Shown in pieces: positions 1-40,519 of a stretch of DNA of 40,519 nucleotides. The position numbers and the translations under genes were made by a program. The notes under the pieces are model-generated. The model saw only the letters and a list, made by a program, of their open reading frames with translations, was not told the DNA's origin and did not search any database. Origin of the DNA: Herbidospora galbida (GTDB taxonomy: Bacteria > Actinomycetota > Actinomycetes > Streptosporangiales > Streptosporangiaceae); assembly GCF_005233835.1 (NCBI RefSeq), contig NZ_SZQA01000052.1, positions 1-40,519 of the forward strand, read 5' to 3'. Numbering within the stretch: the stretch's first letter is position 1; the number at the start of each line of letters is the position of its first letter.

Positions 1-2370
1 GACCGCATCCTCATGGGCCACCGACCGGGGAAGCGCAGCCCGATCGCCGACCAGTGGGCGGTGAAGCTGATCGGCGACGACGTCCACCTCGACGGCGACC
101 TGGGCGAGCTCCGCGCGGAGCTCGACCGCTGGCACGACGCCGCGCACGCCTTCGACGGCCCGGTCAGGGTGGCCTTCCGACTGGGCGAGACCGGCGACGA
201 CGACTGGGAGGTCGGCTTCTCGCTGCAGTCGGCCGACGACCCGAGCCTCGACCTGCCGGCCGCCGAGGTGTGGCGGGGGGCGCGGCTCCCGGGCGTCGTC
301 GCGGAGCACGAGCTGCTCGCGGGGCTGGGCCGGGCGGTCCGGCTCTATCCGGAGCTCGACCGGGCGCTGCGCGACCCCCGGCCCGAAGGGCTCGCGCTCG
401 ACACCCGGGGCGCGTTCGCCTTCCTCAAGAACGCGGCGCCGCTCCTGGGCGCGGCCGGTTTCGGGGTGCGCCTGCCCGCTTGGGCCGGGAAGACGAAGCT
501 GGGGCTCAAGCTCACCACCCGCACCCGGCAGGGGCCGAAGGCGGTCGGCGGCCAGGGGTTCGGGCTCGACCAGATCGTCGACTTCCGGGTCGATCTGGCC
601 GTCGGCGAGCAGGTCATCTCGGAGGAGGAGCTGGCCGAGCTGGCCCGGCTGAAGGTGCCGCTGGTCCGGGTGCGCGGCCAGTGGGTCGAGCTCGACGACC
701 GGCAGCTGAAGGCCGCGCTCAAGATCCTGGAGCAGCGGCGAGACGGCTCGCGCACCGCGCGGGAGGTCATCAACGAGGTCGTGCTCGGCGGTGACGACCA
801 CCTGCCGATCACGGCGGTCGACGCCGACGGGCTGCTCGGCGACCTGCTGTCGGGCGAGGCCGACCGGCGGCTGGAGCCGGTCCCGGCGCCCAAGGGGCTG
901 ACCGGGACGCTGCGGCCCTACCAGCAGCGGGGCCTGGCCTGGCTGAGCTTCCTGTCGGGCCTGGGGCTGGGCGGGGTGCTGGCCGACGACATGGGCCTCG
1001 GGAAGACGATCACGACGCTGTCGCTGCTGCTGTCCGAGCGCGAAGCGAGCCACGGACGGCCGGAGGCCGGCCGTGGCTCGCGCCTTGAATCTGCCTCGGG
1101 GAAACCGAGCAGGGTGCCCGCGCCGACGCTGCTGGTCTGCCCGATGTCGCTGCTCAGCAACTGGCAGAAGGAGGCCGCGCGGTTCGCCCCCGGCCTGCGG
1201 GTGCACGTCTACCACGGGTCGGGCCGCGAACTCGCCGACGCCGATCTGGTGCTCACCACCTACGGCACCGCGCTGCGCGACATCGGGCACCTGGCCGCCC
1301 ACCCGTGGGAGCGGGTGGTCTGCGACGAGGCGCAGGCGATCAAGAACAGCGCGGCCCGGCAGGCGCAGGCGGTCAGGTCGATCCCGGCCCGGACCAAGCT
1401 GGCGCTCACCGGCACCCCGGTCGAGAACCACCTCGCCGAGCTCTGGTCGATCATGGAGTTCTGCAATCCGGGCCTGCTCGGTTCGGCCCGCGCGTTCCGC
1501 GACCGGTTCCAGGAGCCGATCGAGGTCCGCCGCGACGAGAACGCCGTGGCCGCCCTGAAGCGCGCGACCGGCCCGTTCGTGCTGCGGCGGCTGAAGACCG
1601 ACAAGACGATCATCTCCGACCTGCCCGACAAGCTGGAGATGAAGGTGTGGTGCACGCTCACCCCCGAGCAGGCCACCCTCTACCGCGCGGTCGTCGACGA
1701 CATGATGGGCCGCATCGAGGGCAGCGAGGGCATCGAACGGCGCGGCAACGTGCTGGCCGCGATGACCCGCCTGAAGCAGGTCTGCAACCACCCCGCCCAC
1801 CTGCTGAAAGACGGCTCGCGGCTGCCCGGCCGGTCGGGCAAGCTGGCCCGTCTGGAGGAGCTCTGCGAGGAGATCCTGGCCGAGGGCGAGAAGGCGCTGG
1901 TCTTCACCCAGTACGCCGAGTTCGGCTCGCTGATCCTCCCTCACCTTTCGGCCCGGCTCGACCGACCGGTGCTGTGGCTGCACGGCGGGCTGGCCAAGAA
2001 GCGGCGCGACGAGCTGGTCGACCGCTTCCAGACCGACGACGAGCCGATGATCTTCCTGCTGTCGCTGAAGGCGGCCGGCACCGGCCTCAACCTGACGGCG
2101 GCCAACCACGTGATCCACGTCGACCGGTGGTGGAACCCGGCGGTGGAGAACCAGGCGACCGACCGCGCCTTCCGCATCGGCCAGACGAAGAACGTGCAGG
2201 TCAGAAAGTTCATCTGCACGGGCACCATCGAGGAGCGCGTCGACGAGATGATCGAACGCAAGCAGGCCCTGGCCGAGCGCGTGGTCGGCACCGGCGAAGA
2301 CTGGCTCACGTCGTTGTCGACCGAGCAGCTCCGCGACCTGTTCACCCTGGGACCGGAGGCGGTGGCATGA
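1..2370 (+). CDS. SNF2-family DEAD/DEAH-box helicase, 5' end cut by window edge
   Basis: This is the C-terminal part of a Swi2/Snf2-type ATPase, an enzyme class that translocates on double-stranded DNA and remodels protein-DNA complexes. The frame is open to base 1. The first Met (base 13) is probably internal, because actinobacterial relatives are usually longer than these 785 residues. Counting from that Met, residues 1-290 form the N-terminal region, then come a Q-rich lead-in (RPYQQRGLAWL), Walker A GLGKT with Lys331, DEAQ at 438-441, LTGTPVENHL (motif III) and helicase C motifs FTQYAEF, GTGLNLTAA and the arginine-finger stretch DRAFRIGQ. About 30 unusual residues between Walker A and motif Ia are encoded by a hairpin-bearing segment (see repeat at 1045-1081). 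The SWIM protein follows 58 bp later, a common pairing in actinobacteria, so the two probably act together. Family call is secure; the cellular role is inferred. Confidence 0.93.
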   Translation, partial: DRILMGHRPGKRSPIADQWAVKLIGDDVHLDGDLGELRAELDRWHDAAHAFDGPVRVAFRLGETGDDDWEVGFSLQSADDPSLDLPAAEVWRGARLPGVVAEHELLAGLGRAVRLYPELDRALRDPRPEGLALDTRGAFAFLKNAAPLLGAAGFGVRLPAWAGKTKLGLKLTTRTRQGPKAVGGQGFGLDQIVDFRVDLAVGEQVISEEELAELARLKVPLVRVRGQWVELDDRQLKAALKILEQRRDGSRTAREVINEVVLGGDDHLPITAVDADGLLGDLLSGEADRRLEPVPAPKGLTGTLRPYQQRGLAWLSFLSGLGLGGVLADDMGLGKTITTLSLLLSEREASHGRPEAGRGSRLESASGKPSRVPAPTLLVCPMSLLSNWQKEAARFAPGLRVHVYHGSGRELADADLVLTTYGTALRDIGHLAAHPWERVVCDEAQAIKNSAARQAQAVRSIPARTKLALTGTPVENHLAELWSIMEFCNPGLLGSARAFRDRFQEPIEVRRDENAVAALKRATGPFVLRRLKTDKTIISDLPDKLEMKVWCTLTPEQATLYRAVVDDMMGRIEGSEGIERRGNVLAAMTRLKQVCNHPAHLLKDGSRLPGRSGKLARLEELCEEILAEGEKALVFTQYAEFGSLILPHLSARLDRPVLWLHGGLAKKRRDELVDRFQTDDEPMIFLLSLKAAGTGLNLTAANHVIHVDRWWNPAVENQATDRAFRIGQTKNVQVRKFICTGTIEERVDEMIERKQALAERVVGTGEDWLTSLSTEQLRDLFTLGPEAVA
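1045..1081. repeat. 17-bp imperfect inverted repeat inside the helicase gene
   Basis: Left arm GCGAGCCACGGACGGCC (1045-1061), 3-nt loop GGA, right arm GGCCGGCCGTGGCTCGC (1065-1081). The arms pair at 16 of 17 positions. It lies in frame in a loop region between Walker A and motif Ia of the SNF2 protein, where family members normally have only a short linker. It could be an inserted palindromic repeat element or a natural loop expansion. Confidence 0.75.
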
Positions 2371-2428
2371 CCCGCGCACGTATACGCCTCGGTGAACCAG
2401 GCCGGCCCCCAAGATTCGAGGTGGTCCG

Positions 2429-3238
2429 ATGAGTCCCGTCGGGAAAGACGGCTGGTTCGAGGCCGGCACGCCCATCAAGGTCGAGGGCGGCATCAGGGCG
2501 CGCGGGCGGCGCGGCACCATCGGCGAGAAGTGGTGGTCGCGGCGGTTCGTCGACATCCTCGAACGCGTCTGCGACCCCGGGCGGCTCGCGCGGGGCCGCG
2601 CGTATGCCCGCCAGGGTCAGGTGGTCTCGATGACCGTCAAAGCCGGGACCGTCGAAGCGGTGGTCCAGGGGTCGCGCCCAGAGCCGTACACAGTGGAGAT
2701 CGAGATCGAAGCCTACGGCCCGGCGGAGTGGGCCGAGCTCGAACAGGTCATCGCGCGGCAGGCCGGGCACCGGGCCCGGCTGCTGGCGGGTGAGATGCCG
2801 CAGGAGCTGGACGCGCTGTTCGCGGGCGCCGGATACCCGCTCTTCCCCGAACAGGGCGAACTGGAGATGACCTGCGGGTGCCCCGACTGGGGCAATCCGT
2901 GCAAACACGTCTCGGCGGTGCTCTATCTGCTGGCCGAGGCGTTCGACGACGACCCGTTCCTGGTGCTGGCCTGGCGCGGCAAACCCCGGGAGCAGCTCTT
3001 GCACGACCTGCGCACCCCCGCCGACGAACCGCTGGAAGACCGGCTCGCCGACTTCTACACGCTGAACGTCTCGGCGGCCCGGCTGAAGGGCCCGCCCACC
3101 CCCGACACCCCGCCCGACCTGCTGCTCAGGGCGCTCGAACCGCCGAAGGTGAAGGTCAGGCACATCCCGCTGCTCGACCTGCTGCGACCGGCCTATCGAA
3201 GCTTCACCGGGCCGGAGGAACCGCTGGGCGACGCTTGA
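2429..3238 (+). CDS. SWIM zinc-finger domain protein
   Basis: A 269-aa cytoplasmic protein with a SWIM zinc finger: Cys149-x-Cys151, then Cys158-x-His160, in CGCPDWGNPCKH. SWIM domains bind zinc and are found in SNF2-associated and DNA-binding proteins. The start ATG at 2429 is preceded by GAGGTGG (2418-2424) at a suitable distance. It sits 58 bp downstream of the SNF2 helicase on the same strand. The N-terminal part (IGEKWWSRRFVDILERV, RGRAYARQGQV) is typical of actinobacterial SWIM proteins next to SNF2 helicases. A short 21-codon frame from the ATGA at 2367 overlaps the gap but has nothing to support it. Exact function is unknown; a shared role with the helicase in DNA transactions is inferred from the pairing. 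Confidence 0.9.
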   Translation: MSPVGKDGWFEAGTPIKVEGGIRARGRRGTIGEKWWSRRFVDILERVCDPGRLARGRAYARQGQVVSMTVKAGTVEAVVQGSRPEPYTVEIEIEAYGPAEWAELEQVIARQAGHRARLLAGEMPQELDALFAGAGYPLFPEQGELEMTCGCPDWGNPCKHVSAVLYLLAEAFDDDPFLVLAWRGKPREQLLHDLRTPADEPLEDRLADFYTLNVSAARLKGPPTPDTPPDLLLRALEPPKVKVRHIPLLDLLRPAYRSFTGPEEPLGDA

Positions 3239-3257
3239 CCGCGGCCGCTTCGAGGGC

Positions 3258-4196
3258 TCAGGTGTCGACGAAGCCTTGCGGCACCATGACCCGCACCCCG
3301 TTGGGGACCGTCTTGATCACCAGCGGGGTCATCAGCCGCACCTCGCCGTCGATGTCGGCGGCCATCGGCGGGTCGGTTTCGAGGAGCATCTCCTTGCCGA
3401 CCACGAACGGGCCGCCCGCGAGGCTGCGCCACTTGCCGGTGGTGGCCCGCAGGAAGGTCTCGCCCAGCAGGCGCAGCCGCTTGCCCGAGCCGAGCTGGTA
3501 GGCGACCAGGTTGCGGTTGTCGATCGAGATGTCGCTGGCGATCTGCCAGCCGCCGTGGAAGCGGCCGTTGGCGATGTTGAGCTGGTGGGTGAGCAGCTCG
3601 TGGCGGCGGCCCTCGACGGTGATGAAGGCCCGGAACGGCGTGTGGCCGGGCAGGATCGTCAGCGCGGTGAGCGGGTAGGCGGCCCGGCCGGCCAGCCGCT
3701 TCAGCCACGGTTTGACGGTTCCGGCGACCTCGACCGACACCCCGAAGCTGGCCAGGTTGGCGAACGGGCGGTCGCCGCACAGGCCGAGGTCGATGTCGGC
3801 GACCTTGCCCTCGGTGAAGACGCGCACCGCGCCCTGGCGGGTCAGCGGCAGGCCGAGGCTGCGGGCGAAGTTGTTGGTGGTGCCCAGCGGCAGCACGCCG
3901 AGCGCGACGTCGCGGTGGGCGATGTGCTTGATCGAGCTGGACAGGGTGCCGTCGCCGCCGCCCACGATGAGCAGGTCGGGACCGAGGCCGAGGGCTTCGT
4001 CGAGACGGTCGCGCAGCCGGCGCGGGTCGTCGACGGGGAACACGCCGAGCGGGGAGAACCCCGCCTCACGGATGAGCCGCACGACCTCGGAGAAGTGTTT
4101 GCGGCCCCGGCGTGATTTGGTGTTCACGACGACGGCGGCCCGGCGATTCTCCCGGATGGCCGCCGTATGGTCGAGCTTGCTCCGCACCCTGCACAT
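3258..4196 (-). CDS. Diacylglycerol kinase-family lipid kinase
   Basis: A soluble lipid kinase of the DagK/YegS catalytic family, which phosphorylates lipids such as diacylglycerol with ATP. Visible motifs are VVNTKSRRG near the N terminus, the nucleotide-binding GGGDGTL, LPLGTTNNFARSLGLP, and a C-terminal beta-domain ending in VRVMVPQGFVD. The open frame extends to a GTG at 4226, but that lies in the strong hairpin at 4201-4226. I therefore prefer ATG 4196. A GTG at 4187 is also possible: TACCAT (4200-4195) sits 7 nt before it and could be a -10 box for a leaderless message. The gene converges on the SWIM gene with a 19-bp gap containing GCGGCCGC. Substrate is not decidable from sequence. 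Confidence 0.88.
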   Translation of the reverse strand: MCRVRSKLDHTAAIRENRRAAVVVNTKSRRGRKHFSEVVRLIREAGFSPLGVFPVDDPRRLRDRLDEALGLGPDLLIVGGGDGTLSSSIKHIAHRDVALGVLPLGTTNNFARSLGLPLTRQGAVRVFTEGKVADIDLGLCGDRPFANLASFGVSVEVAGTVKPWLKRLAGRAAYPLTALTILPGHTPFRAFITVEGRRHELLTHQLNIANGRFHGGWQIASDISIDNRNLVAYQLGSGKRLRLLGETFLRATTGKWRSLAGGPFVVGKEMLLETDPPMAADIDGEVRLMTPLVIKTVPNGVRVMVPQGFVDT

Positions 4197-4200
4197 GGTA

Positions 4201-4226
4201 GTGCCCGGCGGTCTCCCGCCGGGCAC
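4201..4226 (-). terminator. Perfect 11-bp hairpin after the M6 protease gene
   Basis: Arms GTGCCCGGCGG (4201-4211) and CCGCCGGGCAC (4216-4226) with a 4-nt loop TCTC, a perfect G+C-rich stem. It starts 27 bp past the protease stop and just before the likely lipid kinase start. There is no clear U-run after it, as is common for actinobacterial terminators. It could equally shape the 5' end of the lipid kinase message. Confidence 0.7.
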
Positions 4227-4252
4227 CGGTCAGCCGAACGTGATCTTAACGA

Positions 4253-7051
4253 CTACTTCTTCGACGGGGTCACCTGGACGATGACACCGAGGTTCAGCGG
4301 CAGCGGGCTGACGAGCTTCAGCTTGACGCCGAGCTGCTTGCCCTCGTCACCGGGGTTGCCGGAACCGAGCACGAACCCGTTGACGTTCTCGCCGTACAGG
4401 TCGGTGGCCGGGCTGCCGTCGGGGTTGACGATCCGGGCGGTGTAGGCCTGGTTGTCCTTCGACGGCACGACCGCCGAGGCGTCGCGCAGGCGGAAGTAGA
4501 GCCCGTCGGGACGGTTCTCCAGGCCCGGGTACCAGGTCTTGGCGTCGGTGAACTCCTTGACCGGGTTCTGCGCCGGGAAGCTGGTGCAGTACTCGACGAA
4601 CGGCTCGGCCGCCGGCTCCAGGCACTCCTTGAACGGATACGTCTTGCCGAAGCCGAAGGCGGCGTTGGCGGCCTGCGGACGCATCGGGATGTTCTTGAGA
4701 GCGCTGGTGTCCTTCGTCGCGGCGACGCCGGAGCGGCGCAGCGGCTCGAAGTGCGAGTCGACCAGCAGGAGCTGGCCCTTCGACCCCACCGACGGCAGGT
4801 TGAACTGGTTGGCGGCCGGGTTGTTCATGCCGTACGACGCGTCGCGCAGCCACACCAGGAGGCCGGGGGCGTTGTAGGCGACCTTCTCGACCTTCCAGGC
4901 GCCGTCGCGCTGCCAGGTGGTGTCATAGGTGTACTTGAGGCCCTGGTCGAAGCCGTCGTAGTTGCGCCACTCGGCCAGGTAGTACTGCTCGGAGTTGATC
5001 GAGCCGCCGTGGATGTTCCAGCCCGCGCCGGTCGTGTCGGTGAACGTGCCGGTCGTGGCGGTCCAGCCGTTGGCGCCGCCCTCGACGTCGTCGCTCCAGA
5101 CGGTCGCGCCACCGGCGGTGACGGCGAAGTCGTCGGAGAACCAGCCGCGCTCGATGGCGGCCTCGTCGGTGTTGTACGTCAGGCGGATCTGGACGGTGGC
5201 GCCCGCGAACGGCGTCAGGTCGACGTAGTCGTGCCGCCAGCCGTGGGTGTCGCCGGTCAGGCCGTACTTCTTGTTGCCGAAGTCGTGCATGCGGCCGTTC
5301 GGGTCGGCGTAGCCGTCGTCGGTGGTGACGAGCGTGCCGTCCTCGGAGTAGACCTTCTGCTGCGCCCAGGTGGCGCCGCCGTCGGTCGAGACCTCGACGA
5401 AGCCGAAGTCCCACTCCTCCTCGATGGTGTAGTCGTTCCACATCCAGAAGCGGGGGTCGCCGGTCGCCGGGACCTGGACGGTCCGGGTCAGCTTGCTGTC
5501 GGCCCACATCTGGTCGTTGTTCGACCACCACATGTTCGCGCCCGAGTGGGGCGTGGCCATGACGACGTGCTTGGACGGCAGGTTGATGCGCAGGCCGTCC
5601 TCGGTCAGCTTGGGCGTGCGCGAGGTCTGGCCGATGGTGACGAGCTTGGTCTTGTCACCGGGGTTGACGACCTCGGGGTCGACCCAGCCGAGCACCCACT
5701 TGTCCCACAGGCCCATGTGGGTCGGCATGGACTGGAAGATCGGGCCCGAGTGCGAGCCGGTCGACATCAGGTCCCAGAACTCCACCGAGCTGTCGCCGGC
5801 GCCGGAGGCGTCGTACAGGTCGGGCAGGCCCAGGTCGTGGCCGTACTCGTGGGCGAAGACGCCGACGCCGGAGTCCTCCGGCTGCACGATGTAGTTGGCG
5901 ATCTTCTTGTTGGTGCCCGGGATGGTGTAGCCGCCGGGGATGGTCGAGGAGTGCGCCCAGATGGCGTACGTGCCCTCGGCGCCGCCGCCGCCCGACTTGT
6001 CCTCACCGGCGTGCACCAGCACGAGGTGGTCGATGACGCCGTCGGGCTCCAGGACGTTGCCGTCGCCGTCGGCGTCGGCGGTGTCCTCGATGTCGTAGTC
6101 GGCCCACGGGAAGTTCGGCTGCTGCTGGGCGAGCACGTTCACCGCGTCGATGCCGAGCGTGGCCGGGCCCGCCGGGTTGTCGGGGTGGCCGGCCATCTGC
6201 TGCGGGTAGGTGCCGCACTGACCGGCGCCGTACCAGGCCTCGGAGTGGGGGACCTTCAGCCAGCCGATCGCCGCACCGGAGACGGTGTAGGCGCCCTTGG
6301 ACATCTCCTCGTACATCTTCTTCATGGTGAAGCCGGAGATGTCGATGCCCTTCTTCCCGTCACGGGGGTCCTTGAGGTCCTTGCGGACCCGCTCGGTGAT
6401 CCCGGCGTCGGAGTAGAGCATCTTGTTGAAGTGGTCGGTGCTGAAGTTCGGCACCCAGAAGGAGTTGTTGTCCTTGCCGCCGCCCGCGGCCGTGGCCGGG
6501 TCGGGGATGTTGTTGTGCAGCGGGCCGTTCATCTTCGTGCCCGCGGGCTCGGTCACGCAGGTGTTGATGTCGGCGGTCGACACCGGCCGGACGAACCCGG
6601 AGAAGTCGTCGTTGGCGTTCTCGTTGAACTCCACGAGAAGCGTCAGCAGCTTGGCCGTACGCTTCGTGCCCGCCTTCTTGTAGATGAAGTCGAACGGGTT
6701 CTGGCCGGTGCGGATGGCGCGGCGCTCGTTGTTCGCCAGGCCGCGGGCCGCGACGGGGTTGCCGCCCGCGTACTTGTGGTCGATCTCGTCGGCGATCGCC
6801 TGGGTCGCCTGCCGGCTGGCCTTGGCGGCCTCGCTCAGCTTCTCGTCCGAGCGGTCGGAGACGTCCGACTGCGCGCGCGGGGGCGTGTAGTTGATGTAGT
6901 GGTCGCTCAGCGACGGGATCCAGCGGGCCTCCGTGGAGTCCGCCGATGCCGGGACCGTGGCCGCGGTGAGACCCGCGGCCAGCAGCCCGAGCGCGGGCAC
7001 GATGGCGGCCAACCGCCGCGCCCTGCGAGGGGATGCTGCAAAGGCTGACAA
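4253..7051 (-). CDS. Secreted M6-family (immune inhibitor A-like) metalloprotease
   Basis: A 932-aa extracellular zinc protease. Residues 1-38 are a Sec signal peptide (Arg-rich n-region, LAAIVPALGLLAAGLTAATV, cleavage near PASA-DS). A propeptide-like region is followed by the catalytic domain with HEYGHDLGLPD: His401, Glu402, His405 and a third ligand at Asp411 within the HExxHxxGxxD pattern. A downstream WDLMSTGS Met-turn is as expected for peptidase M6. C-terminal beta-rich domains (about 540-930) resemble the binding domains of immune inhibitor A proteins. The start codon is TTG at 7051, supported by GGGAGGA ending 6 nt upstream on this strand. It is a single-gene unit with a hairpin terminator. 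Likely role: degradation of external protein for nutrition or competition. Family call is strong. Confidence 0.95.
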   Translation of the reverse strand: MSAFAASPRRARRLAAIVPALGLLAAGLTAATVPASADSTEARWIPSLSDHYINYTPPRAQSDVSDRSDEKLSEAAKASRQATQAIADEIDHKYAGGNPVAARGLANNERRAIRTGQNPFDFIYKKAGTKRTAKLLTLLVEFNENANDDFSGFVRPVSTADINTCVTEPAGTKMNGPLHNNIPDPATAAGGGKDNNSFWVPNFSTDHFNKMLYSDAGITERVRKDLKDPRDGKKGIDISGFTMKKMYEEMSKGAYTVSGAAIGWLKVPHSEAWYGAGQCGTYPQQMAGHPDNPAGPATLGIDAVNVLAQQQPNFPWADYDIEDTADADGDGNVLEPDGVIDHLVLVHAGEDKSGGGGAEGTYAIWAHSSTIPGGYTIPGTNKKIANYIVQPEDSGVGVFAHEYGHDLGLPDLYDASGAGDSSVEFWDLMSTGSHSGPIFQSMPTHMGLWDKWVLGWVDPEVVNPGDKTKLVTIGQTSRTPKLTEDGLRINLPSKHVVMATPHSGANMWWSNNDQMWADSKLTRTVQVPATGDPRFWMWNDYTIEEEWDFGFVEVSTDGGATWAQQKVYSEDGTLVTTDDGYADPNGRMHDFGNKKYGLTGDTHGWRHDYVDLTPFAGATVQIRLTYNTDEAAIERGWFSDDFAVTAGGATVWSDDVEGGANGWTATTGTFTDTTGAGWNIHGGSINSEQYYLAEWRNYDGFDQGLKYTYDTTWQRDGAWKVEKVAYNAPGLLVWLRDASYGMNNPAANQFNLPSVGSKGQLLLVDSHFEPLRRSGVAATKDTSALKNIPMRPQAANAAFGFGKTYPFKECLEPAAEPFVEYCTSFPAQNPVKEFTDAKTWYPGLENRPDGLYFRLRDASAVVPSKDNQAYTARIVNPDGSPATDLYGENVNGFVLGSGNPGDEGKQLGVKLKLVSPLPLNLGVIVQVTPSKK

Positions 7052-7091
7052 GTGATTCCTCCCTCACCCGGTAGTCAGCCGGGCTTGTTGA

Positions 7092-7153
7092 GGCGCGCGG
7101 GGGGTGTTTGCGCGCCACCGCTGCGGCTGTGGCAATACCGCCACACCAGCCGC
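7092..7153. promoter_or_regulatory. Two hairpins in the leader of the M6 protease gene
   Basis: First stem: GGCGCGC (7092-7098) with GCGCGCC (7110-7116). Second, bulged stem: GCGGCTG...TGGC (7123-7133) with GCCA...CAGCCGC (7140-7153). Both lie between the protease start and its likely promoter, so they would fold in the 5' untranslated RNA or act as operators. No known riboswitch class is recognised. Confidence 0.4.
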
Positions 7154-7174
7154 AACCGGGACGTTAGATCACTC

Positions 7175-7196
7175 GGTAAAGGAAAAGTAAAGTGAA
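7175..7196 (-). promoter_or_regulatory. Tandem 11-nt direct repeat upstream of the protease
   Basis: On the minus strand TTCACTTTACT is followed directly by TTTCCTTTACC; 8 of 11 positions match. The 11-nt periodicity recalls PhoP (PHO box) sites of actinomycetes, but the match to GTTCACC is partial. An A/T-rich promoter element is the simpler reading. Confidence 0.3.
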
Positions 7197-7271
7197 TGGG
7201 GGATGTTGCGAAACCGATATCGACTGATCGCCTTACCGCACATGTCAGGCCGATTGGTACTGTTTCGGGAT

Positions 7272-8624
7272 GTGGACGACCTCATCTCAGCGCTGCCTCC
7301 CGGACGGGTGCTGACCGACCCCGACGTGACCGCCTCCTACGCCCGTGACCGCACGTTCCTGCAGGCCGGGGCGGTTCGCGCGGTCGTCCTGGCGGAGTCG
7401 CGCGACGACGTCGTGACGACGATGAAATGGGCCACCGCCAACGGGGTCCCGGTGGTGCCGCGCGGAGCCGGCACGGGGCTGGCCGGAGGGGCGGTGGCGG
7501 GCGACGGGTCAATCGTCCTGTCACTGGCCCGCATGACTCGGATTGTCGAGCTCTCCCCCGCCGACGAGATCGCGGTCGTCCAGCCCGGCGTGATCACCGC
7601 CGACCTCGACCGCGCCGCCCGCGCCCACGGGCTGATGTACGCCCCCGACCCGTCCTCCTACGAGATCTCCACGATCGGCGGCAACCTGGCCACCAACGCC
7701 GGCGGCCTGCGCTGCGTGAAGTACGGCGTCACCCGCGACTCGGCGCTGGGCCTGGAGGTCGTGCTGGCCGACGGCCAGGTGGTCAACACCGGCCGCCGGA
7801 CGATGAAGGGCGTCACCGGCTACGACCTGACCGGCCTGTTCGTCGGCTCCGAGGGCACGCTCGGGATCATCACCGAGGCCACCGTCCGGCTGCGCCGGGC
7901 CCCGGCGAAGCCGCCGATCACGGTGGCGGCCGAGTTCACCTCGCTGCGCGACGCCGCCTCGGCGGTGGCCGCGATCATCGCGGCGGGCTGCCAGCCCTCG
8001 ATGCTGGAGCTCATCGACCGCAACACCCTCGTCGCGATCGACGACTGGCGGCACATCGGCCTGGAGCCCACGACGCAGGGCATGCTGCTGGCCCAGTCCG
8101 ACGCCGCCGACGGCGAGGCGGCGGCCGACCGCATGGCCGCCCTGTGCGAGGACCACGGCGCGACGTTCGCGGCCCGGTCGACCACCCCCGAGGAGGCCGA
8201 CGAGCTGATCGCGGTCAGGCGGATGGCCTACCAGGCCAAGGAGCGCCTCGGCGAGTGCCTGACCGAGGACGTCTGCGTGCCCCGGTCGAAGCTGCCCGAG
8301 ATGATCGCCGAGATCGAGGCCGTCGGACAGCGGCACGGCCTGATGATCTGCACCGTCGCCCACGCCGGTGACGGCAACCTGCACCCGGTGTTCATCTTCG
8401 AGCGCGGCCTGCCCGAGCCGCCCCCGCACGTGTGGGCGGCGGCCGACGAGATCTTCCGGGCCGCGCTGCGCCTCGGCGGCACCCTCACCGGGGAGCACGG
8501 CGTGGGCCTGCTGAAGAAGCGGTGGCTGGAGCTGGAGAGCGGGCCCGTCGTGGCATCCCTCCAAACCGGCATAAAGCGGGTCTTCGACCCCCACAACATC
8601 CTCAACCCGGGCAAGGCCATCTGA
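7272..8624 (+). CDS. FAD-linked oxidase, GlcD/D-lactate dehydrogenase-like
   Basis: A 450-aa flavoenzyme of the FAD-binding type 4 family that oxidises a 2-hydroxy acid such as glycolate or D-lactate. The FAD-binding domain covers roughly residues 30-210: VPRGAGTGLAGGA (pyrophosphate loop), DPSSYEISTIGGNLATNAGG, and TGYDLTGLFVGSEGTLGIITEATV. The C-terminal FAD-oxidase domain carries HAGDGNLHPVF and ends GTLTGEHGVGLLKKRW...FDPHNILNPGK, as in GlcD. The frame is open back to ATG 7203 and passes ATG 7242. I choose GTG 7272 because family members begin close to the LTDPDV motif and TACTGT (7258-7263) fits a -10 box 8 nt before it. The 4Fe-4S partner seen in glcDEF operons is absent here. Exact substrate is not decidable. 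Confidence 0.9.
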   Translation: MDDLISALPPGRVLTDPDVTASYARDRTFLQAGAVRAVVLAESRDDVVTTMKWATANGVPVVPRGAGTGLAGGAVAGDGSIVLSLARMTRIVELSPADEIAVVQPGVITADLDRAARAHGLMYAPDPSSYEISTIGGNLATNAGGLRCVKYGVTRDSALGLEVVLADGQVVNTGRRTMKGVTGYDLTGLFVGSEGTLGIITEATVRLRRAPAKPPITVAAEFTSLRDAASAVAAIIAAGCQPSMLELIDRNTLVAIDDWRHIGLEPTTQGMLLAQSDAADGEAAADRMAALCEDHGATFAARSTTPEEADELIAVRRMAYQAKERLGECLTEDVCVPRSKLPEMIAEIEAVGQRHGLMICTVAHAGDGNLHPVFIFERGLPEPPPHVWAAADEIFRAALRLGGTLTGEHGVGLLKKRWLELESGPVVASLQTGIKRVFDPHNILNPGKAI

Positions 8625-8632
8625 CCCACTGG

Positions 8633-8645
8633 TAGCGTGCTCCCA
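8633..8645 (+). promoter_or_regulatory. Leaderless -10 box for the Ser/Thr kinase gene
   Basis: TAGCGT (8633-8638) is followed by exactly 6 nt and then ATG 8645, so transcription would begin at the start codon. No ribosome binding site is present. The same TAnnnT-N6-start spacing recurs at 27060, 28966, 34207 and 40053 on the minus strand. Confidence 0.55.
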
Positions 8646-10138
8646 TGGTGGAAGGCGACCCCTCACGGCTGGGGCCGTTCGAGATCGTCGGCCGGCTGGG
8701 CGAGGGTGGCCAGGGCGTCGTCTACAGGGGCGTGACCCCCGACGGCGCGACCGTGGCCGTGAAACTGCTGCACACCCGGCTCAGCACCGATCCGGCGGCC
8801 CGCGCGCGCTTCCTGCGCGAGGTCAGCCTGGCCCAGCGGGTGGCCCGGTTCAGCACCGCGCCCGTCCTGTACGCGGACCTCGCCGGAAACCGGCCCTACA
8901 TCGTCAGCGAGTACGTCCCGGGCCCGTCCCTGAAAGACCTCGTCGAGCGGGAGGGCCCGCGCCGGGGCGCGGCGCTCGAACGGCTGGGCATCGCGACCGC
9001 GACCGCCCTGGCGGCGATCCACCAGGCCGGGATCACCCACCGCGACCTGAAGCCCGCCAACGTGCTGATGGGCCCCGAGGGCCCGGTCGTGATCGACTTC
9101 GGCGTCGCCAAGGCCCTCGACGCGCCGCAGGCCACGATGAGCGGCACCACCATGGGCACCCCCGCCTACCTGGCCCCCGAATTACTGAGCGAGGCCACCG
9201 CCAGCCCCGCCTCCGACGTGTTCGCGTGGGGCGTCACGATGGTCTTCGCGGCCACCGGCCGCCCGGCGTTCGGCGCCGACTCGATCCCGGTCGTGCTGAA
9301 CCGGATCCTGCACTCCGAACCCGACCTCGGCGAGGTCGAGGAGCCGATGCGCACCCTGGTCGCGCGCTGCCTGGCCAAGAACCCGGCCGACCGCCCGACC
9401 CCCGACCAGCTGATCGCCTACCTGCGCGGCGACCACGGCGTGATCAAGGCGACCCCCGCGAAGCGCGGCGGCCGGACGGTCCTGGCCGGCGCGGCGGCGG
9501 TGCTCCTCCTGGGCGGCGCCGCCTACGCCCTGACCCGGCCCGACCCGGGCACCGCGATCGCCGCGCCGACGGCCGCCCCGGTCATCGCCCAGCTCACCCC
9601 GACCAAGCGGGCCCCCCGCCCGTCGCTGTCCCCGGTCGCCGCCCAGCCCGAAGCGCCGGCGCCGACGACCGACGCCCCGGCCGAACGTCCCGACGTGGTC
9701 GACAAGCCGCGCCCGAGCCTGACCCCGACGCCCTCGCCGTCGCCCAGCCCCTCGCCGTCCCCGTCGCCCTCTCCCTCGCCGAGCCCGAGCCCGACGAAGG
9801 TCAGGGAACCCAACCCCAACACGCCCGAGGGCCTGTGCGGGGCCGGGTTCGCCGTCGTCGACCGGCACCGCTGGCAGAACGGCCGGGCCACCACCTATCT
9901 CCTGTACGAACAGGCGACCGGCCTCAACTGCGTGGTCACCCTGTCGAAGAACGTCATCCCGGGCACCATCAAGATGGGCGCCCTGCTGCGCGTGCAGAAG
10001 GGCGCCCACGGCAACGACTGGGGCCGCTACACCGCCTACGCCGGCCCGATCCGCCTACTGGCGAAGAACAAGTGCGTCGTCTGGGGCGGCGGATTCGCCA
10101 AGGCCACCTGGCAGAGCGGCTGGACCCACTGCGGCTAG
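8645..10138 (+). CDS. Membrane Ser/Thr protein kinase with outer domain
   Basis: A 497-aa one-pass membrane kinase (PknB-like). The kinase domain (about 10-265) has glycine loop GEGGQGVVYRG, Lys40 in VAVKLL, catalytic HRDLKPAN with Asp134, DFG-Asp151 and a Thr/Ser-rich activation loop ending GTPAYLAPE. A transmembrane helix is near 277-295 (LAGAAAVLLLGGAAYAL). Next comes a Pro/Ala/Thr stalk with a PSPSPS run (coding bases about 9722-9795), then a C-terminal domain of about 110 residues with four Cys (GLCGAGF, LNCVV, NKCVVW, THCG), probably outside the cell and disulfide-bonded. It is not a PASTA domain. The start fits a leaderless message. The stop overlaps that of the convergent small secreted protein. 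Ligand and targets are unknown. Confidence 0.93.
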   Translation: MVEGDPSRLGPFEIVGRLGEGGQGVVYRGVTPDGATVAVKLLHTRLSTDPAARARFLREVSLAQRVARFSTAPVLYADLAGNRPYIVSEYVPGPSLKDLVEREGPRRGAALERLGIATATALAAIHQAGITHRDLKPANVLMGPEGPVVIDFGVAKALDAPQATMSGTTMGTPAYLAPELLSEATASPASDVFAWGVTMVFAATGRPAFGADSIPVVLNRILHSEPDLGEVEEPMRTLVARCLAKNPADRPTPDQLIAYLRGDHGVIKATPAKRGGRTVLAGAAAVLLLGGAAYALTRPDPGTAIAAPTAAPVIAQLTPTKRAPRPSLSPVAAQPEAPAPTTDAPAERPDVVDKPRPSLTPTPSPSPSPSPSPSPSPSPSPSPTKVREPNPNTPEGLCGAGFAVVDRHRWQNGRATTYLLYEQATGLNCVVTLSKNVIPGTIKMGALLRVQKGAHGNDWGRYTAYAGPIRLLAKNKCVVWGGGFAKATWQSGWTHCG

Positions 10139-10545
10139 AGCCGCTTCTCGTTCCAGGTGTAGTAGAGGTAGGTGCTGCCGGGCCCGGTCAGCGTGCCGTA
10201 GACCTGCCAGAAGCTGTTCGGGGCCAGCGAGTAGCGGAAGACCTTGTCGCCGGGCCGGTCGTCCACGAACGTGCTCCAGCTTCCGTTGTTGTAGATGCGC
10301 ACCTCGATCGTGAACGTCTCGTTGTCGGGGATGTCGAGGCAGATCTCGTAGTCGTACGCCATGTTGGCGCCGATGTTGTAACTGCGCCCGTCGATGGCCC
10401 CCCGCTCCATGTTGGTGGGCACGTAGCTGTTGTGCACCCGCGTGTAGGTGCCGGTGGAGCAGTCGACCGCGGAGGCGGACGCGGGAGTGATGCCGGTGAG
10501 CATGGCGCCGAGGACGCCTATGAGTACGAAGATGGTGCGCTTCAT
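10135..10545 (-). CDS. Small secreted protein of unknown function
   Basis: A 136-aa exported protein. Residues 1-25 are a signal peptide (KR, then IFVLIGVLGAMLTG, cleavage near ASASA). The mature part has two Cys (VDCSTG, EICLDI) and many aromatic and small polar residues (NNGSWSTF, NSFWQVYG, GSTYLYYTW), suggesting a compact beta-sandwich. The start ATG 10545 is preceded by GAGGAGAGG on this strand. The open frame runs further to 10632, but that extension lacks signal-peptide logic. A candidate sigma-70 type promoter is at 10584-10612. The gene converges with the Ser/Thr kinase, their stops sharing CTAG. No family recognised. Confidence 0.75.
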   Translation of the reverse strand: MKRTIFVLIGVLGAMLTGITPASASAVDCSTGTYTRVHNSYVPTNMERGAIDGRSYNIGANMAYDYEICLDIPDNETFTIEVRIYNNGSWSTFVDDRPGDKVFRYSLAPNSFWQVYGTLTGPGSTYLYYTWNEKRL

Positions 10546-10583
10546 GCCTCTCCTCATCCGTGCAGTTAGTTGAAGACTCAATG

Positions 10584-10612
10584 ATTCTGATGAGGTCGCC
10601 ACGGTCGGACAA
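10584..10612 (-). promoter_or_regulatory. Candidate promoter of the small secreted protein
   Basis: On the minus strand TTGTCC (10612-10607) and CAGAAT (10589-10584) are separated by 17 bp. Each matches 4 of 6 positions of the housekeeping consensus. The implied start of transcription leaves a short leader carrying the ribosome binding site. Confidence 0.4.
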
Positions 10613-10715
10613 GGCCGGACAGGGGTTCCCACGAACCGGAGTCAAGCGGGGCCACGCTGAGCTGCGCCGATGAGAAGGTCAGCCTTACTTCATCTGAAAT
10701 TAGGGTGAAAGCCGC

Positions 10716-12350
10716 ATGTCAGGGGGTTCGGGGGTCGTCCCCCCGCGCAGAAGATTAAACTCACCGAACGTGATCGAACCTCCCGACTCGGCGGAAACGC
10801 AGCAGCGACGTACGGCGATGCTCGGCAAGATCGCCGAATTGGCGGCGGAGCACGCCAAAGCGGTCGAAGGCGGCGGGCAGAAGTACGTCGACCGCCACCA
10901 CGCCCGGGGCAAGCTCCTGGCCCGTGAACGCGTGGAACTGCTGCTCGACCCCGGCGCGCCCTTCCTCGAACTGTCCCCGCTGGCCGCCTGGGGGTCCGAC
11001 TTCCCCGTCGGCGCCAGCGTGGTCACCGGCATCGGGGTGGTCGAGGGCGTCGAGTGCGTGATCGTCGCCAACGACCCGACCGTACGGGGCGGCGCGTCGA
11101 ACCCGTGGACGCTGCGCAAGACGCTGCGGGCCACCCAGATCGCCCTGGAGAACCGGCTCCCGCTCGTCAACCTGGTCGAGTCGGGCGGCGCCGACCTGCC
11201 GACGCAGAAGGAGATCTTCATCCCGGGCGGGCGGATGTTCCGCGACCTGACCCGGCTGTCGGCGGCCGGCATCCCGACGATCGCGCTGGTCTTCGGCAAC
11301 TCCACGGCCGGCGGCGCCTACGTGCCGGGGCTGTCCGACCACGTCGTCATGGTGCGGGAACGCGCCAAGGTGTTCCTCGGCGGGCCGCCGCTGGTCAAGG
11401 TCGCGACCGGTGAGGACGCCGACGACGAGTCGCTCGGCGGCGCCGAGATGCACGCCCGCGACTCGGGCCTGGCCGACTACCTCGCCGAGTCGGAGCACGA
11501 CGCCCTGCGCATCGGGCGCGACATCGTCCGGCGGCTCAACTGGCGCAAGCTCGGCCGGGCCGCCAAACCGAGCCGCCCGCCGCTCCTCGACGAAGACGGG
11601 CTGCTCGGCATCGTCCCGGAGGACCTGCGGATCCCGTTCGACCCGCGCGAGGTGATCCGCCGGATCGTCGACGCCAGCGAGTTCGACGAGTTCAAGCCGC
11701 TCTACGGCCCGAGCCTGGTGACCGGCTGGGCTGCCGTCCACGGCTACGACGTCGGGATCCTGGCCAACGCGCAGGGCGTGCTGTTCGGCCAGGAGGCGCA
11801 GAAGGCGGCCCAGTTCATCCAGCTGGCCAACCAGTCGCGCACGCCGCTGCTGTTCCTGCAGAACACCACCGGCTACATGGTCGGCAAGGACTACGAACGG
11901 TCCGGCATCATCAAGCACGGCTCGATGATGATCAACGCGGTGGCCAACTCCACGGTCCCCCATCTGACGGTCGTCATGGGGGCCAGCTACGGCGCGGGCA
12001 ACTACGGGATGTGCGGGCGGGCGTACGACCCCCGGTTCCTGTTCACCTGGCCGAGCGCGAAGTCGGCGGTGATGGGCCCGGCGCAGCTGGCCGGGGTGCT
12101 GTCGATCGTCGGCCGGGCCGCCGCCGAGGCGCGGGGGCAGGCGTTCGACGAGGAGGGCGACGCCGCCATGCGCGCGATGGTCGAGGCGCAGGTCGAGGCC
12201 GAGTCGCTGCCGTTCTTCCTGTCCGGCCGCCTCTACGACGACGGTGTGATCGACCCGCGCGACACCCGGACCGTCCTTGGATTGTGCCTGTCCGCCATCG
12301 GCTCGGCCCCCGAGTCGCCCGCCGCCGGTTTCGGCGTCTTCCGGATGTGA
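10716..12350 (+). CDS. Acyl-CoA carboxylase beta (carboxyltransferase) subunit
   Basis: A 544-aa carboxyltransferase that moves CO2 from carboxy-biotin to an acyl-CoA. N-terminal half: KYVDRHHARGKLLARERVELLLDPG, VANDPTVRGGASNPWTLRK, LVESGGADLPTQKEIFIPGG, FGNSTAGGAYVPG. C-terminal half: LFGQEAQKAAQFI, LFLQNTTGYMVGK and GASYGAGNYGMCGRAYDPRFLFTWP. The whole-length match is to the methylcrotonyl/geranyl-CoA carboxylase beta type rather than AccD of fatty acid synthesis. ATG 10716 has TAGGGT (10701-10706) 9 nt upstream; GTG 10770 is an alternative. It is the first gene of a four-gene operon and the alpha subunit starts at or just after its stop. Substrate is most likely a branched unsaturated acyl-CoA, by inference from the neighbours. 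Confidence 0.93.
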   Translation: MSGGSGVVPPRRRLNSPNVIEPPDSAETQQRRTAMLGKIAELAAEHAKAVEGGGQKYVDRHHARGKLLARERVELLLDPGAPFLELSPLAAWGSDFPVGASVVTGIGVVEGVECVIVANDPTVRGGASNPWTLRKTLRATQIALENRLPLVNLVESGGADLPTQKEIFIPGGRMFRDLTRLSAAGIPTIALVFGNSTAGGAYVPGLSDHVVMVRERAKVFLGGPPLVKVATGEDADDESLGGAEMHARDSGLADYLAESEHDALRIGRDIVRRLNWRKLGRAAKPSRPPLLDEDGLLGIVPEDLRIPFDPREVIRRIVDASEFDEFKPLYGPSLVTGWAAVHGYDVGILANAQGVLFGQEAQKAAQFIQLANQSRTPLLFLQNTTGYMVGKDYERSGIIKHGSMMINAVANSTVPHLTVVMGASYGAGNYGMCGRAYDPRFLFTWPSAKSAVMGPAQLAGVLSIVGRAAAEARGQAFDEEGDAAMRAMVEAQVEAESLPFFLSGRLYDDGVIDPRDTRTVLGLCLSAIGSAPESPAAGFGVFRM

Positions 12351-12355
12351 GTCAG

Positions 12356-14263
12356 ATGATCAGACGGGTTCTGGTGGCCAACCGGGGCGAGATCGCGCGC
12401 CGGGTGATCCGCGCGTGCGACGCGCTGGGGATCGAGACGGTCGCGGTGTTCAGCCACGCCGACGCGGGGTCGCGGCACGTCGCCGAGGCCGGGTCGGCGG
12501 TGGGCCTCGGTGACGTGAAGGCGTACACGGACGCCGGGAAGCTGGTCGCGGCGGCCAGGGCCGCCGGCGCCGACGCGGTGCACCCGGGCTACGGGTTCCT
12601 CTCCGAGGACGCCGGGTTCGCGCGGGCGGTGGTCGAGGCGGGGCTCACCTGGATCGGCCCGTCCCCCGAGGCCATCGCGGCGATGGGCGACAAGATCGAG
12701 GCCAAGGCGCTGATGGCGGCGGCCGGGGTGCCGCTGCTCCCGACGATCGCGTTCGAGGAGCCGCCCGCCGACCTCGCCTATCCGCTGCTGCTGAAGGCGT
12801 CGGCCGGGGGCGGCGGGCGCGGGATGCGGGTCGTGCGGTCGGCCGACGAACTCCCCGAGGCGCTCGAATCGGCCGGCCGGGAGGCCGCGGCGGCGTTCGG
12901 CGACGGGACCGTGTTCGCCGAGCCGCTGCTGGAGCAGGCCCGGCACGTCGAGGTGCAGATCCTCGCCGACACCCACGGCACCGTCTGGGCGCTCGGCGAG
13001 CGCGAGTGCTCGATCCAGCGCCGCCACCAGAAGGTCCTGGAGGAGGCGCCCTCCCCCGGCGTCACCCCCGACCTGCGGCGCGCGCTGGCCGAGGCGGCGG
13101 TGAACGCGGCCCGCGCCATCGGCTACACCGGCGCCGGGACCGTCGAGTTCCTGCTGGCCGGCGACCGGTTCCACTTCCTCGAGATGAACACCCGCCTCCA
13201 GGTCGAGCACCCGGTCACCGAGGCCGTCTACGGCGTCGACCTGGTCCGCCTGCAGATCGAGATCGCCGAGGGCGCCGCCCTTCCGGGCCTGCCGCCGAGC
13301 CCGGTGGGCCACGCCATCGAGGTGCGCCTGTACGCCGAAGACCCCGCCGACGACTGGAAGCCGCAGAGCGGCCGGATGCACCGCTTCGAGGTGCCCGGCG
13401 TCGAGGCCGAGTTCGGACAGGGCGGCCTGCGGCTCGACTCGGGCGTGGTGTCCGGCGACGAGATCGGCACCTTCTACGACCCGATGCTGGCCAAGGTCAT
13501 CGCCTACGCCCCCACCCGTGACGCGGCGGCAAGGCGGCTGGCCACGGCGCTGGCCGGGGCGAGGCTGCACGGCCCGGCGACCAACCGCGACCTGCTCGTC
13601 GGCGTCCTGCGCCACCCCGAGTTCCTCCGGGGCCAGACCGACACGGGCTTCCTGACCCGCCACGAGCCGGGCCCGCTGACCGGCCCCGAGTCGGTGCGCT
13701 TCTCGGCGCTGGCGGCGGCCCTCGCGCAGGCCGCCCGGCCGAGGACGACGCTCGGCGACCTCCCTGCGGGCTGGCGCAACGTCGTCTCGCAGCCGCACAG
13801 GGTCGCCTTCGCCGAGGCCGGGGAGGTCACCTTCCTGCACACCCGCGACGGCCTGCGCTCCTCGCCCGAGGCGACCCTGGTGTCGGCCGCGCCGGACGAG
13901 GTGGTCCTGGAGATCGCCGGCGTGCGCCGGGTCTTCTCGGTGGCCTCCTACGACGATGCCGTCCACGTCGACTCCTCGCTCGGCTCGGTCCGGCTGACCC
14001 CGCTGCCGCGCCTGCCCGAACCCGTGGTGCAGACTCCTCCTGGGTCGCTGCCCGCCCCGATGCCGGGAACCGTGCTGCGGGTCGAGGTCGCGGTGGGTGA
14101 CGCGGTGAAACCTGGGCAGACGGTCGTGGTGCTGGAGGCCATGAAGATGGAACATCGCATCACGGCCCCCGCCGAGGGGGTGGTGGCCGAACTGACCGCC
14201 GTCGCCGGGCGGCAGGTCGACGCGGGTACGCCACTGGCCGTGATCAAGGAAGTGGAACAGTGA
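12356..14263 (+). CDS. Acyl-CoA carboxylase alpha: biotin carboxylase plus biotin carrier
   Basis: A 635-aa fusion. Residues 1-450 are biotin carboxylase (RVLVANRGEIARRVIRACD, HPGYGFLSE, ATP-grasp lid KASAGGGGRGMR, QRRHQKVLEEAPSP, EMNTRLQVEHPVTE). A linker follows, then a C-terminal biotinyl domain (about 565-635) with EAMKM, biotin attached at Lys597. It carboxylates biotin with ATP and bicarbonate and hands it to the beta subunit encoded just upstream. ATG 12356 lies 5 nt after the beta stop; a GTG at 12347 in the same frame would overlap that stop by 4 bp. The stop TGA overlaps the GTG of the hydratase, so the genes are translationally coupled. Confidence 0.94.
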   Translation: MIRRVLVANRGEIARRVIRACDALGIETVAVFSHADAGSRHVAEAGSAVGLGDVKAYTDAGKLVAAARAAGADAVHPGYGFLSEDAGFARAVVEAGLTWIGPSPEAIAAMGDKIEAKALMAAAGVPLLPTIAFEEPPADLAYPLLLKASAGGGGRGMRVVRSADELPEALESAGREAAAAFGDGTVFAEPLLEQARHVEVQILADTHGTVWALGERECSIQRRHQKVLEEAPSPGVTPDLRRALAEAAVNAARAIGYTGAGTVEFLLAGDRFHFLEMNTRLQVEHPVTEAVYGVDLVRLQIEIAEGAALPGLPPSPVGHAIEVRLYAEDPADDWKPQSGRMHRFEVPGVEAEFGQGGLRLDSGVVSGDEIGTFYDPMLAKVIAYAPTRDAAARRLATALAGARLHGPATNRDLLVGVLRHPEFLRGQTDTGFLTRHEPGPLTGPESVRFSALAAALAQAARPRTTLGDLPAGWRNVVSQPHRVAFAEAGEVTFLHTRDGLRSSPEATLVSAAPDEVVLEIAGVRRVFSVASYDDAVHVDSSLGSVRLTPLPRLPEPVVQTPPGSLPAPMPGTVLRVEVAVGDAVKPGQTVVVLEAMKMEHRITAPAEGVVAELTAVAGRQVDAGTPLAVIKEVEQ

Positions 14264-15021
14264 CCGAGGTAGTACATCTGACGGTCGAGCGGGGGGTGGC
14301 CACGGTCACCCTCGACTCGCCGCGCAATCGCAACGCCCTGTCGCGGCAGCTCGTCGAGGAGCTGTCGGCCCACCTGGAGGCGGCCGGGTCCGACGACGAC
14401 GTCCGGGCGGTGCTGCTCACCCACACCGGGCCGGTGTTCTGCGCCGGGGCCGACCTGTCGGAGGCGGCGGCCGAGGGCATGGAGGCCGGCACCCGCCGCA
14501 TGATCGACCTGTTCACACTGGTGGTCGAGCTGCCCAAGCCGGTGGTCTGCCGGGTCGCGGGCAAGGCGCGGGCGGGCGGGCTCGGCCTGCTCGGCGCGTG
14601 CGACGTCGTGGTGGCCGACGACGGCGGCGACTACGCGTTCACCGAGGCCCGCCTCGGGCTCGCGCCCGCGATGATCTCGCTGACCCTGCTGCCGCGCCTC
14701 GACGGCCGGGCCGCCGGGCGCTACTTCATCACCGGCGAGACGTTCGGCGCGATGGAGGCCGAGCGCATCGGCCTGCTGACGCGGGCGGTCCCGCTGCCGC
14801 AGCTCGACGACGCGGTCGAGACCGTGCTCGACGGGCTGCGGGCGGCCTCGCCGCAGGGCCTCGCGGAGTCGAAGCGGCTGGTCACCGAGCCGGTCCGGCG
14901 GCTGCTGGCCGAGCGCGGCGACGAGATGGCGACCCTGTCGGCCAAGCTGTTCTCCTCACCCGAAGCACGCGAGGGCATGAGCGCGTTCCTGCAGAAGCGC
15001 CCGCCCGCCTGGGCCGTCTGA
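14260..15021 (+). CDS. Enoyl-CoA hydratase/isomerase family protein
   Basis: A 253-aa crotonase-fold enzyme that probably hydrates the carboxylated enoyl-CoA made by the two preceding subunits, as AtuE or LiuC/methylglutaconyl-CoA hydratase do in known pathways. Motifs: RNALSRQLVEEL, GPVFCAGADLSE (oxyanion hole), and GKARAGGLGLLGACDVVVAD where GG(L)G positions the second backbone NH. FTEARLGLAPAMISLTLLPRL is the typical catalytic-Glu region, but the Glu is not at a place I can assign with certainty. The start GTG 14260 overlaps the alpha-subunit stop (GTGA). The stop overlaps the ATG of the AtuA gene by one base (TGATG). Confidence 0.9.
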   Translation: MTEVVHLTVERGVATVTLDSPRNRNALSRQLVEELSAHLEAAGSDDDVRAVLLTHTGPVFCAGADLSEAAAEGMEAGTRRMIDLFTLVVELPKPVVCRVAGKARAGGLGLLGACDVVVADDGGDYAFTEARLGLAPAMISLTLLPRLDGRAAGRYFITGETFGAMEAERIGLLTRAVPLPQLDDAVETVLDGLRAASPQGLAESKRLVTEPVRRLLAERGDEMATLSAKLFSSPEAREGMSAFLQKRPPAWAV

Positions 15022-16700
15022 TGCTGCGCATCGCCAACTGCTCGGGCTTCTACGGCGACCGCCTCTCGGCCGCGCGGGAGCAGGTCGAGGGCGGCCCGAT
15101 CGACGTCCTCACCGGCGACTGGCTCGCCGAGCTGACCATGCTGATCCTGGCCGGGAACCGGGCGAAGGGCCGCCCCGGCTACGCCACGACGTTCGTGAAG
15201 CAGCTCTCCGACGTCCTGGCGACCTGCCTCGACCGCGGCATCAAGATCGTGTCGAACGCGGGCGGGCTCGACCCGGAGGCCTGCGCGCAGGCGATCAGGG
15301 ACCTCGGCCTGCCGGCCAAGGTCGCGACCGTCACCGGCGACGACCTGATGCCGCGCCTGTCCGAGCTCGGGCCGCTGGTCAACCTCGACACCGGCGAGAC
15401 CCTTACGGCCAAGCCGATCACCGCCAACGCCTACCTGGGCGGCTTCCCCATCGCCGCCGCGCTCTCGGCGGGCGCCGACGTCGTGGTGACCGGCCGCGTC
15501 ACCGACGCGGCCCTGGTCACGGGTCCGGGCATCTGGCGGTACGGCTGGCGCCCGACCGACCTCGACGCGCTCGCCGGCTCGGTCGTGGCCGGTCACGTCA
15601 TCGAGTGCGGCTGCCAGGCCACGGGCGGCAACTACGCCTTCTTCGACGAGATCCCCGACCTGGCCCACTGCGGCTTCCCCATCGCCGAACTCCACGACGA
15701 CGGCTCCTCGGTCATCACCAAACACCCCGGCACGGGCGGCGCGGTCACCGTGGGCACCGTCACCGCCCAGCTCCTGTACGAGATCGCCGGCCCCCGCTAC
15801 CAGGGCCCCGACGTGACGGCCCGGTTCGACACGATCCGCCTCATGCAGGAGGGCCCCGACCGGGTGTCGGTGAGCGGCGTGCGCGGCGAGGCGCCCCCGC
15901 CGACGCTCAAGGCCGCGGTGAACGTGCTCGGCGGCTACCGGAACACGATGACCCTGGTGCTGACCGGCCTCGACGTGGAGCGGAAGGCCCAGGTCGCCGA
16001 GGAGGCCGTCTGGGCGCGGGTGCCCAGGGAGACCTTCGAGCAGACGTACACGGAGCGGATCGGCGACCTGCTCCGGATCACGGTCATGGATCCCGATCAG
16101 CGCAAGGCCGGACGCCTGTTCTCCTCGGCCGTGGTCGAGACGGGCCTGGCCAGCTATCCCGGCTTCCACGGCCTGACCCCGCCGGGCGACGCCTCTCTCT
16201 ACGGGATCTACTGGCCGGTGGCGGTGCCCCGGGTCACCGCGTCGGTCACCCTCGACGGCGCCGAGGTCCCGTTCGAGGAGGCCGTGCCCGAGGCGGGGGC
16301 GGCCGCGCCGGCCGACCTCGAGACGCCCGGAGCGGCCGGGCCGTGGTTCTCCACCCCGATGCCGATCCCGCTCACCGTCGAGGAAGAGCTCCGACCTCTG
16401 GGCCTCATCGCCGGCGCCCGGTCGGGCGACAAGGGCGGCGACGCCAACCTGGGCGTGTGGGTGCGCAACGCCGACCACTACCCCTGGCTGGCGAGCTACC
16501 TCACGGCCGGCCGGCTGCCCGAGTTGCTGCCCGAAGTGGGCCGATTGCGCGTCGACCGCCATCTGTTCCCGAACCTGCTCGCGGTCAACTTCGTCGTCCA
16601 CGGCCTGCTCGGCCGGGGCGTCGCCGCCAGCCCGCTGACGGACGCGCAGGCCAAGGCCCTCGGTGAACGCCTGCGGGCGGCTTTGGTGCCGCTGCCCTGA
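15021..16700 (+). CDS. AtuA-family (acyclic terpene utilisation) protein
   Basis: A 559-aa protein of the AtuA family, named for a gene needed for citronellol/geraniol breakdown in Pseudomonas; its biochemical role is not established. Visible family features: NCSGFYGDRLSAAREQVEGG at the N terminus, LTGDWLAELTM, SNAGGLDPEACAQAI, DVVVTGRVTDAALVTGP, HVIECGCQATGGNYAFFDEI, and a C-terminal domain with LIAGARSGDKGGDANLGVWVRN. It is coupled to the hydratase by a one-base overlap. Together with carboxylase and hydratase it suggests breakdown of an isoprenoid or methyl-branched acid, yet no acyl-CoA dehydrogenase, HMG-CoA lyase or atuB/D gene is adjacent. Family call is strong; pathway is inference. 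Confidence 0.9.
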   Translation: MLRIANCSGFYGDRLSAAREQVEGGPIDVLTGDWLAELTMLILAGNRAKGRPGYATTFVKQLSDVLATCLDRGIKIVSNAGGLDPEACAQAIRDLGLPAKVATVTGDDLMPRLSELGPLVNLDTGETLTAKPITANAYLGGFPIAAALSAGADVVVTGRVTDAALVTGPGIWRYGWRPTDLDALAGSVVAGHVIECGCQATGGNYAFFDEIPDLAHCGFPIAELHDDGSSVITKHPGTGGAVTVGTVTAQLLYEIAGPRYQGPDVTARFDTIRLMQEGPDRVSVSGVRGEAPPPTLKAAVNVLGGYRNTMTLVLTGLDVERKAQVAEEAVWARVPRETFEQTYTERIGDLLRITVMDPDQRKAGRLFSSAVVETGLASYPGFHGLTPPGDASLYGIYWPVAVPRVTASVTLDGAEVPFEEAVPEAGAAAPADLETPGAAGPWFSTPMPIPLTVEEELRPLGLIAGARSGDKGGDANLGVWVRNADHYPWLASYLTAGRLPELLPEVGRLRVDRHLFPNLLAVNFVVHGLLGRGVAASPLTDAQAKALGERLRAALVPLP

Positions 16701-16709
16701 GTCCATACC

Positions 16710-16755
16710 GCAATCGCAGCGAAACGTGAGCCCTCCTACAATTGCTCGCAATTGC
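16710..16755 (+). promoter_or_regulatory. Cluster of GCAATTGC-type operator motifs
   Basis: GCAATCGC at 16710-16717, ACAATTGC at 16738-16745 and GCAATTGC at 16748-16755. The last two form an inverted repeat (CAATTGC-TC-GCAATTG, 16739-16754) one helical turn apart. All lie just before the ribosome binding site of the 68-aa gene. An identical GCAATTGC recurs at 17921-17928. A binding site for the neighbouring XRE protein is likely but inferred. Confidence 0.5.
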
Positions 16756-16778
16756 GACTGTACGGAAGGACACCCCTC

Positions 16779-16985
16779 ATGCGCCTCCGCTTCCTCGGCA
16801 CCACCTCCGAGGCCACGTCGTGCCCCACCTTGTACGAGACCGACCGCGGCACCATCGTCGTGCAGGGCACGGAGGTGGTGGATCCGGAGGCCAGAGCCGA
16901 CCTCCGGCACCTCGCCGACTACGAGACCGCCGTCGAGGTCCCCCGTGAGCTCCTGGTCGAGATCGCGCGCAAGGTCTTGACCTGA
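16779..16985 (+). CDS. Small 68-aa protein beside an XRE regulator
   Basis: A 68-aa cytoplasmic protein, beginning MRLRFLGTTSEATSCPTLYE, with VVQGTEVVDPEARADL in the middle and VEVPRELLVEIARKVLT at the end. ATG 16779 has a strong ribosome binding site GGAAGGA (16764-16770) 8 nt upstream. Small proteins of this appearance are common next to XRE/DUF5753 regulators in actinomycetes and may act as partners or antagonists of the regulator, as in WhiJ-type loci; that role is inference. The promoter region holds the GCAATTGC motifs. The regulator gene follows after 78 bp on the same strand. Confidence 0.75.
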   Translation: MRLRFLGTTSEATSCPTLYETDRGTIVVQGTEVVDPEARADLRHLADYETAVEVPRELLVEIARKVLT

Positions 16986-16992
16986 TCACGAT

Positions 16993-17006
16993 TAGGGAGC
17001 TCCCTA
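16993..17006. promoter_or_regulatory. 14-bp perfect palindrome before the XRE gene
   Basis: TAGGGAGCTCCCTA is a perfect palindrome without a spacer, placed 57 bp before the regulator's GTG. This suits a dimeric repressor's site, perhaps autoregulation, better than a terminator, since a hairpin would need to open its centre to form a loop. Confidence 0.4.
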
Positions 17007-17063
17007 TGGCCTGGGCGGCGAACTGAGGTCTACCTTGGTCCGCACCATGGCGGGAGGGATCGA

Positions 17064-17918
17064 GTGAGCGGTTTCCAGCAGGCGCGCATCGACTTGGGCA
17101 TCCAGCTCAGGCAGCTCCGGGAGGTCGCTCACCTGTCGGGCAAGGACCTCGCCGAGCGCCTCAACTGGCAGCCGTCGAAGGTCTCGCGCATCGAGAACGC
17201 CCGCCAGACGCCGACCGAGGACGACGTGGTCGTCTGGGCCCAGGCCGTCGCCGCCGAACCCGGCATGGTCGACAGCCTGATCCAGCAGGCGGTCGGGCTG
17301 AGCGAGCGCCACGACTCGTGGAAGGCCCGGCACAAGGGCGGGCTGGCGGCGCTCCAAGAGGACGTACGGGATCTCGAGGCCCGCATCCGGACGCTGCGGA
17401 TCTTCGAGGCCGGGCTGGTGCCCGGCCTGCTGCAGACCGCGGAGTACTCCCGGCACATCTTCCAGAAGGTGCGCCGGGTGTACGAGGCGGTCGACGACGT
17501 CGACGCGGCGATCCGGGTGCGCATGCAGCGGCAGGAGATCCTCTACGATCCGCAGCGCCAGTTCCGGTTCGTGGTGCCCGAGGCGGTGCTGCACATACGG
17601 CTCGCACCGGTCGACGTGATGCGCGGACAGATGGACCGGCTGCTGGCCATCACGACGCTGCCCAACGTCGAGTTCGGCGTGATCCCGTTCGAGACGATGC
17701 TGCCGGCCACCCCGCTGCACAGCTTCGCCATCTACAACGAGGCCCTCGTCGGCGTGGCCACGTTCACCAAGGACCTGCTGCTCAGAGACCCCGACGACAT
17801 CGCCTTCTACGGCCGCGCGTACGACGACTTCGCGGGCGCCGCGGTCTATCGCGACGACGCCCGCGCGGTGATCGTCAGAGTGATCGACGAATTGGGGAAA
17901 CAATCCGCTGATTCATAA
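17064..17918 (+). CDS. XRE-family regulator with DUF5753-like sensor region
   Basis: A 284-aa cytoplasmic DNA-binding protein. Residues 10-70 form a helix-turn-helix (LGIQLRQLREVAHLSGKDLAERL, WQPSKVSRIENARQTPT). Residues about 100-280 match the DUF5753-type domain common in actinomycetes (FEAGLVPGLLQTAEYSRHIF, RMQRQEILYD, FRFVVPEAVLHIR, QMDRLLAITTLPNVEFGVIPF). Such proteins control development, antibiotics or stress together with small partner proteins. Start GTG 17064 follows GGGAGGG (17052-17058). It lies between two small genes, and the same GCAATTGC motif is found before the first and before the third gene, so all three may form one regulatory unit. Confidence 0.9.
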   Translation: MSGFQQARIDLGIQLRQLREVAHLSGKDLAERLNWQPSKVSRIENARQTPTEDDVVVWAQAVAAEPGMVDSLIQQAVGLSERHDSWKARHKGGLAALQEDVRDLEARIRTLRIFEAGLVPGLLQTAEYSRHIFQKVRRVYEAVDDVDAAIRVRMQRQEILYDPQRQFRFVVPEAVLHIRLAPVDVMRGQMDRLLAITTLPNVEFGVIPFETMLPATPLHSFAIYNEALVGVATFTKDLLLRDPDDIAFYGRAYDDFAGAAVYRDDARAVIVRVIDELGKQSADS

Positions 17919-17919
17919 G

Positions 17920-17929
17920 AGCAATTGCT
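17920..17929. promoter_or_regulatory. GCAATTGC palindrome before the 85-aa gene
   Basis: AGCAATTGCT is a perfect 10-bp palindrome starting 2 bp after the XRE stop codon and 58 bp before the next start. Its core is identical to the motif at 16748-16755. It is a candidate operator for the XRE protein. Confidence 0.45.
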
Positions 17930-17986
17930 TGCCTCATGTGACGGGAGCGTGCAATCCTTTCCTCTCAGCCGGGAGGTGATTGTGCG

Positions 17987-18244
17987 ATGCTTGACACTTT
18001 GTGGTGTCTTGAGCGATTCGCCGATGCGACACGGGAGCACATCGACCTTTCGGTGCGCCTGCTCAGCGCCAGCCCGCCGGCGGTACACGTCCGGAACCGT
18101 TTCTCCGACACCCTCGCCGAAACGGTGACCTGCACCGACTGCGGCGCCTTCGTGACCTCGTGGGGCTACCGCCTCGGCACGGTCGAGTCGGTCGAAGACG
18201 CCGCCGCCCGCCTCGCCTACCTGATGGCGGCGCTTCCGGCGTAG
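17987..18244 (+). CDS. 85-aa protein with a CxxC pair, unknown function
   Basis: An 85-aa protein with ATG 17987 and a near-ideal ribosome binding site GGAGGTGAT (17972-17980). The middle has VTCTDCGAFVTSWGYRLG, whose Cys pair could hold a metal with other ligands or with a second subunit. The end, VEDAAARLAYLMAALP, is a probable helix. No family is recognised. It follows the XRE regulator by 68 bp and has the GCAATTGC motif in its upstream region. Its last 28 bp overlap the 3' end of the convergent aminotransferase gene, which is unusual and limits how either tail can evolve. Confidence 0.7.
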   Translation: MLDTLWCLERFADATREHIDLSVRLLSASPPAVHVRNRFSDTLAETVTCTDCGAFVTSWGYRLGTVESVEDAAARLAYLMAALPA

Positions 18245-19602
18245 TCACGCCCCATCGCGTCGAGGTTGGTCAGGAATCTGCGCACGTCGTCGTCGCCGTG
18301 CTGGACCGACAGGGTCCACTGTTCGGTCTTGCCCCAGGGCGGCAGGAAGACCCCGCCGTTGTGCTGGTAAAGCCAGTGCGTGTGTCCCCATTCGTCGGGG
18401 TAGTCCAGAAAGTCGCGATAGTCGCGGAGTTTCTGGTGGAATATTACTGAGCCCTTCGCGCCATATGACTGGACATATCCCGGCATACCCCATCTGCGAA
18501 GAATGGCGGTCGCCTCTTCCGTCATGACCGAGCGCAACCGATCAAAGTGACGATAAGCGTCCGCATTCAGCACGTCCCGCAGCACGACGGCCGCGACCGC
18601 CATGGTGAGCGGATTGCCGTTGAAGGTGCCGACCTGCTCGTACACCCCCTCGGAGATCAGCCTCATCAGGTCGGGCGTGCCGCCGATCGCCCCGCACGGC
18701 AGCCCGCCGCCGAGGGCCTTGGCCAGGCAGATGAGGTCGGGCGTCACGCCCAGTAGTTCGGAGGCCCCGCCCGGTGCGACCGACAGCCCGGTCTTGACCT
18801 CGTCGAAGGCGAGGTAGGCGCCGTGCCGGTGCAGCAGGTCCTTGAGCTGGGCGAGGTAGCCGTCGGGCGGCGGGATGAGCCCGATGTTCATCATGATGGG
18901 TTCGAGGATCATCCCGGCGATCTCGCCGGAGTTCTCGATCAGCGCCCGCTCGACGGCCTCCAGGTCGCCGAAGGGGACGACGACGGTCAGCCGGGCCAGG
19001 TCGGGCGGCACCGAGACGCTGTAGCGCACCGAGCGGGGCCGCAGCGGCGGGCCGGCCTCCTCGATGGACGGATAGACGCTGACCTGCACGGAGTCGTGGT
19101 GGCCGTGGTAGCTGCCCTCGACCTTGATGATCTTCATGCGCCCGGTGGCGGCCCGCATGAGGTGGACGGCGTCCATCGTGGCCTCGGTGCCGGAGTTGCC
19201 GAACCGCCACATGGGCAGCCCGAACCGCCCGGCCAGCAGCCGGGCCACGACGACGGCGTCCCGGGTCGGCTGGGCGAAGTGCGTGCCCTTCCTGACCCGT
19301 TCGTCGATGGTCTCGACGACGGCCGGGTGGGCGTGCCCGACGAGGTTGACCCCGAATCCGCCGTGCAGGTCGACGTAGGAGGTGCCGTCGAGGTCGACGA
19401 CCCGGGAGCCCTGGCCGTGCGAGATCCACACGGCGCCGGGGGGTGCGTCCTGCCAATTGGAGGCCACTCCTCCGGGCAAGACATCGGAGCATTCGGTGCG
19501 CACTCGCCGCGATTCGACGGTCCGGGCGAGGAACGCGCCTTCTTGAAGGGCGATCAGGTCGTCCAGTACGCGAGCCGTTGTCCGCTCGCTGACGACGGTC
19601 AT
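18217..19602 (-). CDS. Class III PLP-dependent aminotransferase (GSA aminomutase-like)
   Basis: A 461-aa PLP enzyme of the class III aminotransferase family. Motifs: DGTSYVDLHGGFGVNLVGHAHP, FGNSGTEATMDAVHLMRAATGR (phosphate-binding GTEA), EGSYHGHHDS, FDEVKTGL and LAKALGGGLP with the PLP lysine at 295. It resembles glutamate-1-semialdehyde aminomutase in layout, but the context is catabolic, not haem synthesis, so I read it as an amine or amino-acid aminotransferase. ATG 19602 is preceded by AAAGGA and lies 2 bp after the Rieske stop. It is the last gene of the leftward FAD/50-aa/Rieske operon. The longer open frame to 20136 runs antisense-free through the Rieske gene and is not used. Substrate unknown. 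Confidence 0.9.
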   Translation of the reverse strand: MTVVSERTTARVLDDLIALQEGAFLARTVESRRVRTECSDVLPGGVASNWQDAPPGAVWISHGQGSRVVDLDGTSYVDLHGGFGVNLVGHAHPAVVETIDERVRKGTHFAQPTRDAVVVARLLAGRFGLPMWRFGNSGTEATMDAVHLMRAATGRMKIIKVEGSYHGHHDSVQVSVYPSIEEAGPPLRPRSVRYSVSVPPDLARLTVVVPFGDLEAVERALIENSGEIAGMILEPIMMNIGLIPPPDGYLAQLKDLLHRHGAYLAFDEVKTGLSVAPGGASELLGVTPDLICLAKALGGGLPCGAIGGTPDLMRLISEGVYEQVGTFNGNPLTMAVAAVVLRDVLNADAYRHFDRLRSVMTEEATAILRRWGMPGYVQSYGAKGSVIFHQKLRDYRDFLDYPDEWGHTHWLYQHNGGVFLPPWGKTEQWTLSVQHGDDDVRRFLTNLDAMGRDYAGSAAIR

Positions 19603-19604
19603 CG

Positions 19605-20729
19605 TTAGATCCTTTCGGGCAGGGCCGGCGCGCGGCCCGTGAGATAAGCGGTCGCCACGGTGGCGATCCACTGGAAGGTGACGTCCTCGTCGGCGGAGAA
19701 CGGGCCCGGCCGGTAGCCGCGCGAGCTCACTCCCCGCTGCACCCCTTCGCAGGCCTGCCAGTCCTGCCGGTTGGTGAGATCCCAGAAGTCGACGGCGTAG
19801 CCGACGTCGGTGGTCCCCTTGGGGAACAGCCACTGGCAGGTGACCTTCGTCCGGGTGGCGGTGAGCGGTTCGAGGACGTGCGTCATGACGTAGTCGGGAT
19901 GCAGGCTGAGCAGCAGGTTCGGGAACAGGTGCAGGTATTCGACGATCCGCAGCCGCTCGCCGGTGATGCCCGGGAGCGGCCCGGCCGCCGACGCGCCGTC
20001 GAACGACATCGTCTCGGCGCCGTCGACGAGGTCCATGCGGCCGCCCGCCCACAGGCCGGTCGGGACGTAGTTGTCGCCGCTGTCCGGGGGCGACACCGCG
20101 CAGAGCTCCGGGTGGATCGCCGGGCAGTGGTAGCACTCGTGGTAGTTCTCGACGGCGAGTTTCCAGTTGGCGTCGAGCTCGTATTCGTGCGACGCGGCCA
20201 CGTCGAGCTCGTTCAGCGTGTACGGCGCCACGATCTCCTCAAGGCCGTCGAGGTAGTCGTGGATGGGCGGGGCCTGGCCGTCGGCGTTGACGAACACGAA
20301 CCCGTGCCACTCGGTGATCGGGACCTCGACCAGGCCGAGCTTGGGCGCGGGCTCTCCGGGGATGCGGTGCAGGTCGCCCTTCAGGGTGTAGACCCAGTTG
20401 TGGTACGGGCAGGCGATGAACCGGCCCGTCGCGCTCGAACCGCACGGGAGCAGTTCGTGGGCCCGGTGGCGGCAGACGTTGTAGAAGCCCCGGGGGGTGG
20501 CGTCGTCGTCGCGGACCAGCAGCACCGAGTCGTCGCCGACGGCGACGGCCTTCCGGCCCCGGTTCGGGATGTCCGACGAGCGTCCCGCGCAGACCCACCC
20601 ACCGGCGAAGACGACCTTGCGCTCCCAGTCGAGGACGTCGTCGGCGATGTAGGCGGCCTGCGGGAGCATCTGCCCCGGGGCCTTGAGACACTCACGGACC
20701 TCGTCGAGGTCGAGCGGGGCGGAGTTCAT
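19605..20729 (-). CDS. Rieske non-haem iron oxygenase alpha subunit
   Basis: A 374-aa oxygenase component of the ring-hydroxylating/choline-monooxygenase type. The Rieske [2Fe-2S] ligands are Cys86-x-His88 and Cys107-x-x-His110. The mononuclear iron site is in ENYHECYHCPAIHP. The NYHECYHC form is the one seen in choline, glycine-betaine, carnitine and stachydrine mono-oxygenases, which attack quaternary amines, so oxidation of an N-methylated or quaternary amine is a fair inference. An electron-transfer reductase gene is not in the window. ATG 20729 overlaps the stop of the 50-aa gene (ATGA). The aminotransferase follows by 2 bp. The polyamine-type transporter on the other side of the operon supports an amine substrate. 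Confidence 0.92.
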   Translation of the reverse strand: MNSAPLDLDEVRECLKAPGQMLPQAAYIADDVLDWERKVVFAGGWVCAGRSSDIPNRGRKAVAVGDDSVLLVRDDDATPRGFYNVCRHRAHELLPCGSSATGRFIACPYHNWVYTLKGDLHRIPGEPAPKLGLVEVPITEWHGFVFVNADGQAPPIHDYLDGLEEIVAPYTLNELDVAASHEYELDANWKLAVENYHECYHCPAIHPELCAVSPPDSGDNYVPTGLWAGGRMDLVDGAETMSFDGASAAGPLPGITGERLRIVEYLHLFPNLLLSLHPDYVMTHVLEPLTATRTKVTCQWLFPKGTTDVGYAVDFWDLTNRQDWQACEGVQRGVSSRGYRPGPFSADEDVTFQWIATVATAYLTGRAPALPERI

Positions 20730-20878
20730 CGCTTGCACCACCCCGTGGGGGCCTTGCCGGAGCCGCACCAGTCCGACGGCTTGACGGCACCGGCCTGGCT
20801 GGGCGGCCAGACGAGGCCACCTTTTTTGTCAGGTTGGGCCAAGGCGCTCAACAACGCCTTCCCTAGAGCCTGGATCAT
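20726..20878 (-). CDS. 50-aa Trp/Cys-containing protein between FAD and Rieske genes
   Basis: A small gene that is easy to miss. The frame starts ATG 20878 and stops at 20726, giving MIQALGKALLSALAQ as N terminus, then a stretch with GLVWPP, and SDWCGSGK and TGWCKR at the end. Both ends show ATGA 4-bp overlaps, with the FAD gene stop (20875-20878) and with the Rieske start (20726-20729), which is strong evidence for translation in the operon. AGAGGTGGTGG precedes the start. The N terminus could be a short amphipathic helix; the two WC pairs could bind metal or form a disulfide. It might be an accessory or electron-transfer-docking peptide for the Rieske enzyme, but that is speculation. No family recognised. 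Codon use includes CTA, TTG and AAA AAA, less biased than neighbours. Confidence 0.75.
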   Translation of the reverse strand: MIQALGKALLSALAQPDKKGGLVWPPSQAGAVKPSDWCGSGKAPTGWCKR

Positions 20879-22473
20879 CGGTTCCACCACCTCTTGCGGT
20901 CGTTCAGGATTCGGCGGGTGGCCAGGTAGCCGGCGATGCCCGTCACCCCTCCTCCGCCGTGGGTGGCGGAGGAACACTGGTAAAGGCCCTTCACCGGGGT
21001 GGTGAAGTCGGCGTAGCCGGGGGCGGGCCTCAGGTGGAAGAGCTGGTCGGGGGAGAGCTCGCCGTGGAAGATGTTGCCGCCGAGCAGGCCGTACTCGTGT
21101 TCCATCTCGTGGGGGCCGATGACCTGGCGGTGGATGACCGAGGCCTTGAAGCCGGGGGCCAACTGGTCGTAGCCGTCGATGACGCGGTCGGCGTAGGCGT
21201 CGAGTTCCTCGGTGCGGGGCTCCTCGTTCCAGGTGTGCGGGACCCACTGGGTGAACATCGACATGATGTGGGTGCCCTCGGGGCAGAGCGTGCGGTCGAC
21301 CGTCGAGGGGATGACCGAGTCGGAGAACGGCCTGCGCGCGGCGACGCCCGACCTCGCGTCCTGGAAGGCCTGTTCGACGTACTCGATGGAGTGGCAGAGC
21401 TCGACCGAGCCGGTCAGGTCGGCTTCGGGGCTGGACGGGAAGGTCGGGAGCTCCGAGAGGGCCAGGTTGATCTTCACGACGCCCGAGCGGGAGCGCCAGC
21501 GTTCGATGTCGCGCGCGAAGTCGTCGGGCAGGTGGTCGCGGCCGACGTGCGTGAGGAAGGTGGTTTTGGGGTGGGTGGCGGCGACGACGGTGGAGGCGGT
21601 GAACTCGCGGCCGTCTTCGAGGGCGACCCCCACCACCCTGCCCCCTTTTATGAGGATTTTTCGGACAGGGGCCTCGGTGATGACCGTCGCGCCGAACGCC
21701 TCGGCCGACCGGCGGATCGCGTCGCTGACCGCGCCCATGCCCCCGATCGGGTAGCCCCACGACCCCATCCGGCCGTCGCCGACGTCGCCGATCGTGTGGT
21801 GCATCATCACGTAGGCGGTGCCCGGCTCGGCCGGCCCGGCCCAGGTTCCGATGACGCCGTTGATCGACATCACGCCCTTGACCTCGGGCGACTCGAACCA
21901 CTCGTTCAGCAGGTCTTCGACGGACATGGTGAACAGGCGGACCGCGTCGGCGGTGCCCCGCGTCCGCAGGCCGCGCAGCCCCCAGGCCAGTCGCAGCTGG
22001 TCGATCAGATCCTTCGGCCGCAGCGAGCCGACGTTGGGCGGGGTGCGCATGAGCAGTGGGGACAGGACGTCGCCGATCCCCTGGAGCCAGGCCTCGTAGC
22101 GGGGCATCGCCTCGGCGTCCTTCGCGGAGAACGCGGCGAGCTGGGCGTGGTCACGGGCCGGGTCGCCCGTCTCGGTCAGCAGGGAACGGCCGTCGGGGAA
22201 GGGGACGAAGCTGGGACCCATCGGGATCACGTCGTAGCCGTGGTCTTTGAGCCGCAGGTCACGCAGGATCGTGGGGGGCATCAGGCTCATGACGTACGAG
22301 AGAGCGGTGACCTTGAACTCGGGGCCCCACGGGGTTTCGGTCGTGGCGGCGCCGCCGGTGACCGGGCGGGCTTCGGCGACGAGGGTGGAGAGTCCGGCTC
22401 GGGCGAGATAGGCCGCGGCGACGAGCCCGTTGTGCCCGCCCCCGACGATGATCGCGTCGTATGCGTGTTTCAC
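20875..22473 (-). CDS. FAD-dependent oxidoreductase (phytoene desaturase/amine oxidase-like)
   Basis: A 532-aa flavoprotein with a dinucleotide-binding fold at the N terminus ([29 protein letters not shown]). It has WGYPIGGMGAVSDAIRRSAEAFGA, typical of the NAD(P)/FAD oxidoreductases related to carotenoid desaturases, and a C-terminal FAD motif around SSATHGGGGVTGIAGYLATR. GTG 22473 follows AAGGGG on this strand. It is the first gene of the operon with the 50-aa protein, Rieske oxygenase and aminotransferase, and it diverges from the ABC transporter genes. No carotenoid genes are near, so desaturation or oxidation of an amine-containing substrate is more likely. A paralogue is at 34230-35717. 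Confidence 0.9.
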   Translation of the reverse strand: MKHAYDAIIVGGGHNGLVAAAYLARAGLSTLVAEARPVTGGAATTETPWGPEFKVTALSYVMSLMPPTILRDLRLKDHGYDVIPMGPSFVPFPDGRSLLTETGDPARDHAQLAAFSAKDAEAMPRYEAWLQGIGDVLSPLLMRTPPNVGSLRPKDLIDQLRLAWGLRGLRTRGTADAVRLFTMSVEDLLNEWFESPEVKGVMSINGVIGTWAGPAEPGTAYVMMHHTIGDVGDGRMGSWGYPIGGMGAVSDAIRRSAEAFGATVITEAPVRKILIKGGRVVGVALEDGREFTASTVVAATHPKTTFLTHVGRDHLPDDFARDIERWRSRSGVVKINLALSELPTFPSSPEADLTGSVELCHSIEYVEQAFQDARSGVAARRPFSDSVIPSTVDRTLCPEGTHIMSMFTQWVPHTWNEEPRTEELDAYADRVIDGYDQLAPGFKASVIHRQVIGPHEMEHEYGLLGGNIFHGELSPDQLFHLRPAPGYADFTTPVKGLYQCSSATHGGGGVTGIAGYLATRRILNDRKRWWNR

Positions 22474-22553
22474 CGGCTGTACCCCTTCTGCATGGCGTTA
22501 CGACCCGGAAAACTTATGCCCGCACGCCTTGCGGCCCCTGGGGGCCACACCAG

Positions 22554-22581
22554 CAGACTAACTGGTTAACCAGTCAGTCTG
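22554..22581. promoter_or_regulatory. 28-bp operator palindrome in the divergent amine/transport promoter
   Basis: The core ACTGGTTAACCAGT (22561-22574) is a perfect palindrome, and the symmetry extends to 22554-22581 with 13 of 14 base pairs matching. It sits between the FAD oxidoreductase and the binding-protein genes. The TetR-linked sites at 28280-28297 and 29008-29025 share ACTGG...CCAGT, so the TetR protein encoded at 28319-28954 is the likely binder. Confidence 0.7.
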
Positions 22582-22616
22582 GCAAGAGGAGATTCGGTAC
22601 CAGAAAAGGGAACAGC

Positions 22617-23798
22617 ATGGATCGACGCAGGTTTCTGCTGGTCAGCGCCTTAGCTGCGACGGCGGCATGTGGAGGCGAGCGGCCCGGCCGCTCGACGGGG
22701 TCCTCCGCAGTGCCGCTCACCAGAACGGATTCACCCGGCGCTCTGCCACTGCACGACGACATCCCTCCGATCGCGGACGGGCTCTCCCCGGAGTCCGGCG
22801 GGGTGCTCAAGATCTTGAACTATCCCGAGTACGTCTCCCCCGACGTGCTGAAGGCCTTCGGGAAGAAGCACGGGGTGGAGGTCGAGGTGACGACCTTCAA
22901 CACGATGGAAGACGCGATCTCCAAGCTCCGCACGCCCGGCGCGTCGTTCGACGTGTGGTTCCCGACGCCCGACGTGATCGGGAAGGCGGCCGTCGGGAAG
23001 CTGCTCCTCCCCCTGAACAAGACGTACCTAGGGAACCTGGCCAACGCGTGGCCGCAGCTCCAGTCGCCCTTCTACGACGAGGGGTCGCGGTATTCCGTGC
23101 CCTACTGCGCCTACACCTCCGGGGTCGGCTACCGGGCCGACGAGGTGACGGCCGGGTTCGGGTACGGGCTGCTCTGGGACCCCGCCTACAAGGGCAAGGC
23201 GTACCTGATCGACGACCATCGCGAGGGGCTGGCCCTGGCGATGCTCAAGAACGGGTCGCGGGAGATCAACACCGAGGACCCGGTGAAGATCAAGCAGGCC
23301 GGGACGTGGCTCTCCGAGCTGGTGCCGCTGATGAACATCAAGACCGGGATCGCGGCCTACCAGCTGGTGGCCGAGGGCCAGGCGACGGTGCATCACTGCT
23401 GGTCGGGCGACATGATCAACGCGCAGTCCTATCTGCCCAAGGGGGTGGACGCGGACGTGCTCGGCTACTGGTACCCGTCCGACGACCTCGGCGTGGTCGG
23501 CACCGACTCCCTCGCCGTACCGGCCTCGGCGACCAAGCCGGTTCTCGCCCACATGCTGCTGAACCATCTGCTGGATCCGGTGGTGGCGCAGGAGAACTTC
23601 TCCTTCACGGGCTACCAGCCGGCCCTGTCGGCGATCACGCCCGAGAAGATGGTCACCGACGAGTTCGTGACCGAGGGCCTGAAGTCGGCGATCGTGACAC
23701 CGGACGTCTACGCGCGCAGCCAGCAGATCTTCCAGATCTCGCCCGCGGCGGAGGCGGTCTGGCTGGACACGTGGTCGCAGTTCAAGGCAGGCCAGTGA
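22617..23798 (+). CDS. Polyamine-type ABC transporter substrate-binding lipoprotein
   Basis: A 393-aa periplasmic-type binding protein of the PotD/PotF family. The N terminus MDRRRFLLVSALAATAAC combines a twin-arginine-like motif with a lipobox-like Cys18, so it is probably a membrane-anchored lipoprotein. The fold begins GGVLKILNYPEYVSPDVLKAF; further landmarks are FDVWFPTPDVI, VPYCAYTSGVGYRADEV and ATVHHCWSGDM. ATG 22617 has AAAAGGG upstream; the longer frame from 22461 crosses the operator and is not credible. The ligand is probably a cationic amine, from family and from the neighbouring amine-oxidising genes. Its stop overlaps the next start by 4 bp (GTGA). Confidence 0.9.
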   Translation: MDRRRFLLVSALAATAACGGERPGRSTGSSAVPLTRTDSPGALPLHDDIPPIADGLSPESGGVLKILNYPEYVSPDVLKAFGKKHGVEVEVTTFNTMEDAISKLRTPGASFDVWFPTPDVIGKAAVGKLLLPLNKTYLGNLANAWPQLQSPFYDEGSRYSVPYCAYTSGVGYRADEVTAGFGYGLLWDPAYKGKAYLIDDHREGLALAMLKNGSREINTEDPVKIKQAGTWLSELVPLMNIKTGIAAYQLVAEGQATVHHCWSGDMINAQSYLPKGVDADVLGYWYPSDDLGVVGTDSLAVPASATKPVLAHMLLNHLLDPVVAQENFSFTGYQPALSAITPEKMVTDEFVTEGLKSAIVTPDVYARSQQIFQISPAAEAVWLDTWSQFKAGQ

Positions 23799-24853
23799 GC
23801 GGGGACGGTGAGGCTTCCTCGGACTCCCCTGGAGCAGCGGAATCGCCGCAGACCGACCCGCCCGAACCCGGCACGAGACCACCCGGCCGTCTCCAGGTCG
23901 GAGAAAAGCGGCGCCGAAATGTCGGGGCTCCAGCCGATGGGCCGACGTCTGGGCGGCGGCGTCACCGGGGCCCGGGTGGTGGGCTGTGGGCTCTGCTCGC
24001 CGCGCCCGGCACGCTCTGGCTGTCGCTGCTGTTCGCGGTGCCGTTCTACGCCGTCGCCGCCGTGGCCTTCGGCTACACCGATCCGGTGTTCAACGCGCCC
24101 GTACCGGAATGGGACCCCCGCTACTGGGACTTCACCGCGTTCACCGAGATCCTCACGCGGTCGATCACCGGCGACCTGCGACCGGTCTTCCTGCGCACGC
24201 TGCTGTACGTCGCCCTCGCCCTGGGGCTGTGCGTGGTCATCGGGTATCCGGTGGCCTACTACGTCGCCCGGCACGCCGGACGCCACCGGGCCCTGCTGCT
24301 CGGCCTGATCCTCGCGCCCTGGTGGGTGAACTACCTGACCCGGATGCTGGCCTGGCTGAACCTGCTCCAGGACGACGGCTACGTCAACGATTTGCTCCTG
24401 CTCACCCGGATCGTCGACGAACCGGTGCGCTGGCTGTCGGGCAACCCGGTGACGGTGGTGCTGGCGCTGGTCTACGGGTACATCCCGTTCTTCATCGTGC
24501 CCCTGTTCTCCACCCTCGACCGCATCGACCCGCTGCTCCTGGAGGCCGCACGCGACCTCGGCTGTTCGAGCCGGGGCGCGTTCTGGCACGTGACGCTCCC
24601 GCTGTCCCGCCCGGGGCTGCTCACCGCGTCGGCCATCACCGCGCTGCCGATGTTCGGCGACTACTACACCAACACCCTCGTGTCGGGCTCCCCCACCACC
24701 ACGATGATCGCCAACCAGATCGAGTTCTACCTGCTCGGCGGGACGCGGAAGGAACTCGGGGCGTCACTCGTGCTGCTGCTGTCGGCGCTGCTCATGGTGC
24801 TGATGGTCTACTACCTGATCTCCAGCCGCCGGGCCGAGGAGGAGGTGTCGTGA
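23795..24853 (+). CDS. ABC transporter permease, PotB-like
   Basis: A 352-aa inner-membrane permease. The first 65 residues are an unusually long, charged, Pro/Arg/Gly-rich cytoplasmic tail; then come hydrophobic segments starting LWALLAAPGTLWLSLLFAVPFYAVA. The EAA loop is LLEAARDLGCSSRGAFWHVTLPLSRPG, the docking site for the ATPase. GTG 23795 overlaps the binding-protein stop. Its last 90 bp are overlapped antisense by the minus-strand gene at 24764-25327. The partner permease lies 540 bp downstream instead of adjacent, and no ATPase gene is present in the window. Confidence 0.9.
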   Translation: MSGDGEASSDSPGAAESPQTDPPEPGTRPPGRLQVGEKRRRNVGAPADGPTSGRRRHRGPGGGLWALLAAPGTLWLSLLFAVPFYAVAAVAFGYTDPVFNAPVPEWDPRYWDFTAFTEILTRSITGDLRPVFLRTLLYVALALGLCVVIGYPVAYYVARHAGRHRALLLGLILAPWWVNYLTRMLAWLNLLQDDGYVNDLLLLTRIVDEPVRWLSGNPVTVVLALVYGYIPFFIVPLFSTLDRIDPLLLEAARDLGCSSRGAFWHVTLPLSRPGLLTASAITALPMFGDYYTNTLVSGSPTTTMIANQIEFYLLGGTRKELGASLVLLLSALLMVLMVYYLISSRRAEEEVS

Positions 24854-25327
24854 CGCGGCGTCCTCGGCGACAGCGTCCATCCATCTGGCGGACAGATCGC
24901 CGGAAACGATACGCACCGAGCCTCCGGTGAAAACGAATTCATGACTGCAGCCCAATGAGTGCGGGAGAATCTCATCGAGCATCAGGCTTCCGAGTGCCGC
25001 CGCCTCCGTGCCTCGTCTCCGAAGCCGGACGTCGAATTCGCCGACCTCGGTGTAGCTCACTTCCAGCCCACCTTCGTGCTTCCATTCATTGGGGCCGAAG
25101 GTGAGGTGCAGGCCGTCATCCGAGAGATGCACGGTGACCAGGGTCAGGTCTTTCACGCAGCGCGAACCGTAGAAGTCGTAGTGGGCGGGATCCGAGGCGA
25201 ATTCCCGGGCACCGGGAGGAAGCTCCTCTTTGAACCGGGGCAGGGCCTGAAGGTACTCCTCGGCACTCACCAGGAATCCATAGGGATCCGCCTGTCGTTC
25301 GACCCTGACGAACTTCACCATCCGCAT
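24764..25327 (-). CDS. Hypothetical protein lying antisense between the two permeases
   Basis: A 187-aa frame running against the transporter genes. Residues 1-150 look like a real soluble protein (MVKFVRVERQADPYGFLVSAEEY, DLTLVTVHLSDDGLHLTFGPNEW, YTEVGEFDVRLRRRGTEAAALGSLMLDEILPHSLGCSHEFVF). The last 30 residues (HQHHEQRRQQQHE) come from the antisense of the permease and are low-complexity. ATG 25327 or 25321 may be the start; no good ribosome binding site is visible. G+C is lower here than in the flanking genes, hinting at a later insertion into the transporter operon. No family recognised. Confidence 0.7.
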   Translation of the reverse strand: MRMVKFVRVERQADPYGFLVSAEEYLQALPRFKEELPPGAREFASDPAHYDFYGSRCVKDLTLVTVHLSDDGLHLTFGPNEWKHEGGLEVSYTEVGEFDVRLRRRGTEAAALGSLMLDEILPHSLGCSHEFVFTGGSVRIVSGDLSARWMDAVAEDAASRHLLLGPAAGDQVVDHQHHEQRRQQQHE

Positions 25328-25357
25328 CCCGTCATGTCGCCACTGGCGTGCGGGCTT

Positions 25358-25370
25358 TCACGTTACGTGA
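25358..25370. promoter_or_regulatory. Palindrome before the second permease
   Basis: TCACGT (25358-25363) and ACGTGA (25365-25370) flank a single T. It lies between the starts of the minus-strand hypothetical gene and permease 2, so it could regulate either. TAACGT on the minus strand also resembles a -10 box. Confidence 0.35.
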
Positions 25371-25392
25371 CTCCCGCCGGAAAGGAGATCTC

Positions 25393-26205
25393 ATGAGACG
25401 GCGTCCGTGGGTGCTCGCGTCGGTGACGTGGGCGTATGTCGTATGGTCGCTGGTGCCGATCCTGGTGGCGATCCAGTTCTCGTTCAACGACGGCCGCTCG
25501 CGCAGCACCTGGCAGGGCTTCTCCCTGCAGTGGTACTTCGGCTCGTCGGGCTCGGTGGCCGAGGATCCCTCGTTGCGGCTGGCCCTGGTCAACAGCTTGG
25601 TGGTGGCGGGCCTGACGACGCTGATCGCCACTCCCCTGGGCGTGGCGACGGCGCTCGGGCTGTCACGCTGGCGGGGGCGTCCGGGCCGCGTGGTCGGGGG
25701 CCTGACCCTGCTGCCGCTGGCCACCCCGGAGATCGTGATGGGCTCGGCGCTCTACCTCGTCTTCACCAACCTCTACCTGTTCGTGCCGCTGGGCCAGCCC
25801 GCGCAGGTCATCGGTCACGTGACGTTCTCCGTCTCGTACGTCGTGGTGATCGTCCGCTCCCGGCTCGCGTCGATCGGGACCGACTACGAGGAGGCGGCCC
25901 GCGACCTGGGCTGTGGGCGGCTGTCGGCCGTCCGGTTGATCCTGCTCCCGCTGCTGACCCCCGCCGTGTTCGCCGGCGCCATGGTCGTGTTCGCGTCGTC
26001 GATGGACGACTTCGTCATCTCGGCGTTCCTGTCGCCCGACGCGTCGTCGGTGACCGTTCCCATCAAGCTTTACAGCGCGGTGCGGAACGCGCCGACCCCC
26101 GCGCTGAACGCCTTGGCGACATTGCTGGTGGTCGCATCCGTGCTGGCCGTGCTGCTCGGCCGGCTGGTGCAACGGCGGGGATCACTCCACGATGCACGGC
26201 GCTGA
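25393..26205 (+). CDS. ABC transporter permease, PotC-like
   Basis: A 270-aa inner-membrane permease with about six hydrophobic segments (WVLASVTWAYVVWSLVPILVA, LVNSLVVAGLTTLIATPLGV, LTLLPLATPEIVMGSALYL and others). The EAA motif is YEEAARDLGCGRLSAVRLILLPLLTP. The conserved SMDDFVISAF stretch is typical of PotC. ATG 25393 has a strong ribosome binding site AAAGGAGAT just upstream, so it is translated on its own and not coupled to permease 1. Its stop abuts the stop of the convergent imine-reductase-like gene (TGATCA, no gap). It probably forms a heterodimer with the PotB-like protein. Confidence 0.92.
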   Translation: MRRRPWVLASVTWAYVVWSLVPILVAIQFSFNDGRSRSTWQGFSLQWYFGSSGSVAEDPSLRLALVNSLVVAGLTTLIATPLGVATALGLSRWRGRPGRVVGGLTLLPLATPEIVMGSALYLVFTNLYLFVPLGQPAQVIGHVTFSVSYVVVIVRSRLASIGTDYEEAARDLGCGRLSAVRLILLPLLTPAVFAGAMVVFASSMDDFVISAFLSPDASSVTVPIKLYSAVRNAPTPALNALATLLVVASVLAVLLGRLVQRRGSLHDARR

Positions 26206-27048
26206 TCACTTGCCGCGTTCGGCGACGTATGCCGACAGGGCGGAGAATGCCTCGTCTCCCCGCCCGTCGGCCGTCGCCCGCTCGGCGTAGTCGCGGGCCG
26301 CCCGCAGGGCCCCGGTCGCCAGGCCCGCCCGCTCGGAGGCCGCGATCACGTGGGAGATCTGTGCGTGGGTCGACCGGATCGACGAGGCCGCGCCGGAGTG
26401 TTCGCCCGATTCGAGGTTGGCCCCGCACTCTTCGATGAGCGTCGGCAGGATCTCACCGAGTCCCTTGAGCATCGGCGTCAGCTCGCCCGGCTCGATGCCT
26501 TCGGCGGAGGCGAGCGCGTAGGAGTGGACGACCCCCGCCAGCGCGTTCCAGAACACGTCGAGCACCGCCACGTCGAAGGCGGCCGCGCGCCCGGGGTCCT
26601 CCCCCAGGTAGATCGGGTTGGCCGGCACCGACAGCTCGGTCTCCCATCGGGAGAACACCGGCGACGGCCCGCTGTAGAAGATCGTGCCGCTGGGCGTGCC
26701 GATCGCCTCGGCCGGGCAGGCGACGGCCCCTTCGAGGTAGGTGATGTCGTGGTCGGCCGCCCAGGCGGCCATCTCCCGGGCGCGGTGGGGGGTGTCGGCC
26801 GTCAGGTTGACGAGCGTCCTGCCGCGCAACGCCTGGGCGTCGACGATCGCCTCGACCGCGCCGTAGTCGAGCACGGACACGATGGTCAGCGCGCCGACGG
26901 CCTCGGCGACCGTCTTCGCCTCGACCGCCCCGTCGGGGGCCTTGCCGGGGGTCCGGTTCCAGACCGTCGTCGGATTGCCGTTCGCGATGAAGGCTCGGGC
27001 CAGCGCTCGTCCCATCGGCCCGAGCCCGAGAATCGTGACTGGAGTCAT
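26206..27048 (-). CDS. NAD(P)-dependent imine-reductase-like dehydrogenase
   Basis: A 280-aa enzyme of the 6-phosphogluconate/beta-hydroxyacid dehydrogenase superfamily, closest in look to imine reductases: VTILGLGPMGRALARAFIANG (Rossmann), TVWNRTPGKA (favouring NADPH), VNLTADTPHRAREMAAWA, DITYLEGAVACP, and an interdomain helix leading into an all-helical dimerisation domain (FDVAVLDVFWNALAGVVHSYALA). Imine reductases turn cyclic imines into amines. It might therefore act on an imine arising from the neighbouring amine oxidation, which is inference. ATG 27048 follows TAGGGT by exactly 6 nt, suggesting a leaderless message. It converges on permease 2. Confidence 0.85.
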   Translation of the reverse strand: MTPVTILGLGPMGRALARAFIANGNPTTVWNRTPGKAPDGAVEAKTVAEAVGALTIVSVLDYGAVEAIVDAQALRGRTLVNLTADTPHRAREMAAWAADHDITYLEGAVACPAEAIGTPSGTIFYSGPSPVFSRWETELSVPANPIYLGEDPGRAAAFDVAVLDVFWNALAGVVHSYALASAEGIEPGELTPMLKGLGEILPTLIEECGANLESGEHSGAASSIRSTHAQISHVIAASERAGLATGALRAARDYAERATADGRGDEAFSALSAYVAERGK

Positions 27049-27054
27049 GCCTCG

Positions 27055-27060
27055 ACCCTA
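27055..27060 (-). promoter_or_regulatory. Leaderless -10 box for the imine-reductase-like gene
   Basis: TAGGGT on the minus strand (27060-27055), then 6 nt, then ATG 27048. No ribosome binding site is needed if transcription starts at the ATG. Confidence 0.5.
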
Positions 27061-27095
27061 CGAACGCCCACCGACAAAGCCGGGGACCGCCGAGC

Positions 27096-28259
27096 TCAGG
27101 CGATGACCTGCCGGACTCCCCGCCGCTCCATCGCCCGCGCGATGATGAGCCGCTGGATCTCGCTCGTGCCCTCCCAGATCCGGTCGACCCGCAGCTCCCG
27201 CAGGTACCGTTCGGCCACGTTGGTCCGCATGTATCCGCGCCCGCCGAACGTCTGCACCGCCCGGTCGGCGCACCGCCACGCCGCCTCCGAGGCGAACAGC
27301 TTCGCCAGTGACGCCTTCGCGTGCACGACCTTCCGGTCGGCCCCCGCGTCGGCCAGCGCCGCCACCTCGTACACCATCAAACGGGCCGCCGCCGCGTCGG
27401 CCGCCGAGTCGGCCAGCGGGAAGGCCACGCCCTGGTGATCGATGAGCCGCGATCCGCCCTGCTCGCGCTCGGCGGCCCAGGCCACCGCCTCCTCCAGCAG
27501 GCGTCCCATCGCCCCGACGCAGTGGGCGGCGATGCCCAGGCGCTCCTCCACGAACCAGTTCTGCTGCAGCGCGTCGGCCTGGCCGAGCCCGCCGAGCACG
27601 GCGTCGTCGCCGACGAGCACCCCGTTCAGGTGGAGGGTCGGGTGCCCGTGCGGGAAGGAGTGGGTGAAGGGCGGATCGTCCAGGTATTCGACCCCGTCGG
27701 CCTCGGCGTCGACGAGGAACAGCGTCGGCCCGGCGTCTTCGGCCAGGGCCACCACGATGTGCACGGCCGCCACGTCGCCGCTGGTCACGAACCATTTCTC
27801 GCCGTCGAGCCGCCACCGGTCGCCCACCCGCTCGGCCACGGTCGAGATGCCCGACGGGTCGGAGCCCGCGTATTCCTCGGTCACCGCGTAGGAGACCCAT
27901 CCCTCGCCGAGGAGGGCGGGGCGCAGGTAGCGGGAGATCTGGTCGGGTGTGCCTGCCGACAGGACGTTGTAGGCGTCGGGGACCCACCACCACAGTCCGT
28001 TGGTGTTGCGCCCGAACTGCTCGTGCACCACGACGTAGTCGGTGGCCGACCATCCCTGACCGCCGTGCTCGACGGAGTGCCGCCCGCCGTTGAGCCGGGC
28101 CGCCAGGGCGGCCTTCATGATCTCGCCGACGTCGGAGGAGGGCAGCCGCCCGCCGGCCCGTTCGGCCGACTCCTCGCGTGGAATCAGCACGTCGTCGACG
28201 AAGGCCCTGGCCCGGTCACGCAACTCGATCTGCTCGTCCGACAGCCGTATCAGCGACAT
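27096..28259 (-). CDS. Acyl-CoA dehydrogenase family protein
   Basis: A 387-aa flavoenzyme that inserts a double bond into an acyl-CoA. Domains: N-terminal helical (RLSDEQIELRDRARAFVDDV), middle beta domain (SYAVTEEYAGSDPSGISTVAERVGDRWRLDGEKWFVTSG) and C-terminal helical with FGGRGYMRTNVAERYLRELRVDRIWEGTSEIQRLIIARAM, where the Glu of WEGT is the usual catalytic base position. ATG 28259 follows GGGGAGAG; the longer frame to 28298 overlaps an operator. It lies downstream of the TetR gene on the same strand, with the TGACTGG-type palindrome in the 59-bp gap. It probably acts with the acyl-CoA ligase at 29026. Substrate chain is unknown. Confidence 0.92.
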   Translation of the reverse strand: MSLIRLSDEQIELRDRARAFVDDVLIPREESAERAGGRLPSSDVGEIMKAALAARLNGGRHSVEHGGQGWSATDYVVVHEQFGRNTNGLWWWVPDAYNVLSAGTPDQISRYLRPALLGEGWVSYAVTEEYAGSDPSGISTVAERVGDRWRLDGEKWFVTSGDVAAVHIVVALAEDAGPTLFLVDAEADGVEYLDDPPFTHSFPHGHPTLHLNGVLVGDDAVLGGLGQADALQQNWFVEERLGIAAHCVGAMGRLLEEAVAWAAEREQGGSRLIDHQGVAFPLADSAADAAAARLMVYEVAALADAGADRKVVHAKASLAKLFASEAAWRCADRAVQTFGGRGYMRTNVAERYLRELRVDRIWEGTSEIQRLIIARAMERRGVRQVIA

Positions 28260-28279
28260 GTCGCTCTCCCCACGATCCC

Positions 28280-28297
28280 TGACTGGCGACCCAGTCA
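28280..28297. promoter_or_regulatory. TetR-type operator before the acyl-CoA dehydrogenase
   Basis: TGACTGGCGACCCAGTCA: arms TGACTGG and CCAGTCA pair perfectly around CGAC. It contains ACTGG-N4-CCAGT, the same 14-bp pattern as at 22561-22574. Confidence 0.65.
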
Positions 28298-28318
28298 AAT
28301 CGGGGAGCGATCACCCTG

Positions 28319-28954
28319 TCAAGCCGGAAACGACGACCGGTCGACGCCCACCTCGCGGGCCGCCGCGATCCGCGCGTGCTCCAGCAGGCGCTTGCGCGAC
28401 ATCGCCCCCGAGTGGAGCGTGTAGCGGACCACGAGCCCGTCGAGCATGCCGTCGAGCCGCTCGGCCGCACCCTGCGGGTCGTCGCAGGCGAACTCGCCGG
28501 CCTCCATGCCCTGTGAGATCACCTCGGACAGGATCTCGATCCAGCCGCCTTCGAGTTCGAGCAGGATGTCGCGGACGTGCGGCTCGCGCACGCCCAGCGC
28601 CCAGGCGTCGAGCCACAGGATCCAGCTCTGGTCGGACCGCGACGACGGGATGTAGAAGCGCAGCACGCGATCGAGCCGCTGGATGGCGGTGCCGGGGCCG
28701 GCGATGATCTCGCGCAGCCGCCTGACCTCGCTCTCGGAGGTGGCCCGCAGCATGGCGGTGATCAGGTCGTCTTTGGTGGCGAAGTGGTAGTGGATCAACC
28801 CGCCACTGACGTTGGTCGCTTTCGCGATGTCGGAGACCCGGGTGCTGGCGAGACCTCGTTCCAGCACCACACGCCGGGCGGCGTCCAGCAGTTCGGCCCG
28901 GCGCTGATCTGCCTGATCGGCCCGGCTGCTCCGGGCGCCCTCCGCGCTGCGCAC
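28319..28954 (-). CDS. TetR-family transcriptional regulator
   Basis: A 211-aa repressor-type protein. The N-terminal helix-turn-helix is ELLDAARRVVLERGLASTRVSDIAKATNVSGGLIHYHFATKDDLITAMLRA. The C-terminal part (DRVLRFYIPSSRSDQSWILWLDAWALGVREPHVRDILLELEGGW) is a ligand and dimer domain similar to BetI-like regulators. The GTG start at 28954 has TAGAGT (28966-28961) exactly 6 nt upstream, so the message is probably leaderless. Related palindromes flank the gene on both sides and one lies in the amine/transport promoter 6 kb away. It probably controls the acyl-CoA dehydrogenase, the ligase, and the divergent FAD/ABC locus; an acyl-CoA or amine inducer is a guess. Confidence 0.92.
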   Translation of the reverse strand: MRSAEGARSSRADQADQRRAELLDAARRVVLERGLASTRVSDIAKATNVSGGLIHYHFATKDDLITAMLRATSESEVRRLREIIAGPGTAIQRLDRVLRFYIPSSRSDQSWILWLDAWALGVREPHVRDILLELEGGWIEILSEVISQGMEAGEFACDDPQGAAERLDGMLDGLVVRYTLHSGAMSRKRLLEHARIAAAREVGVDRSSFPA

Positions 28955-29007
28955 CCGGCAACTCTACCCCAGCACCGCCTCGCGTCGGCGACCATCCTTG
29001 ACTGCTG

Positions 29008-29025
29008 ACTGGTTGACCAACCAGT
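29008..29025. promoter_or_regulatory. TetR-type operator before the acyl-CoA ligase
   Basis: ACTGGTTG (29008-29015) and CAACCAGT (29018-29025) flank AC: a perfect 8-bp inverted repeat that ends right at the ligase start. It carries the half-site ACTGG as in the sites at 22561 and 28280, though its two ACTGG half-sites are 4 bp further apart. TTGACT at 28998-29003 just upstream could be a -35 element. Confidence 0.6.
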
Positions 29026-31074
29026 GTGGTGAGGGTGAGACCCGCGCGCCTGCTCGCTCCCCGTTCGGTCGCCGTCGTCGGCGCTTCGACCCGTCCCGGC
29101 TCCTACGGCAACCAGGCGGTCGCCAACCTGGTCACCGCCGGTTTCCCTGGCCCCGTGTACGGGGTGCACCCCACCGCCCGCGACGTCCACGGCGTGTCGT
29201 GCGTGCCGACCATCGGCGACCTGCCGATCGCCCCGGACGCGCTCGTGATCGCCACCCCGGCGGCCACCGTGCCCGGCCTGCTGCGGCAGGCGGGGGAACG
29301 AGGTTGTGGCGGTGCGGTCGTACTGGCGGCCGGTTTTGCCGAGATCCCCGGGGGCCGGGCCCTCCAGGACGACCTCCGCCGGACCGCCCTCGCCCACGAC
29401 CTCCCCGTCTGCGGCCCCAACGGGAACGGCATCGTCTCGGTGGTCGGGCGGGCCCCGATGTGGGGCGACGCCTACCTGCCCAGACGCCCCGGCCCGGTGG
29501 CGCTGGTCTCGCAGAGCGGCAACGTGGCGGTCAACGCGCTGCTCAGCAGGCGCGCGCTGCGCCTCCACACCGTGGTCTCGTGCGGCAACCAGGCGGTTTT
29601 GAACGCCTCCGACTACCTCGCCGCGCTGGCCGAACTCGACGGGGTGCGCTCGGTCGCGCTCTACCTGGAGACCGAGGACCCCGGCCTCCCGGCCGCCCTC
29701 GCCCTGGCGGCCGGACACGGCATCCGCGTGGCCGTGCTGAAAGCGGGCTCCAGCGAGCGGGGCGCCGCCGCCGCGTCCGCCCACACCGGCGCGGTCGCGG
29801 GCGACCACCGCGTCCTGAAGGCGCTGGTCGAGGAGGCGGGCGGAGCCTGGGCCCGCAACCCGCACGAACTCCTGGAGTCGTCGAAAGCCCTGAGCCAGGT
29901 CGGGAGGCACAGCCCCGCGCATGGCCGAATGCACGACGCCGGCCACGGCGACGGTGTCCTCGTGGTGACGTGTTCGGGTGGCGACGCGGCCGTCGCCGCC
30001 GACGAGGCCGCCCGGCTCGGCGTCTTGCTTCCGGCGCTCGACGCCGTCACGGTGGAGAGGCTCAAAAGCCTGCTTCCCGGTACGGCCACCGCCGCCAACC
30101 CCCTCGACTACACCGCCGTCGTCTTCGGCGAGACACGAAGAACGGCCGACATCATCACCGCAGCGGGCGACGACCCGGCGGTCGGCGTCGTGCTCGCCTC
30201 CTACGACCGTCCAGAGGAAATGGACGCAGAGCAGACCGAAGCCTGGGACGCCGCCCTGAACGGCATCACGGACGCGGCGGCGCGACTGGACGTCCCGGTC
30301 GTCGTGGCCGCCACGCTCCCGGAGCTCATGCCGGAGGCGACCGCCGAGCACCTCATCGACCTGGGCGTGATCCCGGTGGCGGGCCTGACCGAGGGGCTGG
30401 TCTGCGCCCACGCCGTCACGGCCCGCTTCGACCCGCGCCGCCTGCGCGAGATCGCCGCGTGCGCCCCCCGGAGCCCGGATCGCTGGCTCAGGGAGGTCGA
30501 GGGCAAGGCCCTCCTGAAGGCCCACGGCGTCGCCGTCCCCCGGGGCGCGGTGGCGGAGAACGCGGAGGAGGCCGAAGCCCTCCTGAAGGAGCTGGGCACC
30601 GTCGTGGTCAAGGTCGACTCCGCCGACGTCCGCCACAAGGCCGCCGAAGGCGGCGTCATCCTCGGCGTCTCCACGGAGCAGGACCTCGAACGGGCCCTGA
30701 GGCAGCTTCCTCCGCCCGTCCTCGTCGAGGAGATGATCCCCCAGGGCGTCGAGGTCATGGTCTCCGTCAGGTACGACGCCGTCACCCCGGTCGTCGTCAT
30801 CGCCCTCGGCGGGGCCTGGGTGGAGGTCTTCGACGACGCCGCGGTCGTCCCGCTCCCCGTCACGCCCGAGCGCGTGGCGGGAGCCGTACAGAAGATGAAG
30901 GCCGCCAGGCTCGTTCCGGACATCAGGACACTCGCCCGGACCGCCGTCGCGATCGCCGACATGACCCGTCAGGAAGGCTTCGCGCTGGTGGAGGTCAACC
31001 CCGTCATCCTGCGGGGCCGGACCGCGACGGCGGTCGACGCCGTCATCTGCCGAGCGCGCCCTGCAGGTCCATGA
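29026..31074 (+). CDS. ADP-forming acetate/acyl-CoA ligase (fused alpha-beta)
   Basis: A 682-aa acyl-CoA synthetase of the nucleoside-diphosphate-forming type. Order: CoA-binding domain (about 1-135, LLAPRSVAVVGASTRPGSYGNQAVANL), succinyl-CoA-ligase-like domains (VALVSQSGNVAVNALL; ASAHTGAVAGDH with the His expected to be phosphorylated), then an ATP-grasp domain at about 480-682 (VEGKALLKAHGVAVPRG, VVVKVDSADVRHKA, VEEMIPQGVEVMVSVRYD, ALVEVNPVIL). The likely reaction is acid + ATP + CoA to acyl-CoA + ADP + Pi, or the reverse. Start is GTG 29026; GTG 29029 and 29035 are alternatives. It diverges from the TetR gene. Its last 32 bp overlap the convergent ferritin-like gene. Confidence 0.92.
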   Translation: MVRVRPARLLAPRSVAVVGASTRPGSYGNQAVANLVTAGFPGPVYGVHPTARDVHGVSCVPTIGDLPIAPDALVIATPAATVPGLLRQAGERGCGGAVVLAAGFAEIPGGRALQDDLRRTALAHDLPVCGPNGNGIVSVVGRAPMWGDAYLPRRPGPVALVSQSGNVAVNALLSRRALRLHTVVSCGNQAVLNASDYLAALAELDGVRSVALYLETEDPGLPAALALAAGHGIRVAVLKAGSSERGAAAASAHTGAVAGDHRVLKALVEEAGGAWARNPHELLESSKALSQVGRHSPAHGRMHDAGHGDGVLVVTCSGGDAAVAADEAARLGVLLPALDAVTVERLKSLLPGTATAANPLDYTAVVFGETRRTADIITAAGDDPAVGVVLASYDRPEEMDAEQTEAWDAALNGITDAAARLDVPVVVAATLPELMPEATAEHLIDLGVIPVAGLTEGLVCAHAVTARFDPRRLREIAACAPRSPDRWLREVEGKALLKAHGVAVPRGAVAENAEEAEALLKELGTVVVKVDSADVRHKAAEGGVILGVSTEQDLERALRQLPPPVLVEEMIPQGVEVMVSVRYDAVTPVVVIALGGAWVEVFDDAAVVPLPVTPERVAGAVQKMKAARLVPDIRTLARTAVAIADMTRQEGFALVEVNPVILRGRTATAVDAVICRARPAGP

Positions 31075-31459
31075 CGTGGTCCTGGGTCTGCTGGAGCAGG
31101 GGGCGCAGGGCTTCGGCGACGTCGGGGAGGCCGAGTTCGATGGCCTGCTCGACCCGCTCGCGGTAACGGACGAGCTGGGTCTCCTCCAGTTCCAGGTCCA
31201 GCCGGAGGGCGGCGGCGCCGTCGGGGGTGTCGGGGATGGGCGGGACCTTCACCGAGGGGACGCCCCCGAGGAAGTCGATCTGCTCCGCCAGGGCGGAGGC
31301 GTGTTCGAGTTCCTGGGTCAGGTGGGCGCGCATCTCTTCGACGATGGGCTGGTATTCGGCGCCCTTGATGGTCGCCGCGTGCTGGGTGTACTGGACGATC
31401 GAGCGGTATTCGCTCTCGAGGTCCTCGTTCAGGAGCGCGATGAATGCCTGTTTGTCCAT
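31043..31459 (-). CDS. Ferritin-like diiron-domain protein
   Basis: A 138-aa four-helix protein. Diiron-type ligands are visible in NEDLESEYRSIVQY, EEMRAHLTQELEHASAL (E-x-x-H), LELEETQLVRYRERV and QTQDHVMDL. Length and layout fit the ferritin/bacterioferritin-like (rubrerythrin-related) superfamily. Iron storage or peroxide protection is likely. ATG 31459 lies inside the 3' end of the glycosyltransferase gene (31-bp overlap) and has no strong ribosome binding site, suggesting translational coupling as last gene of the regulator operon. It also overlaps the convergent ligase by 32 bp. Confidence 0.85.
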   Translation of the reverse strand: MDKQAFIALLNEDLESEYRSIVQYTQHAATIKGAEYQPIVEEMRAHLTQELEHASALAEQIDFLGGVPSVKVPPIPDTPDGAAALRLDLELEETQLVRYRERVEQAIELGLPDVAEALRPLLQQTQDHVMDLQGALGR

Positions 31460-32160
31460 GCGGCTGCGGCTACCCCGCGATCGCGTTCCGACACCACCCG
31501 GGCGAGGCCGCGTAGCTGGGCGATCGAGGTGCGCAGGACGTCCACGCTGCTGTCGGGGTCGTCGACCCACCGCACGGGCACCTCGCGGATGCGCAGGCCG
31601 CGCCACTGGGCCTTGAGCAGCAGTTCGGTGTCGAAGAACCAGGCGTCGTCGGCCACGTGCGGGAGTAACTCCCGCGCGACCGGTGTGCGCAGCGCCTTGA
31701 AGCCGCACTGGGCGTCGGTGAAGGTCGCGCCGAGCGAGCGCAGCAGCCGGTTGTAGGTGCGGGAGATGAGCTCGCGCCGGGGTCCGCGCACCACCGAGGA
31801 GCCGGGGGCCAGCCGGCTGCCGACCGCGACGTCGCACTCCCCCGCCAGCAGCGGGCCGACGAGCGGCAGGAAGGCGGCCAGGTCGGTGGACAGGTCGACG
31901 TCCATGTACGCCACCACGTCGGCCTGGCTCCACGACCAGGCCTCCCGCAGCGCCAGTCCCCGGCCCTTGGACTCCAGGCGGATCGTCCGGACGTCGTCCA
32001 GAGACCTGGCGATCGACCAGGTGGCGTCGGTCGAGCCGTTGTCGGCCACGGTCACCTGGGCCGGAAAGGGGCACTCCCGCTTCAGGTAGTCGAGGAGCGT
32101 GGACACGCTGGAGGCCAGCACCCGTTCCTCGTTGTAGACGGGCAGCACGATCTCGATCAC
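31429..32160 (-). CDS. Family 2 glycosyltransferase (dolichyl-phosphate-sugar synthase-like)
   Basis: A 243-aa GT-A fold enzyme: [48 protein letters not shown] (DxD metal site), VGSRLAPGSSVVRGPRRELISRTYN, GFKALRTPVARELLP and DDAWFFDTELLLKAQWRGLRIREVPVRW. This matches polyprenyl-phosphate glucosyl- or mannosyltransferases, which make lipid-linked sugars for the cell envelope. No transmembrane helices are present. GTG 32160 overlaps the histidine kinase stop (GTGA). The presence of an envelope enzyme in this operon suggests the two-component system responds to envelope stress. Confidence 0.9.
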   Translation of the reverse strand: MIEIVLPVYNEERVLASSVSTLLDYLKRECPFPAQVTVADNGSTDATWSIARSLDDVRTIRLESKGRGLALREAWSWSQADVVAYMDVDLSTDLAAFLPLVGPLLAGECDVAVGSRLAPGSSVVRGPRRELISRTYNRLLRSLGATFTDAQCGFKALRTPVARELLPHVADDAWFFDTELLLKAQWRGLRIREVPVRWVDDPDSSVDVLRTSIAQLRGLARVVSERDRGVAAAAWTNRHSSRS

Positions 32161-33503
32161 GCGGCGGAACCGGGGAGCCGTACGGTCACGGTCGTCCCGC
32201 CCGACGGGCCGCTCGCCAGGCGCACTTCCCCGTCGGCGGCCCTGACCGCCTGGGCGACGATGGCCAGGCCGAGGCCCGAACCGGGCAGGCTGCGGGCGGC
32301 GGGCGAGCGCCAGAAGCGCTCGAAGACGTGCGGGAGTTCCTCGTCGGCGATGCCCGGCCCCTCGTCCCGGACGGTCAGTTCGCCGTCCCGCAAGCGGACC
32401 GTCACGGTGCCCCCCTCTGGGCTGAACTTGACCGCATTGTCCAGAATGTTAACGGCCGCGCGCTCCAACCCGCGCACATCCCCGCACACCCGCCACGGGG
32501 ACAACTCCACGTCGAAGACCAGGCCGGGGCCGCGCCGCCGGGCCCGGTCGACGGCGGCGGAGACCACGTCCTGGAACTCCACCTCGCCGGACACCAGGGC
32601 GTTCTCCGCGTTCCGCGACAGCTCCAGCAGGTCGGCGATGAGCGAGGACATCTCCTCGAACTGCTCCTTCACGCTGACCAGGAGCAGCCGCTTGCTCTCG
32701 GCCTCCAGCGGCCGTCCGGTGTTCTCGCTGCGGAGCAGCAGGTCGATGTTGGTGCGCAGCGAGGTGAGCGGGGTGCGCAGCTCGTGGCCGGCGTCGGAGA
32801 CGAGCTGCCGCTGGCGGTCGCGGGAGGCGGCCAGCGCGGCGGTCATCGTGTTGAAGGCGGCGCCCAGACGGGCGATCTCGTCCTTGCCGTCGACGGGGAT
32901 GCGGATCTCGAGGTCCTCGGTCCTGGCCACGTGTTCGACCGCGCCGGTCAGCGAGGCGACGGGGCGCAGGGCCGTACGGGCCAGATAGAGGCCGGTGACG
33001 CAGGCGCCGAGCACCCCGAAGGCGCAGACCCCGGCGAGCACCAGGCCGAGCGCCCGCAGCGAGGTGTCCATCTCGCGGGTCGACCGGAACACGGTCAGCG
33101 CGGTGCCGGGCTTGAACCATTCGGTGTAGGCGATGACGGGCGTCTGGTACTTGCCGCGCAGGACGCCGTCGCGCACCACCGGGCGGCCCTTGCCGGCGGT
33201 GAGGGCGAGTTCGGCCGGCAGGGGGTCGAGCGCCGAGGAGCCCTCCTGGCAGATCGACCCGTCGGCCTTGACGAGCTGCCAGCCGCGCCCCGAGGGGTCC
33301 CACGGCTGGTCGCGGTAGTCCTCCCCGCAGCGGGCCAGCGCCTGCGCGACCTGCACGTCGAGCACGGGGAACTGCTCCAGCGACTCCACCAGCTGGTCGC
33401 GCATCTGGTCGCGGACGATGAGCCAGCTCGCCCCGGCGCAGACGGCGATGGCGACGGCCACCGCCACCGCGATCACGAACGTGACCCGCCGCCGCAGGCT
33501 CAC
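32157..33503 (-). CDS. Sensor histidine kinase, MprB-like
   Basis: A 448-aa membrane kinase. TM1 is near residues 6-28 ([23 protein letters not shown]). An extracytoplasmic sensor of about 130 residues follows, with two Cys ([18 protein letters not shown]). TM2 is around [21 protein letters not shown], then a HAMP domain, the H-box [20 protein letters not shown], and ATP-binding boxes [35 protein letters not shown] and [12 protein letters not shown] 33503 overlaps the response regulator stop (GTGA), so they form a cognate pair. In mycobacteria the similar MprAB pair senses envelope stress; transfer of that role is inference. Confidence 0.93.
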
Positions 33504-34195
33504 GGCGCGGCCTTCAGCACGTAGCCGACCCCGCGCACGGTGTGGATCAGCCGGGGCTCCCCCTCGGCCTCGGTCTTGCGGCGCAGGTACATGACGTAGA
33601 CGTCCAGGGAGTTGGACGAGGGTTCGAAGTCGAAGCCCCACACCGCGCTGAGGATCTGCTCCCGGCTGAGCACCTGGCGGGGGTGGGCCAGGAACAGCTC
33701 CAGCAGCAGGAACTCGGTCCGGGTCAGGTCGAGCGGCCGGCGGCCGCGCCGCACCTCCCGGGTCGCCGGGTGCATCCGCAGTCCCTCGAAGGCCAGCTCG
33801 TCGCCGTCCGCGGAGGCCAGCGCGCTGCGCCGCAGCAGCGCCCTCACCCGGGCCAGCAGCTCGTCGAGCTCGAACGGTTTGACCAGGTAGTCGTCGGCTC
33901 CGGCGTCCAGGCCCGAGACGCGGTCGCCGACGGCGTCGCGGGCGGTCAGCATCAGGATCGGCACGCTGTCGCCCACCGCCCGCAGGCGGCGGCAGGTGGT
34001 GAGCCCGTCGAGGCGCGGCATCATGACGTCGAGCAGGACGGCGTCGTAGGCCTCGCGCTGGAGCTCGGCCAGCGCGGCCAGCCCGTCGGAGGCCGTCCCG
34101 ACCCGGTATCCCTCGAACTCCAGGCTGCGCCGCAGCGCCTCACGCAGGGCGGGCTCGTCGTCGACGACCAGGAGCCGGGGTGTCTCGTCCGTCAC
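33500..34195 (-). CDS. OmpR-family response regulator, MprA-like
   Basis: A 231-aa regulator. The receiver domain has LLVVDDEP (acidic pocket), the phospho-acceptor Asp in [20 protein letters not shown] and the Lys of LVKPFE. The C-terminal winged helix has [41 protein letters not shown] and [11 protein letters not shown]. The ending closely resembles mycobacterial MprA. I choose GTG 34195 because TACCGT (34207-34202) lies exactly 6 nt before it, a leaderless arrangement; GTG 34201 would add two residues. It is 34 bp downstream of the second FAD oxidoreductase gene, so it may also be read from that promoter. Confidence 0.93.
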
Positions 34196-34229
34196 GGTCA
34201 CACGGTAACGACCGCCTCTGAGAGGACCC

Positions 34230-35717
34230 TTAACGTTCCAGAACGGCCATCGCCGCGTTGTGGCCCGGGATGCCGCTCACGCCGCCGCCGCGCCGCGCGC
34301 CCGCCCCGCACAGCAGCAGCCGTTCGTGGGCGGTCTCCACGCCCCAGCGGCCCTCGCCCTCGGCATAGGGCCACGACAGGTCCTGGTGGAAGATGTGCCC
34401 TCCGGGGAGGGCCGCGTCCTTTTCCAGGTCGAGGGGGGTCTTGGCCTCCAGGCAGCCGGGCAGCAGCACGTCCTCGATGGGTTCGGCCAGGACCGAGTCG
34501 ATCGAGGCGAGGGTCCGGCGGACCGCCTCGTCCTTGGCCCCCGGGCGGTCGAACAGCCGCGCGGGCATGTGCAGGCCGAACAGCGTCATCGTCTGCGCGC
34601 CCGATGTGCGCAGGTCGGCGCCGAGGATCGACGGGTCGGTCAGCGAGTGGCAGTAGACCTCGGCGGGCGGCAGATCGGGGATCTCCCCCGCCGACGCCTG
34701 CCGGAAGGCGGCGGCGAGCTGGTCGCGGCTCTCGTTGATGTGGAAGGTGCCGCTGAAGGCCTCGCGCGGGTCGACCGAGCGGTCCTTCAGCCGGGGCAGC
34801 CGCCTCAGCACCATGTTGATCTTGAGCTGGGCGCCTTCGGGCCGCTGCGGGGTCTCCTCGCCCAGCAGGCCCGCGAGCGTGAAGGGCGGCACGTTCGCGA
34901 GGACCTTCGCGCCGGTCACGGTGTGCTCGCCGGTCTCGTCCCGGTACGTCACCTCGCCGGTCGCCGGGTCGATCGCGACCACCTCGGCGTTGAGGCGGAT
35001 CTGCGCGCCGGCCTTCAGGGCGATCGCGGCCAGCCCGCCCGTGACGGCGCCCATGCCGCCCACCGGGACGTTCCAGTCACCCGTGCCGTCGCCGACGACG
35101 TGGTAGAGGAAGCACCGGTTGGCCAGCAGGTCGGTGTCAGGGTCGGCGAAGGTGCCGATCAGGGCGTCGGTCAGCACCACCCCGCGCACCACGTCGTCGG
35201 CGAACCACTCGTTCACCACCTGGCCGATGGGCCGTTCGAACAGATCGGTCCACGCCTCGCCCACCAGGTTCCTCATCGCGTCGCGCGGCATCAGCGGCTC
35301 GATCAGGGTGGGCGCGATCGCGGTCGCGGCGGCGGCCGTCATGGCGTAGAAGCGCCGCCAGGCCACGATCTCGTGGCCGCCACCGGTGATGTTCGCGAAC
35401 GAGGCGGCGGTGCGGTCCTCGTCGCCGCCGTCGACCAGCAGGCCGCCGTCGCCGACCGGCGTGTACGACGAGTAGCGCCGCCGCCGCAGGTCGAGCGGCA
35501 GCCCCAGGTCGGTCACGACCTTGGAGGGCAGCAGGCTGACGAGGTAGGAGTAGCGCGAGACCCGGGCCTCGACGCCCGGGAAGGCCTGGGCCGAGATGGC
35601 CAGGCCGCCCACGTGGCCGAACCGCTCCAGCAGGAGCACGCTCTTGCCCGCGCGGGCGAGATAGGCGGCGGCGACCAGGCCGTTGTGGCCGGCACCGCAG
35701 ATGACGACGTCGAACAT
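34230..35717 (-). CDS. FAD-dependent oxidoreductase, second copy
   Basis: A 495-aa flavoprotein. N-terminal FAD site [35 protein letters not shown], interior [24 protein letters not shown], and C-terminal [25 protein letters not shown]. The overall plan is the same as the protein at 20875-22473 (shared [17 protein letters not shown] and GGMGAV signatures), so the two are paralogues. The substrate is unknown; carotenoid partners are absent. ATG 35717 follows GAGGGGAA. It heads a leftward run with the MprA/MprB pair, glycosyltransferase and ferritin-like gene. Confidence 0.9.
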
Positions 35718-35780
35718 GGTGGTTCCCCTCGTTTACCCGTCGTTTGGGCAGATTCGCAACGAAAACGGGAGCGTGGCTAG

Positions 35781-35790
35781 AGACCGGTCT
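35781..35790. promoter_or_regulatory. Palindrome in the FAD/psuG divergent promoter
   Basis: AGACCGGTCT is a perfect 10-bp palindrome, with TGGC (35774-35777) and GCCA (35791-35794) further out. It lies midway in the 161-bp divergent gap. A candidate operator for a GntR- or TetR-type regulator that is not encoded in the window. Confidence 0.35.
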
Positions 35791-35878
35791 GCCAATGGGG
35801 CTGCGGCGGGGACACCATGCCCGCACCTTACATTTGTGAGTGCTCTGGGACCACCTGCGACGTATGGGGAGATTTCAA

Positions 35879-36787
35879 ATGATCAAGCGTTCCGAGGAAG
35901 TGGCGACCGCGCTCGCGGAGGGCCGGCCGGTGGTGGCACTGGAGTCGACCATCATCTCCCACGGCCTGCCGCAGCCCAGGAACCTCGAAGTGGCCCGTGA
36001 GCTGGAAGGACTCGTCAGGGCGGGCGGCGCGGTCCCGGCCACGATCGCGGTCCTCGACGGCGTGCCCCGCGCCGGGCTGACCGACGAGGAGCTGGTGCGG
36101 GTCGCGACCGAGCCGGGGCTGCGCAAGCTCGGCTTCCGCGACCTGGCGCCGTGCGCGACCCTCAAGCTGAGCGGCGCGACGACGGTCTCGGCGACCTCGT
36201 TCCTGGCCGCCCGCGCCGGCATCCGGGTGTTCGCCACCGGCGGCCTGGGCGGCGTGCACCGCGGCTACACCTCCGTGCAGGACGAGTCGGCCGACATCGA
36301 CACGCTGAGCCGCACCCGCATCACCGTCGTCTGCGCCGGCGTGAAGTCGATCCTGGACGTGCCCGCCACCCTGCAGCGCCTGGAGACCCGCCAGGTCACC
36401 GTGGTCGGGTTCCGCACGAACGCGTTCCCCGGCTTCTACCTGCACACCTCCGGCGAGCCGGTCGACTGGCGCATCGAGTCGGCCGAGGAGGCCGCCGGCA
36501 TCATGCGCGCCCAGGACGCCCTCGGCGGCCCCGAGACCGCCCTGATCGTCGCCAACCCCGTACCGGAGGACGAGCAGCTCGACCCGGCCCTGCACGACCG
36601 CGTCCTCGCCGAGGCCCTCGCGGCCGCCGAGACCAGCGGAGTGACAGGTCAGGCCATCACCCCCTACTTGCTGGAATACCTGGTCGAGGCCACCCAAGGC
36701 GCCTCACTTGCGGCCAACCTCGCGGCAGTACGCGGAAACACCCGCCTCGCGGCGGAAATCGCGTCATCCTGGACGCCGGAGAATTGA
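35879..36787 (+). CDS. psuG: Pseudouridine-5'-phosphate glycosidase
   Basis: A 302-aa enzyme that breaks the C-C bond between uracil and ribose 5-phosphate in pseudouridine 5'-phosphate. Family signatures: VALESTIISHGLPQPRNLEVARELE, GGAVPATIAVLDG, KLGFRDLAPC, GATTVSATSFLAARAGIRVFATGGLGGVHRG, VVCAGVKSILDVPATLQRLET and GFRTNAFPGFY. The Lys in KSILD and the metal-binding Asp region (DESADIDTLSRT) are present. ATG 35879 follows GGGGAG (35866-35871); upstream ATGs at 35840 and 35864 are less likely. The sugar kinase follows, giving the classical psuG-psuK pairing for reuse of modified RNA nucleosides. Confidence 0.95.
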   Translation: MIKRSEEVATALAEGRPVVALESTIISHGLPQPRNLEVARELEGLVRAGGAVPATIAVLDGVPRAGLTDEELVRVATEPGLRKLGFRDLAPCATLKLSGATTVSATSFLAARAGIRVFATGGLGGVHRGYTSVQDESADIDTLSRTRITVVCAGVKSILDVPATLQRLETRQVTVVGFRTNAFPGFYLHTSGEPVDWRIESAEEAAGIMRAQDALGGPETALIVANPVPEDEQLDPALHDRVLAEALAAAETSGVTGQAITPYLLEYLVEATQGASLAANLAAVRGNTRLAAEIASSWTPEN

Positions 36788-36792
36788 GGGAC

Positions 36793-36864
36793 ATGGGATC
36801 GGGGATGCAGGCGCGGCTGGTGATCGGCGATGTCGTGACCGACGCCGGATCCGGGGCCCCGTGA
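36793..36864 (+). other. 23-codon mini-ORF made by a duplicated kinase N terminus
   Basis: ATG 36793 (or in-frame ATG 36805) opens a 23-codon frame whose middle reads LVIGDVVTD, the same peptide found at the N terminus of the kinase. It then shifts frame and stops at TGA 36862-36864, overlapping the kinase GTG (GTGA). It can be a leader peptide that couples translation from psuG into the kinase, or a relic of an earlier kinase start. It rests on the repeat at 36817-36912. Confidence 0.45.
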
Positions 36865-36912
36865 CCCGGGACGTGAGGGGGCTACTGGTGATCGGCGATG
36901 TCGTGACCGACG
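36817..36912 (+). repeat. 28-nt exact direct repeat at the start of the kinase gene
   Basis: The 28 bases at 36817-36844 and 36885-36912 are identical (both begin CTGGTGATCGG and end GTGACCGACG). The copies are offset by 68 bp, which is not a multiple of three, so they are read in different frames. Identity at the DNA level indicates a recent duplication. Confidence 0.9.
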
Positions 36913-37796
36913 TCGTCGCGCTCCATGCGGAGCCGGTGGCCACGGGCACCGACACCGAGGCCGACATCACGCTGCGGCCCGGCGGCTCGGGCGCCAACAC
37001 CGCCGCGTGGGCCGCCCACCTGGGCGGCGACGCCCGGTTGCTGGCCCGCGTCGGCGCCGACACGGCGGCGTGGCACCTGAACGCGCTGAGCGGCGTCAAA
37101 ACGCATGTGACCGTCGACCCCGCCCGCCCCACCGCCGTCGTGATCGCCATGGTCGACGACGCCGGCGAGCGGTCGTTCCTGACCAACCGGGGCGCGGCGC
37201 GGCACCTCGGCCCGGGAGACTGGACCGACGCGCTGCTCGACGGCGTGGACTGCCTTCACCTGTCCGGCTACCTGATGTGGACGCCGGAGGGGCTGGAGCT
37301 GGCCCGGATCGCCATGCGGGCCGCGAAGGACGTCACGGTCAGCGTCGACCCCGCCTCGACCAGGTTCCTGCGCGAGTTCGGGACCGAACGTTTCCTCGCC
37401 GAGACGCGGGCGGCGGATGTGATCATCCCCAACCGCGACGAGGCGCTCGCGCTGACCGGAGCCGCCGAACCCGAGCGGGCGGCCGAACTCCTCGGCGACA
37501 TCTACGGAACCGCCGTCGTGAAGCTCGGCCCGGCGGGCGCGCTTCTCGCCCAAGACGGGCGTATCGTTGCTCGGGCCGGTGCCGTCTCGGCGGGGCCGGC
37601 CGACCGCGTCGTCGACTCCACGGGCGCGGGAGACGCGTTCGCGGCCGGGTTCCTCACGGCACGACTCGCGGGTTCCACCCGTTCCGAATGTCTCGAAGCG
37701 GGCTGCCGCGCAGGCCGGCGGGCCGTTGGGCTTGTCGGCGGCCGTCCTCCGGCCGTCAAGAACGCAACAGAGCTTTACCCTATTGACACCAATTGA
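36861..37796 (+). CDS. psuK: PfkB-family sugar kinase, probable pseudouridine kinase
   Basis: A 311-aa ribokinase-fold kinase. N terminus GLLVIGDVVTDVVA, substrate glycines RPGGSGANTAAWAAHLGGDARLLARVG, and the ATP-site/catalytic signature DSTGAGDAFAAGF near the C terminus. The family and its position after psuG support phosphorylation of pseudouridine to the 5'-phosphate. GTG 36861 is chosen; GTG 36873 in the same frame is also possible. The true ancestral start may have been ATG 36805, before a 28-nt duplication shifted the frame. A TTGACA element for the next gene overlaps its 3' end. Confidence 0.85.
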   Translation: MTRDVRGLLVIGDVVTDVVALHAEPVATGTDTEADITLRPGGSGANTAAWAAHLGGDARLLARVGADTAAWHLNALSGVKTHVTVDPARPTAVVIAMVDDAGERSFLTNRGAARHLGPGDWTDALLDGVDCLHLSGYLMWTPEGLELARIAMRAAKDVTVSVDPASTRFLREFGTERFLAETRAADVIIPNRDEALALTGAAEPERAAELLGDIYGTAVVKLGPAGALLAQDGRIVARAGAVSAGPADRVVDSTGAGDAFAAGFLTARLAGSTRSECLEAGCRAGRRAVGLVGGRPPAVKNATELYPIDTN

Positions 37797-37821
37797 TAGC
37801 TTGCGGCGTAAGCTGCACCAT
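37783..37821 (+). promoter_or_regulatory. Candidate promoter(s) for the 578-aa protein
   Basis: A consensus -35 TTGACA (37783-37788) has TAAGCT (37809-37814) after 20 bp. An alternative pair is TTGATA (37793-37798) and CACCAT (37816-37821) with an ideal 17-bp spacer. Both overlap or follow the kinase stop. Confidence 0.4.
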
Positions 37822-37861
37822 TAGCAACAAGCGTCACTCTCGGGAGGGTGCGGTCAAACCG

Positions 37862-39598
37862 ATGGACGCCGAGTCAACGATCTGCCTGAGCGATCTGGTT
37901 CCCGCTCTTCGCTGGAGCCGCCCCCAGCAGGTGGCCGAGGTGCTGGGAGATCCACGCCTCCCCGGCGGCTGGTGGGGCTCCGTCGCACTGGGCCGTGCCC
38001 TCGGCACGACCGGAGTTGACTGGGTCTGCGAGCGGCTCGCCCGGCTCGCCGTGACCCACCTCGACCATCTGCCGCTGACCGACTTCATGCCGGCCGTGCA
38101 GGTGCACACGGTCGACCGTCAGCTGCCCGGCTGGCCCGACCCCGTCCGCTCGGTGATCATCGGGCTGGGCGGCTGGCAGCGCCTGCGCCGCCTCACCGCG
38201 GGCGACCTCGACACCCCGTCTGCGGCGGCGACGCCCGAAGTGGTGCTGACGGCGGTGTTCAAGGAGATCTTCACGCACATCCGCATCGAGATCCCCGCCG
38301 AGACCGCCGCCGCGGCGGCCGCCACGGCCGCCGCGCCGCAGGCCAAGGCGCCCGCCCCGGTCCAGCAGCCGGCCAAGTCCGTCCCGCTGTCGGCCCCCGT
38401 GCCGGCCGTCGAGGAGACCGGCATGATGGCCGCGATCCCGGCGATCCCGGCGCGCGGCCAGGTCAACGGCGCGAAACCGGCCGTCAACGGCACCCCCGTG
38501 GTGCCGGCCCCGGCCAAGGAGCCCGAGAAGCCCGCCCCGCTCAACACGGCCGAACACCCGATGGTCGGCCTGGTCGAGCACCTGTTCCGCGAGTGGAACC
38601 AGCTGGAGCGCGCGGTCGCCGCGCAGCGCCTGTTCGCCGCCGAGCCGATCAGCCTCCGCACCCTCGCCCACGAGCTCAACGTCGACCGCGAGCTGCTGTC
38701 GCAGGCCCAGCGCACCGCCGAGGAGCGGGTGCTGATGTGGCTGCGCTCCCCCGACTCCGCCGCCCTGACGGGTCACCTGTTCGGCCTCACCGAGTGGCTC
38801 GGCACCGCCGCCACCCAGGAGCAGCTGATCGGCGCCGACCCGTCCCACCCGATCGAGGTCCCGGCGCTGCGTACGCCCCTGTGGCGGGTCCTGGTGACGC
38901 TCATGCCCGACCGCCGGCTGCAGGACGGCTGGCTCGTCGTGGGCGATCTGGGCGGCCTGCGCGACCGCACCCGCCAGCTGCTGTCGGCCCACCCGGCCGA
39001 CGCCGACGTGATCGAACTGCTCGGCCAGCTCGGCATCCGTTCCCACTCCGCCAAGGCCTGGATGGAAGCCCTGCCGAAAACTCCCGCGAACGCGACGTCC
39101 CCCGTCAACGGCGGCGCCCCTGTGGGCGACGCGCCTCTGCCGCGCCGCACCCCCGGCGCCAACGGCCACCCGGCCCGCCCGGCGGGCGTGCCGATACCGA
39201 AGATGGCCCACAGCGGCCCCGACCCGGCGACCGCCCTGGCCGCGCTCAACGCCCTCACGGGCGGCGCCCCGCGCCCGCACCTGGTGCCCAGCCCGCGCAG
39301 CACGCCGAGCCCGGCCTCCGACCCGCGCCGCTGGCAGCGCATCGACGTCACCAGCGGGCACCTGCGCGGTGAGCCGGTGGCGGTGCCCGAGAACTACGCG
39401 GCCCAGCTCGGCATGCGTCCCGGCACCCTGCTGTCGGTGACCGGCCCCGGCGACAACGCCGTGGTGCTGGTGTGGCGCGACCGGCAGCCGGTCTTCGACT
39501 CGCTGCAGCCGGTGCTGATGCGGCTGAACGCGCGGCCGGGCGACTCGGTCTACGTGACCGTCGACGGCTACCGGCTCGACGCGCAGCTCACGTCCTAA
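37862..39598 (+). CDS. 578-aa protein of unknown function with helix-turn-helix-like segment
   Basis: A soluble multi-domain protein. Residues 1-145 are a compact N-terminal domain (CLSDLVPALRWSRPQQVAEVL, WPDPVRSVIIGLGGWQRLRRL, VVLTAVFKEIFTHIRIEIP). About 150-235 is an Ala/Pro-rich linker. About 240-410 includes HPMVGLVEHLFREWNQLERAVAAQRLF and SLRTLAHELNVDRELLSQAQRTAEERV, which looks like sigma-factor region 4. A second linker follows, then a C-terminal beta domain of about 85 residues (DVTSGHLRGEPVAVPENYAAQLGMRPGTLLSV, PGDSVYVTVDGYRL). ATG 37862 has GGGAGGG (37842-37848) 13 nt upstream. A role in transcription is possible but not shown. Its stop overlaps the convergent GNAT stop by 4 bp. Confidence 0.8.
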   Translation: MDAESTICLSDLVPALRWSRPQQVAEVLGDPRLPGGWWGSVALGRALGTTGVDWVCERLARLAVTHLDHLPLTDFMPAVQVHTVDRQLPGWPDPVRSVIIGLGGWQRLRRLTAGDLDTPSAAATPEVVLTAVFKEIFTHIRIEIPAETAAAAAATAAAPQAKAPAPVQQPAKSVPLSAPVPAVEETGMMAAIPAIPARGQVNGAKPAVNGTPVVPAPAKEPEKPAPLNTAEHPMVGLVEHLFREWNQLERAVAAQRLFAAEPISLRTLAHELNVDRELLSQAQRTAEERVLMWLRSPDSAALTGHLFGLTEWLGTAATQEQLIGADPSHPIEVPALRTPLWRVLVTLMPDRRLQDGWLVVGDLGGLRDRTRQLLSAHPADADVIELLGQLGIRSHSAKAWMEALPKTPANATSPVNGGAPVGDAPLPRRTPGANGHPARPAGVPIPKMAHSGPDPATALAALNALTGGAPRPHLVPSPRSTPSPASDPRRWQRIDVTSGHLRGEPVAVPENYAAQLGMRPGTLLSVTGPGDNAVVLVWRDRQPVFDSLQPVLMRLNARPGDSVYVTVDGYRLDAQLTS

Positions 39599-40041
39599 GG
39601 GTTCTTGGGGCGGAGCAGCTTGCGGTAGTAGGTGGCCGACACCTCGTAGCCGGTCGCCTTGTAGAACTCGGCCGCGCGGCGCGTGGCCAGCGCGACGTAT
39701 CCCGCGTCGCGGCTGCGCGCCCAGAGCTCGAACTCCGCGAGCAGGTGGCGGCCGAGGCCGTGACGGCGGAAGCCGCTCTCGATGATCGCCTCTTCCACCC
39801 ACGCGACCCGGCCGTTGGCGAACAGGGTCAGGTGGGTGAAGCCCAGGAGGTAGCCCCTGACGACGCCGTCGACGGTGGCCACGAGGAGGAGCGCCTCCTC
39901 GTTCTCCAGGAGCTCGGGGAAGGCGGCGTCGAACGCGGCCCGCTCTGGTCGGAACGACACGGCGAATTCGCGAGCCAACGCGAAGATCTGCTCCGCGTCG
40001 GTCTTCTCTGCTCTGCGAAGCTGGAGATCACCGGACGTCAT
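39595..40041 (-). CDS. GNAT-family N-acetyltransferase
   Basis: A 148-aa acetyltransferase. It begins LQLRRAEKTDAEQIFALAREF, has VEEAIIESGFRRHGLGRHLLAEFELWA, where RRHGLG is the acetyl-CoA pyrophosphate loop, and ends GYVALATRRAAEFYKATGYEVSATYYRK, the usual beta-bulge and Tyr region. Substrate unknown. ATG 40041 lies exactly 6 nt after TAGAGT (40053-40048), so a leaderless message is likely. Its stop shares CTAA with the convergent 578-aa gene. Confidence 0.9.
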   Translation of the reverse strand: MTSGDLQLRRAEKTDAEQIFALAREFAVSFRPERAAFDAAFPELLENEEALLLVATVDGVVRGYLLGFTHLTLFANGRVAWVEEAIIESGFRRHGLGRHLLAEFELWARSRDAGYVALATRRAAEFYKATGYEVSATYYRKLLRPKNP

Positions 40042-40047
40042 GAGAGG

Positions 40048-40053
40048 ACTCTA
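40048..40053 (-). promoter_or_regulatory. Leaderless -10 box for the GNAT gene
   Basis: TAGAGT on the minus strand with 6 nt to ATG 40041. TGGACG 18 bp upstream (40077-40072) matches 4 of 6 positions of a -35 box. Confidence 0.55.
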
Positions 40054-40151
40054 GGATCCGTCCAACCTGCGCGTCCATCACCGGGATGCGGTCGCGCGGC
40101 TACCGAGTCCGTCCGAAACGCCTGGCTCAAAGGAAGTTTAAGCAGGTGGGA

Positions 40152-40177
40152 AGTGGTACGTCCGGCCACGTACCACT
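40152..40177. terminator. Perfect 10-bp hairpin after the Rieske gene
   Basis: AGTGGTACGT (40152-40161) and ACGTACCACT (40168-40177) with 6-nt loop CCGGCC. It lies 28 bp beyond the minus-strand Rieske stop, where a terminator is expected. No U-run follows, so an operator is the alternative. Confidence 0.5.
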
Positions 40178-40204
40178 GGTGGTAATGGTGCCAAACTTTC
40201 GGAC

Positions 40205-40519
40205 TTATCCGAGGAGGATCTGGTCGCCCTCGACCTTGATCGGAACCTCCGGGAGCGGGCTCTTGGCGGGGCCGCCCTGGACCGATCCGTCGGCGATCGA
40301 GAACTGCGAGTTGTGGCACGGGCACACGATCTTGCCCGCGTCGACGCTCTTGACCTTGCAGCCCTGGTGGGTGCAGACCGGGCTGAAGGCCTTGTAGGTG
40401 CCGGCCTCCGGCTGCGTCACCACGGCCTGCTCGGTGATCACGCCGCCGCCGACCGGCACGTCGGCCGTCGCGGCGAGCGCGGCGCCGCCGGCCGCGGGGG
40501 CGTCGGTCGCGGGGGCGTC
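40205..40519 (-). CDS. Rieske [2Fe-2S] protein, 5' end cut by window edge
   Basis: The C-terminal 104 residues of a small Rieske protein. Cluster ligands: CTHQGC (Cys-x-His) and CPCHNSQF (Cys-x-x-His), with the GSVQGGPAKSPLPEVPIKVEGDQILL ending typical of cytochrome bc-like or arsenite-oxidase-like small Rieske proteins. The frame is open to base 40519, and the visible upstream residues are Ala/Pro/Asp-rich, like the linker after a Tat or lipoprotein signal in actinomycete homologues; the signal itself is outside the window. The GTG at 40459 is therefore probably internal. It stands alone here and is unlike the oxygenase alpha subunit at 19605. Confidence 0.88.
   Translation of the reverse strand, partial: DAPATDAPAAGGAALAATADVPVGGGVITEQAVVTQPEAGTYKAFSPVCTHQGCKVKSVDAGKIVCPCHNSQFSIADGSVQGGPAKSPLPEVPIKVEGDQILLG

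Follow-up and report, generated by a model that had tools for sequence, protein, structure and literature searches.

A genus-restricted, weakly constrained candidate microprotein gene at the FAD oxidoreductase/Rieske oxygenase junction of Herbidospora

Between the genes of a FAD oxidoreductase and a Rieske oxygenase in the soil actinomycete Herbidospora galbida lies a frame of 50 codons that shares four bases with each of its neighbors, which raises the question whether it codes for a protein and, if so, whether it is retained for its peptide or for the passage of ribosomes from one enzyme gene to the next. The window analyzed here is the whole stretch of 40,519 nucleotides of contig NZ_SZQA01000052.1 (positions 1–40,519).

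The frame, its overlaps and its neighbors

The frame (20726..20878, minus strand, read from 20878 to 20726) has the predicted 50-aa product MIQALGKALLSALAQPDKKGGLVWPPSQAGAVKPSDWCGSGKAPTGWCKR, followed by the stop codon. The first ATGA (20878-20875) combines the microprotein start with the FAD stop and the second (20729-20726) the microprotein stop with the Rieske start, as had been described, with no strand given, in the first-pass annotation; the stop/start overlap by which termination-reinitiation is recognized is thus present on both sides. The predicted microprotein start is preceded, within the FAD 3' end, by the Shine-Dalgarno-like stretch GAGGTGGTGG (20879..20895, minus strand, duplex energy -9.2), and the Rieske start by GGGTGGTG (20730..20746, minus strand, -7.7), to be compared with a background of 74 internal ATGs (mean -3.8, sd 3.1, 30% at -6 or below); the corresponding microprotein start of H. 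mongoliensis has an energy of -5.6, inside the background range. The second stretch also encodes GWCKR, i.e. the second 'WC' pair of the peptide is specified by the Rieske ribosome-binding region, and it has 13 of its 17 nt in common with the FAD 3' end. An origin of the interior from copied FAD 3' or Rieske 5' sequence was considered and found unconvincing (8 local alignments against shuffles, p 0.02–0.99).

The N-terminus of the peptide is weakly amphipathic (shuffle p 0.03–0.11) and its C-terminus is rich in Trp and Cys, while the structure model is uninformative (mean pLDDT 54). Searches of Pfam, NCBIfam and PHROG returned no match for any of the four homologues described below (Pfam and NCBIfam up to E 10), none of which thus matches a known β-subunit or ferredoxin family there, and a PDB search gave nothing meaningful (best E 3.4), in agreement with the earlier statement that no family is recognized. 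Apart from the junction itself, DNA searches of seven genomes of the genus retrieved only short matches to the microprotein gene (E ≥ 0.006).

The upstream neighbor (20875..22473, minus strand), whose TGA lies in the first ATGA, is a FAD oxidoreductase of the CrtO/phytoene desaturase type (Pfam Amino_oxidase/DAO), and the gene whose ATG lies in the second ATGA (19605..20729, minus strand) encodes a GbcA-like Rieske oxygenase alpha subunit (Pfam Rieske and Ring_hydroxyl_A). The ATG of a class-III aminotransferase of GSAM/GntE-like type (18217..19602, minus strand; Pfam Aminotran_3, NCBIfam profiles below cut-off) is located 2 nt past the Rieske TAA, and genes of a PotD/PotB/PotC-type transporter are found on the other side of the operon in divergent orientation. 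The NCBIfam profiles of GbcA (glycine betaine monooxygenase) and CrtO match the respective neighbors with scores far under the curated cut-offs (197.6 of 670 and 251.1 of 1000), hence these likenesses assign no substrate to the operon. No open-licence PMC paper was found that combines 'Herbidospora' and 'Rieske'.

On the opposite strand, an open frame of 375 aa (19878-21005, plus strand) runs antisense to the Rieske gene, the microprotein ORF and the FAD 3' end; it has third positions in common with the microprotein frame, is interrupted by a stop in H. sakaeratensis, and looks like an artefact of GC-rich sequence.

Distribution within and outside the genus

Three more Herbidospora species possess homologues of 50, 50 and 46 aa at the equivalent junction (the predicted product in H. 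sakaeratensis would yield peptides such as AGVVWPPSQADAVKPADWCGSGQAPSGWCER), so that a protein search places the long form in 4 of 7 genomes of the genus. Short in-frame forms occupy the FAD/Rieske junction in 2 of 7, namely 28 codons in H. yilanensis and 12 codons in H. cretacea (the relatedness of the latter to the microprotein is uncertain), and H. solisilvae lacks the frame, its FAD and Rieske genes being adjoined. The differences in length among species are multiples of three. Both WC pairs are present in all four long forms, with the first one (WCGSG) conserved at the protein level, at an overall protein identity of 60–72% against 92–96% for the flanking enzymes.

The added frames overlap their neighbors by stop and start codons with the sole exception of H. 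sakaeratensis, where the junction includes a 19-nt gap. Part of the H. sakaeratensis insert (L082, 5636-5785), situated between the FAD stop and the microprotein gene, is a strongly foldable dispersed repeat; with 40 candidates scored in each, every one of the seven Herbidospora genomes has at least 40–43 matches to the insert, those listed falling mostly within query positions 37–186; a search for RNA families gave no Rfam match.

In a tree of the FAD and Rieske genes together, H. cretacea and H. mongoliensis are closest to the outgroup and H. solisilvae groups with H. yilanensis (support 91). This order fits one gain of the frame followed by shortening and loss, although the FAD-only tree disagrees on the position of H. 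solisilvae.

The FAD/Rieske search yielded 34 loci, including 28 from outside Herbidospora, of which 2 have no FAD stop in the available sequence, 10 have no Rieske motif in the available downstream sequence (up to about 4 kb), and 16 have one. The microprotein is found in none of these 16 named loci. In 15 of them the junction is direct, the FAD stop overlapping a start codon (ATGA or GTGA) that is in the Rieske frame, and this state is therefore likely to be ancestral. The exception is L096 (an Actinomycetota MAG; FAD 68% identical), where a 12-codon frame, MSRAVSKRKAHA, begins on the FAD ATGA and ends on another ATGA, which opens the Rieske gene; judged by eye, it bears no resemblance to the Herbidospora peptides. 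Neither the 29 additional FAD loci retrieved across the phylum (2 unreadable) nor the 16 of the family search (L035–L050) showed a Rieske motif in the downstream sequence read, up to 1.4 kb in length, so the FAD-Rieske junction is known only from the Herbidospora-containing clade of the FAD/Rieske search.

When 345 genomes of the order were searched with a profile, 31 had matches at E ≤ 0.01, comprising the 4 Herbidospora genomes (E ≤ 1.6e-25) and 27 others (best E 4.8e-4); 10 of the 27 were inspected and their matches judged noise (internal stops, or short matches with no similar start, end or neighbors). A match in a viral contig was a look-alike of WCGSG, lying on the strand opposite to a 207-aa ORF, and was attributed to chance. 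Tblastn of the microprotein against plasmids and phages gave no match, and a scan of genome contigs with the peptide found no relative. Thus, within the collections searched, the gene is restricted to the genus.

Could the peptide nevertheless serve the Rieske oxygenase as a conserved accessory subunit, in line with the first proposal? Its gene adjoins and overlaps the Rieske gene, and the two WC pairs recur in all four long forms. We regard this role as unlikely because related operons exist that lack the peptide, i.e. all 16 named loci and H. solisilvae; in addition, two more species have only 12–28 codons (the 12 of H. cretacea counting only if related) and the peptide matches no family. 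A role as a precursor, from which action of the FAD and Rieske enzymes on the Trp/Cys tail would yield a modified or secreted peptide, appears still more improbable. A small ORF beside oxidative enzymes, with a weakly amphipathic N-terminus and a W/C-rich C-terminus, would suit such a precursor, but here too no family is matched, and other genera have the FAD, Rieske, aminotransferase and Pot transporter genes with no microprotein, which implies another substrate for these enzymes; the exclusive association with the peptide expected of RiPP enzymes is not seen.

Chance, selection and ribosome flow

The first-pass annotation argued that a double overlap is unlikely to arise by chance, which is overstated. 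The interior stayed open in 49.5% of 2000 dinucleotide shuffles, which with a factor of 1/3 for the frame gives about 0.165 for the window spacer, i.e. about one spacer in six (range ~0.13–0.23 for six spacers), and the chance argument alone is therefore insufficient. It is the conservation across species that lifts the predicted coding frame above chance. In a four-species codon model (long forms only, n = 4, fixed topology), ω was 0.29 with F3x4 frequencies (LR 20.0, p 8e-6) and 0.36 with 1x4 frequencies (LR 14.2, p 2e-4), and none of 200 neutral simulations (ω = 1) reached the observed LR, the highest being 6.9. Codons 1–22 and 23–45 gave ω 0.23–0.35 depending on the frequency model (p 0.0009–0.02). 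Four of five control frames had ω 1.1–1.7, the fifth being an antisense frame that shares third positions (ω 0.27, with a stop in H. sakaeratensis). With 50 codons, the frame thus falls within the definition of a microprotein gene (15–70 codons under purifying selection). A chance open frame in a non-coding spacer, for which the double-overlap probability and the high GC content could be cited, is against this background the least credible reading, given the ω of 0.29, the neutral simulations and the lengths differing in threes.

The comparison likewise favors the earlier view that the frame is probably translated, a conclusion to which the Shine-Dalgarno-like starts also contribute. Two observations had been named beforehand as speaking against the gene; one, homologous operons with adjoining genes and no frame, was made outside the genus and in H. 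solisilvae, while the other, a substitution ratio near one, was not. Taken together, these comparisons indicate that the frame codes for a protein and that it is a recent addition. The predicted microprotein is weakly constrained and fast-evolving, since ω exceeds the 0.05–0.10 of the flanking FAD and Rieske genes, protein identity is much lower than theirs, and one of the pairwise values (range 0.13 to 1.1) reaches 1.1; its pS is higher than that of the flanks in 5 of 6 pairs (0.29–0.59 against 0.14–0.30).

Or perhaps the stop/start-overlapping frame is kept only for termination-reinitiation from FAD to Rieske, with the peptide as a by-product? This possibility accounts for the frames, even the unrelated one in L096. 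Open frames are, however, likely in this GC-rich DNA (probability of being open 0.15 for the 88-codon case, 0.56 for the 106-codon case and 1.0 for L096, before the 1/3 for phase), and a pure relay predicts an interior ω of about 1. As it fails to explain values well below 1 across codons 1–45, we rank a selected microprotein first and the pure relay second.

The preferred reading and known systems

Our preferred reading, to which we assign a probability of about 0.46, is a microprotein restricted to the genus, under weak constraint and synthesized in cis with its neighbors, the peptide itself being the probable object of selection. In the Herbidospora lineage, the gene would have originated at the four bases that join FAD to Rieske. 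On completing the FAD gene, ribosomes would reinitiate at the first ATGA, aided by GAGGTGG, produce the protein of 46–50 aa, stop at the second ATGA and reinitiate there on the Rieske gene. Because the peptide sequence appears to be selected in four species, it probably has a role beyond bridging, most likely as a small modulator acting near its site of synthesis on the FAD or Rieske enzyme via the amphipathic N-terminal segment and the Trp/Cys-rich tail, binding to either enzyme being suggested by the position of the gene alone. The pattern of overlaps suggests that the frame also maintains ribosome flow into the Rieske gene, and both functions may hold at once. According to PMC10666635, reinitiation by post-termination ribosomes needs an overlap or a very short gap, and about 20 nt nearly abolishes coupling. 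Added sequence would isolate the Rieske gene if no overlapping frames spanned it, and such bridging is seen at 6 of 7 junctions.

The closest likeness is to the intergenic microproteins of Enterobacteriaceae (ismORFs), which according to PMC11188072 are of 15–70 codons, under purifying selection, lineage-restricted and of high turnover; the present gene differs in that it comes from a GC-rich actinomycete and is locked by ATGA at both ends rather than lying in a free intergenic region. Compared with the ATGA/TGATG termination-reinitiation pairs of PMC6728339 and PMC10666635, the present junction has overlaps in succession, on either side of a microprotein gene absent from related operons. The regulatory minigene mg2 of axe-txe, as presented in PMC8708949, is similarly a tiny ORF in cis for which the frame and the distance to the next gene matter, but it has two codons, against 46–50 codons with ω of about 0.3 here. 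Among the matches listed by searches of open-licence PMC papers for translational coupling, for microproteins, for accessory proteins of Rieske enzymes and for the birth of genes, no description of this gene was seen.

The junction allows the addition of a small protein gene to an operon to be followed, with direct, short, long and lost forms across seven related genomes. As the added frames keep their overlaps, the H. sakaeratensis gap excepted, it will be interesting to determine whether new microproteins are born at overlaps, where they are already translated, and whether it is the peptide or the flow of ribosomes for which selection retains them.

The layout of transporter, FAD, Rieske and aminotransferase genes is shared by Herbidospora, Acrocarpospora, Sphaerisporangium, Virgisporangium and one Micromonosporaceae MAG, and in the comparison of these five groups a XRE regulator was found in the first three only. 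Within the window, an imine-reductase-like (RedAm) gene (26206-27048, minus strand) lies between potC and an acyl-CoA dehydrogenase gene. It has a match in 2 of 3 compared 16-kb Herbidospora loci, so gene gain may take place at more than one junction of this region.
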